Source: an uncultured Eubacterium sp. (GTDB lineage: Bacteria; Bacillota; Clostridia; Lachnospirales; Lachnospiraceae). From it: 64,000 nucleotides of DNA. Position 1 is the first letter of the stretch; each line of letters starts with the position of its first letter. Below are positions 1 through 64,000 of the stretch, one piece after another. The DNA is taken from contig CAMUHY010000008.1 in assembly GCA_947088865.1 (NCBI GenBank), positions 1-64,000 of the forward strand, written 5' to 3'. The notes beneath the pieces are model-generated. The model had not been told where the DNA came from. It worked only from the letters and a program-made list of their open reading frames with translations, and ran no database searches. Both the position numbers and the translations under genes were made by a program.

Positions 1-88
1 TAATCTTTGTTCCCACATGTTTCTTATAAAATCTCCAACAATCAGTATACACATTATAAACACGTTTTAATTCTTCATCTGTTATCAT
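1..88 (-). CDS. Small phage protein, N-terminal part only
   Basis: An ATG at 88 preceded by GGAGG opens a frame that runs off the left edge after 29 residues (it begins MITDEELKRVYNVYTDCWRF). It lies downstream of the replication module in the same direction, so it is probably the next gene of that operon. The fragment is too short to assign a family. Confidence 0.5.
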   Translation of the reverse strand, partial: MITDEELKRVYNVYTDCWRFYKKHVGTKI

Positions 89-207
89 CTATCAGCCTCC
101 CAACATCTTTGCTTTTTAATTTGCCCAATAAAAAGGCGCTCTTAACTGGCTCTATTCTTTCCTTGTCAAATTCACTTTAATTCTGTCCGCATTACACGGA
201 CATTTGC

Positions 208-420
208 TTACTACATCACTATTCTTTACTACATCACTTACTAGTACAATGTGAATAAATGATGTAGTAAAGAGCAAACCCTGTATTTATGCGGACTGTG
301 CTTACTGCGCAATGTGATGTAGTAAAGGGATTGCTTACTACGCAAAATCTGTTTACTACATCACCATGCGTAGTAAATAGAACCCGCTATTTTACTGTAT
401 TTCTAGCTTATTACATCACT
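208..420. repeat. Iteron-like array, candidate replication origin
   Basis: The core TTACTACATCAC, with small variants, occurs in both orientations near 208, 226, 260 (inverted), 315 (inverted), 335 (TTACTACGCA), 352, 367 (inverted variant) and 408. It sits directly after the stop of a replication-type ATPase gene. Nearby GTCCG...CGGAC hairpins (about 186-202 and 476-492) add secondary structure. Arrays like this next to a Rep gene are usual at theta origins of phages, satellites and plasmids. The origin role is inferred. Confidence 0.6.
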
Positions 421-431
421 TAAAACTTTGC

Positions 432-1457
432 TTAGGAAGACTTGTCAATTAAATAGCTGTAAAAAACTTTTGATTGTCCGTATCCTACGGACTTGCTTCC
501 AAGCAACCTACGCTTCCTAAGTTCCGTTTTCGCCCTATTTAAAGTACATTTACTTATCCCTGCTGCTTCTGCTGCCTCATCAAGTTCTTTTGTTAGTTTT
601 TCTCCATTTCTTAAAAATTCATATATAAAATGCTCTGCATCTTTTCGCTGTGGTGCTTGTCTTGTGTCAAAATCCATTTCTTGTACAAAATCACGGTCTT
701 TCTTATCTGAATATTGTTCAAATACTGCAATTCCATCATTAATTGTAAATATTGCGGTTTGTCCTGCTTCATCATAACTGCTTTTTTCATGTGACATATA
801 GCGTTTCCCATCACTTGTTTGTCCTACAATTAGAACACTTCGAGCAATGTCCCAAATATCAGAACTATCAGAAATTCTTTTTCTTCCATACACTCCACTT
901 TGCTTATTTGTATGACATATAACTAAAAATGTACAACTATATTTTTCACCTAATCCAAGTAAGCAACTTAAACAATCTCGCATTGTGTTTCTTTGTCCCA
1001 TTTGTATATTAGGTGGTATAAATGATTGAAGTGGGTCAAATATAACAAGGGCTGGTCTTTCTCGTTCAATTAAGGCTTCAAGTATTGGTGAATTAAATTT
1101 TATATCCTTAAAAAGCTTATCTTGAAGGCTTACAGAAAGAATGTTCCGTAAATTTGCACCACATTTCCTAAGTTTTGCTTTTAGTGTGTGTTCCATGCTA
1201 TCCTCCGAACTGAAAAACAAGACCTTTTGAGGGTTGCAAACTAAAAAGTTTTCTGGAATAGAATCAAAAAATACCTTTTTACCAGCACTTATTGATGCCG
1301 CTGCTCCACACCATGTAGTAGTTTTTCCGCTACCACCATCACCGCCCATTATAGTTATACAATTTTTAGGTATGTATGGATAAACTAGCCATTCTGCTTC
1401 TTTTTCTTCTACTTCTTCCATTGTAATAATTTTTGGAAGTTCTATATTACCATTCAA
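432..1457 (-). CDS. RepA-like AAA/RecA-fold replication ATPase
   Basis: This 341-residue protein has a Walker A motif GGDGGSGKTT near residues 38-47 and a Walker B-like stretch (PALVIFDPLQSF) near 135-146, the layout of RepA/RecA-fold hexameric helicases used by phages and mobile elements. The C-terminal ~70 residues resemble a winged helix (LTKELDEAAEAAGISKCTLN), suited to DNA binding. It overlaps the upstream primase-like gene by 11 bp, so the two are translationally coupled, and an iteron array follows its stop codon. It probably loads at or unwinds that origin. The ATPase fold is secure; the exact role is inferred. Confidence 0.85.
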   Translation of the reverse strand: MNGNIELPKIITMEEVEEKEAEWLVYPYIPKNCITIMGGDGGSGKTTTWCGAAASISAGKKVFFDSIPENFLVCNPQKVLFFSSEDSMEHTLKAKLRKCGANLRNILSVSLQDKLFKDIKFNSPILEALIERERPALVIFDPLQSFIPPNIQMGQRNTMRDCLSCLLGLGEKYSCTFLVICHTNKQSGVYGRKRISDSSDIWDIARSVLIVGQTSDGKRYMSHEKSSYDEAGQTAIFTINDGIAVFEQYSDKKDRDFVQEMDFDTRQAPQRKDAEHFIYEFLRNGEKLTKELDEAAEAAGISKCTLNRAKTELRKRRLLGSKSVGYGQSKVFYSYLIDKSS

Positions 1458-2199
1458 TATTGCACCTCCTATCTGCTCCAGACTTTCTTGTTAATTCAAA
1501 ATCTCGTTGTGTTATAATTTCCTCCAGTTCAGCTTTTGTGGCTTTAAATGAGCCATGTTCCGCTAGTATTGATAATACATCAAGCAGCCATTGTGGACGG
1601 TCGGAGGATAACCCCATTGATGGGTTGGGTTTCATACGAACATACATTTTTGAGTCTATGGCACATAATATGTCAAGTTGTAAATTAATTTGCTGTTGTT
1701 CTTTTATGCAATAACACCATTCGCTTGTAAATGGTTCATATATTTGTTTTTTCATAATAGCCTTATAAATGTTTTCCCAACGCTTTAAGTGGTCTATTTC
1801 GCCAAATAAAGCAGCCTTAAACTCCTGCTGCCGCTTTGCTTTCTTTTTCTCCTCCTGCTGCTGTAACTGTATGCGCCGTCTTGCTTCCTGTTTATCCACT
1901 TCTTGAGAATCTATTAACCCATAAAAGTTTTTCAATGTTCGTAATGCTTGCCAGTTATTTATGCCTTTTATATAGCTTACAAATGCGATAACATCACCGC
2001 TATGGTTCGCATTAGCAAAATCTGTAAATGTATTACTACTTGAATAAAGTGCAAGGCTAAATGTCTTATCTGGCGTTGATGGTGACTTTGTAAAAAAGAT
2101 TGAACCTCTTTGCTTTGGTTCTATATAAAAATCAGAACATATTTTTATTATCCCTATTCGATTTAATTCTTCTTTTGCAACTGTAAAATCTGATTTCAT
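1447..2199 (-). CDS. Primase-like protein with a cysteine-free CHC2-type domain
   Basis: This is a 250-residue protein. Its first ~95 residues follow the pattern of the DnaG N-terminal CHC2 domain (SPSTPDKTFSL, FTDFANANHSGDVIAFVSY), but the zinc-binding Cys/His positions are absent. The middle is a charged helical stretch rich in Gln, Lys and Arg (about 110-140). It overlaps the AAA ATPase gene and follows an excisionase-like HTH gene, a usual replication-module order in Gram-positive mobile elements. It may prime or bind the origin DNA. Loss of the metal ligands suggests a structural rather than zinc-dependent role. Confidence 0.65.
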   Translation of the reverse strand: MKSDFTVAKEELNRIGIIKICSDFYIEPKQRGSIFFTKSPSTPDKTFSLALYSSSNTFTDFANANHSGDVIAFVSYIKGINNWQALRTLKNFYGLIDSQEVDKQEARRRIQLQQQEEKKKAKRQQEFKAALFGEIDHLKRWENIYKAIMKKQIYEPFTSEWCYCIKEQQQINLQLDILCAIDSKMYVRMKPNPSMGLSSDRPQWLLDVLSILAEHGSFKATKAELEEIITQRDFELTRKSGADRRCNIEW

Positions 2200-2211
2200 G
2201 CTAACGCCGCC

Positions 2212-2418
2212 TTATTCTGCCTTACTTCTAAAGTAATCGTCTAAGACTTCTCTTAAATAGCCATTCTTTCTGCAACCTATCCTAACCACCGCCCCTGCTT
2301 CGTTTGCTATATCTAAAAGTCTATTTCTACCTATATTGTAGCGTGTTTTTGCTTGCAATTCTGAAAGTACTAATATCTCATTTAAACTTATTTTTTCATT
2401 TATTTGTAATATATTCAT
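2212..2418 (-). CDS. Excisionase-like helix-turn-helix protein
   Basis: This 68-residue basic protein carries an HTH_17/Xis-like pattern (LSELQAKTRYNIGRNRLLDI, then GYLREVLDDYF). Proteins of this type bind DNA as excisionases or small regulators in phages and Tn916-like elements. It lies 12 bp upstream of the primase-like gene. Whether it directs excision or replication control cannot be told from sequence. Confidence 0.65.
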   Translation of the reverse strand: MNILQINEKISLNEILVLSELQAKTRYNIGRNRLLDIANEAGAVVRIGCRKNGYLREVLDDYFRSKAE

Positions 2419-2489
2419 ATTAATTATTCCTTTCTACTATAAATATTTGCCTTATAAAACTTGTGTAAAATCTGTGTAAACTGTTAAAA

Positions 2490-2801
2490 TCATATCAATA
2501 CAACAATCATATTTCTTTTATTTATGCTACTTTTAATATACTGAATTTGTTTCACTGCACAAACTAAATCAAAATGTTCAAGGTCATCTGGCTGAAATGT
2601 TTTCTTTGCCTGTAAAAATTCACCTGCTGCCATATCCACTGCAATATGCTCAAGTTCTTCAGGTATATCTTGCCAGTTAATTTCATTCTTAATCGTATTA
2701 CGTACTTTTTCCATACAAAAAGTCAAGGAAAATTCATCATCTTCCTTAACCTCATAACGAAATGACCTTAATCTTTCTTTTAAAGAATGAATGTCAAATA
2801 T
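2490..2801 (-). CDS. Phage head-tail connector, truncated, unusual start
   Basis: The open frame continues upstream of the only internal ATG (2726) to about 2801, giving FDIHSLKERLRSF and then KVRNTIKNEINWQDIPEEL, which I recognise as the gp6-like connector family of clostridial phages. An in-frame TGA lies just upstream, and the only codon at the expected start position is ATA, so the start may be damaged. The usual C-terminal part of the family is missing: after AVKQIQ the protein ends in an unrelated basic tail (YIKSSINKRN). It lies just after the capsid gene, exactly where the structural module stops. Confidence 0.55.
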   Translation of the reverse strand: MFDIHSLKERLRSFRYEVKEDDEFSLTFCMEKVRNTIKNEINWQDIPEELEHIAVDMAAGEFLQAKKTFQPDDLEHFDLVCAVKQIQYIKSSINKRNMIVVLI

Positions 2802-2821
2802 TACAAATCACCTGCCTTTAA

Positions 2822-4045
2822 TTATCCTCTTGAAATAATACGAGCAATTGGAATTACCTTATGGTTAATATAGCTGCGGTCTTTCTCCGTTTTTTCACCC
2901 GAATGTACCAATGACCAATTTTCACCATTTTTTAATTCTGTATCCGTAGGTGAAAGACTTGCCTGTGATTTTTTCTCATAAGAAATTCCAAAAGGTGCAA
3001 ATACTTTGCGCTGTCTACTATAAAGAGTATCCTCGCCACCATTCTTTGACGGATTGCGGTTCATTTCATAAGGTACCTTTACCCCTAAATCTTCATAAGA
3101 AAATGAGCCATTTCCAAGAACAAACGTTGTATATTCCGTAAAATCATCTACAAATACAACATAATCGCCAACTGCTGGTGTTCCATAATCATCTGCAACA
3201 GGGGTAACTGCTGCAAGTTTAATCTGTTTTGCTGTTGCTGTTGCACTATCAGCAACCACTTCTAAAGCTCCCTCATCAGTGGATTTTGCTTTGATATAAA
3301 AGCCTTCCTGTGCAACCGTAGGCATATCATCATCAATCACCACTAATTTACCATTCCAAGTATACAAGTCAAGTTCCCTTTGAATACCTTGTGCATCGGT
3401 ATATTTTAGATGTGCGACAAGATTTAGATTTTCAAGATTTGTTGCAACATCACTGTGCATAAATACTAATGTAAACTTCTTTTTATTTGCACCACATGCT
3501 TTATTTGCTGCACTGTTTAATGTCGTTGCTGACATTTTGCCATCAATCTTTTTTGTCACATCATAAGTATGATTGTTGACAAATTCAAGGTTTTTTGCTC
3601 CAGTCATAGCAAATAAGCCCTGTAAGATTGCAATAATTGTGTCTTGGTCAACTCCATCCCAGTATTCACCAACTTGGTCAGCTATATTTTGCATAAAGTC
3701 TACACCGCCAGTAATATCATAGCTAAAATCTTTTTCAACCCAAGCCTTTGCACGACCAATGGCAACAATTCCCTGTTCAAAGGTCTTTGTACTCGTTGCA
3801 GTAATATCGGTCTGACCATCATAATTAACAGCGTCCCCATCTAATAAACCACGCATTGCAATACGTGCGTAACCTGTACCGCCTTGACTGCCTCCTAGTG
3901 TCGCCTTAATATCAGGATTGCCCGCTAATGCTTTTGATTTCTTAATTTCGTGCATATGAAGGTTTGGAACTCTTCCAACCATATATTTAAAAGCCTGAGG
4001 ATTAAAACTTTTAGAATCAAACTTATCGTTTGGCATATATTTCAC
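2822..4045 (-). CDS. Phage major capsid (coat) protein
   Basis: This 407-residue protein matches the coat protein type of many Clostridia phages: N-terminal NPQAFKYMVGRVPN, central TATSTKTFEQGIVAIGRAKA and DITGGVDFMQNIADQV. It follows the scaffold gene by 31 bp, the usual order. A GTG at 4045 is the outer start; an ATG nine bases later gives MPNDKF and is equally plausible. It has no protease-cleaved prohead extension, in keeping with a separate scaffold. It would form the head shell. Confidence 0.88.
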   Translation of the reverse strand: MKYMPNDKFDSKSFNPQAFKYMVGRVPNLHMHEIKKSKALAGNPDIKATLGGSQGGTGYARIAMRGLLDGDAVNYDGQTDITATSTKTFEQGIVAIGRAKAWVEKDFSYDITGGVDFMQNIADQVGEYWDGVDQDTIIAILQGLFAMTGAKNLEFVNNHTYDVTKKIDGKMSATTLNSAANKACGANKKKFTLVFMHSDVATNLENLNLVAHLKYTDAQGIQRELDLYTWNGKLVVIDDDMPTVAQEGFYIKAKSTDEGALEVVADSATATAKQIKLAAVTPVADDYGTPAVGDYVVFVDDFTEYTTFVLGNGSFSYEDLGVKVPYEMNRNPSKNGGEDTLYSRQRKVFAPFGISYEKKSQASLSPTDTELKNGENWSLVHSGEKTEKDRSYINHKVIPIARIISRG

Positions 4046-4076
4046 CGAACCTTTCTTTTATTTTTCTAATTTACAA

Positions 4077-4697
4077 TTATTCTCCTAATGTACTATCTGG
4101 ATTTTCTGCTAAATAAGCACAAAGTTCATCATAATTCATCTTAGAAGTATCCACTTGTGTGCTTGGTTTTTGCTGTGCTGACACACCTGGCTGAAAACCC
4201 TTAAATGTTTGCTGTGTCTGCTGTGCAGCCTCAAACAAGAATTTTGTATCATCAGCAGCAACCAACTTTTCAATCTGTTCCTGCAAACCTTTGACATTTC
4301 CTTCCTTGTCAAATTTAACGTCGCTTAAATCAAGCAAAGCCTTCACTGCTTTAATATTTTTTGCCTTTGCGCCAGATAATGCTTTTTCCACTGCAAAATC
4401 TACTTTTAACTGATTCATTTCAGCCTCATAGCTTTCTTTTGCTTTCGTATTTTCGGCTTGCAAATCTGCAATCTGCTTTGTTAAAGCTTCGTTGTCCCCT
4501 GCTGATGTTTTTAGTGTCTCAAGTTGTTTGTCTCTGTCTGACACTTGGTTTTTTAGTCCATCATTTTCAGTCTGTAAATTTTGAATTTGTGTTGAAGAAA
4601 CAGATTTTTCATTTTTAATGTCATCTTCATTGATTTTCATAACACTATCAATCTGTTCTTTAGACAATCCCAAATCCTCTAACTGCTTTTTTGTCAT
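4077..4697 (-). CDS. Phage scaffolding protein (GP20 family)
   Basis: A 206-residue acidic, coiled-coil protein. It begins MTKKQLEDLGLSKEQIDSVM, the signature of GP20-type scaffolds, followed by a long heptad region (about 40-110) and a flexible Gln-rich C-terminal part. Scaffolds of this kind guide capsid assembly and leave before maturation. It lies just upstream of the capsid gene. A terminator hairpin precedes it (4734-4762), so this gene pair may use its own promoter or depend on read-through. Confidence 0.88.
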   Translation of the reverse strand: MTKKQLEDLGLSKEQIDSVMKINEDDIKNEKSVSSTQIQNLQTENDGLKNQVSDRDKQLETLKTSAGDNEALTKQIADLQAENTKAKESYEAEMNQLKVDFAVEKALSGAKAKNIKAVKALLDLSDVKFDKEGNVKGLQEQIEKLVAADDTKFLFEAAQQTQQTFKGFQPGVSAQQKPSTQVDTSKMNYDELCAYLAENPDSTLGE

Positions 4698-4733
4698 TAT
4701 TTTACCTCGCTTTCAACTATATTTTTATAAAAC

Positions 4734-4762
4734 AAAAGGACATCCGCTGGTGGATGCCCTTT
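4734..4762 (-). terminator. Rho-independent terminator after the antirepressor gene
   Basis: On the minus strand an AAAGGGCATCC / GGATGTCCTTT stem with a short loop is followed by TTGTTTT. It lies between the antirepressor stop and the scaffold start, so it ends the antirepressor cassette inside the structural operon. Confidence 0.7.
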
Positions 4763-4799
4763 GAATTATCGTTATTTTATTTTATATTTGTCTTTAATG

Positions 4800-5591
4800 T
4801 TATGCACAATATTTAATTTCATACTCTGAAACAATCTTAGAGAAAATTTCTCTAAGTTTTTTATCATCTTCAATAATATCCATTCGGTTTATTCCATTAA
4901 TTTCAGTCTTAGTACAACCATTATCCGCCATTCTTTGTTTCTTATTACGCAATCTTGTACTTAAATCACACCCTGCTCTATACTCCAGTTCTGAATACAT
5001 TTCTTTACGAAGAACATTAAAAGGCTTGTTAATACTTTTTTGTATACGATTAAACTTTCCATTAATTTCTTCTCTCCAGTTATCAAATACAGGCTTAACA
5101 GCTTCTTTGATATTTTCTGTCGTTTCAACCGCTTTCTGTGCTATTTCCTTTGCTTCTTTTGCATTGCGCTCTGTTTGTGCCATTTGGTCTAACATTCCAT
5201 AAAGCATTTGCATTTGAGGAGATAAATCTGTTACAAGCTGTCGAACTCTAAAGTATCCATTTACAAGTTCTCGTTGTATTTTCCAAGCTAAATCATCTGT
5301 AAAGGACTTAACTAACATTAAATAGCCTTGTTCTGTGATAAGTACCTTATCCATATAATCATTGTCTGATATAGGAAATAAGCAGCTTGTACGAATTTCG
5401 TCCGAGCCTACAAGATAAAAATCTTCTCCCTTAATAAACCTCTTCTTGTTTGTATTAAAATTTCGTCTTGCTGTTCCATCTGGTCTATTATGAACAATAT
5501 CAATATCTTTAAATGTTACTACTCGTTTACCATTATATTCTTTAACTGAAATATCAACATTTCCAATATGTACTAAAGTATTGCTAATCAT
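4800..5591 (-). CDS. Phage antirepressor, ORF6N family
   Basis: A 263-residue protein with an N-terminal ORF6N/BRO-type DNA-binding domain (VTFKDIDIVHNRPDGTARRN, then GEDFYLV and LITEQGYLMLVKSF), a helical linker (about 120-175) and a basic C-terminal domain (LRKEMYSELEYRAGCDLSTR). Such proteins counter or replace the lysogeny repressor. It sits between head genes, an unusual place, with its own terminator, and starts 2 bp after a small upstream gene. It looks like an independently regulated 'moron' cassette. Confidence 0.8.
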   Translation of the reverse strand: MISNTLVHIGNVDISVKEYNGKRVVTFKDIDIVHNRPDGTARRNFNTNKKRFIKGEDFYLVGSDEIRTSCLFPISDNDYMDKVLITEQGYLMLVKSFTDDLAWKIQRELVNGYFRVRQLVTDLSPQMQMLYGMLDQMAQTERNAKEAKEIAQKAVETTENIKEAVKPVFDNWREEINGKFNRIQKSINKPFNVLRKEMYSELEYRAGCDLSTRLRNKKQRMADNGCTKTEINGINRMDIIEDDKKLREIFSKIVSEYEIKYCA

Positions 5592-5593
5592 AT

Positions 5594-5794
5594 TTATTCC
5601 CCCTTCCTTAATTCTGCTTTTGTGGCTTTCATTCCCTGCATATAACCAAACCTAAAACCATTACAAATTAAATCATATACATTATTACTTTTAGCATAAA
5701 TATCTTTAATATTTTCTGCATACAAATCATAATTTGCATTAATCACTTTTAAAGAAGAAGCTACTACCTTCATTGTATTCTTTACTCTTGCCAT
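5594..5794 (-). CDS. Small phage protein of unknown function
   Basis: The start at 5794 is supported by GGAGG seven bases upstream; it gives 66 residues (MARVKNTMKVVASSLKVINA at the N-terminus). The predicted protein is helical and basic at both ends, with no family I recognise. It is coupled to the antirepressor gene (2-bp gap), so the two are probably made together. Confidence 0.6.
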   Translation of the reverse strand: MARVKNTMKVVASSLKVINANYDLYAENIKDIYAKSNNVYDLICNGFRFGYMQGMKATKAELRKGE

Positions 5795-5856
5795 AAAAAA
5801 CCTCCATTTGCAATTTTTAAGTTGCCAAACAGAGGTACACGTTGTATAATATTCGT

Positions 5857-5928
5857 GTACCGCCTTTTGGCGTGTGTTAGTATAGAGCGTTTGCATGATT
5901 GGTAGTCGGGCAACGCTCTATTTTTCTT
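5857..5928 (+). ncRNA. Putative small RNA opposite the regulator cassette
   Basis: On the plus strand a promoter TTGCCA-17 bp-TATAAT (5822-5850) is followed about 33 bases later by a TAGAGCGTT...AACGCTCTA hairpin (5883-5920) and TTTTTCTTT, a rho-independent terminator. The predicted transcript is about 70 nt, carries no obvious ORF, and runs antisense across the space between two minus-strand regulator genes. A GGTACACG/CGTGTACC palindrome spans the -10 box and could be an operator. Transcription is inferred. Confidence 0.4.
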
Positions 5929-6103
5929 TAGTCAACCTATTATGCAAATCATCAACCATTTCTTCAAGCAAATTCGTTTGAGTTTTCCCTGTAATTTCAG
6001 AACACTCTTGAAATTTTTTCTTTGTTGTTGCTGTTACTCTCAAAGCAATTTGCTTATTTTTAGGCTCTTCTCCAATAATAGGTCTTCCAGTTCTGGGCGA
6101 CAT
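5918..6103 (-). CDS. Ribbon-helix-helix (CopG/Arc-like) regulator
   Basis: A 61-residue protein: an N-terminal basic arm (MSPRTGRPIIGEEPKNK), then a beta strand IALRVTAT and two helices, the RHH layout. The start at 6103 has GAGGTG six bases upstream; other ATGs lie at 6109 and upstream. Proteins of this size act as dimeric repressors or antitoxins. Its neighbours suggest control of the antirepressor cassette. The palindrome at 5834-5858 is a candidate operator. Confidence 0.7.
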   Translation of the reverse strand: MSPRTGRPIIGEEPKNKQIALRVTATTKKKFQECSEITGKTQTNLLEEMVDDLHNRLTKEK

Positions 6104-6189
6104 TTTCATCACCTCACTTTCGCCTAGATATAAATTAACATACATCTAGGCATAAGTCAACACCTATTTTAAAATTTATTAAAAACCAC

Positions 6190-6218
6190 TTGCCCCCTAT
6201 TATTAAATATGATATATT
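6190..6218 (+). promoter_or_regulatory. Promoter of antitoxin RNA
   Basis: TTGCCC (6190-6195), a 17-bp spacer and TATATT (6213-6218) point rightwards into the antisense RNA that overlaps the 3' end of the holin-like toxin gene. Confidence 0.55.
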
Positions 6219-6224
6219 AAACAT

Positions 6225-6320
6225 ACAAAAAGGAATAACCGCCCACAAAGTGGTTAGCCTCCAGATTTGCTTATAAGCCTACCTGAATCCGCCAAGAAAC
6301 AAGGTAGGCTTATTTATTTT
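6225..6320 (+). ncRNA. Type I antitoxin RNA (RatA-like)
   Basis: The predicted plus-strand RNA starts near 6225 and ends at a 12-bp perfect hairpin (6273-6313, ATAAGCCTACCT / AGGTAGGCTTAT) followed by TTATTTT. It overlaps the 3' end of the toxin mRNA, which uses the same hairpin in the opposite direction. The arrangement and the ACCGCCCACAAAG and GAATCCGCCAAGAAACA segments are what I know from the antisense RNAs of holin-like/TxpA-type toxins in Firmicutes. Confidence 0.7.
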
Positions 6321-6409
6321 CGCTTGTTGTTCCTATCTATGTAGGCAAGCAGTGCAATAAGAAAATTACCGCCTAAAAATAACAGGCTTAAAACTTGGTA
6401 TGTATCCAT
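6314..6409 (-). CDS. Holin-like type I toxin (TxpA/BsrG type)
   Basis: A 31-residue peptide: MDTYQVLSLLFLGGNF, a single membrane helix (about residues 6-24), then a basic tail YIDRNNKRK. This is the classic form of the small membrane toxins held silent by antisense RNA. The start is preceded by GGGAGGTGGTGCAT. The leader carries CCTCCC, which can pair with that GGGAGG and hide the ribosome site, as in known type I toxins. A promoter (6483-6511) lies about 75 bases upstream. It is probably a prophage stability module. Confidence 0.85.
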   Translation of the reverse strand: MDTYQVLSLLFLGGNFLIALLAYIDRNNKRK

Positions 6410-6482
6410 ATGCACCACCTCCCTTCTTTTGTTAAAAAAGTTGGGAGGCTACCACCTTGTAACACGATTATTCCATGTTGAT

Positions 6483-6511
6483 ACTATAACACAATATTTT
6501 CCATATGGCAA
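6483..6511 (-). promoter_or_regulatory. Promoter of the type I toxin
   Basis: On the minus strand TTGCCA (6506-6511), a 17-bp spacer and TATAGT (6483-6488) precede a leader of about 70 nt containing the CCTCCC/GGGAGG hairpin. Confidence 0.55.
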
Positions 6512-6582
6512 TTTAAAAAATAGTTTCATACAAAAGTTATTTAATCTTACTATCATACAAATCTACACTACTCTCAAACGAA

Positions 6583-6768
6583 CTATGGTGCCTTTTCTTT
6601 TGTCATTTTTCCATTAATAAAATCCCATAATATTTTTTCTGACTGCTCTTTTTCTTCATTAGATAACTCGCGGCTTTCTCCTATAGGTACAAACTTCGGA
6701 ATATCAGCTTTTATCATTTTCTCTTTATCCTCTTTAGACAATCCTTTATATATATCCTCATATGACAT
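6583..6768 (-). CDS. Small acidic protein, candidate immunity factor
   Basis: A 61-residue protein (MSYEDIYKGLSKEDKEKMIK at the start, then LSNEEKEQSEKILWDFINGK). I do not recognise a family. It begins 3 bp after the stop of the MuF-ADP-ribosyltransferase gene, so the two are co-translated. Polymorphic toxins, including phage MuF toxins, are typically followed by a small immunity gene, which makes that the leading guess here. An ordinary small head protein is the alternative. Confidence 0.55.
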   Translation of the reverse strand: MSYEDIYKGLSKEDKEKMIKADIPKFVPIGESRELSNEEKEQSEKILWDFINGKMTKEKAP

Positions 6769-6771
6769 ATT

Positions 6772-8334
6772 CTATACCTCTTTCATAAGTATGTACCAAA
6801 CACCATCAACTTGTACTTTGTTTAAAACTTCAAATATACTATTTCGTTCATATACAACTTCTTGCTCGTCCAATCCAATCTTACTTATATCTCTACCTTT
6901 TTGTGAATTTTGAATATAAATTTTTATTTCTGCCATTTCACTATAATTATCCGATTTTGACATACTCCAATATTGTGGTATTAAATATTTTTTACCAATC
7001 TGAAAACCATCAACATACTGTTGGACTCGTTCTTTAGAATTAACATAATCTGAAAAATCAACTGTTCTTAACAAATTTCCTTTATATGTTGGTAATTTAG
7101 TCAGTGCCTTATCAAGTTGTTTTACAAACTGTTGTGATACATCGCTTAATTCACTAAATGAGCTACACCGTCTTAATTCATCATTTATTTTGTATGCTTC
7201 AAAACTTTTATACCTTAATAATGCAGCTTTATCAGTTTTATTCAATATCATTGTATCATCAAGATTGATTTTCTTCAAGCCCGATTTATCCCCACTTTCC
7301 ACAAAGAACTTCTGCCAATCCTCATATTTCATGTTGGCTGGTACATAATAGGTCTTTCCATCTTCATCTCTTGCTGCTCGTTCCCCTACTAAGCCAAATT
7401 CATCATCAAAATAAGGTATTGTTGTGGTCCTGCAATTCACATGAAAAGGCGGAGCTGTAACCCCCACTTCCCATTGGGACATATTAAAATGCTGTCCATC
7501 CATATTTTGACAGATATCCGAAGTATGCGAATCTAATGTTGCAACAATTCCATACTGTTCAACATCTAATTCTTTAAAACAATCCTTTTGCGCTGCTGAA
7601 CTAAAAAAAGCCTCTTCTGTCATTACAAGTCTTCCAGCATTTGTCTTTGATACCTTCATTTTCCTTGCAATTTCGTCAATGGCTTTTTGTGGGTCTCTTC
7701 CCAATATAATATTCTGAGTTAATGTTGTATTCAGTTCATTTACTAATTTTGTCTTATTGGTCCATATTCGGCTTGAAAAATCCTTTCCATCAGCTGCCCA
7801 AGGTTTATAAATAACTTTTGAAATTTGTTTATCATCAAGTGTTGCAAAATCCCAAGCAACGCCAACGCCTTTTTGAATTTCATAAGCTGTGTGATAATAT
7901 CCGTTCATATAAATACTTCTCATTGCTCTATCAACACTATCAATCTGATTATCAAAAAGCACCTCCAAAGACTGTTGTGTCTGAAGCTTTAATGCTTCCA
8001 AACGTGATATATGATACCTTGCAGAAGCATTTTCAAGCTGCTTCATCCATTGTCCATTAACTGCATTTTCACGACCATATGTAATATATTGGTTGATATC
8101 CCACTTTAATTCTTCTAGTTGTCTATTGGTTAATATGCTCTTTGCTTCCTGAAGTGTAATACCATTATTTGTGGCAAATCGACCATACCAAGCATTGATT
8201 TGTGTTTCAAGCTGATGTTGTACCTTATGATATTGTTTTTCAATATCCGCATAACATTGAATCCCCTTATTATGTTGTAATTCTTCTATTTGCTTAAATC
8301 GCTGCTGCCAATATTCTGATGACTTTTTAGACAC
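6772..8334 (-). CDS. MuF minor head protein fused to a probable ADP-ribosyltransferase
   Basis: 520 residues, starting at a GTG that overlaps the portal stop (TAGTG). Residues about 1-310 are a phage SPP1 gp7/MuF head-morphogenesis domain, ending in the family motif around HVNCRTTTIPYF (298-308). The extra C-terminal ~150 residues carry an ADP-ribosyltransferase pattern: Arg423 in GNLLRTVDF, SMS at 457-459 in YWSMSKS, and an E-x-E at 490-492 in LDEQEVVY. MuF proteins with toxin tails are known in temperate phages and are thought to be delivered with the DNA. The toxin activity is inferred from motifs. Confidence 0.85.
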   Translation of the reverse strand: MSKKSSEYWQQRFKQIEELQHNKGIQCYADIEKQYHKVQHQLETQINAWYGRFATNNGITLQEAKSILTNRQLEELKWDINQYITYGRENAVNGQWMKQLENASARYHISRLEALKLQTQQSLEVLFDNQIDSVDRAMRSIYMNGYYHTAYEIQKGVGVAWDFATLDDKQISKVIYKPWAADGKDFSSRIWTNKTKLVNELNTTLTQNIILGRDPQKAIDEIARKMKVSKTNAGRLVMTEEAFFSSAAQKDCFKELDVEQYGIVATLDSHTSDICQNMDGQHFNMSQWEVGVTAPPFHVNCRTTTIPYFDDEFGLVGERAARDEDGKTYYVPANMKYEDWQKFFVESGDKSGLKKINLDDTMILNKTDKAALLRYKSFEAYKINDELRRCSSFSELSDVSQQFVKQLDKALTKLPTYKGNLLRTVDFSDYVNSKERVQQYVDGFQIGKKYLIPQYWSMSKSDNYSEMAEIKIYIQNSQKGRDISKIGLDEQEVVYERNSIFEVLNKVQVDGVWYILMKEV

Positions 8335-9866
8335 TATTCTTCACCACCTTGCTTACTGGCTGTATTTATATCATCAGGCGGTTTTTCTCCTTCTTGATTG
8401 TCTGCTCCAAAATATTGCTGCTCCATTTCTTTTTGCGTTTCTTCCTTTTGCTTTTTTAAACGCTCCAATTCAAGTTGTGGGTCATCAATCCAAGGATGCA
8501 TACTGATAATAGTCTCATCAGATAATAAACCTACTGACTTTTGGCAATTGTCAATGGATTCACTCTCATTTATAAGGATATCTCTATTAAAAATAATGGT
8601 TACTTCTTCCTTCTCAAAGTTTCCTTGTCCAGTATTTGCAAGGTGTGCATTAACAAACCACAATATATTTTCAAAGGCAGCTTGATATTCTATTTCTGTA
8701 TCATTAGCGTCAATATCAATATCCGAATACATAGATTGAATATTCATCTGATTAGGATTACCGGATAATCGGTCATCTTTGGCGTCATATCCCATACCAT
8801 TCTCAATTAATGCTTTTTTAAATAATTCCACTATTGACTTATAATTATCAGCATTTACATGAATTTCAAGTGTTTCAACTCCACCTTTTGTTTCACCATC
8901 ATATCGCACTTTAATAGCTCCATAGGTTGCAAGATTCTTTCTAAATTCAGCTAAATTAGTGCCATCATAGTTTTTTATAATAAGAATCGTATTCCTTGCG
9001 TCTTCCTGCATGTTATTTTCAAAATCAGACAGCATAATATTGATACCATCTTGTAAAGATTTTACTTTTTTTAATAAAGGCATTTCATTTTCATTGCATT
9101 TTAGTGGTATAAGTGGTATTTTCGACCAATTAAAACCTGTAACTTTTCCATTTTTATCCGTTACCGTAACATGATACATATCTTTGTGTTTATCACTCAT
9201 ATCTGGTATCAATGAACCTTTATCATAAACAAATTGATGAATACCATTCAAATCATATATTTCTACTTTTTTAATCAACTTTATTCTTGTTCCTTCATAT
9301 CCAATTACTGGATACATCCGAACTGCAAATTCAAGTTCTGTATGTTCACTATCTTTCCAAAAGGGTAAAATCTCATAAGATGGAAATAATCGAAACGTAA
9401 ACTCTCCCTGTTCATTGTAATAGGGATATAGCCATGAAATTCCTCCATTATAAGCAGCTTTGCCACTATTATTTAAAACTTTCATAAACTTCTTATTAAA
9501 TATTTTTTTTAATAATTCAATATACTGTTTATTTTCGCCATCAAATGTAATAGGCTGTCCAAATAGATAATTTGCCTTTTGATTGACCAGCTTTGCATAT
9601 TGATTATCAATAATATGGTTATTGGGTAAATTTTCAACAGCTTCTAGCTTGCCATCTTCTCCTATCATGGTTCTTTTACGCTTTAAAATATCATGTTCAT
9701 TCTCATAATATAAAAACCCTTTAATCTGCATAATTCTTTCAGGTGAACTTTCCCATCTGCGTATTTCCATTTCTATAAATTGCTTATCTGTTATTTTTGA
9801 ATGAATCCCTGACAGAAAAAAATTACCAATCTTTATCATTAACTTATCAACAAAATTACCAAACAA
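8334..9866 (-). CDS. Phage portal protein (SPP1 type)
   Basis: A 510-residue portal of the SPP1/gp6-like family: N-terminal FIEMEIRRWESSPERIMQIK, central NQYAKLVNQKANYLFGQPIT and the clip/stem region around GYDAKDDRLSGNPNQMNIQS. The likely start is TTG at 9866, preceded by AAGGTG; the open frame extends 20 codons further without a good ribosome site. The C-terminus is Gln/Glu rich. The portal forms the dodecameric DNA channel and docks the terminase. It overlaps the MuF gene and follows the large terminase gene, the standard order. Confidence 0.93.
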   Translation of the reverse strand: MFGNFVDKLMIKIGNFFLSGIHSKITDKQFIEMEIRRWESSPERIMQIKGFLYYENEHDILKRKRTMIGEDGKLEAVENLPNNHIIDNQYAKLVNQKANYLFGQPITFDGENKQYIELLKKIFNKKFMKVLNNSGKAAYNGGISWLYPYYNEQGEFTFRLFPSYEILPFWKDSEHTELEFAVRMYPVIGYEGTRIKLIKKVEIYDLNGIHQFVYDKGSLIPDMSDKHKDMYHVTVTDKNGKVTGFNWSKIPLIPLKCNENEMPLLKKVKSLQDGINIMLSDFENNMQEDARNTILIIKNYDGTNLAEFRKNLATYGAIKVRYDGETKGGVETLEIHVNADNYKSIVELFKKALIENGMGYDAKDDRLSGNPNQMNIQSMYSDIDIDANDTEIEYQAAFENILWFVNAHLANTGQGNFEKEEVTIIFNRDILINESESIDNCQKSVGLLSDETIISMHPWIDDPQLELERLKKQKEETQKEMEQQYFGADNQEGEKPPDDINTASKQGGEE

Positions 9867-9981
9867 GTTTATTTCACCTTCTTTCTTGCATAAAAAAAGT
9901 TGCAAGCAGCTCTTGCAACTCCACAAAATAAAAAAGCCTGAAAATGCTAATTTTCAAGACTATATATTCTATATACTATTA

Positions 9982-11220
9982 TTAATCAAAACTAAATGCT
10001 TCAGGCTGTAATATTTTTGATACTCCATACCTCATCGAATCCATACCATGTGAAAATTCATGGTCTGGCTTATCTGTTGGCTTTCCATTTTTATCCAGTT
10101 CCCAGCAATAATTTTGTATTTCATGGTAAAACTCTGTGCATGTAGGGTGTATAAGAATGGTATAATTTTGTATTAACTGAATACCATAATTTACACTATC
10201 TTTCCCCTTACGTGAAGGCATTGCTTTAATACCTTCTTCCTGTAATTCAACAATACTTTTCGGTTCAGCGCTATCACATATAATAATCTGATTTCCATAA
10301 CCTTTATCCTTTATTGCTTGTGCAATAATCTTATTGGTAACACCTGTCTTATACCATTCATCAAAAACATATATAATCATATTGGTATTATCAATCATTT
10401 CACAGACAAAAGCATTGGGGTCTGTAAACCCAAAATCAAGATTAAATGCTGATTTAATACCTGATATCTGTCTTACTTTATCAATATCAAAATCTTCTAC
10501 TTTCCATTTTTCATATATTAAGCCTACTGCAATACCCCATTCACCTTCGCCTTCTATATGGTATCGACGAGGACTATTTATTTTCATTTTTCTAAAAATA
10601 TTGCGGTCTGCTTCATCAAGCCATTCATTACATTCCCAAGTAGTCGTTTTTATAAAAATATCATCATCTGGATTATCAAAAAACCGAACTTTTAACCAAC
10701 TTGTTGCACTCCATGGATTAAACGTAAGTGTAAGCTGCTTAAAATACCCTCCTGGCACTTCACCACGAATAGACATATCCAGCTTATTAAAATCCTCTTC
10801 TCTGATTTCATAAGCTTCTTCTATCCATACAAAACAAAGATACCCTTTATCAACAGAAATAGACGTAATTTTCAATCCATCATCTAATCCTCTAAATAAT
10901 ATCTTTTGTCCTGTGCTTTTTCTAATAATCTGCATTGGCGATACTGTACATTCAAAATAAGCATCTAATTTCATTTTATGAATAGCCCATTTTAAATCAC
11001 TAAACACAGAATCACGCAATGTATTAGAATACCGCCGAACACATAAACCATTATTTTCAGGATATTGATATAATCTATATATCATATTCAAAGCTGTTGT
11101 TTTTGACTTCTTTGAACCTCTTGAACCTTTACATACTCGATACCTTTTCCTTGTATTCCAAAAATCGGCATATCCTTTTCCAATTAGTTTTTGTAATGAT
11201 AATTCTTGCAAAGACATCAC
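9982..11220 (-). CDS. terL: Phage terminase large subunit (PBSX type)
   Basis: This 412-residue protein is the DNA-packaging motor. It has an N-terminal ATPase domain with an atypical Walker A (CKGSRGSKKSKTTALN, about 29-44) and a Walker B at CFVWIEEAYEI (about 129-139). A C-terminal RNase H-like nuclease shows FNLDFGFTDPNAF (about 248-260) and a late acidic HEFSHGMDSMRYG (about 388-400). This is the PBSX/Terminase_3 pattern. An ATG at 11217 directly follows the GTG at 11220; either may be used. It lies between the small subunit and portal genes. Confidence 0.93.
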   Translation of the reverse strand: MMSLQELSLQKLIGKGYADFWNTRKRYRVCKGSRGSKKSKTTALNMIYRLYQYPENNGLCVRRYSNTLRDSVFSDLKWAIHKMKLDAYFECTVSPMQIIRKSTGQKILFRGLDDGLKITSISVDKGYLCFVWIEEAYEIREEDFNKLDMSIRGEVPGGYFKQLTLTFNPWSATSWLKVRFFDNPDDDIFIKTTTWECNEWLDEADRNIFRKMKINSPRRYHIEGEGEWGIAVGLIYEKWKVEDFDIDKVRQISGIKSAFNLDFGFTDPNAFVCEMIDNTNMIIYVFDEWYKTGVTNKIIAQAIKDKGYGNQIIICDSAEPKSIVELQEEGIKAMPSRKGKDSVNYGIQLIQNYTILIHPTCTEFYHEIQNYCWELDKNGKPTDKPDHEFSHGMDSMRYGVSKILQPEAFSFD

Positions 11221-11293
11221 CTTATCTTCTTAATATTATTTGCTTTATAATTTGTTTACTTAAAAACCTCCGCATTCTCTACATTTATTATTC

Positions 11294-12046
11294 TTACTCT
11301 TTAATATCATTCACGATTACAACGCCTTCATTTTCCTCTCTTCCTTTATCTTTCAATTTATCTATTTGTGCTTTAAGAAGTTCAATTTTTACCTTTTGCT
11401 CGTCTGTTACTATTCCCATATGCTTTGTAAGCCAATCTAATGCTTTTAAACTATCCTGTAATTCAATCGACTTCGTTTTTCCTGCTGCTATCTTTTTTAC
11501 TAACATTCCATCAAATTCATCTGAATTTTTCAATATAATGTCACCATCTTTTACACTCATATAATCATTTATATCTGCATAGGCTATATCTATATATCTT
11601 TGCACAATATCTTCTTCGCTAAGCATTTCTCTATTTAAACGGTTTTGTTTTAACATATTAATTTCATCTACTATCTTAACATTTCTTAGCATTCTACTGC
11701 CACATACTGCAGCTGTATTATAATCACATTCATATACTTTTTGATATGCTTTTGTTGCATTAAAACAACGTACATAATAAATACAAAAAAGCTGTTGTTT
11801 ATCAGTTAATTCTGTATTCTGCACTATTTCTTCAATTATATCTGATGTAGCCTTTTTTCTATGTTGTATTTTATTTGCATCGTTGCATCTATTATTTGCA
11901 ATGTTGCAATCCCATTTATATCTATTCTTCCAGCTTCGTACTGTTCCCTCTGGCACACCTAACTCTCTAGCAATTTCAATTAATTTCATTCCTGAAAGAT
12001 ACAATACTTTGGCTTTTTCAATTCTTGTGTCAGACTTACGTGACAT
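11294..12046 (-). CDS. terS: Phage terminase small subunit
   Basis: A 250-residue protein. The N-terminal ~60 residues are a helix-turn-helix (IEIARELGVPEGTVRSWKNR) for packaging-site recognition. Next comes the Terminase_2 domain: LTDKQQLFCIYYVRCFNATKA at about 76-96, AVCGSRMLRNVKIVDEIN, then YIDIAYADINDYM. The C-terminal helix is a charged coiled coil. Gene order small subunit, large subunit, portal is as in SPP1-like phages. A terminator hairpin upstream (12079-12109) separates it from the preceding regulator. Confidence 0.92.
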   Translation of the reverse strand: MSRKSDTRIEKAKVLYLSGMKLIEIARELGVPEGTVRSWKNRYKWDCNIANNRCNDANKIQHRKKATSDIIEEIVQNTELTDKQQLFCIYYVRCFNATKAYQKVYECDYNTAAVCGSRMLRNVKIVDEINMLKQNRLNREMLSEEDIVQRYIDIAYADINDYMSVKDGDIILKNSDEFDGMLVKKIAAGKTKSIELQDSLKALDWLTKHMGIVTDEQKVKIELLKAQIDKLKDKGREENEGVVIVNDIKE

Positions 12047-12078
12047 TCACCTCACCTTCCTTTTAATTTTTATACAAA

Positions 12079-12109
12079 AAAAGAGGAGAATAAATATATC
12101 TCCTCTTTT
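12079..12109 (-). terminator. Terminator before the packaging genes
   Basis: An 11-bp stem AAAAGAGGAGA / TCTCCTCTTTT with a 9-base loop and, on the minus strand, a run of seven T. It would end transcripts of the DUF1492-like regulator gene unless antitermination occurs. Confidence 0.7.
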
Positions 12110-12242
12110 ACAATTATTAATTCTTTATCAATTATATTCAAAACTGGATATAAAACTCATTACATATATAAAATGAAAATTTCTTCATTTGCTAATTTTT
12201 CATTTTATATTATATCACAGTTTTAAGTGTTATTGGGTGCTA

Positions 12243-12686
12243 TTAAGTGTTATTAGGTGTTGACTTTAAAATTTTATCTTCAAAATCTTTCAAAGCACAT
12301 CCATGCAAATGTTTTATGTAGTCATACGAAAAATCCATTTCAACACAAATGTGTTCTAAACTTTTGTATTCAACATAGCGCTTATAAAGTAATCTAATAT
12401 AATCAGTATTGTTTAATTCTTGTATCTGATTTATGATTTTATGTTTTTCTTGAAGAAAAGTATTAATTTCTTGACTAATTTCTGCTTCAAGGTCAACAAT
12501 ACGACCAATCAACTTTACAAATGGGGCTTCTCCTGAAGAACTTGTTTGTACTCTCTCTTTTGAATAATCAATATTGCTTGCACTTTTTGACTTTAAGCAT
12601 AAATTATCAACTTCCTTGTTTTTTTGTTTTATCAAAATATCTAATCGTTTTAACTGTTGTAAATATTCTTTTGCTTTCACAATCAA
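12243..12686 (-). CDS. Sigma-like phage late regulator (DUF1492 type)
   Basis: 147 residues with a long N-terminal coiled coil (YLQQLKRLDILIKQKNKEVD) and a C-terminal sigma-region-4-like HTH (LEHICVEMDFSYDYIKHLHG). This is the layout of DUF1492/ArpU-like proteins that control late phage genes. The start is TTG at 12686 (or GTG at 12680) behind GAGGAGG. It is the first gene of the packaging side and is separated from the terminase genes by a terminator, which suits a late activator. Confidence 0.72.
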   Translation of the reverse strand: MIVKAKEYLQQLKRLDILIKQKNKEVDNLCLKSKSASNIDYSKERVQTSSSGEAPFVKLIGRIVDLEAEISQEINTFLQEKHKIINQIQELNNTDYIRLLYKRYVEYKSLEHICVEMDFSYDYIKHLHGCALKDFEDKILKSTPNNT

Positions 12687-13202
12687 CCATCCTCCTCTTT
12701 ACAACCCCTTTACTCTATATCCCTTTTCCTCTAACTGTTCAAACTGCTTTTATATTTTTGATAGTGAATTTTATATATCTTTCTTTTTCTCTTTTAAATT
12801 ATTATATTTTTCCAATAATTTTTAAAACTATTAAAAAATATATTTTCCTCAATTATACAATTTCTTTTATTTTATCTTTTGTATTATAGTATCATGGTAA
12901 AATTGGCTTGTAAATATCAATAGAACTGTTAAAAATCACTATTGGCAAGATATAGCAAACTATGACAACTTATACAAAACTATATAAATTATAAATTTTT
13001 TATAAACTTTGAAACTTATATATTTTTGCAATAAAAAAAGAGTAGATTTGTCTACTCTAATATTTAAATACAAATTAATATTGTTTTCTTAATTAATTTT
13101 GCTTGCAATACTCTTTTCATAATTTGAGGTAAATTTGAAGTAAATTAAATCTATAAATCACTATAAATCCCATAAAATAAATATTTTTTCAATTAAATTA
13201 AA

Positions 13203-13237
13203 ATATTGCCGTGACAGATGAATAGTATTTTTATCAT
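13203..13237 (-). repeat. Attachment-type repeat: truncated 5' end of an LMW tyrosine phosphatase gene (left copy)
   Basis: Read on the minus strand it is ATG plus codons for MIKILFICHGNI, the start of low-molecular-weight tyrosine phosphatase (motif CxGNxCR), with a GAAGGGA ribosome site upstream. The homology stops exactly after GGCAATATT; the next codons are LI and stop. A matching copy lies at 20642-20676 (35 bp, 3 mismatches). Confidence 0.7.
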
Positions 13238-13360
13238 ATCTTTTATATCCCTTCATAAGCCTTCAAACCTTGTTATTTTAAGCTTTTAGGCGCTTTTTCC
13301 GTTTTTGCTTTTTTCCCCTTAGTTTACATAATTCGTTATAAATCTACGCAAATTTATGGG

Positions 13361-13375
13361 CAAATGGTGTAGTAA
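13361..13375 (+). repeat. 15-bp direct repeat beside the integrase remnant (left copy)
   Basis: CAAATGGTGTAGTAA occurs here, 24 bp beyond the integrase stop codon, and exactly again at 20570-20584. Direct repeats this close to an integrase 3' end often mark att sites. Confidence 0.5.
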
Positions 13376-13399
13376 TTGGTGTAGTGATTTGATTCATTT

Positions 13400-13630
13400 T
13401 CAACTTGATTTTCTCTGTTTCCCTTGCGTATCAGCTTTGAAGTCTAAAATTTTCGCCATCTGTTCCGCCGCACGGTCATAGCTGGCATGAGTATAAACAT
13501 TCAGCGTAACCCCTACATCAGAATATCCCATCACATACTGCAAGGTCTTAATATCCATGCCTGCGTTTGCCATGTTGATACAGAATCCTCTCTTCAAATA
13601 AAATGCCTGGCATAATCCACTATATTTCAA
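13400..13630 (-). pseudogene. Tyrosine integrase, C-terminal remnant
   Basis: Only the last ~76 residues of a Tn916/phage-type tyrosine recombinase remain: MANAGMDIKTLQYVMGYSDV and LNVYTHASYDRAAEQMAKIL are family hallmarks. The catalytic Tyr of NVYTHA is kept, but the HxxR box is replaced (LKRGFC instead of FRHTFC) and the GHxD His is Tyr. No N-terminal or core-binding domain precedes it. It cannot be active and marks an old integration event next to the direct repeat at 13361. Confidence 0.85.
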
Positions 13631-13886
13631 CGTGCTTCTCTCCTCATCCGACTATAAGACTATAAATTCGCTCTAAGAAAAAATCCCTCTAAATACGCGG
13701 ATTCTATAAACTCCGCTAAATGTAATAGCTCCTATACAACCTTAAAATATTTAGTATAAAAACCAAACACGAAACATACCAAAAATAAACCTTGAAATCG
13801 CACAATTTGGGGCATATTCGTACTTACTTATAATTATTTATAGTTTACCACAAATAAAGACTTTTGCACAGTGATTTTTTAAAGGG

Positions 13887-13979
13887 ATGTTAATTTTCAG
13901 GCGAATTTCTTTGACTGTGACTCTGGAAGAAAACTTTTTGAAAAAATTTGAGGAAAAATCGGAAAAACACCCAAACTGA
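13887..13979 (+). CDS. Micro-ORF 1 (30 residues)
   Basis: ATG at 13887 follows AAAGGG. The peptide MLIFRRISLTVTLEENFLKK... is basic. Its TGA overlaps the next ATG (TGATG), which suggests coupling. It resembles no family I know and could be chance. Confidence 0.3.
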   Translation: MLIFRRISLTVTLEENFLKKFEEKSEKHPN

Positions 13980-14107
13980 TGCCTAGACCTTTGAAAAAGC
14001 AAAATACCGCTAAGAGTTTCGGCAGATACACAAGAGAAAACTCAACTGTCAAGGCGCATGACGTAAAACTGCACCATCTGGAAACCGAGGCAGTCATGGA
14101 CGCATGA
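13979..14107 (+). CDS. Micro-ORF 2 (42 residues)
   Basis: Starts in the TGATG overlap and encodes a basic, polar peptide (MPRPLKKQNTAKSFGRYTRE...). Base composition is clearly richer in G and C than the flanks. No family recognised. Confidence 0.3.
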   Translation: MPRPLKKQNTAKSFGRYTRENSTVKAHDVKLHHLETEAVMDA

Positions 14108-14108
14108 C

Positions 14109-14177
14109 ATGTTGAAACTTCTTAGTGGAAGGGTTCATATAATGTCAAACCTTCAGCAGCTGACCAGAAACCAATAA
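14109..14177 (+). CDS. Micro-ORF 3 (22 residues)
   Basis: ATG lies 1 bp after the previous stop and the TAA lies just before AGGAGG of the next ORF. Too short to assign. Confidence 0.2.
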   Translation: MLKLLSGRVHIMSNLQQLTRNQ

Positions 14178-14191
14178 CAGGAGGATATGTT

Positions 14192-14362
14192 ATGGGCTGG
14201 TCGAACACTGCCAAAAGAAAGGCTGTCACCCCAGGCTTTCCTCCAAGAGAAAACCCAAGAAGGCAAAGATTATGGGAAAAACAGCAGATTATACAAACAC
14301 AAAAAAGTACAGCAACAACAAATCTTTCGATGGCAAGCCCGTTGAAGCAGGCAAGGTTCTGA
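14192..14362 (+). CDS. Small basic ORF (56 residues)
   Basis: ATG is preceded by CAGGAGGATATGTT, a strong ribosome site. The peptide begins MGWSNTAKRKAVTPGFPPRE and is highly basic. It overlaps the start of the following larger gene in another frame, so it may be a leader or coupling ORF. Confidence 0.4.
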   Translation: MGWSNTAKRKAVTPGFPPRENPRRQRLWEKQQIIQTQKSTATTNLSMASPLKQARF

Positions 14363-14994
14363 TACCCTTCCTTAAGGATAAATTCCATCTGAGATATGGA
14401 AAGTACACTGATGAGAACTTTACCACAATGCATCTCGGAGATTTCAAGCATCCCATCGGCTTCATGGCGATCAGAGAGGACAAGTATGCCGATTATATGC
14501 AGGATTTTTGGGATGAGGGCAACAAAGATATGGAACTCAGGCGCGAAGGTAGATGTATTATCGGTAAGAATCCCGATGGCACGGACAAGCCCTGTCCCAA
14601 CACCCATAAATGCAAGGGATACCCTAATAAAGGACTCTTAGAACGCCGCAATCCCAAGCGTGTAGAAATTCTGTCCTTAAATTATGAATTTGAGGACAAA
14701 GGCTTTGACATCAAGGACAACAGATACCCTTCCGTTGAAGATCAGGTACTTGATAAAATGTGCCCCAATCTGGATTATGATGAAGTCAGAGATAGAGCTT
14801 TATCTCGACTTGAAGAACAGAATGCTCGTCATGCTCAGATTATCAGACTTGAACTTGAAGGCAAGAATATCGAAGAAATCTGCACTGCTATCAAGCTTAA
14901 GTCCAGTCGAGGCATAGAATTGATTAATGAGGCCAATGATGCCCTTTGTGACATCCTCAGAATGCCTCATATGAAGACAAAGCATCGTAAGTAA
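14272..14994 (+). CDS. Mobile-element protein with sigma-like C-terminal HTH
   Basis: 240 residues, plus strand. The middle (FTTMHLGDFKHPIGFMAIRE, then GRCIIGKNPDGTDKPCPNTH) is shared by uncharacterised proteins of Clostridia conjugative elements, as I recall them. The C-terminal ~60 residues (ARHAQIIRLELEGKNIEEIC...) look like a sigma-70 region 4 helix-turn-helix. It may regulate the element's genes. Composition is richer in G and C than the surroundings and a terminator follows. Function not established. Confidence 0.6.
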   Translation: MGKTADYTNTKKYSNNKSFDGKPVEAGKVLIPFLKDKFHLRYGKYTDENFTTMHLGDFKHPIGFMAIREDKYADYMQDFWDEGNKDMELRREGRCIIGKNPDGTDKPCPNTHKCKGYPNKGLLERRNPKRVEILSLNYEFEDKGFDIKDNRYPSVEDQVLDKMCPNLDYDEVRDRALSRLEEQNARHAQIIRLELEGKNIEEICTAIKLKSSRGIELINEANDALCDILRMPHMKTKHRK

Positions 14995-15001
14995 ACAGAA
15001 A

Positions 15002-15040
15002 AAGAGCGGTAACTTCCATCATTCGGTCGCTACTGCTCTT
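15002..15040 (+). terminator. Terminator of the mobile-element gene
   Basis: An imperfect stem AAGAGCGGTA / TACTGCTCTT around a ~19-base loop is followed by ATTTAA and TTTTT. It lies 8 bp after the preceding stop codon. Confidence 0.6.
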
Positions 15041-15044
15041 ATTT

Positions 15045-15403
15045 AATACTTTTTCTTGACAGCTTACGCCCATTGAGTTGAAACTGATCATTCAATCATG
15101 ATATACTTAAACAACATGTTCATGTAGTGACAATATATCGAAGTTAGTATAGTCCCTCCGATTTTTATTAACTCCTTGATAATCCATTACTGAATTTAAT
15201 TATGCTATCATGGCAATTGTTTTATTCTTGACAGCATGATTATTGCTATCATTCAAAATATGTGTTATACCTACCATGCATAAAATTTGAAACAATCTTA
15301 GATGCTTCCATTTTTTATGACTTCTGCATCTTTCAATACTCACCCAAAGGCAAGAAAACACAAAATTTTATTTGTTTAAGACAAAATAATCTTGCATCAT
15401 CTG
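15045..15403. other. Intergenic stretch without recognisable genes
   Basis: About 360 bp between the plus-strand mobile-element gene and the convergent Thoeris operon. I see no ORF, repeat or strong hairpin. TTGACA occurs at about 15056 and 15226 without a good -10. Confidence 0.4.
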
Positions 15404-15994
15404 TCAGTCTTCTGTAATTGTCAACTCATACCCACTTCCGTCATTTTCACTTTTTTCATAAGCATTATCTATATATTTTGTGAGATTATATAAAAAATTA
15501 TCCTCTTCAACAAATGTTATGTATGATCCATTTAACCAATCATATGATCCGTCTACTTTTTGGGGTGGATTAGAATTGAAATGATTCTTTGCAACAATAT
15601 TTTGTATCTTTTCCATATGATATTTTGTACTATTACCTTCTGAATATTTAAACCATGAATAACTGCCATTTACCTTTTTTATTACAGCAACTACGCCGTT
15701 TCGTTGAGACGTTCTATCTTTTCTTTTAATTTTTTTAAGACAATATGAAACTTCCCATCCAATCCATTCACTTTTTCGCATATCAGGAGAAAGAATTACT
15801 ATTGTTACAGATGTATCATACATCATATCTGCAAGATTCTTTCTAATCGTTTCTCGTTTGTAATCTGTCATGTCTTTAGAATCAACATTTTCCCCTTTAT
15901 AATACGTAGTATCTTTTCCAAGAGCTTTAATTATCTTATCTCTCAACTCTCTTGATTCACTATACTTATAAGAAATAAATGTTTTATGTGCCAT
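15404..15994 (-). CDS. thsB: Thoeris TIR-domain protein ThsB
   Basis: 196 residues from the ATG at 15994 (GGAGG 8 bp upstream); the frame continues further upstream without a ribosome site. The fold is the TIR-like domain of Thoeris ThsB: N-terminal HKTFISYKYSESRELRDKI, then VTIVILSPDMRKSEWIGWEV, whose Glu matches the TIR catalytic position. In Thoeris, ThsB senses phage and makes a cyclic ADP-ribose isomer from NAD that activates ThsA. It lies 31 bp downstream of thsA in one operon. Length matches known ThsB (~200). Confidence 0.9.
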   Translation of the reverse strand: MAHKTFISYKYSESRELRDKIIKALGKDTTYYKGENVDSKDMTDYKRETIRKNLADMMYDTSVTIVILSPDMRKSEWIGWEVSYCLKKIKRKDRTSQRNGVVAVIKKVNGSYSWFKYSEGNSTKYHMEKIQNIVAKNHFNSNPPQKVDGSYDWLNGSYITFVEEDNFLYNLTKYIDNAYEKSENDGSGYELTITED

Positions 15995-16025
15995 TTTTGT
16001 ACCTCCATTTTCTTTGATTATCTTA

Positions 16026-17453
16026 TTACACCATACGTTGTTCTTTTGCAATGGCTATTACTATTTCTATCAACTTATCAACATCATTCTCCGTTCCAAG
16101 AGCCTCCATGTACTTCTCTAAATATTTATAATTATCCATATTTGCTTTTACTTCATCGAAAATTTTTCTTGTCATGAAACCAGTACTTCCAATAGGAATA
16201 ATCACATTTTTGTTATCTCTTGCAACAACAAATTCTTCCCAACATCCTGGAGCATCAATAATTTTTGATGGATTCGTGGGATCTTTTTTATTTCCAAACA
16301 TGAATACTGCCACCCCAGTATCTGAAATCATATCCTTACGGTATTGTGTAAATAAATTCTGTCGTTCTATCGCATCCTTTATTCCTTGCGGGAACGGTCG
16401 AAGGCATAAATACTCGTCTGTGTGCTTATACTTACTTCGATATATCTCAGATAATGCTCCATTGATAACAGATGATCCCACTCCAAGTCCAAATCCTGAT
16501 GTAACTTTAAAGTCATTCTTTATCAAAGATTCTGCTACTTTCCTTGCCAACTCCTCCGCTTTATTCTTTCCCCACCCGGTATAGTCATCCGCACTCCCAG
16601 AAATAAAAATATTATTTCTCTTTACAGCATACTCTATATCTCGAAGTATCTCTGTGATTTCCGAATAATTATCCACAAACACAGTCTGTATTCCATAACG
16701 CGCCAAGTCTTTAGTTCGTAATTCCTGCCTTGCCTTTTCATATCCATAATCTTCATCGTTACTGTAATCTGGTCTCTGAACCCTCCGAAAGAAACAGTAG
16801 TGTTCTGCAACATTTTCATCCAAAAGTGCATGAATCTGTCCTAAAATATAGTCAAGGTTTGGATCTTCAAAACTAAAACCTATAAAAAGAAATCTTTTAG
16901 AAATTAAATCTCCCTTCAAAATAGTTTTAAAAAGCAGTCTTTTGTTATCATACAATACATAGTCGTCTTTTGTTAATACAGCATGTGCTGGATGATCCAC
17001 ATCCCCATGCATTTTATATACAACCGCATCCCTATTCATCAAAACAGTGGATAACTGGTCAGAATCCATCTTAACATCTGCTTTTCTACTTTTCTTTTCA
17101 AGCTCCTTTTCAATAAGCTTATCATAATTCGTAGTCCAATAAGTTGATATCGGTAATCGCGCAATTATATCTATATTCTCATTCTCACCAACTTCAGCAT
17201 TAAAAGCATTTAGAATTTCCTGATTTATACTTGCTCTTGCTCCCGATTCATTTCTACAGTATTGTGCAACAGAAAGAAAATCCTTTTCTTTCTCAATATC
17301 AAGTGCCACTTCCTTAGCCAATGGTTTCAGAAGACTTTTCCAGTCCACATATCCCGATGCCCTTGATAAGCCTGCCCCTGCAAATATACCTGCGTTTCCT
17401 TCTCTTATTGCCTGAGTATATTTCCTAATCAATGTATCTCTTGATATTGCCAT
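16026..17453 (-). CDS. thsA: Thoeris effector ThsA (SIR2-SLOG)
   Basis: 475 residues, the size of characterised ThsA. Residues about 1-280 are a SIR2 NADase domain: GIFAGAGLS (22-30), TTNYD with Asn109, and KMHGD with His149, the expected catalytic pair. Residues about 281-475 are the SLOG ligand-sensing domain: IFISGSADD, SGFGLGVGSSVINGAL, QYRKDM with Arg372, and WEE near 405-407. Once the ThsB signal binds SLOG, ThsA destroys NAD and the infected cell dies or stalls. A clear promoter precedes it. All key residues look intact. Confidence 0.95.
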   Translation of the reverse strand: MAISRDTLIRKYTQAIREGNAGIFAGAGLSRASGYVDWKSLLKPLAKEVALDIEKEKDFLSVAQYCRNESGARASINQEILNAFNAEVGENENIDIIARLPISTYWTTNYDKLIEKELEKKSRKADVKMDSDQLSTVLMNRDAVVYKMHGDVDHPAHAVLTKDDYVLYDNKRLLFKTILKGDLISKRFLFIGFSFEDPNLDYILGQIHALLDENVAEHYCFFRRVQRPDYSNDEDYGYEKARQELRTKDLARYGIQTVFVDNYSEITEILRDIEYAVKRNNIFISGSADDYTGWGKNKAEELARKVAESLIKNDFKVTSGFGLGVGSSVINGALSEIYRSKYKHTDEYLCLRPFPQGIKDAIERQNLFTQYRKDMISDTGVAVFMFGNKKDPTNPSKIIDAPGCWEEFVVARDNKNVIIPIGSTGFMTRKIFDEVKANMDNYKYLEKYMEALGTENDVDKLIEIVIAIAKEQRMV

Positions 17454-17525
17454 CTCGTTTCTCCCTATATTGAATTCACGTCAGTATACCTTTTCACTCA
17501 CTTCCATATTATGTCTTTCAATTCT

Positions 17526-17554
17526 ATTATACTATGTCATTTGGTTATCATCAA
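17526..17554 (-). promoter_or_regulatory. Promoter of the Thoeris operon
   Basis: Minus strand: TTGATG (17549-17554), 17 bp, TAG-TATAAT (17526-17531, extended -10). The leader to thsA is about 65-70 nt. No operator palindrome is obvious, consistent with constitutive defence expression. Confidence 0.75.
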
Positions 17555-17727
17555 TTATTCCTGTTAAATAAAAATAATTTTAAAATGCATTATCTCTCTT
17601 CTGAATTACTCTTTATCTTTTATTGCAAATTTTTATAGTGACAACTATGTTGATAGAGCTATTTTGCAGTACATTACCATATCTATAACACACCAAATCG
17701 TACTGGATAGGTACAATTTCAAATAAA

Positions 17728-20433
17728 TCACTCACCACTACTACTCCAGTATTCTTCTGAGGTATCTGGAAACTCAGAAAGCAGTCGATTTAAATTGTTA
17801 TTATAGTTTTCAGGAGCAATATTTTTGCTTAATTGTAAAGCTTTACGGAACCAGCTCTTTGAATCACCCAATGTACTTTCCATTGCAACTACCTGTTTTT
17901 CTAACGCTAAACTTGCACTTGCTAATAAATTATAAATATAAACACGATCAGCATTATAAATTCCTCTTTTTTCAAAAATATCATCGGCCTTATTTCCACT
18001 TTCCAAGGCCAGTTTATAGTTTCCTGTTTTTATATACAAGGAACCTTTCATCTGGTATACTTTTGCACTTTGCAGATTATCCTCTTCAAATATATTATTA
18101 CAAATACTTAACGCTTGGTCATAATAATAAAATGCACGCAATGGGTTGTTATCTTCTTCCCAATATGCTCTGCTAATATTACACTTCATATTCTCTTGGC
18201 TGTTCTCGCGAAAGCAGGTTTCGCACAATTCAATTTCTTCCTGCAAATATTTTATTGCCGCCTCCTTATTGCAACACCGCAAGTAAAATTCGAACAAATT
18301 ATCACATGATTCAAAAAACGCTTTTTTATTTTCAAGGAAATGTTTTTTTCGCAGCTGATAACCTTTCAAAAGATATTCTTCACTTCGTTTTTCCTCACCA
18401 ATAAGTAATGAGAAGTATATTCCCATATTGTTTAACACTGTTGCATAATCATTTTCAGATAGATTAAACTGATTTCTATTTAATTCCAAGTATTCATAAA
18501 TATCCACTGCATCTTTGTAATATCCAAGTTCATACAAAAGGTGACTCACAAAAAAGGGAGCGTTTGACTCTGTATCTTCCATTGCCCGTTTTTTTATTTT
18601 CTCAACCAATTCAGTGCACTTCACTATTTCAAAAACTCTTAACAAAAGTTCACTATTGTAATACCAAAGATTAGCAATCTTCCCGAGATATTCCGTAAAA
18701 AGTCTTTCTAAATCATTCACTTTTCCATTTTGAGACAAATAAACTAAATACTCCTCCCATATATCATAGGATTCTTCCATACTTTTAGACAGCAGTTCCA
18801 TATAATTAAGATTAGAAAGACGACTACCATATTCAAACAGTTCCTCATGGTACAAAATTTCAATTGCAGATCTTAGATATACATTGCTTATCAGATATCG
18901 ATTATATGTATTCTTTTGAAGCAAAAAATATATAATATTAAAAATTTCTTTTAATTTTTCTCCTGAAGGTACTGCAGTCTGCAGTAACGTAAGTGTAATT
19001 CCGTTTTTAGAATGAAACAATAATAACAAGGCTTCTTTTAATGGCTCATTCCCATTAACCGTAAAATATTTGTTAAGCCATATAATATAACTACAGTATG
19101 GATTCCCATATTTCTCATATTCTTCGACAAATTCTGCTATCGCCGATTCTATATTATTGTATTTAGCAGATACAATTAAGCATGAAAGCATCAATCTTGT
19201 TGCATCAGGCGACCAATTTGGTCGTAATAGCTGGGATATTTGTTCTTTATATTTATGGTATATCAGTATCTTGCCTTCTCTTTTAAAAAAGATTTCAACG
19301 AAACTCCCTATATCAAAACCATCAAGCACAACACTAGTACCGTCTTTATCTTTGCTAGCATCTTCTCCCCATGTCACAACTATTTTCACATTCGGCTGTA
19401 GTTGTTCTGGTAAACAAAACGATGCTTTAATGCCTGCATGCGAAAAAATATGTTCTAATCCGTCAATCAGTATTACATAAGGTTGGCGTAATTTTTCCAA
19501 AACCGTTTTAAAATAATCAGCACGTTCCAAATCATTTATTAAGTTTTGATATTTTGAAATAAAATCCTGATTTTCAATATTTTCAATTTCATAGATGATC
19601 TGGAAAATTAACTCATCTAAAGATGCTGAAATATATTCAGAAGTGAAAAACAACACATGATACTCTTCATCCTCCAAATGACTATTAAACCAGTCAAAGA
19701 GTACTGTGGATTTACCAATCCTACTCTTTCCTGTAATCCATAGAACTCGACCTAATTTGGAATTTACATAATCATCAATCTGCTTAAGGCATTTAGTGTT
19801 CGGAACATAATACCTAATTTTATTCGCTAAAATAATGTTTGTATCTTTTTCCTGCTGCGAATAACTGGAAAAAAGGCTATATTTCAAATTCCACTCCGCT
19901 TCTAAAGCCTCTATAACACTATGTTTTAGTTCCTCGAGATATGTAAAACCTGTTATGCATTGATTATTTAAAAGAAGATATTCTTCAATAGATTTATTGC
20001 AATCCATGATTATCTTGCGCTTAGTATTCCAAAAAAAATATGCTTTGATTCCGCTTTGAACCGCACACATAAACTCTAATTCCAGAACAGTAAAATTACT
20101 TTGAATTGCCTGTGCAATCAGAGCACTATAACGACTTCCTGACCAATCTGAATCCTGTAAATACTCCAATAATAATGTTCCACGGTCCTCACCCATTATT
20201 CCCACAAAATAATCTGAATCCATAATTGCATCCAGGCAAGTACATACAACGGTTAATGCATCCGTTCCTTCTGGAATACCCAGTTCATAATCATTGAGAT
20301 AAACATTACCTTGAATTTGTCCAGCAATGGCATTAAGTTTTGCAAGCATCTCATTCCGAAAAGCATCACGTGCTCTCAGCATATTGATATTAAAAGTCGA
20401 TGATAAGAATATTTTAATCTCTAGATTTTTCAT
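17728..20433 (-). CDS. DUF4062-STAND NTPase-TPR protein, probable defence sensor
   Basis: 901 residues from the ATG at 20433 (GAGG 7 bp upstream; a 39-codon upstream extension lacks a ribosome site). Residues 1-~125 are DUF4062 (IKIFLSSTFNINMLRARDAF, DYFVGIMGEDRG). Next is a STAND/NACHT-type ATPase with Walker A GKSRIGKS (235-242) and Walker B YVILIDGLEHI (about 330). The C-terminal third is TPR-like helices with repeated DxAxxxN and YKxAxxxxxKA units. This layout is typical of bacterial NLR-like conflict proteins, where TPRs sense and the N-terminus acts. It sits beside Thoeris on the same island. Target and effector activity are unknown. Confidence 0.85.
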   Translation of the reverse strand: MKNLEIKIFLSSTFNINMLRARDAFRNEMLAKLNAIAGQIQGNVYLNDYELGIPEGTDALTVVCTCLDAIMDSDYFVGIMGEDRGTLLLEYLQDSDWSGSRYSALIAQAIQSNFTVLELEFMCAVQSGIKAYFFWNTKRKIIMDCNKSIEEYLLLNNQCITGFTYLEELKHSVIEALEAEWNLKYSLFSSYSQQEKDTNIILANKIRYYVPNTKCLKQIDDYVNSKLGRVLWITGKSRIGKSTVLFDWFNSHLEDEEYHVLFFTSEYISASLDELIFQIIYEIENIENQDFISKYQNLINDLERADYFKTVLEKLRQPYVILIDGLEHIFSHAGIKASFCLPEQLQPNVKIVVTWGEDASKDKDGTSVVLDGFDIGSFVEIFFKREGKILIYHKYKEQISQLLRPNWSPDATRLMLSCLIVSAKYNNIESAIAEFVEEYEKYGNPYCSYIIWLNKYFTVNGNEPLKEALLLLFHSKNGITLTLLQTAVPSGEKLKEIFNIIYFLLQKNTYNRYLISNVYLRSAIEILYHEELFEYGSRLSNLNYMELLSKSMEESYDIWEEYLVYLSQNGKVNDLERLFTEYLGKIANLWYYNSELLLRVFEIVKCTELVEKIKKRAMEDTESNAPFFVSHLLYELGYYKDAVDIYEYLELNRNQFNLSENDYATVLNNMGIYFSLLIGEEKRSEEYLLKGYQLRKKHFLENKKAFFESCDNLFEFYLRCCNKEAAIKYLQEEIELCETCFRENSQENMKCNISRAYWEEDNNPLRAFYYYDQALSICNNIFEEDNLQSAKVYQMKGSLYIKTGNYKLALESGNKADDIFEKRGIYNADRVYIYNLLASASLALEKQVVAMESTLGDSKSWFRKALQLSKNIAPENYNNNLNRLLSEFPDTSEEYWSSSGE

Positions 20434-20569
20434 AATTTTCCTCATTCCAAAATGTGAAATTGTTAGATATTGTCTACCCAATTCATATGATACTAAATAA
20501 AGCATAAAAAATATATTTTTAAAATCTCTTTTAATTACAAAATATGTCATATCAAAGCTCTCTCAAAAT

Positions 20570-20584
20570 CAAATGGTGTAGTAA
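20570..20584 (+). repeat. 15-bp direct repeat (right copy)
   Basis: CAAATGGTGTAGTAA, identical to 13361-13375 beside the integrase remnant. The interval between the two copies, about 7.2 kb, would be the inserted unit. Confidence 0.5.
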
Positions 20585-20641
20585 GCACCTTTTCTCTCCG
20601 TAAAAGCATTGTTTTACAGGTCTTTTCAGGGATACTTCAAG

Positions 20642-20676
20642 ATATTGCCGTGACAGACGAAAAGTATCTTTATCAT
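20642..20676 (-). repeat. Truncated 5' end of an LMW tyrosine phosphatase gene (right copy)
   Basis: Minus strand: AAGGAGATTAGCAAC then ATG and codons for MIKILFVCHGNI, followed by LKYP and stop. Relative to the left copy, two differences are at third codon positions and one is Ile/Val, so both derive from genes once under coding selection. Homology again ends at GGCAATAT, pointing to that as the crossover core. Confidence 0.7.
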
Positions 20677-20981
20677 GTTGCTAATCTCCTTGAAAATGTG
20701 GTGTTTTCTTGCTTTTATATATCATATTATAATACTATCTGTTGTTCTTTGAAATGGCAAATAAACAACAATATAAATAAAAAATATATATTTGTATCCT
20801 TATAATTTATCTATAATTTTATTAACAATATCTTTACACCTAAAAGTTTAACTTTATCAATGTAATTTATTTCAAGTGTTCTCTTTTTAATAATATTATG
20901 ATTAAATTATAGTTAATTTGTTTATTATGATATCATAATAAAGACTCAAACTCTATTAATATTACAAATTTTTATTATTCA

Positions 20982-21446
20982 TTATACAATCTTTGGATAT
21001 ATTATTGTTCTATCCTCATCTAATATTTGATATTTAGGTAATATATCTCTTAATTCATAACAATAATAAATAATTGTATATAATCTTCCTTTTTCCATAA
21101 TATCACTTTTTACAATGCAATCAATTTCTATACATTGCATGCTACAACCATTAAATTTATTAGGTAATTTATTAGGTAATTTATTAGATTCATTATTAAT
21201 TTTATTTACTAATTCTTTCATAAAATCCTCATTTGGTACATAATATAACAATTTTTTTATGTAATTTTTATCTGATGGATAACCAATATGTGGTATCTGA
21301 CTATAAATGCAATTTTCATTATCATATATAGAACCATTTATCCAACTATGATTGTTAAAATAGATTCGTATATTTTTATTATCTTCTTTTTTCCTGGGAT
21401 ATAAAAATATTCTTTTATCTTTAAAATAATATCCTTGTCTATTCAT
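20982..21446 (-). CDS. Hypothetical protein
   Basis: 154 residues from ATG 21446, which has GGAG upstream. It begins MNRQGYYFKDKRIFLYPRKK, is rich in Tyr, Ile and Asn, and contains a short duplicated NKLPNKLPNK stretch in the middle. No membrane segments, signal peptide or known motif. It stands alone in an AT-rich region beside the defence island. Confidence 0.5.
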   Translation of the reverse strand: MNRQGYYFKDKRIFLYPRKKEDNKNIRIYFNNHSWINGSIYDNENCIYSQIPHIGYPSDKNYIKKLLYYVPNEDFMKELVNKINNESNKLPNKLPNKFNGCSMQCIEIDCIVKSDIMEKGRLYTIIYYCYELRDILPKYQILDEDRTIIYPKIV

Positions 21447-21464
21447 ATCTTTTAACTCCTGCAC

Positions 21465-21779
21465 TTAATTACTTAAATTATATAAAATATACATGAATAA
21501 TCTTGTTTCGCTTATTCAAATGCTTGCTCTTTCTATCTAATGAATTTATACATATATTAGTCTAAATCAAAAAAACATTAATATTATTTAGATATTTTTT
21601 ATTTATTTAATAATAATTATTATAGAACATAAATTTGTTTTTGTCAATATTTTTCAGAACATTTGTTTTTTCTTAATTAAACTTATACCATTATTTATTT
21701 ACAATTGCACTTAAAAACTATACCCCACTATTTTAATGTAGACAAAAATAGGAGGATATAATTCCCTCCCATAATTTTA
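21465..21779. other. Intergenic AT-rich stretch
   Basis: No gene seen. A small GGAGG...CCTCC inverted repeat (about 21752-21770) just beyond the ParE-like toxin stop could be its terminator. Confidence 0.3.
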
Positions 21780-22091
21780 TTATATTAAATTCTTATATTC
21801 TCTTCGTCCATCAACAATTGCATAAATCACTACAATTTTTTTATCTTCATTAACTTTATAAAATACTAAATGTCTTTCTATAATTAGTACTTTATAACCT
21901 TGTTTACGAAGTGTGGCATATTTAGGTATACTTCCTAAATTAGGAAAATCCTCTAATTGTGTAATTGCATGTTCTATCTTATCAAGATAATTTAACGCAA
22001 TATCTATACTTTTTGAATCATCTGCAATATAAAAAATAATGTCTCTTAGCTGCTGTTCTGCTTTCTCTGTTCTAAGTATTTTATATTTCAT
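21780..22091 (-). CDS. ParE/RelE-family toxin
   Basis: 103 residues from ATG 22091 (AGGAGA upstream; a further upstream ATG at 22127 lacks a ribosome site). The sequence follows the ParE fold: YKILRTEKAEQQLRDIIFYI, FPNLGSIPKYATLRKQGYKV, LVFYKVNEDKKIVVIYAIVD, ending GRREYKNL. ParE toxins poison gyrase and RelE relatives cut mRNA; which applies is not visible. The gene follows its antitoxin by 46 bp. Confidence 0.88.
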   Translation of the reverse strand: MKYKILRTEKAEQQLRDIIFYIADDSKSIDIALNYLDKIEHAITQLEDFPNLGSIPKYATLRKQGYKVLIIERHLVFYKVNEDKKIVVIYAIVDGRREYKNLI

Positions 22092-22137
22092 CTGTTCTCC
22101 TTTACAAAAGAGAATTTCGTATATCATTAAATGTATC

Positions 22138-22365
22138 TTAAATTGGTGCTACTCTATCATTTATAACATCTTCTTCTGCTAATGCTAATGCACGTAATAA
22201 CTCAAGTTCTGATTTCATTTGATAATAGTCTTGTAGTCCTAATACTGCTGTATCTCCTCTGCCATTTACTGTAATAATAACTGGCGTCCTATTTTCGTAA
22301 CATTCTTTAGATATTTCACTATAACGATTTCTTAAATCAGAAGATGGTCTAATAATTACCTCCAT
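22138..22365 (-). CDS. Phd/YefM-like antitoxin
   Basis: 75 residues: IIRPSSDLRNRYSEISKECY, then TPVIITVNGRGDTAVLGLQD and a C-terminal acidic helix for toxin binding. This is the Phd/YefM pattern (beta-rich DNA-binding N-terminus). GGAGG precedes the start. It is first in the operon with the ParE-like toxin and probably represses it. Confidence 0.88.
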   Translation of the reverse strand: MEVIIRPSSDLRNRYSEISKECYENRTPVIITVNGRGDTAVLGLQDYYQMKSELELLRALALAEEDVINDRVAPI

Positions 22366-22447
22366 AATATTCCCTCCATTTTTGATGTAGTCAAATCATA
22401 TCGTAATATTGATATATTATCAAAATGTAATTAAAGTTATATTTATT

Positions 22448-23729
22448 TTAATTTTTTCGATGTATCTCTATCATATCCCTTTGATGCCTAAATTCTATTG
22501 TCTTTGTACTTCCGCCTGTTCTTTTAATTAATTCATCTTGTCCAATTACTTTTACTAAATTTGCTATTTGCTGTCCCATTACTGATTTATTTAAATAGAA
22601 AATAATTGTATATACATTATCATTTAAAATTAAATCTCTTAAAACATCTTTATCTATTACATCTAAAGAATGACCGAAAATATAAAGATTATGTTTATTT
22701 ATATATTTTTATACCAAGATTTCATTTGTTTTTTCAATAATGTTTTATTTTGACCTATATGGTTATTTAACAAAATATAAGAATCTTCCAATTCATTTTT
22801 TATTATATCTACCCATTCTTTATATTTACATCCCGTTTCTTTATATATTCTTTGATAAAACTTTTTAAAAGCAATAAATTCTATGTCTTTGTTTCTTCTA
22901 TCCTCTGGCAAATATTCATCTATCCCAAGCACCATATTATTAGTTTCAATAGTATTATCAATATCTGCTTTTCCATGAATATAATCATATTCTATTATTT
23001 TATTTATATCATACAATTTTTGAAAAGTATTGGTATAATTAAAACTAATCACTTTAACTGACAAAATAGTATGTTTATTATGATTAATTTGTATTGCTAT
23101 TTCTTTTATATGTGGTGAAATAACTTTAATATTTTGATTTTCTACATATTGTGTTAAATATATTTCTAATGCCCGAATTAATCTATCTAAATCCTTATGT
23201 AATTTATCTCTTAATTCTTGATAAGTAATTTGTCTCTTTCCATTCTCATCTAATCCAAAAAATTTTTTTATTATCTTAAAAGAATTTGTATTTAAATGTT
23301 TATCTGATAAAAAATTTATTTGTCCATAAAAATTTTTTCCTTGCATATCTTTATCAATATCCTTTACAATCTGGAAAATTTCTTTTTCAAAATCAATCCA
23401 GTTTTTACTTTTACTATTACTTAATTGTCTAAAATAAAATATCCAAAAATTATTGTTTATATTTTCGTATAGTTCATTTAGTATTAAATTGCTTATTTCA
23501 ACTTCATATATATTATTTTCTAATTTTATAAGTATCTTCCAAAGCTTTTTTAATTTGTTCATTAAATTTCCAATTTTCTAAATGTTTTTTCTTATGATAA
23601 TGCAAATCTAAATCATCATCATAATTAAATATTGGGGGTTACTCTTTTGCAAAACTCTAAAAAATCTATATACTTAGTTGGAAATTCCTACGCTAAATCA
23701 AAATCATTTCCAATTATAAGTATATTCAT
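22448..23729 (-). pseudogene. abiH: Decayed abortive-infection gene abiH
   Basis: Pieces of AbiH are spread over three frames. The N-terminus from ATG 23729 reads MNILIIGNDFDLA then an in-frame TAG, then EFPTKYIDFLEFCKRVT; the family has GNGFDLAHGLPTKY there. The largest open piece (22699-23562) carries VISFNYTNTF, YDYIHGKA and NNMVLGIDEYLPEDRR. A third piece (to 22448) has LYIFGHSLDVIDKDVL and IANLVKVIGQDELIKRTGG, the C-terminus. At least one nonsense change and two or more frameshifts separate them. AbiH confers phage resistance by abortive infection; this copy is almost surely dead. Confidence 0.85.
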
Positions 23730-23879
23730 AACTTTTCTTCTAGTATTTTTAAATTAATATAATTATTTACATTTGAAATAAATTATATCATATTTTTTGT
23801 AATTTGTAATCAATTTATATATATTTGTAATTTTTTATACACAAACAATCGCTTTATAATAATAATTTCCATAAAATAA

Positions 23880-23900
23880 AGCCTAGTATTTTACTAGGCT
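23880..23900 (-). terminator. Terminator of the flavoprotein operon
   Basis: Perfect AGCCTAGT / ACTAGGCT stem with a 5-base loop, followed on the minus strand by TTATTTTA. It lies about 80 bp after the FMN reductase stop. Confidence 0.75.
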
Positions 23901-23982
23901 CAATTTTTAGCTTAACATAACACTGCTAATTTTATAATTTTTATTTCTATTGTTTATAACTTAGTTTCTATTACAATAAAAA

Positions 23983-24702
23983 TCACCCCTTCCACCCTCT
24001 CTCCTTCCCCAGCCACCCTTGTTCTGCCCAATACTTTCCATCAAGATATTCTGGATTATTTTTATGCAGTGACTTTTGCATCATGCGGCAAAAAAGAAAT
24101 TTTATCTTTGTAAAAACATTTACATGTGCAGGCTTTTTATAATTGATACAAACCATTTTTTTTGACAATCGTCTTATCTTTTTAGTAAGCATAAAACGCT
24201 TTTTCTCTGTGAGTTTATCCCAGACAATATCTCCCATCAATTTATCTGTAAATACTTTAATTTGAGAAATTCCCCACCAAGAAAGACTATGTTTGATATC
24301 TTTTGCCGTAGACTTTGCACCTGCTCCAAGACATTGCGTAATGATAACTGCTCGCTTTGTAAACATTTGAGGCGCTGGACGATGCGGCATCCACAAATAA
24401 GCAAAATGGTCAAGAAGCGCTTTCATTGCACCTGTTGTATGCATCACATAGGCAGGTGAAGTCTTCACAATTAAGTCAGCTTCCAATAACGAGGATGCAA
24501 TTTTTTGTACATAAATCGCATCCTTGCATGTATCCTCACCTTTAAAGATACAATTGCAACAACCTGTGCAAAAAGAAGGGCAATCTCTTGGCAGATAAAA
24601 TTCTGTAATTTTTGCTTTTGCTTTGAATTGCTCCAAAAATATCTCTTTTAACTGATAGGTTACACCATGCTTTTGTGTTCCATTTATTACTGTAATTTTC
24701 AT
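23983..24702 (-). CDS. NAD(P)H-dependent FMN reductase/flavodoxin-like protein
   Basis: 239 residues. The N-terminus (MKITVINGTQKHGVTYQLKE) is the flavin phosphate loop of WrbA-like multimeric flavodoxins; CTGCCNCIFKGEDTC at about 46-60 is the Cys cluster common in clostridial members; LIVKTSPAYVMHTTGAMKAL binds the isoalloxazine ring. The ~70-residue C-terminal extension is basic. It starts 3 bp after the TetR stop, so it is the regulator's target and is probably induced by a redox-active or quinone-like compound. Confidence 0.85.
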   Translation of the reverse strand: MKITVINGTQKHGVTYQLKEIFLEQFKAKAKITEFYLPRDCPSFCTGCCNCIFKGEDTCKDAIYVQKIASSLLEADLIVKTSPAYVMHTTGAMKALLDHFAYLWMPHRPAPQMFTKRAVIITQCLGAGAKSTAKDIKHSLSWWGISQIKVFTDKLMGDIVWDKLTEKKRFMLTKKIRRLSKKMVCINYKKPAHVNVFTKIKFLFCRMMQKSLHKNNPEYLDGKYWAEQGWLGKERGWKG

Positions 24703-24705
24703 TAA

Positions 24706-25278
24706 TTATACCTCCAAAATATCATGTAGTATTTTTGAATGAAATTCTTTGCGTTCTTGTGGATTCTTCAAATCCATTCCATAAAACTGCAAAATCATTT
24801 TATGTCGCAAAAAAGATTGCTGCATTACTGTAATCAAATAAAATGTTTTTCGCTCAAGCGTTTCCTTATTCCAATCTGGACGACAAGCGGACACAAGCGG
24901 CAAATAAGCAAGATATGTTCTGTGTGTATTATCATCTTCCTTTGGCATACTCATATCTGCAAGAATAGAAATTTTTGATACAGCAGCATGTTCAAATAAA
25001 AATGTCAACGTCATATTTCCAAGATAATCCAGCTTTTCAAAAGGAGTAAATCCTTCTGTTTTTTCCCCAATAGTACGAAAATTATCAACAATGCCATTGA
25101 TCATACGTTCAACACACAATTCTATCAGTTTATCTTTATTTCCAAAATGATAATTTACAAGCCCTAATCCTACATTTGCTTTTTTACATATCTCTCGCAC
25201 CGTAATATTATTTACATTCTCACCGTTCTCATTGATAAGGTCTATTGTAGCTTGAATGATGATTTCTTTATTATCCAT
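24706..25278 (-). CDS. TetR/AcrR-family repressor
   Basis: 190 residues from ATG 25278 (GGAGGG upstream). N-terminal TetR HTH: IIIQATIDLINENGENVNNI, CKKANVGLGLVNYHFGNKDK. The rest is an all-helical ligand domain. Two TTGAAC-palindromes overlap and precede its ribosome site, so it probably represses itself and the flavoprotein gene downstream. Confidence 0.92.
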   Translation of the reverse strand: MDNKEIIIQATIDLINENGENVNNITVREICKKANVGLGLVNYHFGNKDKLIELCVERMINGIVDNFRTIGEKTEGFTPFEKLDYLGNMTLTFLFEHAAVSKISILADMSMPKEDDNTHRTYLAYLPLVSACRPDWNKETLERKTFYLITVMQQSFLRHKMILQFYGMDLKNPQERKEFHSKILHDILEV

Positions 25279-25287
25279 AATCCCTCC

Positions 25288-25328
25288 TTGAACACTGTTC
25301 AATTTTTATTATATTGAACAACGTTCAA
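25288..25328. promoter_or_regulatory. Two TetR operators
   Basis: TTGAACACTGTTCAA (25288-25302) and TTGAACAACGTTCAA (25314-25328) are 15-bp palindromes 26 bp apart, centre to centre, immediately upstream of the TetR gene. Confidence 0.8.
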
Positions 25329-25505
25329 TAAATCAACCATTATATATTATTTTTTATAAAAAATAGACTTTTTTTGCTTTATGTTCCTATACAAAAAATC
25401 AAAGAATATTCACAATCTGCTTTACTGTTTCAAGATGTTAAATTTTCTATACCTTAAAACATCACTTATTTATCTGCTTTATTTTTCCTACATCTATATA
25501 AAAAA

Positions 25506-25546
25506 AGAGCCAACAAACAGTAATTATCCACCTGTTTGTTGGCTCT
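25506..25546 (-). terminator. Strong terminator hairpin
   Basis: A 15-bp perfect stem (AGAGCCAACAAACAG and its complement) with an 11-base loop, then TTTTTT on the minus strand. It probably ends the MATE operon, about 340 bp after its stop. Confidence 0.75.
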
Positions 25547-25631
25547 ATATCCAATAAATGGGACTTTTTCACAGTCACCATTTGTAAATTTTTATCTTTA
25601 ATCAATCCATGTTTTACTCTTTACTATTGCA

Positions 25632-25870
25632 ACGCAAGTCCCCCTCCACTTATGCCTTTGCAACATTGAAATGAGGAGACATCTTTGATGCGGTTAAAGT
25701 CAAATACCCCATAGCAAGCTACGGGGCATGAAGCTTGTACTACGCAGCAAACTGCAATGCGTCCAAAGGACGCTATAGTATTTGACCCTTGCAGCAGTCG
25801 CCAAATGGAAAGGCAAACATGCCGCAAGCATGTCCGCTGGGCTTCGTTGCTCGCAGGAATAAACCTTTTG
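25632..25870. repeat. Structured GC-rich repeat, IS200/IS605-like remnant
   Basis: A GC-rich block in AT-rich DNA. The left part (to 25696) resembles the other dispersed repeats (CTTATGCCTTTGCAACATTG). From 25699 to 25786 an outer stem GTCAAATAC/GTATTTGAC encloses three hairpins: a CCC..TAGC/GCTA..GGG stem, GCAG-CAAA-CTGC and GCGTCC-AAA-GGACGC, a cloverleaf. A further CATGC-CGCAA-GCATG hairpin follows. No transposase is present; open frames across it look spurious. Confidence 0.6.
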
Positions 25871-25888
25871 CTCCCACTGCTTGGTCTC

Positions 25889-27229
25889 TCACCAATAATT
25901 ATAATATTTGTTATATCTCCATATAAAATATATTGCCAATATAAACGTCAACAGTTCTGCAATAGGAATTGCTAACCATACACCTGCTACATTTAAAAAT
26001 TTTGGTAAAACCAATAATAAAATCATAATAAATCCTAATGTTCGCAAAAATGATATTACTGCTGATACTGTTCCATTTGAAAGTGCTGTAAATAAAGCAG
26101 AGGTAAAAATATTAAAACCAGAAAATAAAAAACTAAATGAAAAAATAGTAAAGCCCATTTTTGTAATCTCAAAAACATTTTTATTATTCTTTACAAATAT
26201 TGCAGCAATATTTTCTCCTGCCATTAAACAACACAAAAATATAAATATAGAAATTGTTATTATAAAACAAAGACAAATATGAACTACTTTCTTTAATTGT
26301 TTTATATTTTTACTGCCATAGTTATAACTTAAAATCGGTGCAACACCCATAGAAAAACCAATATAGAAAGTTGTTAATAAAAATCCTGCATAAATAATAA
26401 TGGTAATGGCTGCCACACCATCCTCACCCAACAGTTTCATCATTGCAGCATTAAACAAAAATGTAGTTACTGCTGTTGATAATTGACTTATCATTTCAGA
26501 CATGCCATTAGAACAACTTTTTAACAAAACAACTCTATCCATTTTTGGTTTGCAAAAATGCAGTTCACTTTTATTTGTAAGAAAAAATAGGGTGCCTACA
26601 AATGTTGGTATTGTATATCCAATTCCTGTGCCAAGCGCCGCCCCTTTTATCCCCATTTGCAGCCAAACAATAAAAATATAATCAAAAACAATATTGGCAA
26701 GTCCTGCTGCAACACAAAGGATTAGTCCTAATGTCGGCTTTCCTGCTGTAACAAATAAATTTTGATATAAAACTTGCATAATATTGAAAACAGCAAAAAT
26801 CAATTGTATTGTCAAATAATCTTTACAATATGGAAATAAAAGCTGACTTGCTCCCAATGTCCAGATAATTTTATCAACAAATAAAAGTCCAACAAACACA
26901 ATCACCAGTCCAACAACTATCCCTGTGATAACAATAAGTGTAAAATTACTTCTAGCTTCATCTATTTTTTTATCTCCCATTTTCTTTGCGACAATTGCAC
27001 TTCCTCCTGTTGCAAGCATTGTTCCCAATCCAACAATAATATTGATAATAGGACAGACAATATTAATAGATGACAAAGCATTTGTATTTACAAAACGAGC
27101 TACAAAAATCGTATCTACTACCGTATATAATCCCATAAACAACATCATAATGATACTTGGAAAAGCAAATTTAATAAGAGAGGATGCATTAAAATTTTTA
27201 GCTAACGGATTTTTTTGTACTTCTGTCAT
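25889..27229 (-). CDS. MATE-family efflux transporter
   Basis: 446 residues from ATG 27229 (AGGAGG upstream). Twelve hydrophobic helices in two related halves; N-terminal FAFPSIIMMLFMGLYTVVDT and VARFVNTNALSSINIVCP are MatE hallmarks. These export drugs or metabolites with Na+ or H+ antiport. It overlaps the end of the AraC-GNAT gene by 32 bp, so the two are coupled and the regulator probably senses the exported compound. Confidence 0.92.
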   Translation of the reverse strand: MTEVQKNPLAKNFNASSLIKFAFPSIIMMLFMGLYTVVDTIFVARFVNTNALSSINIVCPIINIIVGLGTMLATGGSAIVAKKMGDKKIDEARSNFTLIVITGIVVGLVIVFVGLLFVDKIIWTLGASQLLFPYCKDYLTIQLIFAVFNIMQVLYQNLFVTAGKPTLGLILCVAAGLANIVFDYIFIVWLQMGIKGAALGTGIGYTIPTFVGTLFFLTNKSELHFCKPKMDRVVLLKSCSNGMSEMISQLSTAVTTFLFNAAMMKLLGEDGVAAITIIIYAGFLLTTFYIGFSMGVAPILSYNYGSKNIKQLKKVVHICLCFIITISIFIFLCCLMAGENIAAIFVKNNKNVFEITKMGFTIFSFSFLFSGFNIFTSALFTALSNGTVSAVISFLRTLGFIMILLLVLPKFLNVAGVWLAIPIAELLTFILAIYFIWRYNKYYNYW

Positions 27230-28073
27230 TATCAGATACCTCCTTATTTTTTGGAAGAAGCACAAAACGCTGTGTTGGATACCCATACTCTACAAGCAAT
27301 TCTCGTTGTTCAAATCCAAGCCGACAATATTCCTCACGATATCCTATGTCTGCCTTATCACCCGCACGATATGTTGTCAACGTAATTTCTTTGCCATAAA
27401 ATTGTTTGTCCATAAGTTTATCAATAAATAACTTTGTAATGCCAAGATATTGATACTGTGGATGAACCGCTAAAAAATCAATATTTCCCGTATTATATGA
27501 AAATCCCATAATTCCAATGGCAGACCTGCCATCCCGCAATATTAAAGCCTTCTTTTTTGCAATATATTGATGTAATTTTCTAATATATTCCATTTTATTT
27601 AAGCATGGATATCCATTAACTGTAAGTTTTACCAACTCCATCCAATCATCTATATCAGCAGACACAGCAAACTTTATATCCTCTTTTGTAAAATCTATTT
27701 TTGCAAGTTCATCCTTCAAATGAATTTTAAGCTGCAACGGATAAAATTCTTTCAATTTACGAAACTTTGCAGGTGTTGTTTTATACATTGCCTTAAAACT
27801 GTCTGTAAATGCTTGCTGACTTTCATATCCACTAATAAAAGCAATTTCAATAATGGGCTTTTTAGAAAAAATCAACAATTTTGCCGCTTCTGTAAGCTGT
27901 CGTCTCTTTATATAATCATGGAGAGTCATCCCAATTGTTTTTGTAAAAATGCGATGCAGATGAAATTTAGAATAATGCAATGCCATTGCTACTATATCTA
28001 AATCTAATTTATTATATAGATTATCTTCAATATAACAAATAGCCTGCGAAACCATAATAATTTGACATTGCAT
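27198..28073 (-). CDS. AraC-type regulator fused to a GNAT acetyltransferase domain
   Basis: 291 residues. Residues about 8-105 are the double HTH of AraC proteins (LDIVAMALHYSKFHLHRIFT, IAFISGYESQQAFTDSFKAM). Residues about 140-280 form a GNAT N-acetyltransferase: MGFSYNTGNIDFLAVHPQYQ followed by the acetyl-CoA loop YLGITKLFIDKL. Regulator and possible drug-modifying enzyme are one chain, upstream of and overlapping a MATE exporter gene. Start supported by AAGGGG. The substrate is unknown. Confidence 0.85.
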   Translation of the reverse strand: MQCQIIMVSQAICYIEDNLYNKLDLDIVAMALHYSKFHLHRIFTKTIGMTLHDYIKRRQLTEAAKLLIFSKKPIIEIAFISGYESQQAFTDSFKAMYKTTPAKFRKLKEFYPLQLKIHLKDELAKIDFTKEDIKFAVSADIDDWMELVKLTVNGYPCLNKMEYIRKLHQYIAKKKALILRDGRSAIGIMGFSYNTGNIDFLAVHPQYQYLGITKLFIDKLMDKQFYGKEITLTTYRAGDKADIGYREEYCRLGFEQRELLVEYGYPTQRFVLLPKNKEVSDNDRSTKKSVS

Positions 28074-28259
28074 TAAATATTCCCCTTTCTTCTTTACTTC
28101 CCATCTTTCCTAAGTATAATCACACTTTCTCAGTACTATCGCTTTATACTTATATCTTTAAAAAATAACAAAATATATTATGTTTCTTCCAATAAAATAT
28201 TGTAATACAAAAAAACTTCCATTTTTTCATTATTCTTGCTGTATTTTAACCTTGTCAAG

Positions 28260-28368
28260 AAAATCCCCCACTTCAATGCTGCAAAGAATAAGCTCCCACT
28301 GAAAAGCTACGATAATAGATAGGTGGTTTAGGCAAGCAGCGTAGCGGATTGTGAATATCCGCTTAACA
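28260..28368. repeat. Dispersed structured repeat
   Basis: Contains both modules of the family: CTTCAATGCTGCAAAG (left) and GCAAGCAGCGTAGCGGATTG...ATCCGCTTAAC (right; GCGGATT/ATCCGC hairpin). It lies 3' of the MFS gene. Confidence 0.6.
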
Positions 28369-28379
28369 CATTTATAACT

Positions 28380-29627
28380 TTAAATCCCCTGTTGTTCTTT
28401 CTCTATCATTTTAAAAAATTTTATTGCAGATAATCCTAAAACACATACCATAATACCAGTTGGAATTAAAACAAGATAAACTGCATCGCTAAATCTATCA
28501 AATAAAAATCCATATACGATTTGTCCCACAGGCTGAACACATAAAGTAATTGCAGATGTATATGCCATAACTTTACCAATTAAATGATTGGGTGTTCTTT
28601 GCTGTATCAAGGAAACTGTAAAAATTGAAAAAATGCTAATTGCTATCTGCATACCACAAAATGAAACAATATTGATAATATACCTTGTTATAGAATGAAT
28701 TGGGATAAGAAAAGCAAGCCCCGTAGGAATCATAAAAATACCAAGTGAAGCAAGCAAGAGAGATAATTTATGTATTTTAAATTTTTCTGTAAGAATCCCT
28801 GCTGCAATGCTTCCTAAAATTGTGGCAATAGCTAACGCACTTTCAGCAGCACCATAATATTTTGCATTAAACCCAAGAATATTACGCACAATATAAGGCA
28901 ATCCAACAATAATAATTCCCATCACAAAAAACCTTGAAAGAGCGATTAAAAGCAGCATTTTCCCAATATGTTTTTGTTCTTTTGAAATATATTGCACACT
29001 TGATAAGAAATCATGCTTAATAAGCGACAATATGTTTTGTTTGCTATGTGAACGCTGATACTTTAATTTTATAAAACATTCAAACAGTGCTGTAATAAAA
29101 AAACAGGCTACACTTGCCACCATAACTGGTTTCAAGCCAACCACAGCATATAGAACACCTCCTAACATAGGCGCAATTAAATAAGATAAGGAAGCTACTT
29201 GATTAACAACAGCATTTCCTTTTATAATGTTATCCCCCTGTAACATCGTTGGAATACACGCTTGTACTGTGGGTGTTTCAAATGCACCTAAAACAGAAAG
29301 TATCACAAGCAATACTCCAATAACAAGAAGGTCATTGCTTTCCGACAAAATTAAGGCTGCACACAAAACGGATATCCCCGTTAAGGTATCTAATGCAACC
29401 ATCATATTTCTTCTGTTTACCCTATCTGCAAGAATACCGCCAAACGGAGAAAGAAGTATTGTAGGAATCGTTGCAGCAGATACTATCCCTGCAAATATAG
29501 CGGCTGAACCTGTCACTTCCAATACATACATTGATAATGCCAGTTTTAATATAAAATTTCCAAACAAGGATGTAAGCTGCCCCAAAATAAGAAGAATAAA
29601 ATTTTTTATAAATAATTTTTGTGTCAT
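28380..29627 (-). CDS. MFS exporter
   Basis: 415 residues with about 12 membrane helices. The A-motif loop GGILADRVNRRNMM (about 60-73) marks the major facilitator superfamily, of the MdfA/macrolide-efflux-like MFS_3 type. It overlaps the TetR gene stop by 4 bp (ATGA). It is a close paralogue of the protein at 41498-42751 (QKLFxKxFIL, GQxxSLFGN, ILLSPxGGILADRVN shared). It probably exports the ligand sensed by its TetR partner. Confidence 0.9.
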   Translation of the reverse strand: MTQKLFIKNFILLILGQLTSLFGNFILKLALSMYVLEVTGSAAIFAGIVSAATIPTILLSPFGGILADRVNRRNMMVALDTLTGISVLCAALILSESNDLLVIGVLLVILSVLGAFETPTVQACIPTMLQGDNIIKGNAVVNQVASLSYLIAPMLGGVLYAVVGLKPVMVASVACFFITALFECFIKLKYQRSHSKQNILSLIKHDFLSSVQYISKEQKHIGKMLLLIALSRFFVMGIIIVGLPYIVRNILGFNAKYYGAAESALAIATILGSIAAGILTEKFKIHKLSLLLASLGIFMIPTGLAFLIPIHSITRYIINIVSFCGMQIAISIFSIFTVSLIQQRTPNHLIGKVMAYTSAITLCVQPVGQIVYGFLFDRFSDAVYLVLIPTGIMVCVLGLSAIKFFKMIEKEQQGI

Positions 29628-30283
29628 GGCTTTTTTCCTCCTTTCTCTGAAATATCGGTTATAAATTTTTCTGTAAAAGATATCATTTCATCATCAAAAA
29701 TTGGCAATCCCATATAATCTAATATTTTCATAATAAAATGGTATTTATGCTGTAATTCCTCTGATGTTGCTGGAAATATTGAAGGCATAAGCCAAAAGTT
29801 AATAAGCGGCAAAAGTTCCGAAAGTTCTTTTGTATATTCTGTTTTAATTGAACCATCATTGTTTGCTTCCTCTAATAGTTCTAACCATAAAGGTGTCAAA
29901 ACACGTCTGTTTTGTTCCACTGCTGCTGCCAAAATATGCGGGTCTTTTAAAATAGGAACAGCCTCCATATTTAGATGATTTCGTTTTTCATCGGATTGAT
30001 TTAATGCAAGTAACGACTTAATTTTTTGTAAACCATTTAAATCACTCCGATTTTTTACTGCCTCAAAAGGATTATTTTCAAAAAACATTTGATTTCCCAA
30101 TGTGTACATTACTTCTTCTTTGCTCTGAAAACAACGGTAAAACATTCCTTTTGCCCCGCCTACCCTATCCATAATATCGGAAATGGAAGTTTCCTCATAT
30201 CCTTTAGAAATAAATAATTGTTGTGCTGCATCCAAAATTTCTTTTTTCCATTGTTTAGGTGTTTTTTTTACAGGTCGTGCCAA
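29624..30283 (-). CDS. TetR-family repressor of the adjacent MFS gene
   Basis: 219 residues, TTG start at 30283 behind AGGAGG. HTH: ILDAAQQLFISKGYEETSIS and MDRVGGAKGMFYRCFQSKEE. The C-terminal helical domain would bind ligand. A perfect 11-bp inverted repeat lies 25 bp upstream, a likely autoregulatory operator. Confidence 0.92.
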   Translation of the reverse strand: MARPVKKTPKQWKKEILDAAQQLFISKGYEETSISDIMDRVGGAKGMFYRCFQSKEEVMYTLGNQMFFENNPFEAVKNRSDLNGLQKIKSLLALNQSDEKRNHLNMEAVPILKDPHILAAAVEQNRRVLTPLWLELLEEANNDGSIKTEYTKELSELLPLINFWLMPSIFPATSEELQHKYHFIMKILDYMGLPIFDDEMISFTEKFITDISEKGGKKP

Positions 30284-30307
30284 TTTTTAATGCACCTCCT
30301 TTATTTA

Positions 30308-30334
30308 TAGTTATTGACTTACGGTCAATAACTA
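30308..30334. promoter_or_regulatory. TetR operator
   Basis: TAGTTATTGAC and its exact complement GTCAATAACTA flank TTACG just upstream of the TetR gene. Confidence 0.8.
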
Positions 30335-30369
30335 TTTTACTACTATTTTTATCTTTTTGCAACACAAAT

Positions 30370-30418
30370 ATACCTTTGTGGCATTGAAGTGAGGTACTTC
30401 CTTGATGAGATTAAAACC
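30370..30418. repeat. Dispersed repeat fragment
   Basis: CTTTGTGGCATTGAAGTGAG followed by TACTTCCTTGATGAGATTAA, a partial copy of the repeat seen at 48188-48228, just after the ABC exporter stop. Confidence 0.5.
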
Positions 30419-30425
30419 AATCATA

Positions 30426-32087
30426 TCAACTATACAAATGTACTACTGCATCGGCGGCTGCAATACTACTTGGTCGATGTGCTATTGTAAGTATGGTGCG
30501 TCCGTCTTTTAGAGCTTTTATCGCCTCCTGAACAAGTGATTCCGACTCATTATCAAGCGCCGATGTAGCCTCATCTAATATAACAACAGGTGCATTTCTA
30601 ATAATTGCACGGGCAATTGCTATGCGCTGTTTCTCTCCGCCTGACAATGTATTTCCACGTTCTCCTAATACAGTATCATATCCGTTTGGCAATTTTATAA
30701 TAAAATCATGTGCATTGGCTGCCTTTGCTGCCGCTATAATTTCATCACGGCTTGCTCCATATCTGCCATAAGATATATTTTCAGCAATCGTTGTTTCATA
30801 TAAATATGGTTCTTGTGGAACATACGAAATTTTTTCTCTGATTTCCTTTAATGTAAGCTCTTGGTATTCTTTGCCATCTACACATATACTTCCTTTTTCT
30901 ACTGGATAAAAACCTAATAAAAGTTTCACTAATGTACTTTTTCCACATCCAGATTCACCCACAACAGCAACCACACTTCCTTTTTCAACTTCCATTGAAA
31001 AATTATCCAAAACTTTTCTATCCTTGTCATATGCAAAACTTACATTTTGTACAGACAACATTACATTCTTATGTGGTTTTACTGCTTTACAATCATCATC
31101 CTTACAAACTTCAAACGCCCATTGTTCTGGTTCTTCTTCCATATCAAGAAATTCAAAAATTTTCTCAGCATTGGCAATGCAATTCATCATTTGCGGTAAA
31201 TACTGCCCTATTTCTAAAAAGACATTACGAAATGCACCATATAATGTATAAAGCGCTGTCAATTCCCCAAGATTTATCCTTCCCAACGACACAAACCATA
31301 TGCCAAGTCCTAAAAATGCCAAAGCGCCTATTAAATCAAACATGCTATTTAAACATTCAAGACCTGCTGATAAGTGATTTGTACGTTTTTGAATATGGAA
31401 ATATTCCTTATTGGCATCTTCATATTCTTTTGACAGCCGCAAACGAACGGGGAAAATTTTTATTAATTCCATACCAGATAAAATACTTGTCAATTTTTCA
31501 AGCATTTTATTGTTTTTATCTGAAAGTTTCCTTCCTGCTGTTTTTATAGGTTTTGCAAAAAGGCTGTTTACCCCAAATGAAAACAGACTTACTCCAATCA
31601 AACAAAGGGTAAGTTCCCAACTAAAGTAAAACATTGGAATAAGATACACGATTGTAGAAATGAATGCTGAAAGCAATCTGCGTAGTCTTGATGTATAAAT
31701 ATCAGAAGCTTTCTGCGTATCAAAAATCAGTTTTGACATAAAATCACTACTGTGATTTTTTTCATAGTAGGACATCGGCAAACGCATAGCTTTTGAAAAT
31801 ACAAGTTTTTCCACCTTGCCTGCCCCTATTCTTGCCTCAATATTATAACGTATAATGCCAAAACGCCACAAAAGCAAACCAAACACAAATACTGCAAAAT
31901 TTCCAAGCACAAGAAGGAAAATATTATCTGCATTACCAGTCTGTGCTGCTGCAACAATATCTTTAATCAAATAGGAATTTGCTACTTTGCGTCCCGCATC
32001 ACCTATCGTAGAAAGCAAAATAGCGCCTAAATAGATAGGAAGTCTATCTCCCATCAATCTCATAAAACGAAAAAAAGTTTTAACCAT
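30426..32087 (-). CDS. ABC exporter half-transporter
   Basis: 553 residues: six-helix membrane domain (1-~310) and an ATPase domain with Walker A VVGESGCGKSTLV, signature LSGGEKQRIAIARA and Walker B PVVILDEATSALD. All catalytic motifs look intact. It follows the second half-transporter by 14 bp, so the two probably form a heterodimeric multidrug or peptide exporter. Confidence 0.93.
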   Translation of the reverse strand: MVKTFFRFMRLMGDRLPIYLGAILLSTIGDAGRKVANSYLIKDIVAAAQTGNADNIFLLVLGNFAVFVFGLLLWRFGIIRYNIEARIGAGKVEKLVFSKAMRLPMSYYEKNHSSDFMSKLIFDTQKASDIYTSRLRRLLSAFISTIVYLIPMFYFSWELTLCLIGVSLFSFGVNSLFAKPIKTAGRKLSDKNNKMLEKLTSILSGMELIKIFPVRLRLSKEYEDANKEYFHIQKRTNHLSAGLECLNSMFDLIGALAFLGLGIWFVSLGRINLGELTALYTLYGAFRNVFLEIGQYLPQMMNCIANAEKIFEFLDMEEEPEQWAFEVCKDDDCKAVKPHKNVMLSVQNVSFAYDKDRKVLDNFSMEVEKGSVVAVVGESGCGKSTLVKLLLGFYPVEKGSICVDGKEYQELTLKEIREKISYVPQEPYLYETTIAENISYGRYGASRDEIIAAAKAANAHDFIIKLPNGYDTVLGERGNTLSGGEKQRIAIARAIIRNAPVVILDEATSALDNESESLVQEAIKALKDGRTILTIAHRPSSIAAADAVVHLYS

Positions 32088-32101
32088 GCTTTCACAACTC
32101 C

Positions 32102-33805
32102 TTACCCTTTTGCATACATTTGCGCATAAATTCCTTGTTTCTCCAAAAGTTCCTGATGGGTTCCCATCTCTGCCACTTTCCCCCCGCTAACAACATAAAT
32201 TCGGTTTGCATCTTTTACGGTGGAAAGCCTGTGAGCTATAATAATTACTGTTCTTCCTGCTGCTATTCGTTCAATTGCTTCCTGTATTTTCTGCTCTGCC
32301 TCAACATCTACTGAAGCTGTTGGCTCATCTAACAAAAGTATTGGCGCGTCTTTTAAAAAAGCTCTTGCAATTGAAATTCTCTGCCTTTGTCCTCCTGAAA
32401 GAAGCACGCCGCGCTCACCAACCATTGTTTCATACCCATTGGGAAGCTGCATAATAAAATCATGGATATTTGCATTTTTACATGCTTCTATAATCTCCTC
32501 CTCCGTTGCATTTTCCTTGCCGCAAGCTACATTCTGCCTAATTGTCTCAGGAAACAAAAATACATTTTGTGAAACCTCCGAAAAACAGTTTCTTGCTGCT
32601 TCTAAATTCCACTCCTCAAACGAATGTCCAAAAAGCATATACTGACCATTATTTTTTTCATAAAATCCACAAAGCAATTTAAAAATCGTTGTTTTTCCTT
32701 CTCCTGAACCTCCTACAAAAGCTATCTGCTCACCTGCTTCAATCGAAAAACTCATTCCATTTAAAACAGAATGTTCTTTGCTGTCATCATAAGAAAAGTT
32801 AACATTTTGCCACTCAACAGCGGGAATATTTTTATCATTTTCAAATCTTTTATGTATACTGCCATCTGCTCTTTCTTTTTTTTGTTTATAAATTTCTTGT
32901 ATTCTCTTTAACGCAACACCAACTTCGCGAATATCATTTGCACAAAAAACAATATCTCCAATCGGATATAAAATTCTGCTGAGTATTACTGTAAAAGCCA
33001 TCATTTCTCCAACGGTAATCCTGCCTTGTCTCGTTTCATACAACGCAAAAAGGTAACAACATATTACAGGAATCGTTGTAATTACATTTTTAAGCACCCA
33101 GCCAAGTGAGGATATTCGCGTGCTTTTACATGCCTGTGCTACCATATTATCAATAATTGTATCAATTTTTTGCTTTTGCAATTCATAGAGGTTATAGCTT
33201 CTGCCAACCATAATGCCTTGAATAGCATCATAAGCCTTCTCGGTACGCTCATCCATATGCGTTCGGAGTTTTTTTGTAAGTTCTGCCAATTTTTTGGATA
33301 ATCTATCTGCTACAATTAACATAATTGGATAACTTGCAAATAAAACAATAATCAGCATGGCATCCATTTCAATTAAATACACTGTCGCTGTCATTACTGT
33401 AATAATATTGATAAGAAAACTTGGGAGAATTTCTGAAAAAAACCTTCCCATCTCTTCTATATCAGATATCAATCGAGTAATAATACTTCCCGTTCCTTTT
33501 TCATCAAAATAAGAAAAAGGAAGCTGCAACAAATGTCTTTCAAGTGATGTACGCACTTCCTTTTGTACCATTGCACTATAATGATTTCCAAAAATACTTT
33601 TTAAATAGGCAGCAACGGTTCCTAATACAATCATCCAAAACAGTGGCGTAATAAATTCTGCAAAATATACTTGCTCACCAGAAAGCAACAAATCTGTTGC
33701 TTTGGCGATAAAATCATTGCCTACAATAATAACTTCATTTAAAATAAACGAAAATACGATAAACAATAACAACATATATCCATTCCGTAAGCCTGCTTTT
33801 ACCAT
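32102..33805 (-). CDS. ABC exporter half-transporter
   Basis: 567 residues from ATG 33805. Membrane domain, then ATPase with Walker A FVGGSGEGKTTIFKL, signature LSGGQRQRISIARA and Walker B PILLLDEPTASVD. The start overlaps the stop of the HTH-PurM gene (AAATGGTAA) and uses a GGAGG inside that gene, showing translational coupling. Partner of the 30426-32087 protein. Confidence 0.93.
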   Translation of the reverse strand: MVKAGLRNGYMLLLFIVFSFILNEVIIVGNDFIAKATDLLLSGEQVYFAEFITPLFWMIVLGTVAAYLKSIFGNHYSAMVQKEVRTSLERHLLQLPFSYFDEKGTGSIITRLISDIEEMGRFFSEILPSFLINIITVMTATVYLIEMDAMLIIVLFASYPIMLIVADRLSKKLAELTKKLRTHMDERTEKAYDAIQGIMVGRSYNLYELQKQKIDTIIDNMVAQACKSTRISSLGWVLKNVITTIPVICCYLFALYETRQGRITVGEMMAFTVILSRILYPIGDIVFCANDIREVGVALKRIQEIYKQKKERADGSIHKRFENDKNIPAVEWQNVNFSYDDSKEHSVLNGMSFSIEAGEQIAFVGGSGEGKTTIFKLLCGFYEKNNGQYMLFGHSFEEWNLEAARNCFSEVSQNVFLFPETIRQNVACGKENATEEEIIEACKNANIHDFIMQLPNGYETMVGERGVLLSGGQRQRISIARAFLKDAPILLLDEPTASVDVEAEQKIQEAIERIAAGRTVIIIAHRLSTVKDANRIYVVSGGKVAEMGTHQELLEKQGIYAQMYAKG

Positions 33806-35058
33806 TTTGCTGTCCCCTCCATCCATACCTTTGCATCAGGATATTCATCATCCTTTTCTATACTCCCAACAACATAACATTGATGATAGTTTTCAATAAT
33901 TTTTATAGCTCTGTCATATTGCTCTTTTGGTACTGCTAATAACATGTTAATACCAAGTGAAAAATTTTCTATAAAACATGTTCTATCCATCATTTTTAAA
34001 TGATATATATATTGAAACAGTGAAGGAATTGGTATTGTGGAAATAGAAATGCTTGCACCAAGCCCTTTCGGTATCGTATCATAACATTTTCGATGAAATA
34101 ATGACTTGTCAATTTTAAAAATGCCATGTATAAGATTTTGCTTGTTAAGCTCACTTATAATATTGACATAGCAATTATTGGGTTTCATTAATTCATCCAT
34201 AAAAACATGATGTCCATCAATCTTTGCAAACATGGTATCTGGTCGTCTATCTAGTATTACTTTTATAAAAGGATAACTAAGTGATGATATCCCTTCTGTA
34301 TGCAGTCCGATAAGTACATCCCCTTCTGTTATTTGATTTCCTGTTATTATTTCTTTCTTGTCTATAACACCTATAATCGAAGCACTTATTTTATATTCAC
34401 CTGAATGATAATTTACAGCCTGAGCTGCAACTTCCAATCCTGCAAACACAATCCCATTACTTTCACAGGCTTCCTTAAAAGCTTCACCCATTGTAAGAAT
34501 TTGACCGCTGTCATTGTTTCCACAAACCACATGTGCTAACAAAATTGCTGGTCTTACCCCAAAACGTATCAAATTATTAGCCGCACTTGACACCAAATCA
34601 ATACATATTTCCCTGTCATATCCATTTTCCATTGCAAAACGCTCCTTAGAGCCAGGAACATGACTTGCAAATACATATACAGGCTCTTCCATTCCTGATG
34701 TGTCCATCTTGCAAAATATGGGGTCACTATACCTTGTATGAAACAGCATATCATTTTTAGTAACAAGATTACTTAATCTATCCTTTGCTATATAAAGTTT
34801 TTTAACATCTAAACCTGTATCCATATAACTGATAATTTTTCGTTCTTCTGAATGTCCATTCAATAAAAAGTCAATGGTTGTTTCAAGCGTCTGTGCAATA
34901 TCATAAATCATATCCACCGACGGCAGACTGATTCCCTGCTCCCACCTTGAAACAGCCTGATACGACACATTCAATAAATCTGCAAGCTGTTTTTGTGTCA
35001 TTCCTTTTACTTTTCTTTGCTCTGCAATTGCTCTTCCAACTTTTTCCCTGTCAAGCAT
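33799..35058 (-). CDS. XRE-type regulator fused to a PurM/AIR-synthase-like domain
   Basis: 419 residues from ATG 35058 (GGGAG upstream; the frame extends 41 codons more without support). Residues about 5-65 are an XRE HTH (IAEQRKVKGMTQKQLADLLN, VSRWEQGISLPSVDMIYDIA). Residues about 110-410 look like AIR synthase PurM: CIDLVSSAANNLIRFGVRPA, then EGDVLIGLHTEGISSLSYPF and IPKGLGASISIS. The PurM catalytic motifs are altered (DGVGTK and GGETAEMP are not kept), so the domain may sense a nucleotide-like ligand. It is coupled to a two-gene ABC exporter. Confidence 0.8.
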   Translation of the reverse strand: MLDREKVGRAIAEQRKVKGMTQKQLADLLNVSYQAVSRWEQGISLPSVDMIYDIAQTLETTIDFLLNGHSEERKIISYMDTGLDVKKLYIAKDRLSNLVTKNDMLFHTRYSDPIFCKMDTSGMEEPVYVFASHVPGSKERFAMENGYDREICIDLVSSAANNLIRFGVRPAILLAHVVCGNNDSGQILTMGEAFKEACESNGIVFAGLEVAAQAVNYHSGEYKISASIIGVIDKKEIITGNQITEGDVLIGLHTEGISSLSYPFIKVILDRRPDTMFAKIDGHHVFMDELMKPNNCYVNIISELNKQNLIHGIFKIDKSLFHRKCYDTIPKGLGASISISTIPIPSLFQYIYHLKMMDRTCFIENFSLGINMLLAVPKEQYDRAIKIIENYHQCYVVGSIEKDDEYPDAKVWMEGTAKW

Positions 35059-35511
35059 TGGTTTTCTCCCTTCTATGTTTTGCCCTAACAAAATTTGAAT
35101 TATTATTGCCTGTTTACAACAAAACATTCCTACTATAAAATCAATTGTTCTCATACTTCTATCGTAATAAAATTTTATCATAGGATAAATACACGAACAA
35201 TCAATAGGATATTGAGAAGTAAATAAAAACTCAACTTATATGTTATATATTTTTCTTATTGGGATTGAATCAAGATTGAAAATAGAATATTAATATAGAT
35301 TTGATAAAGATATAAAAATTTATTATAGAAAATAGAAATTTGTGAAATTTTACTATATATGAAATAGTATTGTTAAAATCATCTAAATAATGAGACAAAC
35401 TGTATCATAAAAAATGGATTCTTTGTTATTCAAAATATTTGAATAATATCAAAAACCTGTAAAAGTTATTGCAAATTTTATGAAATAATAAAAAATTTCA
35501 TATTGTATAAA
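35059..35511. other. Upstream region of the HTH-PurM operon
   Basis: AT-rich, no gene seen; probably holds the operon promoter, though I cannot pick one box pair with confidence. Confidence 0.3.
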
Positions 35512-35605
35512 AGGCTGTTGCAATGAAGAACTCTTAAATCAATATTGCAGTTATTTAAATAATAACAACCACATCGAATGCTAAAAGATTCTTTTGCAAC
35601 AGCCT
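35512..35605. repeat. Possible MITE or large hairpin
   Basis: 12-bp perfect terminal inverted repeats AGGCTGTTGCAA / TTGCAACAGCCT bound a 94-bp non-coding segment. The ends resemble IS-type termini. No clear target duplication. Confidence 0.45.
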
Positions 35606-35636
35606 CTATATATTTTTCATATAAATTCAACCCTAT

Positions 35637-35675
35637 CAAGCAAGTAACGTAGCGAATTGCGAATATCCGCTTAAC
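35637..35675. repeat. Dispersed hairpin repeat
   Basis: CAAGCAAGTAACGTAGCGAA followed by TTGCGAATATCCGCTTAACT abuts the aldo/keto reductase stop codon; same family as 46583-46620. Confidence 0.6.
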
Positions 35676-36515
35676 TCATGCCATTGTCATAAACCACTCA
35701 ACTATCTTTGGGTCATAATGAGAGAAAAATAAGCTCTCTCCCGTATCTAATGCTTCAATTTTAATCATTTCATCATCTGTCAACTTAAAATCAAAAACAT
35801 TCAAATTTTCTTCCATTCTTTCCTTATGTGTTGATTTTGGAATAACCACCACATCACTTTGAATAAGAAATCGCAAAGCCACCTGTGCAACCGATTTACC
35901 ATATTTTTCACCAATTTCTTTTAACACTGGATTATTAAAATAATCATTTTTTCCTTCTGCAAATGGTCCCCACGACTCTATTTGCGTGTCATACTTTTTT
36001 AAATATTCCTTAGCCATTTTTTGCTGCTGAAATATATGTGTTTCGACTTGATTAACGGCTGGTTTAATTTCTGCAAAATGGTGAATATCAATAAATCTAT
36101 CAGGATAAAAATTAGATACTCCAATCGCTTTTGCTTTGCCATCTTTGTAAGCTTCTTCCATTGCTCGATACGTTCCATAATAATCGCCAAATGGCTGATG
36201 AATTAATAATAAATCAATATAATTCGTCTGCAATTTTTGTAAAGATTCCTCAATGGAAGCCTTTGCTTTCTTATATCCAGCATTACTAATCCAGACTTTT
36301 GTTGTTATAAAAAGTTCTTCACGCGAAACGCCGCATTTTGCAATTGCATTTCCTACGCCTTCCTCATTGGCATAAGCCTGTGCGGTATCAATCGAACGAT
36401 ACCCTGCACTAATGGCATCTAAAACACATCTTTGTGCTTCTTTAGGGTCAACCTGATACACACCATACCCCAATATTGGCATTTTTACTCCATTATTTAA
36501 TGTAACATATTCCAT
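35676..36515 (-). CDS. Aldo/keto reductase
   Basis: 279 residues from ATG 36515, 2 bp after the upstream stop. TIM-barrel AKR family: GYGVYQVDPKEAQRCVLDAI, SIDTAQAYANEEGVG with catalytic Asp and Tyr, LFITTKVWI with Lys, and DLLLIHQPFGDYYGTYRAME with His. The C-terminal NADPH loop VVIPKSTHKERMEENLNVFD is present. It reduces aldehydes or ketones. Last gene of the LysR-controlled operon, which suggests handling of an oxidised or electrophilic compound. Confidence 0.93.
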   Translation of the reverse strand: MEYVTLNNGVKMPILGYGVYQVDPKEAQRCVLDAISAGYRSIDTAQAYANEEGVGNAIAKCGVSREELFITTKVWISNAGYKKAKASIEESLQKLQTNYIDLLLIHQPFGDYYGTYRAMEEAYKDGKAKAIGVSNFYPDRFIDIHHFAEIKPAVNQVETHIFQQQKMAKEYLKKYDTQIESWGPFAEGKNDYFNNPVLKEIGEKYGKSVAQVALRFLIQSDVVVIPKSTHKERMEENLNVFDFKLTDDEMIKIEALDTGESLFFSHYDPKIVEWFMTMA

Positions 36516-36517
36516 TT

Positions 36518-36844
36518 TTACGCCATCTCCTCCCACACTTCTTTAGCCATGCGAAATGCTGCCCAAGCTTTTGGCCAGCCTGCATAAAAGGCTGCATGTG
36601 TTAAAACTTCTGCAATCTCTTCCTGTGTCACACCGTGATTTTTTGCATTCTGCAAATGAAATTTTAAAGAGCTGTCTAAAATTCCACTTGCCATAAGAGA
36701 CGTTACCGTTACAATGCTTCGGTCTCTCGCTGATAATTTGTCTTCTCTTGCCCAAACCTGCCCAAACAATACATCATCGTTTAACTCTGCAAACTTGGGA
36801 GCAAATGTACCAAGTTCATCTCTTCCTGCTGTTACCTTTGCCAT
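36518..36844 (-). CDS. Carboxymuconolactone decarboxylase-family protein
   Basis: 108 residues: ELNDDVLFGQVWAREDKLSA, RSIVTVTSLMASGI and QEEIAEVLTHAAFYAGWPKA are family hallmarks. The AhpD-type CxxC is absent, so it is the decarboxylase-like rather than the peroxidase branch. It sits between cupin and aldo/keto reductase genes, a common trio in Clostridia. Confidence 0.9.
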   Translation of the reverse strand: MAKVTAGRDELGTFAPKFAELNDDVLFGQVWAREDKLSARDRSIVTVTSLMASGILDSSLKFHLQNAKNHGVTQEEIAEVLTHAAFYAGWPKAWAAFRMAKEVWEEMA

Positions 36845-36855
36845 ATTATTCCTCC

Positions 36856-37275
36856 TTATACTTCATTTACTAACTTTTTATATTCTTTATCTTCCACTGG
36901 TTCACACCATTGTGTTTTGCAATTTTCTCCTGCCACTTCAATCGCTAAATGCTGAAACCATGAATTTGCTGCTGCTCCATGCCAATGTTTTACACCAGCA
37001 GGAATATGGACAATATCACCTGCTTTTAATTTTCTTGCAGGCTGCTGCCACTCTTGATACCAACCTTCCCCTGCGGTTACAATAAGCATTTGTCCGCCGC
37101 CCTTATCAGCATGATGTATATGCCAATTATTGCGGCAACCTGGCTCAAATGTCACATTGCCAATCACTACCTGCTCTGTTGAAAGCATATTTAAATAACT
37201 ATTTCCAATAAAATACTGCGCAAACGCTTTATTAAATTCTCCTATTGGAAATACACTCATTTCTTTTGGTTCCAT
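36856..37275 (-). CDS. Cupin-domain protein
   Basis: 139 residues from ATG 37275 (GGAGG upstream). Cupin motif 1: NWHIHHADKGGGQMLIVTAG; motif 2: PAGVKHWHGAAANSWFQHLA, with the His ligands for a metal. Small single-domain cupins paired with carboxymuconolactone decarboxylase are frequent; the substrate is unknown. Confidence 0.9.
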   Translation of the reverse strand: MEPKEMSVFPIGEFNKAFAQYFIGNSYLNMLSTEQVVIGNVTFEPGCRNNWHIHHADKGGGQMLIVTAGEGWYQEWQQPARKLKAGDIVHIPAGVKHWHGAAANSWFQHLAIEVAGENCKTQWCEPVEDKEYKKLVNEV

Positions 37276-37306
37276 AATCATCCTCCATTTAAATATAATA
37301 GAAAAA

Positions 37307-37352
37307 GTTAAACGGATATTCGCAATCTGCTACGTTGCTTAATAAGGTTAAA
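37307..37352. repeat. Dispersed hairpin repeat (inverted copy)
   Basis: GTTAAACGGATATTCGCAAT followed by CTGCTACGTTGCTTAATAAG, inside the cupin-flavodoxin gap. Confidence 0.6.
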
Positions 37353-37374
37353 CAATAGAAAAACAGATTTATCT

Positions 37375-37878
37375 TTATACCCATCTTTCTAATTCTTCTC
37401 GTGAACGATTTGCACTGCCTCCATGTATTGCAATTCCCTTTTCCACTTTAGCGCTTGGACAGAGCGTCTGAATATCCTTTTCACTGTTCCCCATTCCACT
37501 GCCTTCATGTGTGCAAAACGGTTTAATAATTTTACCGCTAAAATTAAAATGTTCTAAAAACGTAAATACTGCCATTGGCATAGTTCCCCAATAATTGGGA
37601 TAGCCAAGATAAATCACATCGTAATCATCAATACTGTCGGGATATGATTTTAATTCCGGACGTGCATCACGCTTCTGGTCAGACTGTGCCTGTTCTATAC
37701 ACTCGTTGTAATTTGTTGAATACGCTTGTATTTGCTGCATTTTAAATATATCTGCTTCTGTCAACTCTTTAATGATGCCTGCAACTACCTCTGTATTGCC
37801 AACTGTCAAATTTTTTATCATTCCATTTACATAATTTTCATCTGCTCTTGAATAAAAGGCAATCAATTTCTTTGACAT
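37375..37878 (-). CDS. Flavodoxin
   Basis: 167 residues. The N-terminus (KLIAFYSRADENYVNG) is a variant FMN phosphate loop; DYDVIYLGYPNYWGTMPMAV and FCTHEGSGMGNSEKDIQTLC are typical of the Flavodoxin_4 group. It is first in the operon facing the LysR gene. It probably supplies electrons to or detoxifies substrates with the downstream enzymes. Confidence 0.9.
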   Translation of the reverse strand: MSKKLIAFYSRADENYVNGMIKNLTVGNTEVVAGIIKELTEADIFKMQQIQAYSTNYNECIEQAQSDQKRDARPELKSYPDSIDDYDVIYLGYPNYWGTMPMAVFTFLEHFNFSGKIIKPFCTHEGSGMGNSEKDIQTLCPSAKVEKGIAIHGGSANRSREELERWV

Positions 37879-37960
37879 ATCAATTCCTCCATATCCTTCT
37901 GAATGATTTTATTATAATGTTCTTTTTCTTGACATAGAATCTTCAATATGTTATTACTGT

Positions 37961-37979
37961 ATAAACTATAAGTTTATAT
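37961..37979. promoter_or_regulatory. LysR-type binding box
   Basis: TATAAAC-TATAA-GTTTATA, a perfect 7-bp inverted repeat with the T-N11-A pattern of LysR proteins, lies between the divergent flavodoxin and LysR genes. TTGACA-17-TATTAC (about 37930-37958) is a likely lysR promoter. Confidence 0.7.
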
Positions 37980-38000
37980 AGCTTTTATTGGAGATGTGCC

Positions 38001-38888
38001 ATGTATAATCCACTTTTACATACCTTTATTGTCGTTGCCGATTATGGCAGTTTTACAAAAGCAGCAGATATTCTATATATTTCTCCTACTGCTGTTATGA
38101 AACAATTAAATACGTTGGAAAGTCATCTAAATTTAAAGCTTATTGAACGCACTCATGCAGGAGTCCATTTAACAAAAGCAGGAGAGATTATTTATCGCGA
38201 TGCAAAATTTATGATAGACTATTCTAAAAAATCCATTTTAAGCGCTAAGACAGCTCTTCTTGAAAACGATACAACATTCTGCGTCGGAACATCACTGCTT
38301 AATCCTGCAAAACCTTTTATGGATTTGTGGTATCGTGTCAATAAAGATTTTCCTAAATATAAACTGCATCTTGTCCCTTTTGAGGATAACCATGAAGGTA
38401 TCCTTTCTGAAATTGAACTGTTAGGAGAAAAATTTGATTTTCTTATTGGTGTATGTGATTCAAAAAAATGGCTTTCGCGCTGCAATTTTTTGCCGATTGG
38501 TTCTTATAAAAAAATGATTGCTGTATCAAGAGAACATCGACTTGCCAAAAAGACTTGCATTGATATTGAAGATTTATATGGAGAAACATTGATGATGGTA
38601 AAGCATGGCGATTCTGCAACAAATGATTTTATCCGCCATGATTTGGAAAAAAATCACCCTAAAATTCAGATTGAAGATACACCCCATTTTTATGATTTAT
38701 CCGTATTCAACCGCTGTGCCGAAACCCAGCAAGTACTCCTTACTATTGAATGCTGGCAGGAAGTGCACCCTGCTTTAGTTTCCATTCCTGTCAACTGGAA
38801 TTATACTATTCCATATGGATTGCTTTATAGTTTTAATGCACCAGAAGATGTATTAAAATTTGTTGAGGCGGCAAAAAAAATAAAATAA
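38001..38888 (+). CDS. LysR-type regulator
   Basis: 295 residues. N-terminal winged HTH: TFIVVADYGSFTKAADILYI, PTAVMKQLNTLESHLNLKLI; the rest is a periplasmic-binding-like ligand domain. The gene is divergent from the flavodoxin-cupin-AKR operon and shares its control region. Likely activates that operon on sensing a small molecule. Confidence 0.93.
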   Translation: MYNPLLHTFIVVADYGSFTKAADILYISPTAVMKQLNTLESHLNLKLIERTHAGVHLTKAGEIIYRDAKFMIDYSKKSILSAKTALLENDTTFCVGTSLLNPAKPFMDLWYRVNKDFPKYKLHLVPFEDNHEGILSEIELLGEKFDFLIGVCDSKKWLSRCNFLPIGSYKKMIAVSREHRLAKKTCIDIEDLYGETLMMVKHGDSATNDFIRHDLEKNHPKIQIEDTPHFYDLSVFNRCAETQQVLLTIECWQEVHPALVSIPVNWNYTIPYGLLYSFNAPEDVLKFVEAAKKIK

Positions 38889-38933
38889 GGCTATTCTTGA
38901 TTCAGATAATACAAATCTGTACCAAAAATAGCC
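38889..38933. terminator. Bidirectional terminator between convergent genes
   Basis: GGCTATT...AATAGCC stem with an inner CAGAT/ATCTG hairpin, flanked by A-runs and TTTTTTATT. Serves lysR and possibly the chemoreceptor gene. Confidence 0.55.
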
Positions 38934-38977
38934 AAAAATTAATTTTTTATTACATATCTATTCTTATTTTATTACAA

Positions 38978-40951
38978 TTATTTTGCAGCAAGTGTAAAAT
39001 GACCTACTAATTCCTTTAAGCATGTAGCCTCAGCAGAAAGCTGTTCACTTGCAGCCGCGCCTTCCTCAGCAGTAGCGCTGTTACTCTGTACAACAACCGA
39101 AATTTGATTGATACCTTCCGAAACTTGCTCAACCGATTCTGACTGCTCATTTGATACAATGGCAATACGGTCAATAGCATCAACCATCGACTGAATACTG
39201 TTTACAACACCAAACAAAATATCTGCTGTACTTTGGGCAATTTCTGTACCTGTATGTACTGCATTTGTAGAATTTGCAATAAGGTCTGATGTATCTTTAG
39301 CTGCCTGTGCAGATTTACCTGCCAATTCGCGAACCTCCTGTGCAACAACAGCAAATCCCTTTCCTGCACTTCCCGCTCTAGCTGCCTCCACTGCCGCATT
39401 CAAAGCAAGTATATTAGTCTGGAACGCAATATCATCTATTGTCTTGAGAATCTTTTCAATCTCCTCAGAGCTGGTCTGAATCTTTTCCATAGCCTCCACT
39501 AAATCCTGCATCTTCTGATTACATAAGAAAACTTCTTCACCCGTTTGATGTGTTTGACTTCTAACATTTAACGCTCCGCTTGCAGTATTTTTAACTTCCT
39601 CAGAAATCATGCTAATCCGTGTTGCCAATTCCTGCACTGAACTTGCCTGTTCCACCGTACCCTGACTAAGTGTCTGCGCACTTGAGGATAATTGATTGCT
39701 GGCATTTGCCACCTCTTCTGCGGAATGATTAACTTGACGCATAGCATTGCTCAACTCAATCCTCATATTGCGCATAGAAAGTAAAATATCCTGAAAACTG
39801 CCAACATATACCTCCTCATGTTGTGTATGTACATCCAAATTCTGATTTGCCATCTCATTAAGCAAATAACTAATGTCTTTGATAACAATGCGCAATCCCT
39901 CTACCAAAGTCTGGGTTGACCTGACAAGTACACCTGTCTCATCCTTATTAGTAACATTAGGCATTGGCGTTTCTAAATCACCCTCCACAAGCAGCTTCAT
40001 TCGATTTACACAAGCCTTCATCGGTCTGCCAATATTGAGAGCCAAAATCAGGGCAACAATAACTGAAATCAATATAGAAATAACAATCACTGCAATATTG
40101 ATAACCATTGCATCGCGTGTAGATGCCAGATAATTAATTTGCGGCGCTGTCACTGCAATACTCCAGCCGTCTGTATCCAATACAGGAGCATACGTTGCAA
40201 ACATTTTATCTTCTCCATTTATATAGCTTCCAAATCCATTTTGCCCTTGACGCATCTTGGCATGAATTGCTGCCAGCTCTTGCAGCGAAGAATCACTTTT
40301 CGCCTCTGCTTCTATATTTTGAACGGTAATTGTATCCAGTGTAATATCAGCAATCGTATCACCCGATTTATTAATCATATAAGCCCTGCTATTTTCACCA
40401 ACCTGAATAGCTGATACAATATCATTCAAAAACGTTTCATGCGGAACAAAATATACAACACCAACAATAGAATTTCCATAGTCACCCTCAGAATATAGAG
40501 GTGCAGCTACCATAATAGACAATTCTCCCGTAATCTTGCTGATTAATGGCTCTGATACAAAAACATTTCCCTGCATGGCCTGACGTACATATTCACGGTC
40601 TGAATAATCATTTCCATCAAAAATACTGATACCATCTGCACCAACAATATTCCCTCTTCGGAAACCGTGCATAGAGATACGCTCATTAATAATAGCCTGT
40701 TTTTCTGTCACTGATACTTCTGGGTCAGATAACTGTGGAATGCATCCTACTTCCATGACAACGTTCTTATATGACTTCAGCTCTTGCTGCACACGCCCTG
40801 CCGCTAAAACCGCCGTTTGACTCATCATCTGTTCCACAGTAGACATCGTATTGTTGTAAGTTAGCATAATGCTTAAAGACCCCGATGTGACCAGTCCAAT
40901 CAGAACAGTCAAAATAAGACATACAGTAATTTTCGTTCTAATACTTTTCAT
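38978..40951 (-). CDS. Methyl-accepting chemotaxis protein
   Basis: 657 residues. N-terminal membrane helix (about 8-30), an extracellular dCache sensor (about 35-275, with [20 protein letters not shown]), a second membrane helix (about 285-310), HAMP, then the signalling coiled coil with the hairpin tip [20 protein letters not shown] and [20 protein letters not shown]. It would signal to CheA/CheW, so the host is probably motile or was. The ligand is unknown; dCache receptors often bind amino acids. Confidence 0.95.
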
Positions 40952-41311
40952 TTCAATGCTCTCTGCTACTCAAAATATAGACAAATATACCCATATCGAG
41001 ATATTGAACGTTTTACCATTTCATTATGTATAGTTTTGTGGTTATAACTCACTACTCACAAGTTTGATGGATTCTATGAACTCATTACACGCTCCACAGT
41101 CGTTATTTTTCGAGTAGCTCTCTCCTTTCTAATTTTAATAATTTTTATAATATTTTTTGATAGACTATGTTGTATCCCTTTTAATTGTTTTTATAATTTC
41201 TTTATTTAGTGTATTTTGACTTTTTACTTTGGTATTGGATAAATATTTGTCTTGAAGCTCTTTAATAATCTAAGTATAGTAAAATACATTTGATTCTGTC
41301 AATCTATAATT
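40952..41311. other. Upstream region of the chemoreceptor gene
   Basis: No gene or recognisable riboswitch. The minus-strand leader contains GGAGAGAGCTACTC and AGTAGCAGAGAGC, which could pair (GAGTAG/CTACTC) near the ribosome site. Confidence 0.3.
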
Positions 41312-41366
41312 AACCTCATCAAAGAAACCTCTCGCTTCTTAAGCGGGAGATTTCCCTAATGAGGTT
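41312..41366. repeat. Two-stem hairpin repeat
   Basis: Outer AACCTCAT/ATGAGGTT and inner CTCTCGCTT/AAGCGGGAG stems; the tail GATTTCCCTAATGAGGTTTA resembles the ends of the other dispersed repeats. Confidence 0.55.
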
Positions 41367-41497
41367 TATTACTACATTTTATAAATATGTTCGTTAATCA
41401 TTTATCATCCATTTAGTTAGTAACAACTAATTGATTTATACTAACACAATTTCTTTTTATTTGTCAATAATTTATATTTTTCTCCTCTTATTATTTT

Positions 41498-42751
41498 TTA
41501 TTTCTCTTTTAAAGACATTTTTACAAATATATTCTTTGCACGAATTGCTATTATTAAAGAAATAAAACCTGCAAACAAAATCACAATCCATTCAATACCT
41601 TCACACCATTCAAATAAAATACCATATAATGCGTTGCCCAATGGCTGCGCACACATTGAAATTGTAAGAACAACTGACATCACTTTTCCAATGAGATGCT
41701 GTGGTGTCTCGACTTGGACAAAAGACAGCATTTGTACAGCAAAAACTGTTGAAAATATCATAATCATAAAGCCACATAGTATCATAACCAGATAATTTAT
41801 AAAGCCCGATGAAAATAATAGTAAAGAAACACCCATAGGAAATACAAATAAAGCACAGACTATTATCAATATTCCTGCTCGTTTAATGACTAATTTATTG
41901 GCAAAAATACCTGTACAGATGCCACCTATCAGTCCTCCTGCTGCTAACATTCCCTCTGCATATCCAAGCAATTTATTTACCTGCAATTCTCCCAAATTTA
42001 ACACTTCCGTTATTATATAAGGCATTCCAACCATAATCATTGCTGATAAAAATAAATTAATTCCACAGACCACAAGCAACACTTTGCCAATAACAGGCTT
42101 CTCTTTTCGTATAAATTGGATACTCTCTGAAAAATCTTTTATTGCCATCCTGCATATACCGCTATTAGAATCTTGTTTAATAAATGGTATTTTAATAAAA
42201 AGTTCCATAATTGCTGACAGAACAAAACAGACCATACAAACCCACAAAACACATTGTAATCCATATGTACTATATAAAATCCCTCCAAATATAGGACCTA
42301 TAAGCGTTGCAAATGAATTAATTACATTGACAATAGAATTTGCCGCCATATAATTGCTTTGACTTACCAATGCAGGTATACTTGCCTGCACCGATGGCTG
42401 ATATATACCTGCAATGCTATATAAAAGCATCAGCATAATGGTCAATACCAAAATAAGATTAACATGCAAAAAAAGTAAGGAAAATACAAAAATACTTATA
42501 GCTGTAAAAAAATCCAGTATCACCATCACATTTCTTTTATTTACTCTATCCGCAAGAATACCGCCTACTGGCGATAACAAGATGGCAGGAATAAAAGCAC
42601 ATGCTGTAACGTTTCCATAAATAACAGAAGAACCTGTTTGATTTAATAAATACAATGGCAGTGCAAATCTTATGGTGGCATTGCCAAACAGTGAGATAAT
42701 CTGTCCAATAATCACTAAAATAAAATCTTTTGAAAATAATTTTTGATTCAT
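41498..42751 (-). CDS. MFS exporter, paralogue of 28380-29627
   Basis: 417 residues from ATG 42751 (GAGG upstream; the frame extends 34 codons more). Twelve-helix MFS_3 type with GGILADRVNKRNVM. The N-terminal half matches the other MFS protein of this window closely. A TetR gene lies upstream in the same direction, again as for the paralogue. Confidence 0.9.
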   Translation of the reverse strand: MNQKLFSKDFILVIIGQIISLFGNATIRFALPLYLLNQTGSSVIYGNVTACAFIPAILLSPVGGILADRVNKRNVMVILDFFTAISIFVFSLLFLHVNLILVLTIMLMLLYSIAGIYQPSVQASIPALVSQSNYMAANSIVNVINSFATLIGPIFGGILYSTYGLQCVLWVCMVCFVLSAIMELFIKIPFIKQDSNSGICRMAIKDFSESIQFIRKEKPVIGKVLLVVCGINLFLSAMIMVGMPYIITEVLNLGELQVNKLLGYAEGMLAAGGLIGGICTGIFANKLVIKRAGILIIVCALFVFPMGVSLLLFSSGFINYLVMILCGFMIMIFSTVFAVQMLSFVQVETPQHLIGKVMSVVLTISMCAQPLGNALYGILFEWCEGIEWIVILFAGFISLIIAIRAKNIFVKMSLKEK

Positions 42752-42941
42752 TTTTTCCTCATTTCTGCGCTGCTTTTTACATAAAGAACAAAATGTTCCT
42801 AGTGATTTGTATAAAGCAGCGCCATACACAAATCTTGCAATTCTTATTTTCATACACCATACCCTTTTTAATAATCGTATGTAAATTAAAATATATTTTT
42901 TTAATAGTTAAATCGAATTTTTTTCTGAAGAAAATTAAAAC

Positions 42942-42980
42942 ATATCTACAACCCGCTACGCTACTTGCTCATAACTTCAT
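42942..42980. repeat. Dispersed repeat fragment
   Basis: ACAACCCGCTACGCTACTTG followed by CTCATAACTTCA is a partial copy of the GCGTAGC family, upstream of the MFS gene. Confidence 0.45.
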
Positions 42981-43025
42981 AAAGTTTCATCCCTATTAAA
43001 ACAATGATGACCTTGCAATATAAAT

Positions 43026-43038
43026 ACCAAACGACGGT
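43026..43038. promoter_or_regulatory. Candidate TetR operator
   Basis: ACCAAACGACGGT followed by ATG; related to ACCGACTAACGGT-ATG at 43766-43778, upstream of the TetR gene. Confidence 0.5.
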
Positions 43039-43057
43039 ATGTATTATTTTAAAATAT

Positions 43058-43093
43058 AAGACTGTCATATATTTATTTTTATACAACAGTCTT
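43058..43093 (-). terminator. Hairpin after the TetR gene
   Basis: AAGACTGT/ACAGTCTT stem starting at the TetR stop codon, followed by ATATTTTAAAAT. Confidence 0.45.
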
Positions 43094-43747
43094 CTATCGT
43101 TTCTCTTGATAAATTGATGTCAACTCTTGTAATCGCTCTAACATTTCTTTATCTACAATATCCAGCCCAAATCCCTTCATCATTTGTTGAAATACCATAA
43201 ACTTACAATAAGATTCTTCTTGTGTATCTTCAAATATCATAGGATTCATCCATACATTCGCTGCAAGCATAATTAACTCAGCCAACTGCTTTGGATAATT
43301 TGTCTGAATAGAACCATCCTTAATGCCTTCTTCAATAATAGGCAAAATATAATTCGGTGTCGCTTCTTCCATTGTATCTTGTAAAAGACCAACCAGAAGC
43401 TTTGAATTATTATGAAAATTGGGCGCTGTCGCAAAAATTTCTTCTTGAACAGGACGGCTAATTGATTTCTTAAAAATTGTTTTTAACTTTTCCTTTCCAT
43501 TCAAATCGGAACGGTCACGAACATTTGCAAGCAACTGATTGGATTGTGCTGTCATTCTTTCTATCACTGCAATCAAAATATCTTCTTTGGACTTAAAATG
43601 ATGATAGATAGCGCCTTTGCTAAGTCCTCCCAAATTGTCAATAATATCTTGAATGGATGTATATTCGTAGCCTTTTTTCATAAACAAACGATATGCCACA
43701 TCCAATATTAACTGAACGGTCTCTTCTGGGTTCTTATTTCGAGCCAT
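43094..43747 (-). CDS. TetR-family repressor
   Basis: 217 residues from ATG 43747; a TTG at 43765 is an alternative start. HTH: ILDVAYRLFMKKGYEYTSIQ and DNLGGLSKGAIYHHFKSKED. A 13-bp palindrome-like site overlaps its upstream region and a second copy lies ahead of the MFS gene, so it probably controls both. Confidence 0.92.
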   Translation of the reverse strand: MARNKNPEETVQLILDVAYRLFMKKGYEYTSIQDIIDNLGGLSKGAIYHHFKSKEDILIAVIERMTAQSNQLLANVRDRSDLNGKEKLKTIFKKSISRPVQEEIFATAPNFHNNSKLLVGLLQDTMEEATPNYILPIIEEGIKDGSIQTNYPKQLAELIMLAANVWMNPMIFEDTQEESYCKFMVFQQMMKGFGLDIVDKEMLERLQELTSIYQEKR

Positions 43748-43765
43748 TATATCATTCACCTCCAA

Positions 43766-43778
43766 ACCGACTAACGGT
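43766..43778. promoter_or_regulatory. Candidate TetR operator
   Basis: ACCG-ACTAA-CGGT palindrome just upstream of the TetR start, followed by ATG as at 43026. Confidence 0.6.
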
Positions 43779-43949
43779 ATGATAACATATTATTTATAGT
43801 ATTGTCAAATTTATATTTTATATCTCTTATTGTACTTAGATGTATCTTTGCCTATCAATATACTTCACATTACACCAAAATTGTTCAAACAATTTATCTG
43901 CATATTTAATATTTACTTTTTATTATATAATGAACAACTTATTCTATTT

Positions 43950-44642
43950 TTATATATTGTCTTTTTTATATATTATCAAAAATGCCGCTATAATTAAAAT
44001 AATATTACCTATCATAATCACTCCGGTTTCCCATGTAATTTTAATTTGCTCTAAATGATTGACAAGAAGATATAATTGTTCAGAAAAAAGAAATTTAGAG
44101 AATTTTTTAATAGTTTCGTTAAACATCGAAAGCATAGGTAAAAATGAAAGAACCATCATCACAGGAACAGTAATTGATGTTGCAACCATTTGATTTTTGC
44201 TTACAAGACCAATCGTTGCGCCTAAAAGAAAAGAACAAATATGCCCCACAAACATAATAAGCATAAATCGAAGTAAATCTATTCCTGTATATCCACCTGT
44301 CAATCCCATAATAAGTGAACCTATCATACATATAACGATAATATAAATAGCATTTCCAATTAAATATTCAAATGCCCTCACATTACACATTTTCAGTACA
44401 CGCAATGTATTTTTTTCTTTCTCTTCTGCAATAATTGCAGCAATACTAGTAAGCGACGCCATTCCTACATACATTATGCCAAATAAATTGACAAAAAAAT
44501 GAGGTGGCATATCCTGCATATTCATTGCATTTTCCATAATAATTGTCATCAAAGGAAACATAATAAATTGAATTAAAATGGCTTTATTTTTTATTGTATC
44601 TTTTAACTGCTTCCACAAGATTGCTTTAATATGATTTTTCAT
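43950..44642 (-). CDS. ABC-2 type permease
   Basis: 230 residues with six hydrophobic segments and the ABC-2 loop IIAEEKEKNTLRVLKMCNV (about 67-85). Overlaps the ATPase gene by 4 bp. Together they form an exporter controlled by the LytTR protein at the head of the operon. Confidence 0.9.
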   Translation of the reverse strand: MKNHIKAILWKQLKDTIKNKAILIQFIMFPLMTIIMENAMNMQDMPPHFFVNLFGIMYVGMASLTSIAAIIAEEKEKNTLRVLKMCNVRAFEYLIGNAIYIIVICMIGSLIMGLTGGYTGIDLLRFMLIMFVGHICSFLLGATIGLVSKNQMVATSITVPVMMVLSFLPMLSMFNETIKKFSKFLFSEQLYLLVNHLEQIKITWETGVIMIGNIILIIAAFLIIYKKDNI

Positions 44643-45526
44643 AATTCAAATTTCCTTCCTGTTAATTCCATAAAAACCGTCTCTAAATTAGGTTCTGTGG
44701 AATGTATCGTCTCAACTTCATCCTTTAAAAAATAGGATTTAATTTGTTCCCCGCATTCCCTATTATGCTGCAATGAAACATCCTCACCATTTTTCAAATG
44801 AATATCAATTTTTTTTTGATGATTATAGCGTCTGCAAATGTCTGAAGGAGTGCCATATTCAACAATTTTTCCATTGTTTAAAAGCGCAATATTGTCACAA
44901 AGCTGTTCTGCCTCATACATATTGTGCGTTGTCAAAAAAATGGTCGTCCCCCGTTTTTTTTCAGCTAAAATCATTTTATGTATCGCCTCAACCGTAGTTG
45001 GGTCTAATCCGCTTGTCGGCTCGTCAAGAAATAAAATAGCAGGCGCTCGCAGTATTGCTCTTGCAAATGCTAAACGATTTGTCATACCTTTTGATAAATT
45101 CATTACCAATGTTTTTTTTGCATCCAATAATCCAACATCATTTAATATGGTTTCTATATTTTTATCACTTTTTACTCTTTCTTGTGAATCATATTTTTTC
45201 TTGTTTTTACTTTTATCTATCATTTGATAAAATTTTAAATTATCATAACAATTCATTCTTTCATATAAACCAAAGTTATCCATCATAATTCCAATTTGCT
45301 TATAATGTTCACCTGTCATATTTGCAGACGGTGTTCCCAAAATAAAACTACTCCCACTAGTTGCCTTTAACTGTCCCGTCAAAATATAAATCAATGTTGT
45401 CTTTCCTGCTCCTGATGGACCCAAAAGCCCAAATATTTCACCTGCATCTACATCAAAATTAATATTGTCCAACACTGTTTTTTCATTAAAATTATGTTTT
45501 AAATTCTTTATACAAATCGCTTTCAT
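44639..45526 (-). CDS. ABC transporter ATPase
   Basis: 295 residues: Walker A GLLGPSGAGKTTLIYI, a signature-like LSKGMTNRLAFARA (glycine-altered from LSGG), Walker B PAILFLDEPTSGLD and the His switch TTHNMYEAEQL. CcmA/multidrug-type with a C-terminal regulatory stretch. Overlaps both neighbours by 4 bp. Confidence 0.93.
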   Translation of the reverse strand: MKAICIKNLKHNFNEKTVLDNINFDVDAGEIFGLLGPSGAGKTTLIYILTGQLKATSGSSFILGTPSANMTGEHYKQIGIMMDNFGLYERMNCYDNLKFYQMIDKSKNKKKYDSQERVKSDKNIETILNDVGLLDAKKTLVMNLSKGMTNRLAFARAILRAPAILFLDEPTSGLDPTTVEAIHKMILAEKKRGTTIFLTTHNMYEAEQLCDNIALLNNGKIVEYGTPSDICRRYNHQKKIDIHLKNGEDVSLQHNRECGEQIKSYFLKDEVETIHSTEPNLETVFMELTGRKFEL

Positions 45527-45993
45527 TTACTCTCCTTTAAATGCTCCAATGCTTCCTGCATTTTTTTATTATCACTTTTTTCTTTGATTGCAGATATAAC
45601 CACACTAATACATGCACAGACAAAGAAACAAACAAAAAACATCGTCCATGATTTCATATCATTAACAGGAAACCATTGAAAAATAGCCGCAAAGATGCCA
45701 ATTAACAAAATAACAGATACAAACATCATAATCGTTCTTATCATAATACTGACACGTTTTATTAAAACATCTGTAAAAAACAGCCATCTTAAACTGGCAA
45801 CTATAATAGACAAAAATAAATACTGTATTAATGTTGAAATGGCAATTCCCGAATTACCTAATTGAAACATGGAAGAATATCCTTTTGCCATTTCACCAAA
45901 CACCGAACAAAACACACAAAGGCTCAAGATTGAAATGCCCCAGATAACCATAATCTGAATAAGATAATCAAATATTGTACTCTTTTTTATCAT
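45523..45993 (-). CDS. DUF3021 membrane protein
   Basis: 156 residues with four predicted membrane helices. DUF3021 proteins are encoded next to LytTR regulators and are thought to modulate them. Overlaps the LytTR and ATPase genes by 4 bp on each side. Confidence 0.88.
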   Translation of the reverse strand: MIKKSTIFDYLIQIMVIWGISILSLCVFCSVFGEMAKGYSSMFQLGNSGIAISTLIQYLFLSIIVASLRWLFFTDVLIKRVSIMIRTIMMFVSVILLIGIFAAIFQWFPVNDMKSWTMFFVCFFVCACISVVISAIKEKSDNKKMQEALEHLKESK

Positions 45994-46433
45994 TTCGTAA
46001 CCCCCAATCTTCTTTTAATTTCATCTGCATATTGCCTTGATACCATGATTTGCTCTCCGTTTTTTAAAGTTAAACGCAATTTTCTTCCAACATCATTTTT
46101 TATAGACTGAATAAATTGCAAATGCACCAAACAAGATTTGCTTACTCTAAAAAACCCGCTTTTACATAATCGTTCTTCCATCTCATATAATTTTAATTTT
46201 GATTCATATATTGCCTCATCTGCATACACAAATGTTTTTCGTTCCAACGCTTCTATATATAAAATCTTGCTGACATCTAAAAGATAATTTTCACCATCTT
46301 TTGTAACGCTCATTTGCTGATTAATCATTTGCAGCATTGCAATTATATTTTCAACGCTAGGCGTCATTTGACTGCAATAAATATTGATTTCAACATCATC
46401 TAACTTTTCATTTATATTTACTGTAATTTTCAA
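45990..46433 (-). CDS. LytTR DNA-binding regulator
   Basis: 147 residues. The C-terminal ~100 residues are a LytTR domain: LDVSKILYIEALERKTFVYA, ERLCKSGFFRVSKSCLVHLQ, LRLTLKNGEQIMVSRQYADE. No receiver domain, so the signal probably comes through the DUF3021 partner. It heads a four-gene overlapping operon with an ABC exporter. Confidence 0.92.
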   Translation of the reverse strand: MKITVNINEKLDDVEINIYCSQMTPSVENIIAMLQMINQQMSVTKDGENYLLDVSKILYIEALERKTFVYADEAIYESKLKLYEMEERLCKSGFFRVSKSCLVHLQFIQSIKNDVGRKLRLTLKNGEQIMVSRQYADEIKRRLGVTK

Positions 46434-46582
46434 CCTCTATACCTCCATAAAAATGAGTCTATCAGCAAATTGTTTTTTGAACAATAGAAAAAAACGTAAG
46501 TTGCCATATCAAATACATAAGTTGCCATAAAAAATAGAAGCTTGCCTGTACTGTCAAGTAACAAGGCAAGCTTATAGGGCAT

Positions 46583-46620
46583 GAGCAAGCAACGTAGCGG
46601 ATTGCAAATATCCCCTTAAC
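46583..46620. repeat. Dispersed hairpin repeat
   Basis: GAGCAAGCAACGTAGCGGAT followed by TGCAAATATCCCCTTAAC, located 3' of cysK. Confidence 0.6.
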
Positions 46621-46648
46621 TTTATTATTTCTCTTTTTTATAACAATA

Positions 46649-47590
46649 TTATTCGCCATCAGAAAATAACGGCGTTGACAAATATCGGTCTCCAGAATCG
46701 GGAAGTAAGACAACAATTGTTTTACCTTCATTTTCAGGTCGTTTTGCAAGAATTGTTGCAGCCTTTAACGCCGCTCCTGAAGAAATACCTACCAAAATTC
46801 CCTCACTTACAGCAAATGCTTTTCCCTCTATAAATGCATCCTCATTTTCTATTGTAATAATTTCATCATAAATTTTTGTATTTAAAGCGTCTGGAACAAA
46901 CCCTGCACCAATTCCTTGAATTTTATGGGCGCCGGAAATCCCTTTAGAAAGCACAGGACTTGTTGCTGGTTCTACGGCAACCACCTTTATATTTGGATTT
47001 TTTTCTTTTAAATATTCTCCCACACCCGTTATTGTGCCGCCAGTGCCAACACCTGCAACAAAAATATCCACTTTTCCATCCGTTTGTTCCCATATTTCTG
47101 GCGCCGTAGTTAATTTATGTGCAGCAGGATTAGCAGGATTTACAAATTGTCCTAAAATAATGGCATTTGGAATTTCTTTTGCAAGCTGTTCTGCCTTTTC
47201 AATAGCGCCTTTCATTCCCTTTGTGCCTTCTGTAAGCACTAACTGCGCGCCATACGCCTTTAAAAGATTTCTTCTTTCCACACTCATTGTTTCTGGCAAT
47301 GTAAGTATAGCTGTATACCCCTTAGCTGCTGCGACTGCTGCAATGCCAATTCCTGTGTTTCCACTGGTAGGCTCAATAATCGTCGCCCCTTCTTTTAATA
47401 TTCCTTTTTTTTCGGCATCCTCAATCATAGCCAATGCAACACGGTCTTTTACAGAACCTGCTGGATTTAAATATTCAAGCTTTGCAAGAATCGTCGCATT
47501 TTTAATTCCTGCTTTCTTCATATAACCATTTAATTTTAATAGTGGTGTTTTTCCAATTAACTCTAATGCACTTTCTCTTATATCACTCAT
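46649..47590 (-). CDS. cysK: Cysteine synthase A
   Basis: 313 residues, full length. PLP lysine motif [16 protein letters not shown] (Lys about 48), phosphate loop [36 protein letters not shown] and [12 protein letters not shown]. Makes cysteine from O-acetylserine and sulfide. No T-box or S-box leader was seen; a monocistronic gene. Confidence 0.95.
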
Positions 47591-47734
47591 AACAATCCTC
47601 CATCTTATCCAATATTGATATTCATATCTTTAAAGTCAATCTATTTAAGACAATATCATACTTTTTTGATAGGTTTTATATATTTTCATGTTAAAATTAT
47701 ACATTCAACATATTGCGTTGTCAATATTTGTTTT

Positions 47735-47989
47735 TTATTTGTCTCTTCTTTCATCTTCTTTTGGTTGGCGCACATAAATAAGCATTTCTTTTTCACAAGC
47801 GCCATATTCATTATAATTTTTTCGAGCCTGCTCTAAAGTGATACCATGATTACAATCACTTTTTTCGTTATCTGAATAAATAAACACATCATTTTCCCAA
47901 AAGCAAACAGGACATATATATCCACATGCGTCCTCTACTGGCACATTATATGTGTAATATCCACAACATGGACAAGGATATTTTTGCAT
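47735..47989 (-). CDS. CPCC-family cysteine-rich protein
   Basis: 84 residues. N-terminal CPCCGYYTY and CGYICPVCFWEND form two zinc-knuckle-like Cys pairs, then SDCNHGITLEQARKNYNEYG, all typical of the CPCC family. Function unknown in the family; members often sit in toxin/immunity contexts. Confidence 0.85.
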   Translation of the reverse strand: MQKYPCPCCGYYTYNVPVEDACGYICPVCFWENDVFIYSDNEKSDCNHGITLEQARKNYNEYGACEKEMLIYVRQPKEDERRDK

Positions 47990-48071
47990 TTTAATCCCCT
48001 TCCCAAAATGTAATGTAAAATTTATACAATAGAAAAAACGGATAAAACAATTATAAAGGCAATTTCTATTA

Positions 48072-48228
48072 GTTAAGCGGATATTCGCAATCCGCTACGC
48101 TACTTGCTCAAACCCTCTAGCTACTATCGCAGCTTTTCAGTGGAAACTTATACTCCCACTGAAACAAGGAAGTCCCCTACTTATGCCTTTGCAGCATTGA
48201 AGCAGGGGACTTCCTTAATAGGGTTAAA
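48072..48228. repeat. Longest dispersed repeat, both modules
   Basis: Left module: GTTAAGCGGATATTCGCAAT then CCGCTACGCTACTTGCTC (GCGGAT/ATCCGC hairpin). Middle: CAGTGG...CCCACTG. Right module: GTCCCCT...AGGGGAC hairpin around GCCTTTGCAGCATTGAAG, then TTCCTTAATAGGGTTAAA, whose TTA is the stop codon of the TROVE-like gene. Confidence 0.65.
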
Positions 48229-49672
48229 TTGTTATACATTCATATCGTTCTGAATTAATTACACTCTGCATAAATTCAACTGGCGTATATCCAATACAGC
48301 CAAGCAACTGTTTAAATACCGTTGTAGACTGTCCACTACATAATTGAACGCCTTTTTTTGTCTTATCTGAATGAAAAATATTATTTCGACTATTGACATT
48401 CCAAAAAATAAGATTTGGTATATCATATCCTTTTGACTTGAATTTATGAAACATTTTATCATAAAAACTCCAGTCACGACTTCCGCAATAATCAATTTCC
48501 ATATCTGAAATAACAATAATGGACTTTGGCATCTCTTCTCTTGGAACATCATTATCAATGGCAATTTTAAGTACTTTTTCAAAAGCTGCACATAAATTTG
48601 TATTCATGCCCCACTCTGCCTTTGATGTATTTAAAATTTTTTGGTGTAAGGTCTCTCCCTTTAACAATTCAATCTTAGGGTCTGCACTAAATGTCATAAA
48701 CATATTGTGATATGCCCCAACATTTCTTTCCGCAAAATAAATTGCAAGACCAATAGATGTCGCCATTGGTCTGCCATACATAGAACCGGATACATCCGCC
48801 ATAACAACTGCATTGGTATTCTCTTCTATGTAATTTGGCAGCTGCCGCCACTGTGCTTCAAGAACACTGCTGTCTTCCTTCTTATAAAGAATTTTCTCCA
48901 CAATATCATATGGATAAAGTGTTGCCGAATTAATTTTTTCATCACCAGCAACAGCCTTATTGATAAACGTCGTAAATCTATCCTTATCATGCTTCATAAA
49001 GGTATTTCTGTAAATCATCATTGCCCTGCTTGGCACTTTAGAATACTTGATTTCTTTCCAACGGTTTGCCGACATAAGGCTCTCAACAACTTCAATTTGC
49101 TTTCTCATACTGCGCACAATTCGCTTAAAATTATAAACAGGATACCCCAGTTTTTGCGCTGTCAAAATACCTAATCTTCTCGTTTCCTTTGAGCTTGCAT
49201 CGGCTGTTTTTATCCACTTTGCAAGCAGTGAAACAGCATTTCCTTCGTTTAAATTTTTTAAATCTTCTTCAAACTGCTTCTTCATTGCAGACCACATATC
49301 TTCTTCAAGGGATGTTCCAATAAGACAGTATAAATCATCATAACGGCCAAAGACTCCAATTAAATCAAGATTCTTTTTTAATGCCTCAGGATGAACATCT
49401 GCCATATACTTTAATAATGTACGAAAAACTTTTCTCTCTCCTAAGCCTTCACGAATATCTCTTGCATAAAATACAATTTTAGTGGCAAATAAAGGATTTT
49501 CTTTGTACGCTTCAGCAAACAAAGACTGAATACGTGCTTCCTCTGCACCACGCAAAGAGCCGATTGTTGAAAATAAATCTAGGCAAGCATCCCCTGTGGT
49601 ATTTAGTGCTACCGCACCATTTTCTGTCCTAGTAAATGCTGCCTCTTTTCTCATCTCATCTGCAAATCCCAT
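48224..49672 (-). CDS. Ro60/TROVE- or DUF2828-like RNA-binding protein with vWA domain
   Basis: 482 residues from ATG 49672 (GGAGAG upstream). The open frame continues 97 codons upstream, but only through the tRNA-like RNAs. Residues about 1-300 are HEAT-like helices of the TROVE/DUF2828 type: NTTGDACLDLFSTIGSLRGA, FYARDIREGLGERKVF, LIGVFGRYDDLYCLI. Residues about 300-480 are a vWA domain with MIDAS DVSGSM and SDMEID. Ro60-like proteins form rings that hold misfolded or Y RNAs. The adjacent tRNA-like array fits bacterial Ro-Y RNA loci. Assignment to TROVE versus DUF2828 is uncertain. Confidence 0.8.
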   Translation of the reverse strand: MGFADEMRKEAAFTRTENGAVALNTTGDACLDLFSTIGSLRGAEEARIQSLFAEAYKENPLFATKIVFYARDIREGLGERKVFRTLLKYMADVHPEALKKNLDLIGVFGRYDDLYCLIGTSLEEDMWSAMKKQFEEDLKNLNEGNAVSLLAKWIKTADASSKETRRLGILTAQKLGYPVYNFKRIVRSMRKQIEVVESLMSANRWKEIKYSKVPSRAMMIYRNTFMKHDKDRFTTFINKAVAGDEKINSATLYPYDIVEKILYKKEDSSVLEAQWRQLPNYIEENTNAVVMADVSGSMYGRPMATSIGLAIYFAERNVGAYHNMFMTFSADPKIELLKGETLHQKILNTSKAEWGMNTNLCAAFEKVLKIAIDNDVPREEMPKSIIVISDMEIDYCGSRDWSFYDKMFHKFKSKGYDIPNLIFWNVNSRNNIFHSDKTKKGVQLCSGQSTTVFKQLLGCIGYTPVEFMQSVINSERYECITI

Positions 49673-49688
49673 AAGTTCTCTCCTTCCA

Positions 49689-49835
49689 TGACCCTGCATC
49701 GCGGATTTGAACCGCTTAAATTCATTTACTAAAAAATGTTGGTTTGACCATATCATTGCTGTAAGGGTCACATTTTTACATGACGCGTTTGGTTTTAAGA
49801 TTATGAGTCTTATCCAAAAATTGCTGAAGGCGTCA
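49689..49835 (-). ncRNA. tRNA-like RNA C (disordered, Met-like anticodon arm)
   Basis: Two parts. First (49781-49835) is a long hairpin closed by TGACGC/GCGTCA, then TTTGG/CCAAA, capped by TAAGA-CTCATAA-TCTTA, exactly a Met anticodon arm (CAT). Second (49689-49770) has acceptor-like TGACCCT/AGGGTCA ends and a T-arm GCGG-TTCAAAT-CCGC, but an abnormal D region and four extra bases before the acceptor. Both contain the CAGCAAT module. It ends 16 bp before the TROVE-like start codon. Confidence 0.6.
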
Positions 49836-49839
49836 CAAA

Positions 49840-49969
49840 GACGGCGACAGGATTTGAACCTGCAAAACCATATGGTCAGAAATTCCCCTAAAATAAAAAA
49901 TGCTGTTCGGGTCACACAAATGACCAATATTTTAATAATTTCCGCGTCTTGCCTTTCCGCCACGCCGTC
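49840..49969 (-). ncRNA. tRNA-like RNA B (Leu-like, with insert)
   Basis: 130 nt. Acceptor GACGGCG/CGCCGTC (7/7), Leu-type D-arm GCGGAAAGGCAAGACGC, T-arm GCAGG-TTCAAAT-CCTGT and a small variable arm ACCATATGGT, as in type II tRNAs. The anticodon arm (GAAATT/AATTTC) is opened by a long insert holding TAAAAT/ATTTTA, the hairpin GGTCA-TTTGTG-TGACC and CGAACAGCAT. No CCA is encoded. It starts 3 nt after RNA A. Confidence 0.75.
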
Positions 49970-49972
49970 AAT

Positions 49973-50084
49973 CGGGAAGAGAGGACTCGAACCTCCAACA
50001 TACGGCTTATCATGCTAAAATAATTGCTGTTAGTTTCACAAACATGAAACATTTTTCGTCGCTCTACCATTGAGCTACTTCCCG
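49973..50084 (-). ncRNA. tRNA-like RNA A (Ile-anticodon-like, 41-nt insert)
   Basis: 112 nt. Acceptor CGGGAAG/CTTCCCG (7/7), D-arm GCTC-AATGGTA-GAGC (4/4), T-arm GGAGG-TTCGAGT-CCTCT. A 41-nt insert (50016-50056) interrupts the anticodon stem; without it the stem is ACGGC-ATGATAA-GCCGT (5/5, U33, anticodon GAT), giving a 71-nt canonical tRNA. The insert carries hairpin GTTTCA-TGTTTG-TGAAAC and TAACAGCAAT. C1-G72 and no encoded CCA are unusual for a working tRNA. Confidence 0.8.
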
Positions 50085-50123
50085 AAATAAACTATCTATG
50101 TATCTACTCTTGCAGGCTATTTC

Positions 50124-50152
50124 AGTATAATATATTTTATAAAGTTTATCAA
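50124..50152 (-). promoter_or_regulatory. Promoter of the tRNA-like array and TROVE-like gene
   Basis: Minus strand: TTGATA (50147-50152), 17 bp, TATACT (50124-50129). The start would lie about 30 nt ahead of RNA A. No terminator is seen before the protein gene, so RNAs and mRNA probably share one transcript. Confidence 0.7.
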
Positions 50153-50333
50153 GTTTTGTTTAACATATTTTAACAAAATATATTGACAAAAATTTCGATA
50201 AAAATAAGAGTAATTTAACTATCCTAATTGACAACATTAATTTTTTGAAGTATACTTAAATAACTAAAAATAACATTATCAAAAAATATTATCACATTAA
50301 ATTTATTTACTGAAAGGAAATAAAAACAATATC

Positions 50334-51212
50334 ATGTCTCATTTTTTAATGAAACCTAAAATTGATTTTGCCTTTAAAGAAATTATGCAAGACGAAAAGG
50401 CACGCATTGGATTTTTATCAGCTATACTAAAATTAAATCCAACAGATATAAAAAAAACAATCATTTTAAATACAAACTTACGCAAAATTCATAAAGAAGA
50501 AAAACAAGGAATACTAGATGTTCGCATTCTAATGAATGATGACACTGAGATTGATATTGAAATTCAACTTGCCGAATTAAAGGTATGGGGTGACCGCTCA
50601 CTTTTTTATATGTCCAAAATGTATACTGACCAAATTGAGGCAGGACAAGATTATACTAAATTCAAAAAATGTGTTAGTATCAGTATTCTAAATTTTAATT
50701 TATTTCCAGATACTTTAAAAAGTAGAACAATAAGTTCAGAAAAAAACAAGATATGCGATGATGAATTTTATTCTTGCTTTCACATTAGAGAAGACAATCA
50801 TCATTTTTTGTACACTGATAAAATGGAGTTTCATGTAATAGAATTACCAAAACTTCCAAAAGAGCTAAAAGAAAACAGTACCGATATTTTATTATGGGCT
50901 AAATTTATCAACGCCGAAAGAGAGGAGGAATTTAAAATGTTAGCTTCTAAAAACACCTATATTGATAGCGCTTATGAACGACTACAAGTCATTAGTCAAG
51001 ATAAACAAAAACAAATGGAATACGATGCACGCCAAAAAGCAATTCTTGACCATAATCAAATGGTTCTTGAGGCAACTGAAAAAGGACTGAAACAAGGTAT
51101 TGAAATTGTAGCAAAAAAGCTTATTGCTGCTGGTTATCCAACAGATACCATTGCCCAATTAACAGATATTTCTCCCAACATTATTGAAAAAATGCGAACA
51201 GATACAGAATAA
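50334..51212 (+). CDS. Rpn-family PD-(D/E)XK nuclease/transposase-like protein
   Basis: 292 residues. N-terminal KIDFAFKEIMQDEKARIGFL, then GILDVRILMNDDTEIDIEIQ, the D...ExQ nuclease core of the Rpn/PDDEXK_2 family, and YMSKMYTDQIEAGQDYTKFK. The C-terminal end is a short Gln/Lys coiled coil and an HTH-like tail. Rpn proteins promote RecA-independent recombination and may act in phage defence. Stand-alone gene divergent from the TROVE locus. GAAAGGAAA upstream is a good ribosome site. Confidence 0.88.
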   Translation: MSHFLMKPKIDFAFKEIMQDEKARIGFLSAILKLNPTDIKKTIILNTNLRKIHKEEKQGILDVRILMNDDTEIDIEIQLAELKVWGDRSLFYMSKMYTDQIEAGQDYTKFKKCVSISILNFNLFPDTLKSRTISSEKNKICDDEFYSCFHIREDNHHFLYTDKMEFHVIELPKLPKELKENSTDILLWAKFINAEREEEFKMLASKNTYIDSAYERLQVISQDKQKQMEYDARQKAILDHNQMVLEATEKGLKQGIEIVAKKLIAAGYPTDTIAQLTDISPNIIEKMRTDTE

Positions 51213-51457
51213 TTAATACAAACTGTTGTAAAATGAAAGCAATTAACAAAATAGCAACTCTGATTTGTTGTTTTGTATAAATTTTCATTTTATAACAGTT
51301 TTTATTTTTTATATAAATAATTTGATGAGTATTTTATAGCATCTTTTAAACACATAAGTTGCACTTATGTTTAAGAGAAAGATATAATCTTTTTACTGAA
51401 ATTATAAGTAAATAGCGAATTGAATTACAAATATCCTTATGACTATATAAAAATATA

Positions 51458-51486
51458 TTGACAAAACAACTATTTTTAACTAAAAT
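51458..51486 (+). promoter_or_regulatory. Promoter of the TetR-ABC operon
   Basis: TTGACA (51458-51463), 17 bp, TAAAAT (51481-51486), overlapped by operator repeats. Confidence 0.75.
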
Positions 51487-51515
51487 TAAAACAAATGTTT
51501 TAAAACAATTGTTTT
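51463..51515. promoter_or_regulatory. Tandem TetR operators
   Basis: AAAACA-AA-TGTTTT (51488-51501) and AAAACA-AT-TGTTTT (51502-51515) stand back to back; a degenerate third, AAAACA-AC-TATTTT (51463-51476), lies between -35 and -10. Binding would block the promoter. Confidence 0.8.
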
Positions 51516-51538
51516 TAATTAAATTAGGAGGAAAAAAT

Positions 51539-52117
51539 ATGCCGCCAAAAGCAAAATTTAAAAAAGATGAAATTATTGAAGCTGCACTTTCTATCGTTCG
51601 CGAACAAGGCTTTGATGCGCTGACTGCCAGAGCATTAGGCACAAAACTTGGCAGTTCAGCGCGTCCAATTTTTACAGTATTTCAGTCGATGGAGGAAGTT
51701 CAAACAGAAGTTATTGCTGCTGCTAGAGAGCAATACAACAGTCCTATTAGGGAGGCTTTATCTCAATCCAAAAATATTCATCGTTTTAAATGTGTTGGTG
51801 AACAGTATATAAAATTTGCCATATCCGAACCGAAACTCTTTCAGCTTCTTTTTATGAAAGAACAAGAACATATGCCCAATTTTACAAACATTTTGCCAAT
51901 TATAGAAATGAACTATGAGCAAATTTTGTCTTCTATTGAAGAGGAATATGGCTTCGACCGCTCTGTCTCACAACGAATTTATCAGCATTTATGGGTATAT
52001 ACACATGGTATTGCAACACTATGTGCTACAAAAATGTGTTGTTTTACAAAAGAAGAAATTAGCAATATGATGACAGAAATATTTAAAAGTATTTTAAAAG
52101 AAATGAAAGGATTATAA
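51539..52117 (+). CDS. TetR-family repressor
   Basis: 192 residues from ATG 51539 (AGGAGG upstream). HTH: EIIEAALSIVREQGFDALTA, LGTKLGSSARPIFTVFQSME. The C-terminal helical domain contains a Cys pair (MCCF), possibly ligand or redox sensing. It precedes the ABC genes by 3 bp and sits behind tandem operators. Confidence 0.92.
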   Translation: MPPKAKFKKDEIIEAALSIVREQGFDALTARALGTKLGSSARPIFTVFQSMEEVQTEVIAAAREQYNSPIREALSQSKNIHRFKCVGEQYIKFAISEPKLFQLLFMKEQEHMPNFTNILPIIEMNYEQILSSIEEEYGFDRSVSQRIYQHLWVYTHGIATLCATKMCCFTKEEISNMMTEIFKSILKEMKGL

Positions 52118-52120
52118 GAT

Positions 52121-52813
52121 ATGATTGAGGTTAAGAATATTAAAAAATCATATGGAAAAGATGAGAATAAATCTGAAATATTAAAGGGTATCAACACTCA
52201 GATTAAAGACCATTCTTTTACTGTTATTTTGGGGGCTTCTGGTTCTGGTAAATCCACCTTACTAAATTTAATCTCTGGATTAGAACACCCTGACAGCGGA
52301 AATATATTGTATGATAACCATGATATTACTTCTCTTTCGGAAGAACAACTGACATCCTTTAGGAAAGAAAATATTGGATTTATTTTTCAGCAATATTATT
52401 TACTTCCTAATATGAATGTAGAAAAAAATGTAAAAATGGGTGCTGACCTAGCAAACAATAAAGATTATAAAAACATTATCGAAGCTGTTGGACTTAAGGA
52501 AAAATCACATAAATACCCAAGCCAGCTATCAGGCGGTGAACAGCAGCGAGTGTCTATTGCAAGGGCATTAGCCAAAAAACCTAAAGTCCTGTTTTTAGAT
52601 GAGCCGACAGGCGCTTTAGATGAACAGACGGGTCGCTCGGTTCTTCATTACATATGTGAATTACATAAGGAATATGGCTTTACTATTGTAATGGTAACAC
52701 ATAACCAAAATATTGCTGAAATGGCAGATACCGTTATTATGATGAACAGCGGCAAAATAGCACAAATTTATAACAATGCAGTCACTAAAAATGCCTATGA
52801 GATTGGATGGTGA
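52121..52813 (+). CDS. ABC ATPase (LolD/MacB-type)
   Basis: 230 residues. Walker A VILGASGSGKSTLLNL, signature LSGGEQQRVSIARA, Walker B PKVLFLDEPTGALD, His switch VTHNQNIAEMA. This is the ATPase class that partners FtsX-like permeases in antimicrobial-peptide resistance or lipoprotein release. Followed 4 bp later by the permease. Confidence 0.94.
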   Translation: MIEVKNIKKSYGKDENKSEILKGINTQIKDHSFTVILGASGSGKSTLLNLISGLEHPDSGNILYDNHDITSLSEEQLTSFRKENIGFIFQQYYLLPNMNVEKNVKMGADLANNKDYKNIIEAVGLKEKSHKYPSQLSGGEQQRVSIARALAKKPKVLFLDEPTGALDEQTGRSVLHYICELHKEYGFTIVMVTHNQNIAEMADTVIMMNSGKIAQIYNNAVTKNAYEIGW

Positions 52814-52817
52814 AACT

Positions 52818-53969
52818 ATGGTAATTGGATTAAAAGATGCAGCAAAACTTGTTGGAATTTGTATTATTTCTTTTTGTGCAGTATTTGTCTGCACTATGTT
52901 TTTAAGCTACAATATTGATATAACCAATATTCAAAATAAAATCACAGTACCACAAATTCAAATATTTTATGATGCACAAGTATTAACGTCAAAAGTAGTA
53001 AGCGCTGTAAGTGGAAGCTGCCTGCTTATAACCTCTGTTATTATGCTATTATTTTATATCAAGCATTATATTGACACCCATAAAAAAGAATTAGGTATCT
53101 TAAAAGCATTGGGATATTCCAACTTTAAAATAGCAAAAAATTTCTGGGTTTTTGGTTTAAGTGTTTTGATAGGCACATTGCTTGGATTTTTAGCAGCATA
53201 TTGTTTTATGCCGACCTTTTATGGCACACAAAATATAGATAATATGCTTCCTGAAATCGAAATACATTTTCATTTATCATTATTCTTTTTTCTAGTAATA
53301 TTACCTACTATCGTTTTTTCAATGATTTCAATTATTTATGCCTGCCTAAAATTGAAAAAACCTGCATTAAATTTATTAAAAGATATGGTGACTGTTCCAT
53401 CAAAACCGCTCAAATATAAAAAAGAAGCCAATGCGGATTTGCCATTTTTAAATGAGCTTCAAAAAAATACATTGCGTCAAAAGAAAACACTTGTATTTTT
53501 TATTATTTTTGCCTCGTTTTGCTTTTCTGCAATGACACAAATGTCATTTAGTATGGATGAACTGGCATCTGAATTAATGGGCATAATGATTATGCTTATA
53601 GGAATTGTTTTAGCATGTACAACACTTTTTTTAGCTATCACAACAGTTATTCGAGGCAATATAAAAACTATTGCTATGATGAAAATATTTGGATATTCAA
53701 AAAAAGCATGTTCTAAAGCTATTCTGGGCGGATACCGCCCTATGGCATATATTGGCTTTGCACTTGGAACGATTTATCAATATATGCTGCTTAAAATAAT
53801 GGTTACTTTTGTATTTCGTGATATGGAAAATATGCCCGATTATAAATTTGATTTTCCAATGATGTGTGTTTGTCTTATCTTTTTTATTGTATTTTATGAG
53901 CTTGTTTTATATTGTTATTCTAATAAAATAAAGAGCATTTCTATTAAAGAAGTTATGCTTGAAAATTAG
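52818..53969 (+). CDS. FtsX-like ABC permease
   Basis: 383 residues from ATG 52818 (GGTGA upstream). One N-terminal helix, an extracellular stretch, then TM segments with the FtsX motif KKELGILKALGYSNFKIAKN (about 92-111) and its second copy RGNIKTIAMMKIFGYSKKAC near 280-300. A short two-domain form with a small extracellular domain. Probably exports or resists a peptide sensed via the TetR protein. Confidence 0.9.
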   Translation: MVIGLKDAAKLVGICIISFCAVFVCTMFLSYNIDITNIQNKITVPQIQIFYDAQVLTSKVVSAVSGSCLLITSVIMLLFYIKHYIDTHKKELGILKALGYSNFKIAKNFWVFGLSVLIGTLLGFLAAYCFMPTFYGTQNIDNMLPEIEIHFHLSLFFFLVILPTIVFSMISIIYACLKLKKPALNLLKDMVTVPSKPLKYKKEANADLPFLNELQKNTLRQKKTLVFFIIFASFCFSAMTQMSFSMDELASELMGIMIMLIGIVLACTTLFLAITTVIRGNIKTIAMMKIFGYSKKACSKAILGGYRPMAYIGFALGTIYQYMLLKIMVTFVFRDMENMPDYKFDFPMMCVCLIFFIVFYELVLYCYSNKIKSISIKEVMLEN

Positions 53970-53996
53970 AAATTTGTTGTTGCAAGATATGAATAT

Positions 53997-54206
53997 AAAA
54001 AAGGAGCAATTGTAAAATAACGACTTATAAGTTATTGATATTTATTTATTAATATAATCATCACTTATTTTGTTTGTTTATTTTAAAATTGTTCCTTTTT
54101 TGTTATTATAATGGTTTGTTTGTATTTTAAAAACATATTTTAAGGACTGTTGTATAAAAAATAAAATATATAAGATATTGTTTAATATTATATTTTATTT
54201 TTTATA
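53997..54206. terminator. Convergent-gene terminator region with two inverted repeats
   Basis: Arms 53997-54020 and 54078-54101 (AAAGGAGCAATTGTAAAATA against TATTTTAAAATTGTTCCTTT) form a large imperfect hairpin. A second, perfect 18-bp inverted repeat (54153-54170 and 54189-54206, TATAAAAAATAAAATATA) follows. It lies between convergent stops, so bidirectional termination is likely. Confidence 0.5.
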
Positions 54207-54247
54207 TTTTGTATTTGATTTGTTTCATGCAATAACCTCTTAAAAAA

Positions 54248-56134
54248 CTATTCTTGTTTATATTCTTGCATTTTTTCTTGCAACCACTGATTAAAATTAC
54301 CTTCAGGATTCAATTCAAAGTAGGTTATTTCCATATTTTCATAAACAAGTTGCGTATGTGGATGCTGTAAACCAAATTTCAAAAATAAAATTCGATAGGC
54401 TTTTAAGTAATAGTTTAATGCTATTTTATATTTTCCTTGACTTTCATACACTCCTGCCAAATTATTATAACTATTGGCTATATCTGGATGTTCTTCTCCT
54501 AATAATTTTTCACGTATTTGCAAACTTTTTTTATTGAGTTCTTCGGCTTCTTTGTATTTTTTTTGTTTCATATATATTTTTGCCAAATCACTATAACTAT
54601 AAGCTACATAAGGATGTTCTTCTCCTAATAATTTTTCACATATTCGCAGACTTTTTTTATTGAGTTTTTCGGCTTCTTTGTATTTTTTTTGTTTCATATA
54701 TATTTCTGCCAAATCACTATAACTATAAGCTACATAAAGATGTTCTTCTCCTAATAATTTTTGATATATTTGCAAACTTTTTTCATAAAGTTTTTTGGCT
54801 TCCTTATCTTTATTACGATGTACATACATCATTGCTAAAGCACTATAACTTGCTGCTGTATTAATATGTTCTTCTCCCAACACTTTCTCATTTATCTGTA
54901 TATTTTTTTTGTATAGTGCTTCAGCTTCATCGTACTTCCCTTGACTTTCATACACTCCTGCTAAATTACTATAACTGAGCACTATATTAAAATGTTCTTT
55001 TCCTAATATTTTCTCACTTATTTGTATACTTTTTTTATAAAATTTTTCGGCTTTCTTATATTTCCCTTGTCTTTTATACACTCCTGCTAAATTACTATAA
55101 CTGAGCACTATATTAAAATGTTCTTTTCCTAATATTTTCTCACTTATTTGTATACTTTTTTTATAAAATTTTTCGGCTTCCTTATATTTCCCTTGACTTT
55201 CATACACTCCTGCCAAATTATTATAGCTAGTTGCTGTATTAATATGTTCTTCTCCCAACACTTTCTCATTTATTTGCAAACTTTTTTTATAAAATTTCTC
55301 AGCTTCCTTGTATTTACCTCTCCCCTCATATATCGTTGCCAAATTATTATAACTTATTGCTGTATTAGGATGTTCTTCCCCTAACACTTTTTCTTTTATT
55401 TGCAGACCTTTTTTACAAAATTCTTCTGCCTCCTTATATTTACATTGTCTCTCATACACTTCTGCTAATTGATAATCAATCCCTGCAATTTCTAAATGTT
55501 CTGTTCCAAATAATTTTTCACTAATTTTCAATGCCTTTAGCAATAATTTTTCACTTTCTTCATAATGCGCTTTATCTTTTTCATCTTCAGCCTGTTTTAT
55601 TAAAATATCTGCTTCTTCTAATTTTTGTTTTAATGTTTCCCCTTCCCACTTTTCTTTTTCCTCAGATTCATTTACTACAAAAATCAACTCTTTTTTCTTT
55701 TCTAATTCAGTTTCATAATCATTATGAAATATAATTTTAAGTTTAATAAATGAATAAAAATCATATGCTCCCATTGATAATTGTTCATCACCATATGGCG
55801 TGGTAAGAAAAATAAAGTTTTTCCCCAAACTCTCTAACATATCTCTGCTGAAATTTAAACGATTTAAACTTTCTTTATCTTGAATGGCAAGATGAAAATT
55901 AGCAATGATAAAAATACGTGTTTCTGGCAAAGTGTTGACCCACATTTGTAAATCACGAAACAAATAATCACTTGGATGCTGTTTGTAATCATAAATACCC
56001 ACCATTCCTCGTCTATAAATTCCAACAATTTCCTTTTGTATTATTTCATCAGCTATCACCAAAAATAAACCTCGTTCAGACTGATTTATAATCCAGCCTA
56101 ATGTTTGATATCCTTCCTGATTACTCTCCATCAT
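54248..56134 (-). CDS. TPR protein, partner of the AAA ATPase, probable defence component
   Basis: 628 residues. The N-terminal ~165 residues (WIINQSERGLFLVIADEIIQ, TRIFIIANFHLAIQDKESLN) form a domain of unknown function that resembles an NTPase-associated or effector module. Residues about 170-600 are kinesin-light-chain-type 42-residue TPRs (IQINEKVLGEEHINTATSYN and variants, about ten copies). Adjacent copies are nearly identical in DNA. It overlaps the ATPase gene by 14 bp. The pair may be a split STAND/NLR-like sensor. Confidence 0.75.
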   Translation of the reverse strand: MMESNQEGYQTLGWIINQSERGLFLVIADEIIQKEIVGIYRRGMVGIYDYKQHPSDYLFRDLQMWVNTLPETRIFIIANFHLAIQDKESLNRLNFSRDMLESLGKNFIFLTTPYGDEQLSMGAYDFYSFIKLKIIFHNDYETELEKKKELIFVVNESEEKEKWEGETLKQKLEEADILIKQAEDEKDKAHYEESEKLLLKALKISEKLFGTEHLEIAGIDYQLAEVYERQCKYKEAEEFCKKGLQIKEKVLGEEHPNTAISYNNLATIYEGRGKYKEAEKFYKKSLQINEKVLGEEHINTATSYNNLAGVYESQGKYKEAEKFYKKSIQISEKILGKEHFNIVLSYSNLAGVYKRQGKYKKAEKFYKKSIQISEKILGKEHFNIVLSYSNLAGVYESQGKYDEAEALYKKNIQINEKVLGEEHINTAASYSALAMMYVHRNKDKEAKKLYEKSLQIYQKLLGEEHLYVAYSYSDLAEIYMKQKKYKEAEKLNKKSLRICEKLLGEEHPYVAYSYSDLAKIYMKQKKYKEAEELNKKSLQIREKLLGEEHPDIANSYNNLAGVYESQGKYKIALNYYLKAYRILFLKFGLQHPHTQLVYENMEITYFELNPEGNFNQWLQEKMQEYKQE

Positions 56135-57455
56135 TTGCAGTCAACCCCTGTTCCTTGAAAAATTTAACAACCAAAGGATGCACATTATGCCATCGCTTTC
56201 CATTATATTCAAGCACTACGGATGACTGCAACATTTCTAACAACATTTCTTTATTTTCTATTCGCTCTTTATTTCCTTTATAAATATTCAACAAAAACTT
56301 ATACTCTTTTTCCTCAATTCGTCTTGTTAAATTCGTTTTTAACTCCTCTAATGCACGCTCTGCATCTTCCATAGAAATCGTTTCACTATTTCTGCGCAAT
56401 GCTCGTTTTGCTGATGAATTGATAGTATAAAATAAATCTCGAAGCGAACCTCCTGTATACTGAATTAAATTTTCTAAAACATCTGCTTCAAACAATTCTA
56501 ATTTTGCGCGTTTTCCCACAATTTTACATATAATATCAATACCGTCTTGAAATGGCTCGCCTGTTATTGTCTCAATCTTTATCATGGGAAGTGTCTTTGT
56601 CACAAAATAACTTTCCATAGCTGAAAATCTCACATCATAAGAAAGCCCAATAGGAAACGTATAAATAACAGGAAATTTCATTCCTGAAAGGCTTGATACA
56701 TAATTGTAAAATACTTTCCATGCATCTTCTGGATTTAATTTATCCAAATCTTCAAAAATGATAATAGGGCGTTTTCCTTGCGTTTGTTTCGTAATTTCTT
56801 CTGAAACTAAACCTAATATTTTAATCCATTCACTTGTACGAACATTGATTTTTCTTCGATATTCTCTTCTTGTTTCCTCGTTAAACTTTAAATCCGTTTT
56901 GATTTGCCCAAAAAGACCTAAAATATTTGTAAAAATCCCTTTTATTTCTGCTGATGCACCTACTTCTGCACAAAGTCTTTTTGCTTCTTGAGATATGATG
57001 GTTTCTGTTCCTTCGTACCAAAAAGTTGTAATTTGTTCTAAAAGGCTTTTCTTAATTTTACATTGTAATTCTTGTGCAATCTGTAATAAAGCTTCTCCCA
57101 TTAATATAAAAAGGTCTGAATGTACAATATTCAATAAATCCAAATCCATTCCGCAGTGAACAGTCTTTACATAATATCCTTTATCAATTAATCTTTCTGA
57201 CATTCTGTTTAACTCGGTACTTTTTCCGCATCCTCGATGTCCTAACAGCAAAAATGCAGCACATTCTTCTTCATTTTGACAACTGTCAAAAATATCTTCA
57301 ATCGGAGAATTATATTTATCACTTGTTCGATATTCCATCGTATTCTCACAATAAAATTCGTTCATCTGGTCTATCTGCAAAGGCGCTGATGAAAAGGCAT
57401 TTATCATTTCAGAGAGTTGGGTTGCATATTTCATTATAATTTCTCCTTGTTTCAA
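56121..57455 (-). CDS. AAA+/ORC-like ATPase
   Basis: 444 residues. Walker A LLLGHRGCGKSTELNR (about 72-87), Walker B KRPIIIFEDLDKLNP (about 227-241), a sensor-type GGSLRDLFYTINSSAKRALR and a C-terminal winged helix (VVLEYNGKRWHNVHPLVVKF). Layout resembles the ATPases of STAND-related two-gene systems. First gene of the pair with the TPR protein; start behind AGGAG. No direct experimental analogue known to me. Confidence 0.82.
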   Translation of the reverse strand: MKQGEIIMKYATQLSEMINAFSSAPLQIDQMNEFYCENTMEYRTSDKYNSPIEDIFDSCQNEEECAAFLLLGHRGCGKSTELNRMSERLIDKGYYVKTVHCGMDLDLLNIVHSDLFILMGEALLQIAQELQCKIKKSLLEQITTFWYEGTETIISQEAKRLCAEVGASAEIKGIFTNILGLFGQIKTDLKFNEETRREYRRKINVRTSEWIKILGLVSEEITKQTQGKRPIIIFEDLDKLNPEDAWKVFYNYVSSLSGMKFPVIYTFPIGLSYDVRFSAMESYFVTKTLPMIKIETITGEPFQDGIDIICKIVGKRAKLELFEADVLENLIQYTGGSLRDLFYTINSSAKRALRRNSETISMEDAERALEELKTNLTRRIEEKEYKFLLNIYKGNKERIENKEMLLEMLQSSVVLEYNGKRWHNVHPLVVKFFKEQGLTANDGE

Positions 57456-57529
57456 ATCTTTTTATTTTTATTATAATACATTTTACAATTTTACAAAACA
57501 TCTTTTTGAATCTATATTATAAAAATAAA

Positions 57530-57563
57530 CACCAACTAGCTTTTTCTGTTATGCTAGTTGATG
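57530..57563 (-). terminator. Terminator of the helicase gene
   Basis: CATCAACTAGC...GCTAGTTGGTG hairpin then TTTATTTTT on the minus strand, just after the helicase stop. Confidence 0.7.
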
Positions 57564-57569
57564 TTTTAC

Positions 57570-59354
57570 TCATGGTTTATTTATCTGACCTTTTGTGATG
57601 GTTTTTATAACCATATTTAAAAACTGCTTCCTATCTGGTATAACTATTTCATACATGGTATTATTTTGGGTGTTCCATAGCACACCTTTTTCCAAATCTA
57701 ACGCTATCATATAGCAGGCACATTGCAGAAAATGCTCATGACTAAGCTGTGAAACAAATTTTAATTCATATACAACATTATCCTTTAATACATCTATTCT
57801 GCCTCTTATGCTGTATGTTTCGCCACGCTTATCTCTAAATTCAATCGAACATTCCTTTTGAACAACCTCATCTGGAGTAAAAACACTCTTTAAACGATTA
57901 TATATGTTGTTAGCTTGCTCTTTTGTTACAAAAGGTCTTTGCACTTGTGTTACATATCTATCCTGATATGTTTCATATGCTGTAAGATAAAGTATTTTAT
58001 CGTCAAGCGTTGCCTCTTCTTTAATCGACAAACGCGGTCTATCACTATGTATATCCTGAGCATATTCTATTTCACTGTCTATATCATAATCTTTAAAAAA
58101 ACTGGCTTCCTGATATATACCAATACAAGGCGACAAATCTATCATTCCATCATTGCTTTTTATATAAATGGTCTCATGGTTTTTTAAATGCACTCTCTTT
58201 GTTTTCAACAGCTTATAACATTCTTCCACATCTTCTTTATATTTAAAATCAAACATTTCAGATATATAAAAAGGGTTAAGAAAATAACTTCTTATTAATG
58301 GTTTTGTAGATAACGTTTCATCTGATAAAGAATTATATTGACCGCTTTGTGCAAAAATGATTTTTTCTTTTCCGCGACTTGCTGCTACACAAAAAATATT
58401 TCTTAAAATTTCATAATTGACCATTGGCTTATTGATTCTTAACTGCCAATATTCTTCTGTAAAGTCAAAAACCACACATATCTTGCGTTCAAGCCCTTTA
58501 CTACTGTCATATGTTGTAAAAATGGCAATGTCATTTGATGAAAAAGAGTTTTTTCTATCTTCATCTGTAATACTTGCATATACCGTATTTTTATTAAATG
58601 TATCTTTATAATCCTTTTCTAGTCGATTTAAAACGGTTGTCATATCTCCTGTTCTTGAACCAAGACAAAGAATATCTGCAGGATTTTGGTTTGCCAAAAA
58701 TTCTATAATTTGATGAAGCGGCATATATTCCACACAACAATTCTTATTTACTCCAACAATATCTTTTTCCCAAATATTTCCCAATCTTATGGCAATACCA
58801 GCAGAAAGCCGGAAGCATTGTGTAAAATGCAAAAGGGTATAATTTCCTAAAAATTCTTGGACAAATTTAAGAACATCCAACGTTGTTTTGTCATATATTT
58901 TTTGTTTCATATCACCAACCGCTATAATTTGCATATTAGCATTTTGTTCTTTAATATATAAAAGCATTTCTGCAATTTCTTGTTCAATATCCTGATATTC
59001 ATCAAGCACCAGCATATCATAATTTGCAAGTTTTGGGTTTTGTCTATTAAATTCTTGTATTAAATCAGAAGCGCTTGCTTTAATACCCATTCTGTATAAA
59101 ATCATATAGGCAAATCCATGATAATTTTGGACACATACATTTTTTGCCTTGATTTTTGCTTTTGCATCGATTTTTAAAAGCCGATTATATGTCAAATAAA
59201 GTATTTTTTTGTCTGAAAATTCATTACACAATACTTGTATTGCCGTTGTCTTTCCGCTTCCAATACAAGCATCGACTAAAATATTTTTACCTTGTTTTGC
59301 TGTTTTAATAAATTCCATCTGTTCATTGGATAAATCATTCATTGATATATTCAT
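57570..59354 (-). CDS. UvrD-like helicase with a C-terminal RecB-type nuclease domain
   Basis: 594 residues. SF1 helicase: Walker A ACIGSGKTTAIQVL (about 29-42), Walker B MLVLDEYQDIEQE (about 112-124), motif III VGDMKQKIYD, QCFRLS, motif V YDSSKGLERKICVVFDF and motif VI VAASRGKEKI. The C-terminal ~130 residues read RGRIDVLKDNVVYELKFVSQ and then FLQCACYMIAL, a PD-(D/E)XK core (D...ExK...Q). The protein is much shorter than RecB/AddA. Unlinked to rec genes and next to a probable defence pair. Could cut invading DNA; not proven. Confidence 0.85.
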   Translation of the reverse strand: MNISMNDLSNEQMEFIKTAKQGKNILVDACIGSGKTTAIQVLCNEFSDKKILYLTYNRLLKIDAKAKIKAKNVCVQNYHGFAYMILYRMGIKASASDLIQEFNRQNPKLANYDMLVLDEYQDIEQEIAEMLLYIKEQNANMQIIAVGDMKQKIYDKTTLDVLKFVQEFLGNYTLLHFTQCFRLSAGIAIRLGNIWEKDIVGVNKNCCVEYMPLHQIIEFLANQNPADILCLGSRTGDMTTVLNRLEKDYKDTFNKNTVYASITDEDRKNSFSSNDIAIFTTYDSSKGLERKICVVFDFTEEYWQLRINKPMVNYEILRNIFCVAASRGKEKIIFAQSGQYNSLSDETLSTKPLIRSYFLNPFYISEMFDFKYKEDVEECYKLLKTKRVHLKNHETIYIKSNDGMIDLSPCIGIYQEASFFKDYDIDSEIEYAQDIHSDRPRLSIKEEATLDDKILYLTAYETYQDRYVTQVQRPFVTKEQANNIYNRLKSVFTPDEVVQKECSIEFRDKRGETYSIRGRIDVLKDNVVYELKFVSQLSHEHFLQCACYMIALDLEKGVLWNTQNNTMYEIVIPDRKQFLNMVIKTITKGQINKP

Positions 59355-59471
59355 CTGTTTGTATTAATCCTTACATAATAATTTTCGATATTTTTTTATA
59401 AACATTATCTCTAATTTAGCGTAATCACCCTATCATTTTATCTTCTTGTATAATATTTAAAAATATCTTGT

Positions 59472-59897
59472 CTACTTTCCGCCTAATTCTTTATACATAG
59501 TTGCTACATATTCTTCTAATTCATGATTACATTGATAACTTTTTCTATCTCCATTATGTGAAATCTTTATATATCCTCCACCAAAAACCATACTCCAATC
59601 AGTATCATTTATTGTGTATGAAATCCTATACGACCAACCTCCACGCTGTTCTGGAAATAATACAGGTTTAAAATCAATTTCATCTATTTTATCAGCAAGT
59701 TTTTCTATATCTTCCTTTGCTATCAAAACACTTTTTCCTGTATTTCCACTCATAATGCGTACTTCCTCTGCCTGTCGTATAGTTGCCTTAAAATCTTTTT
59801 CTCGACTTGAATAAATGTAGGTTATCACAATAAAAACAATCAATGCTACAATTAAAAATATAGAAACAACTATTATGAATTTTTTATATTTTTTCAT
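59472..59897 (-). CDS. Small membrane-anchored protein, partner of the secreted protease
   Basis: 141 residues from ATG 59897 (GAGGTG upstream). One N-terminal membrane helix (IIVVSIFLIVALIVFIVITY), then an extracellular domain with RGGWSYRISYTINDTDWSMV. It starts 11 bp after the protease stop. An inhibitor or immunity role is possible; family not recognised. Confidence 0.7.
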   Translation of the reverse strand: MKKYKKFIIVVSIFLIVALIVFIVITYIYSSREKDFKATIRQAEEVRIMSGNTGKSVLIAKEDIEKLADKIDEIDFKPVLFPEQRGGWSYRISYTINDTDWSMVFGGGYIKISHNGDRKSYQCNHELEEYVATMYKELGGK

Positions 59898-59908
59898 AGG
59901 CTTCACCT

Positions 59909-61153
59909 CTAATCTGGTATAACCACTACATAATTCCAATTTCCCTGACAATGTCCCCAAACATACCTTGAAGGATAATTTATCCAACCATCTGCTATCC
60001 TGATATAAGTACTACAAAAACCATTAGAATATGTAAACTGTGAATAGCCTAAAGCAACTACGCCATGATCTGTATACATTTGATGACCATGAACTATTAA
60101 ATGACATGGTCTATTATTATCCAACTCTTCTGCAACATATATTCCGTTATTTGTACCATAATAAAGATATGCTCGACAACCTAAGCCTCTGTCATAAAAG
60201 TAAAGTCTATATGCATCTTCTACATTTTTATCATATGTTCCTTGTTTTTTATCCGTTTCCATAAGTTCAAACATTTCCCAAAACACATCATTCCATGAAC
60301 AATTTAAAAATAAATCACCATATTTAGAGGGGTCTCTAAGGTACCAATATTTACATAAATTTGTTGCGGCAGTAGGATAACAGATTTCACCACTACTAAA
60401 ATCATCCATAACATTATAATATATAAATCCACCATCGACCATATAATATTTACTATCTTCATATCCACTTTCATAATTATTAGGATTTGTTATAAACTCT
60501 TTATTATTACCTGGCGGGGTACTTCCTCTAGTACTCATATTCAGATATATCTCCCACATATCTGAATAATCCTGTTCCTGTGTTTCTTCCTCTTCCTGGC
60601 AAACTTCTTCTATCTCAACAATATCACTCGTTGTTATATCATATATTTTAGAATCATGATTATTAACTTTACATTCCACAGCATAATTCATATCACCCAT
60701 ATAATACAACTTACAATTCTTACTACTTAAGTTAGCCTGTTCCATATCATTTACTTTTTCTACTACATGCTCGATAGATACATCTAAAAAAGACTCTCCC
60801 TCCTCAGCAAATTCAATAATTGGATACATACTTGTATTTGCCCCTGTTATTACATAACCACAATCGTTATTATCCTTATCTTTTATACCAAAATAATAGC
60901 ATTCTAACCGATTCTTATCATCAAATATTGCCTTTCTTACACCAATTTTTACACCTGTATTCCATAACGATTCTTCATTTGTACTCATTACATTCTTAAT
61001 ATGTGTAGTAGCTGCTTGTTCAGCTTCTTCCATTGAAATAATACGCACATCATTTCCTGCCGCCCCATCTTGTGCCGCAAAAACTGCACTCGAATTTACT
61101 AAAAATATGACTACTGTCATTACACATGCTATTGTTCTTTTAATTTTTTTCAT
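59909..61153 (-). CDS. Secreted papain-like (C39/C10-type) cysteine protease
   Basis: 414 residues from ATG 61153 (GGGGG upstream). Signal peptide: KKIKRT, hydrophobic core, NSSAVFA cleavage. A propeptide-like region (about 28-230) precedes a catalytic part with GEICYPTAATNLCKYW (Cys), then MYTDHGVVALGYS (His) and IADGWINYPSRYVWGH (Asp/Asn region). The pattern resembles streptopain and C39 peptidases. Exported protein with a co-expressed membrane partner; target unknown. Confidence 0.78.
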   Translation of the reverse strand: MKKIKRTIACVMTVVIFLVNSSAVFAAQDGAAGNDVRIISMEEAEQAATTHIKNVMSTNEESLWNTGVKIGVRKAIFDDKNRLECYYFGIKDKDNNDCGYVITGANTSMYPIIEFAEEGESFLDVSIEHVVEKVNDMEQANLSSKNCKLYYMGDMNYAVECKVNNHDSKIYDITTSDIVEIEEVCQEEEETQEQDYSDMWEIYLNMSTRGSTPPGNNKEFITNPNNYESGYEDSKYYMVDGGFIYYNVMDDFSSGEICYPTAATNLCKYWYLRDPSKYGDLFLNCSWNDVFWEMFELMETDKKQGTYDKNVEDAYRLYFYDRGLGCRAYLYYGTNNGIYVAEELDNNRPCHLIVHGHQMYTDHGVVALGYSQFTYSNGFCSTYIRIADGWINYPSRYVWGHCQGNWNYVVVIPD

Positions 61154-61751
61154 AAATGCCCCCATTTCTGTGTTGTATCTTATCTTTAATAAAATATTTA
61201 TAGAAACTTTACTGCCAATAAAAACACATTCACTTAAACTGTACAATCCCCATCTGTTACCCTTTAGCACTCTTTATATTCACTACATTAATTTTCTTAC
61301 TCCCTCCTCTTAAATCAAACGCACCTACAATATTTCCTTTATAAAATCAATCAACCTTTCTGTTTCAGCCTTATAAAATTTATTTTCATTAACAGCTATA
61401 CAATTATCACTAATAATATGAATTTATGTATTATATTAAATACAACTATTTATTAATAAATTATAACATATACCTTTGCCTATGTACATTTATTTGTTAA
61501 ATTTGTATATATTTTATATTGCAATATCTCCTAAATGATTTAAATAAGCAGCGAAGCAACCTGAGAATATCCTTTAGCTTTAAATATATCCATATATTGA
61601 TTTTTCTTGCTGGTTATTTAAAAAATCCATGTAGTATTACTATTGACTTTTCTTTTAATACTTTCTATTATTAAAATTATTGATTTTAAAATATTTACAA
61701 AAACTTCTATTTTCATTCAATTTACAAATTAAACAAGTATGGGAGATTATT
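61154..61751. other. Intergenic region between divergent genes
   Basis: About 600 bp, AT-rich, with a degenerate dispersed repeat (61545-61584, AAGCAGCGAAGCAACCTGAG then AATATCCTTTAGC). TTGACT at about 61643 may belong to the methyltransferase promoter. Confidence 0.4.
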
Positions 61752-62876
61752 ATGGAAACAAATATGTTATCTGCTGCAATTAATAAAGTAAAGTCAAGTA
61801 TGGAATATGATAAAATTATTGTTTTAACGGAATATTGTACTAATGATAATGAGGTGGATTATATTGAGATTCATAAAAAATGCAAATATGCAGGTGAAGA
61901 ATATAATTCTATCAAGCAGCAAATCCAGTCGTCTGGCAAACAAGTTATTCTTATATCTGAAAAAAAGTATATGATGATTGTAAATAGAATGATATGGGAA
62001 TGTACTAATGTTTCAACTCTTATTTATATTGACCTTGATAATCCTTATGAAGTTGAAGCGCCTGTTACAGCCACCGATAAATTACTTTGGGACGTGCAGG
62101 CAAACAAGGCAGATGAAGACGACCAAGCGATGATGTCTGGCTGGAATAACAGTTATAATAATCAACCATTTACAAAAGAAGAATTACTTGAATATATCTC
62201 AGACAGCAAGTTAAAGCTTGAACCCTATCTTGAACATGATTCAGAGGTATTAGAAGTAGGGGTCGGTTCTGGTATGATAGCATTTGAGATTATACCCCAT
62301 TGCAAATCATATGATGGATGCGACATCTCTAATATTGTTCTTGACCGCCTTAAAGCTTTATGTGACAAAAATAATATTACAAATTTAAACCTTTATAATT
62401 TAGGCGCTGATGAAATAAATAAAATTGGCAAGCAATATGATATTATATTGATGAGTTCTGTCACCGAATATTTTGGCGGGTATAATTATTTAAGAAATGT
62501 TGTACAGACATGTATTGATACTTGTAAAACTTGTGGACATATATTATTTGCAGATGTATTTGACCTTGATATGAAAGAAGAATATGAAACTTCTATTATG
62601 GAATATGCTGCCACTCACCCAGAATGTCATAATAAACGAGGTTTTACAAGAGAATTATTTGTACCAAAAGCATATTGGCATGATTTAATGTTTACTATGC
62701 CTGATATTGCCAACGTTGAGGTCACAAATAAAATTGGTATAATTGACAATGAAATAAACAAATATCGTTATGATGTTATGATTACAGTAGATAAAATCAA
62801 TCATACTCTGCAAAGCCAAACAATTTCTAATAAAAAACCTGTTAAAAATTTTTATGGAAAAGACTTTGTACAATAA
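61752..62876 (+). CDS. SAM-dependent class I methyltransferase
   Basis: 374 residues from ATG 61752 (GGGAG upstream). The N-terminal ~120 residues are a separate domain of unknown type (IIVLTEYCTNDNEVDYIEIH, resembling AMP-ligase-like ends). Residues about 155-300 are the methyltransferase: VLEVGVGSGMIAFEII (motif I), CDISNIVLDRLKAL, YDIILMSSVTEYFGGYNYLR (motif IV). Similar domains occur in non-ribosomal peptide synthetases. Stand-alone, no biosynthetic neighbours here. The 3' end overlaps the convergent tcdA by 35 bp. Confidence 0.8.
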   Translation: METNMLSAAINKVKSSMEYDKIIVLTEYCTNDNEVDYIEIHKKCKYAGEEYNSIKQQIQSSGKQVILISEKKYMMIVNRMIWECTNVSTLIYIDLDNPYEVEAPVTATDKLLWDVQANKADEDDQAMMSGWNNSYNNQPFTKEELLEYISDSKLKLEPYLEHDSEVLEVGVGSGMIAFEIIPHCKSYDGCDISNIVLDRLKALCDKNNITNLNLYNLGADEINKIGKQYDIILMSSVTEYFGGYNYLRNVVQTCIDTCKTCGHILFADVFDLDMKEEYETSIMEYAATHPECHNKRGFTRELFVPKAYWHDLMFTMPDIANVEVTNKIGIIDNEINKYRYDVMITVDKINHTLQSQTISNKKPVKNFYGKDFVQ

Positions 62877-63561
62877 AAGAAGCAATATATATACCGGCAG
62901 TTGCAGGAACAAATGTCATAGAACCTGGAACTGCTTTTTTTTGTAATTTTTCATTTTCTTCTTCAACCATTGGCTTTGCAGGCACTTCCTTAGAATACAA
63001 AACGGTTTGGCTTTCAATTCCTCTTGCTCTTAATTCACGCCGCATAACTTTTGCCAATGGACATATACTTGTTTTATAAATATCTGTAATTTCCAGCTGT
63101 GTGATATCAAATTTATTTCCTGTTCCAAGACAACATATCAATGGCGTATGTGCTTCTTTACATTTTACAACAAGGTCAATTTTAGCTGTCACTGTGTCAA
63201 TGGCGTCTACTACATAAGAATACTTTGAAAAATCAAATAAATGACTATGTTCTGGAAGATAAAAACATGAAAATACATTTACTTGGCATTTGGGATTAAT
63301 ATCATAAATTCGTTCACGCCACACATCAACTTTTAATCTTCCAACCGTGCTGTGCAAAGCAATTATTTGTCTATTAATATTTGTCTCAGATACGGTGTCA
63401 TTATCAATAATATCAATTGTTCCTATCCCGCTTCTAGCCAGTGCTTCCAACACATATCCGCCAACTCCGCCGGCTCCAAACACTGCAACATGTGCATTTT
63501 GCAAAAGGTCTATTCCTTCTTGTCCGATTAACATTTTTGTTCTGGTAAATTCATTTGACAT
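62842..63561 (-). CDS. tcdA: tRNA threonylcarbamoyladenosine dehydratase, TcdA/CsdL (E1-like)
   Basis: 239 residues. ThiF/E1 fold: HVAVFGAGGVGGYVLEALAR, IDIIDNDTVSETNINRQIIA (adenylation Arg/Asn), VVDAIDTVTAKIDLVVKCKE and a late CPLAKVMRRELRARGI. These match TcdA, which cyclises t6A37 in tRNA. Its start overlaps the end of the DUF5131 gene by 34 bp. Confidence 0.9.
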   Translation of the reverse strand: MSNEFTRTKMLIGQEGIDLLQNAHVAVFGAGGVGGYVLEALARSGIGTIDIIDNDTVSETNINRQIIALHSTVGRLKVDVWRERIYDINPKCQVNVFSCFYLPEHSHLFDFSKYSYVVDAIDTVTAKIDLVVKCKEAHTPLICCLGTGNKFDITQLEITDIYKTSICPLAKVMRRELRARGIESQTVLYSKEVPAKPMVEEENEKLQKKAVPGSMTFVPATAGIYIASFIVQSLFHKNF

Positions 63562-64000
63562 ATTTTTTCCTCACTATCAAAAAGCGTTAATTCTTTATAT
63601 ATTTTTTCCTCTGTCCGATATGTTGCCGTCTCTGGAATAAAATCTTCACCAATTCGATAATCAATATTTGCTTTTCTTGCCTGCGCAAGCTGATATTGAC
63701 GCTTAATCTTATATGTTTTTTTATCCTTTATAAAATTCGCTCCTGTCTGATGAAATCGAAACGGAATATTTTTTTCTACGCACTGTCCTCTTAAATCTAA
63801 AATCCAGTCATAATTGCAAGGTCTTGCCGATACGCCTGATTCACCGCCAACAGAAACCTCTTCAATAGAATCATTAAGATATGCCGAAATATCGACTCTT
63901 TCTAATATTGGAGCGACAATAATGGACTTATGTTTAATGGGGAGTGATAGAAAAATGGGCAGCCTATAATCGGCTCTATCTTGATTTTCAACAGTACAGC
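63528..64000 (-). CDS. DUF5131 (phage Gp37/Gp68-like) protein, C-terminal part
   Basis: The frame enters from the right edge and ends at 63528. The visible 156 residues show CTVENQDRADYRLPIFLSLP, EEVSVGGESGVSARPCNYDW and CVEKNIPFRFHQTGANFIKD, characteristic of DUF5131/Gp37-Gp68 proteins, a radical-SAM-like family. The gene overlaps tcdA and would be co-translated with it. Confidence 0.82.
   Translation of the reverse strand, partial: CTVENQDRADYRLPIFLSLPIKHKSIIVAPILERVDISAYLNDSIEEVSVGGESGVSARPCNYDWILDLRGQCVEKNIPFRFHQTGANFIKDKKTYKIKRQYQLAQARKANIDYRIGEDFIPETATYRTEEKIYKELTLFDSEEKICQMNLPEQKC

What the first reader, a model, noticed from the sequence alone, without database searches (positions are those of the whole stretch)
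49672..50152. Array of tRNA-like RNAs on one transcript with a Ro60/TROVE-like vWA protein
A promoter (TTGATA-17-TATACT) is followed within ~30 nt by two clear tRNA-like RNAs (3 nt apart), a disordered third, then, 16 bp later, the start of a TROVE/DUF2828-type protein with an intact vWA MIDAS. Established: Ro60 orthologues in bacteria (Rsr) bind Y RNAs, some of which mimic tRNA. Here several tRNA mimics of different identity (Ile-, Leu-, Met-like) are strung together, which I do not know from described Y RNA loci. They may be RNA tethers, decoys for tRNA-cutting toxins, or repair substrates (inference).
Basis: partly seen in the sequence, partly recalled or inferred. Interest (0 to 1): 0.9.

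Follow-up and report, generated by a model that had tools for sequence, protein, structure and literature searches.

The report
Ro60-linked RNAs displaying tRNA anticodon loops
Beside a gene for a Ro60-like RNA-binding ring protein, a bacterium carries a row of small RNAs that imitate transfer RNAs, including their codon-reading loops, and many relatives and phages have similar rows, which suggests that they lure or sense enzymes that act on tRNA.

Summary
On the minus strand (50084-49688), between a promoter-like site and a DUF2828 + vWA gene, lie four RNA elements, not three, each with a stem beside an ACAGCAA-like core. Elements 1 and 2 are whole tRNA cloverleaves with a capped hairpin in the anticodon arm. 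Element 3 is an open stem bearing a CAU anticodon stem-loop; element 4 an open stem bearing a T-arm. By layout and gene neighbour they are Y-RNA-type. The protein's predicted fold is Ro60-like: the only four PDB matches below E 0.001 are Ro60.

Relatives show conservation. Capped tRNA-Y RNAs: 117 sense, 0 antisense hits in 199 loci. Of 92 distinct ones, 23 keep a complete anticodon stem, split by the hairpin, with an exact natural anticodon loop (shuffles 0.16). Simple Y stems carry exact natural anticodon stem-loops in 43 of 248 (shuffles 1.0) and, in fresh loci, 8 of 64 (0.2). Lys-UUU and Asn-GUU lead. The known tRNA-like Y RNA, YrlA, is a circular permutation of elements 1 and 2; its Rfam consensus shows no anticodon arm.

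Best reading: a Ro60 RNP presenting tRNA parts as decoy or bait for tRNA-acting enzymes, most likely anticodon nucleases. Binding and mechanism are inferred.

The parts
50124..50152 (-). sigma-70-type promoter-like site TTGATA-17-TATACT, 39 nt before element 1
   Evidence: 10 of 12 matches; consensus match only
49972..50084 (-). Element 1: canonical tRNA cloverleaf of Ile(GAU) type with a capped hairpin inside the 5' strand of the anticodon stem
   Evidence: Rfam tRNA 49.8 bits; split anticodon stem ACG|GC / GCCGU with loop AUGAUAA; model R1 102.5 bits, but it is one of the sequences the model was built from
50033..50050 (-). Capped Y hairpin of element 1 (GUUUCAU GUUU GUGAAAC), followed by core ACAGCAA at 50030-50024
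   Evidence: sequence; MFE and centroid fold; same motif in relatives
50002..50015 (-). Loop-proximal part of the anticodon arm of element 1: GC AUGAUAA GCCGU; remaining 5' strand ACG at 50059-50057
   Evidence: the MFE fold draws a different local stem here and the centroid leaves it open
49839..49969 (-). Element 2: Leu-like type II tRNA cloverleaf (long variable arm) with the capped hairpin on an extended anticodon stem
   Evidence: Rfam tRNA 31.3 bits; MFE fold shows acceptor, D-arm, extended stem, hairpin, variable arm and T-arm
49910..49925 (-). Capped Y hairpin of element 2 (GGUCAU UUGU GUGACC), core ACAGCA at 49906-49901
49780..49836 (-). Element 3: simple open Y-type stem GUGACGC...GCGUCAU with core UUCAGCAA
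   Evidence: MFE equals centroid fold, z -2.5
49796..49812 (-). Anticodon stem-loop mimic UAAGA CUCAUAA UCUUA (CAU) on element 3
   Evidence: exact natural tRNA-Met loop with 5-bp stem; fold
49688..49771 (-). Element 4: open Y-type stem GUGACCC...GGGUCAU with core UUACAGCAA
   Evidence: sequence and MFE fold
49701..49715 (-). T-arm mimic GCGG UUCAAAU CCGC on element 4
48224..49672 (-). Ro60-like protein, 482 aa: DUF2828 helical domain plus vWA; ribosome-binding-site-like GGAAGGA at 49687-49681
   Evidence: AlphaFold2 pLDDT 84.9, pTM 0.80; Foldseek top hits 9l5y, 1yvr, 2nvo, 9nep

Best explanation
One transcript makes four small RNAs and then the mRNA of a Ro60-like ring protein. The protein holds each RNA by the common stem and ACAGCAA bulge. 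The other end of each RNA is a piece of a tRNA: a whole tRNA, a T-arm, or a bare anticodon stem-loop. In elements 1 and 2 the Y hairpin is capped and set into the anticodon arm, so the tRNA keeps normal ends and could be trimmed by RNase P and RNase Z. The RNP thus shows anticodon loops and tRNA elbows of several tRNA species to enzymes that recognise tRNA. The most likely use is as a decoy or bait for anticodon nucleases (host toxins, phage-defence effectors, or a rival's), sparing or sensing attack on real tRNAs. Shown by sequence: anatomy, conservation, anticodon mimicry; by prediction: Ro60 fold. Inferred: transcription, binding, processing, decoy action.
For: Capped type: 117 sense, 0 antisense hits in 199 loci, 96 distinct. 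Split anticodon stem of 5 bp with U33: 49 of 92, against 22.9 +- 2.7 when D-proximal parts are swapped and 4.1 +- 1.9 when the region is shuffled; with an exact natural loop 23 of 92 against 0.16, maximum 3 in 300 rounds. Simple Y stems with a 5-bp stem and exact natural loop: 43 of 248 against 0.98 +- 1.0, reverse-complement control 4, reversed control 1; with only loops seen at least 3 times in tRNAs, 35 of 248 against 0.40, both controls 0. Fresh loci: 8 of 64 against 0.22, RC 1, reversed 0. Permuted, YrlA-like RNAs also keep the split arm: 15 of 27 against 8.8 (swap) and 0.9 (shuffle). Lys-UUU 10 and Asn-GUU 8 of 43, while their loops CUUUUAA and CUGUUAA are 18 and 24 of 526 tRNA loops; Lys-tRNA is the target of the PARIS nuclease AriB (PMC11455837, passages). 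The discriminator base fits the anticodon in only 6 of 22 by a recalled table, so charging is not what is conserved. Ro60 fold. Model R1 in 250 family genomes: 14 of 15 hits of at least 52 bits lie within 8 kb of a DUF2828 gene (positions compared by eye; most of the hits are sequences the model was built from, and only about 14 candidates per genome were scored). RtcB-like gene in the fetched flank in 23 of 102 bacterial loci.
Against: No expression or binding data. 205 of 248 simple Y stems show no exact natural anticodon loop. In the fresh set 7-nt loops are hardly enriched over other lengths (14 against 9-13) and the capped type is absent, 0 in 125 loci, so it belongs to a subgroup. Element 2 shows no natural loop in the split-stem test, which is not made for long variable arms. 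In Salmonella, fragments of YrlA were not found when tRNAs were cut (PMC7790460, passages); its authors still offer competitive inhibition as a possibility. The MFE fold of element 1 draws another local stem at its anticodon arm. One capped RNA (G131) stands in a genome without a detected DUF2828 gene. The ACAGCA core is not in the Rfam YrlA consensus, so that it binds the protein is assumed.
Confidence: 0.42

Rival explanations
1. Tether model, as for Deinococcus Rsr and Y RNA: the tRNA-like end recruits PNPase or another RNase to the Ro60 ring to degrade structured RNA. Anticodon loops would be by-products of using whole tRNA parts.
For: Described for Rsr/Y RNA/PNPase (PMC8394870 and PMC7790460, passages); D- and T-arm elbow kept in elements 1 and 2.
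Against: Bare anticodon stem-loops with no elbow recur far above chance, which an elbow tether does not need; the Rfam YrlA consensus shows no anticodon arm.
Confidence: 0.22
2. Natural tRNA scaffold: the tRNA body serves to cut the array into units with RNase P and RNase Z and to keep the Ro60-binding hairpin stable; the tRNA end has no target.
For: Elements 1 and 2 have 7-bp acceptor stems and lie 2 nt apart. The tRNA genes of the genome that one search printed (its output was cut) show CCA in only one case, so lack of an encoded CCA in elements 1 and 2 is normal here. Diverse discriminators: A 41, T 22, C 22, G 11 of 96.
Against: Does not explain anticodon loops on simple open stems, or permuted forms whose acceptor is closed by a loop.
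Confidence: 0.15
3. Sensor or substrate of RNA repair: the Ro60 RNP displays anticodon loops that are cut under attack and resealed by RtcB, signalling or buffering tRNA damage.
For: RtcB-like gene in the fetched flank in 23 of 102 bacterial loci, three of them at 28-30% identity and L101 a copy of L005; RtcB, Rsr and Y RNA share an operon in Salmonella (PMC7790460, passages).
Against: No RtcB match in this window; RtcB in only 1 of 80 viral loci and 1 of 16 phage records of the first set and 1 of 125 of the second.
Confidence: 0.15
4. Working tRNAs with an intron: the Y hairpin is removed and a decoding tRNA results.
For: In element 1 the parts around the insert add up to a normal anticodon arm with loop AUGAUAA, and its discriminator A suits Ile.
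Against: Discriminator fits the anticodon in 6 of 22 relatives. Simple open stems and permuted forms would not give tRNAs in this way. I know of no bacterial splicing route for such an insert (recalled; not searched).
Confidence: 0.03
5. Chance or decayed tRNA genes.
For: ARAGORN calls none of them.
Against: Strand bias 117:0, antisense and shuffle controls, repetition in fresh loci.
Confidence: 0.01

Closest known systems
YrlA-type bacterial Y RNA (Rfam RF02553)
   Same: A Ro60-binding Y stem plus a tRNA-like domain with D-arm, T-arm and acceptor (PMC8394870, passages); Enterococcus phage iF6 elements beside its DUF2828 gene match the model, 47.8 and 34.4 bits, below its cut-off of 69.
   Different: YrlA starts and ends in the Y stem, has the T-arm before the D-arm and a closed acceptor. 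Elements 1 and 2 run in normal tRNA order with free acceptor ends and a capped Y hairpin: a circular permutation. Anticodon loops are present here and not in the YrlA consensus; the ACAGCA core is not in it either.
Deinococcus Rsr / Y RNA / PNPase machine (RYPER)
   Same: Ro60-fold ring protein (2nvo among the top fold matches) with Y-type RNA encoded beside it.
   Different: Protein is DUF2828, not TROVE by sequence; several RNAs per locus; partner of the tRNA end unknown.
Phage DUF2828 'Ro-like RNA binding protein' loci (PHROG 850)
   Same: Same protein family (E 2.2e-133); 681 of 50,697 phage records hold a relative; Y-type stems nearby.
   Different: The capped type was seen near the window's subgroup and in phages of the first set (for instance Synechococcus phage B23), but 0 times in 125 loci fetched with Listeria, Vibrio and Mycobacterium phage queries.
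Phage tRNAs that evade anticodon nucleases (e.g. T5 tRNA-Lys against PARIS)
   Same: Phage-borne anticodon arms, Lys prominent (PMC11455837, passages).
   Different: Those are working tRNAs with altered loops; here stem-loops sit on Y-type stems with natural loop sequences.

Membership tests
Ro60 / Rsr protein | helical-repeat ring plus vWA fold | tested here: met
   Foldseek top four all Ro60, E 9e-8 to 9e-5, TM (by query) 0.52-0.56; predicted model only, second aligner not available
Ro60 / Rsr protein | intact vWA MIDAS | tested here: met
   D293, S295, S297, T358, D390 invariant in 23 of 23; the assignment of these as MIDAS residues is recalled
Ro60 / Rsr protein | TROVE domain by sequence (PF05731) | tested here: not met
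   no TROVE match for P0001 at E 0.001 nor among the 11 families listed for 23 members (one member weakly matches vWA_Ro60, E 0.0036); none in the genome at E 0.01
Ro60 / Rsr protein | binds Y RNA | not testable with these tools
   needs biochemistry
YrlA Y RNA | matches Rfam RF02553 | tested here: not met
   no YrlA match in 49600-50200 at E up to 10
YrlA Y RNA | 5' and 3' ends form the Ro60-binding stem | tested here: inconclusive
   an end-to-end stem in elements 3 and 4, not in elements 1 and 2; binding untested
YrlA Y RNA | T-arm, closed acceptor, then D-arm (permuted tRNA) | tested here: not met
   elements 1 and 2 are in normal tRNA order; permuted forms occur in relatives
Y RNA in the broad sense | conserved stem with a bulged core, encoded beside a Ro60-fold gene | tested here: met
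   145 of 186 loci, antisense 7 of 186; binding untested and core unlike that of YrlA
functional tRNA | uninterrupted anticodon arm | tested here: not met
   hairpin interrupts it in element 1 and extends it in element 2; ARAGORN finds none
functional tRNA | discriminator consistent with the anticodon | tested here: not met
   6 of 22 relatives, by a recalled table; element 1 itself has A, which suits Ile

The most novel reading that the evidence does not exclude
Ro60-type RNPs of bacteria and phages are anticodon-display machines: a ring protein carries a panel of RNAs whose free ends are exact anticodon stem-loops (or whole tRNAs) of chosen tRNA species, acting as decoys that soak up or sense tRNA-cutting enzymes, with RtcB repair beside them in many genomes.
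Probability: 0.4. Interest if true: 0.93.

Novelty: new variant of a known kind. Interest (0 to 1): 0.82.

Why it matters
What bacterial and phage Ro60 and Y RNAs are for is largely open. Exact anticodon stem-loops on Ro60-linked stems would tie them directly to tRNA-targeting conflict and give a clean test. The capped form also shows that YrlA, a circularly permuted tRNA, has an unpermuted counterpart, and it looks like a natural version of the engineered tRNA scaffold (recalled).

Tried and rejected
Working tRNAs with introns: rejected on discriminators and on the simple and permuted forms. The looser U33/R37 statistic (57 observed, 51 in the reverse complement) is uninformative, since that pattern is symmetric under reverse complement; exact natural loops were used instead. 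The loop list might hold loops of Y RNAs that ARAGORN called tRNAs (14 of 553 contain ACAGCR); with loops seen at least 3 times the result stands, 35 of 248. Helix next to the bulge: weak support only (3.44 against 3.19 +- 0.12; 6 of 500 shuffles as high). Whole-genome scan with model R1: ordinary tRNA-length matches reach about 48 bits and all 250 genomes 'match' at the threshold, so only the 15 hits of 52 bits and more were read. TROVE-type loci for comparison: 4 of 149 phylum genomes; a viral scan with one of them gave 2 stretches, none a relative, so Y RNAs of TROVE loci were not examined. PDB sequence search with the profile: 0 matches. NCBIfam and PADLOC: 0 families. Papers naming DUF2828: 4, on plants by their titles. 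The main Y RNA papers (Chen 2014; Wang 2018; Sim and Wolin 2018; Sim 2020) are not held, so whether they mention anticodon arms or the capped form is unknown to me. No paper on the Thermus phage Ro60 entry 9l5y turned up.

Rows dropped: of 96 distinct capped hits, 4 judged spurious before the anticodon counts and 8 before the redundancy filter, which left 71; 54 of these 71 went into alignment A2 and model R1. Simple open stems: 349 raw, 269 after masking tRNAs and strict filters, 248 non-redundant. L270 was left out of the fresh set as the same contig as L154. L024, L057 and L101 repeat L002, L004 and L005; they were not removed from locus counts, only by redundancy filters on elements. The core pattern misses variants such as ACUGCAA, so counts are lower bounds.
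Full report
What is there. The array lies on the minus strand. After a promoter-like TTGATA-17-TATACT (50152-50124) come four elements and then the gene (ATG at 49672). Rfam's tRNA model finds the first two (49.8 and 31.3 bits); the printed alignments leave out 52 and 48 residues of the anticodon arm where the model has 11 and 6 positions. Folding draws acceptor, D-arm and T-arm in both, and a hairpin followed by an unpaired stretch with ACAGCA; in element 2 the hairpin sits on a long extended anticodon stem. Element 3 folds as a 7-bp stem, a bulge, an inner helix and a 5-bp stem with the loop CUCAUAA, an exact tRNA-Met loop. Element 4 is an open stem with a T-arm. I call these Y-type by layout and gene neighbour; the ACAGCA core is not part of the Rfam YrlA consensus.

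The protein. P0001 (482 aa) is DUF2828 + DUF7788, with a vWA match just under its cut-off, and PHROG 850 'RNA-binding protein'. Its AlphaFold2 model (pLDDT 84.9, pTM 0.80) has four PDB matches below E 0.001 and all are Ro60: Thermus phage phiLo, 1yvr (Xenopus, recalled), Deinococcus Rsr, and a Ro60-RNA complex released in 2026. There is no sequence match to PDB chains and no TROVE match, so by sequence it is not a TROVE protein.

Relatives. The gene is in 23 of 250 family genomes, the own one included, and in 681 of 50,697 phage records. The first set has 199 loci: 23 from family genomes, 80 from genome contigs, 80 viral, 16 phage records. A fixed search for a tRNA with a capped hairpin gave 117 sense and 0 antisense hits, 96 distinct in 64 loci: 59 within 1.5 kb upstream, 34 downstream of the gene, 3 elsewhere. 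Strict open stems: 382 sense, 63 antisense. Of the 23 family loci, 20 have one of these within 1.6 kb upstream; L010, L015 and L018 do not by this test. RNAalifold on 54 capped elements gives 23 pairs, 21 with both-side changes; these stems had been used to pick the elements, so the independent tests are those below.

Anticodon mimicry. In element 1 the five pairs of a normal anticodon stem are all present, but the hairpin interrupts the 5' strand after three of them: ACG | hairpin | GC, loop AUGAUAA, GCCGU. Across 92 capped elements a complete stem with U33 occurs in 49, against 22.9 +- 2.7 with D-proximal parts swapped and 4.1 +- 1.9 with the region shuffled. With a loop identical to one of 148 loops taken from ARAGORN tRNAs of the loci (553 distinct tRNAs, 526 with an extracted loop), 23 of 92 against 0.16. 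In simple open stems, tRNA genes masked, 43 of 248 hold a 5-bp stem with an exact natural loop, against 0.98 (maximum 6 in 500 rounds), 4 in reverse complement and 1 reversed; with loops seen at least 3 times, 35 of 248 against 0.40, and 0 in both controls. I then kept the procedure and the loop list and fetched 126 further viral loci with Listeria, Vibrio and Mycobacterium phage proteins; 125 were used, and elements like those of the first set were dropped. Result: 8 of 64 against 0.22 (maximum 2 in 300), RC 1, reversed 0; antisense elements 0 of 14. The capped type was absent (0 in 125) and 7-nt loops were hardly enriched there. Permuted, YrlA-like elements in both sets: 27 distinct, 15 with the split arm and U33, against 8.8 (swap) and 0.9 (shuffle). 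Lys-UUU (10) and Asn-GUU (8) lead among the 43; their loops are 18 and 24 of 526 tRNA loops, binomial about 1e-6 and 5e-4 with 553 as denominator. Related phages are not independent, so these values are too small.

Topology. The Rfam YrlA consensus reads Y stem, T-arm, closed acceptor, D-arm, Y stem. YrlA is thus a tRNA opened at the anticodon and closed at the acceptor. The capped form joins the stem to the tRNA at the same place but is closed at the Y end and open at the acceptor. Both forms occur with the same ACAGCA core, and among elements that show the complete stem with U33 the break falls after nt 28 or 29 in 37 of 49 capped and 13 of 15 permuted ones. I know of no description of the capped form; the main Y RNA papers could not be read, and the searched library is open-licence text only.

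What it does. The discriminator base agrees with the anticodon in 6 of 22 elements, so charging is not conserved. What recurs is the anticodon loop itself, also without any elbow. That points to an enzyme that reads anticodon loops. Anticodon nucleases are the obvious class: AriB of PARIS cuts tRNA-Lys, and phages answer with altered tRNAs (PMC11455837, passages). The authors of PMC7790460 offered competitive inhibition of an anticodon nuclease as one possible role of YrlA, having found YrlA itself uncut (passages). An RtcB-like gene lies in the fetched flank in 23 of 102 bacterial loci, mostly directly downstream. The decoy or bait reading therefore fits best; the tether to PNPase described for Deinococcus (PMC8394870, passages) remains the main rival, and both could hold.

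Loose ends. In genome G131 a capped element of 98.2 bits stands about 210 nt upstream of a cluster with isochorismatase (nicotinamidase-like), PRPP-synthetase-type, NAPRTase/NAMPT, NAD synthase and NUDIX-NrtR domains, with no DUF2828 match in that genome. In Synechococcus phage B23 a 110-nt 'tRNA-Undet' downstream of the DUF2828 gene is by eye a capped element with core ACUGCAA and the split arm ACG|GC, loop AUUCGGA.

Noticed in passing
L266 8091-8206 (G131:C13:42090-42205): Orphan capped tRNA-Y RNA (98.2 bits) just upstream of an NAD-salvage-type gene cluster (Pfam), in a genome with no DUF2828 match.
   Followed up: partly
L072-L076, L078, L081, L089, L090, L094, L098 and others: RtcB-like gene within the fetched flank of the DUF2828 gene in 23 of 102 bacterial loci, mostly immediately downstream.
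   Followed up: partly
G000:C21:17887-18012 and C7:111818-111975 (L234, L235): The Rfam YrlA model matches stretches spanning two neighbouring real tRNA genes (35.1 and 31.4 bits, below its cut-off of 69): a false-positive trap that follows from YrlA being a permuted tRNA.
   Followed up: partly
window 47724-47696 (-): Perfect consensus promoter TTGACA-17-TATAAT ahead of the PLP-dependent enzyme gene at 46649-47590.
   Followed up: no
L195 4869-4978: Synechococcus phage B23 'tRNA-Undet' is by eye a capped tRNA-Y RNA with core ACUGCAA, annotated as a tRNA; tRNA model 51.4 bits. My core pattern missed it.
   Followed up: yes
L010 upstream of the gene (-343, -226); L002 -229: A third layout by eye: Y stem at the acceptor end with a D-arm, anticodon hairpin and T-arm inside, e.g. 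CCGAA UUACGGA UUCGG (Arg ACG type) in L010.
   Followed up: partly
window 50334-51212 (+): A PD-(D/E)XK transposase-family gene (PF12784) starts divergently beyond the promoter.
   Followed up: no
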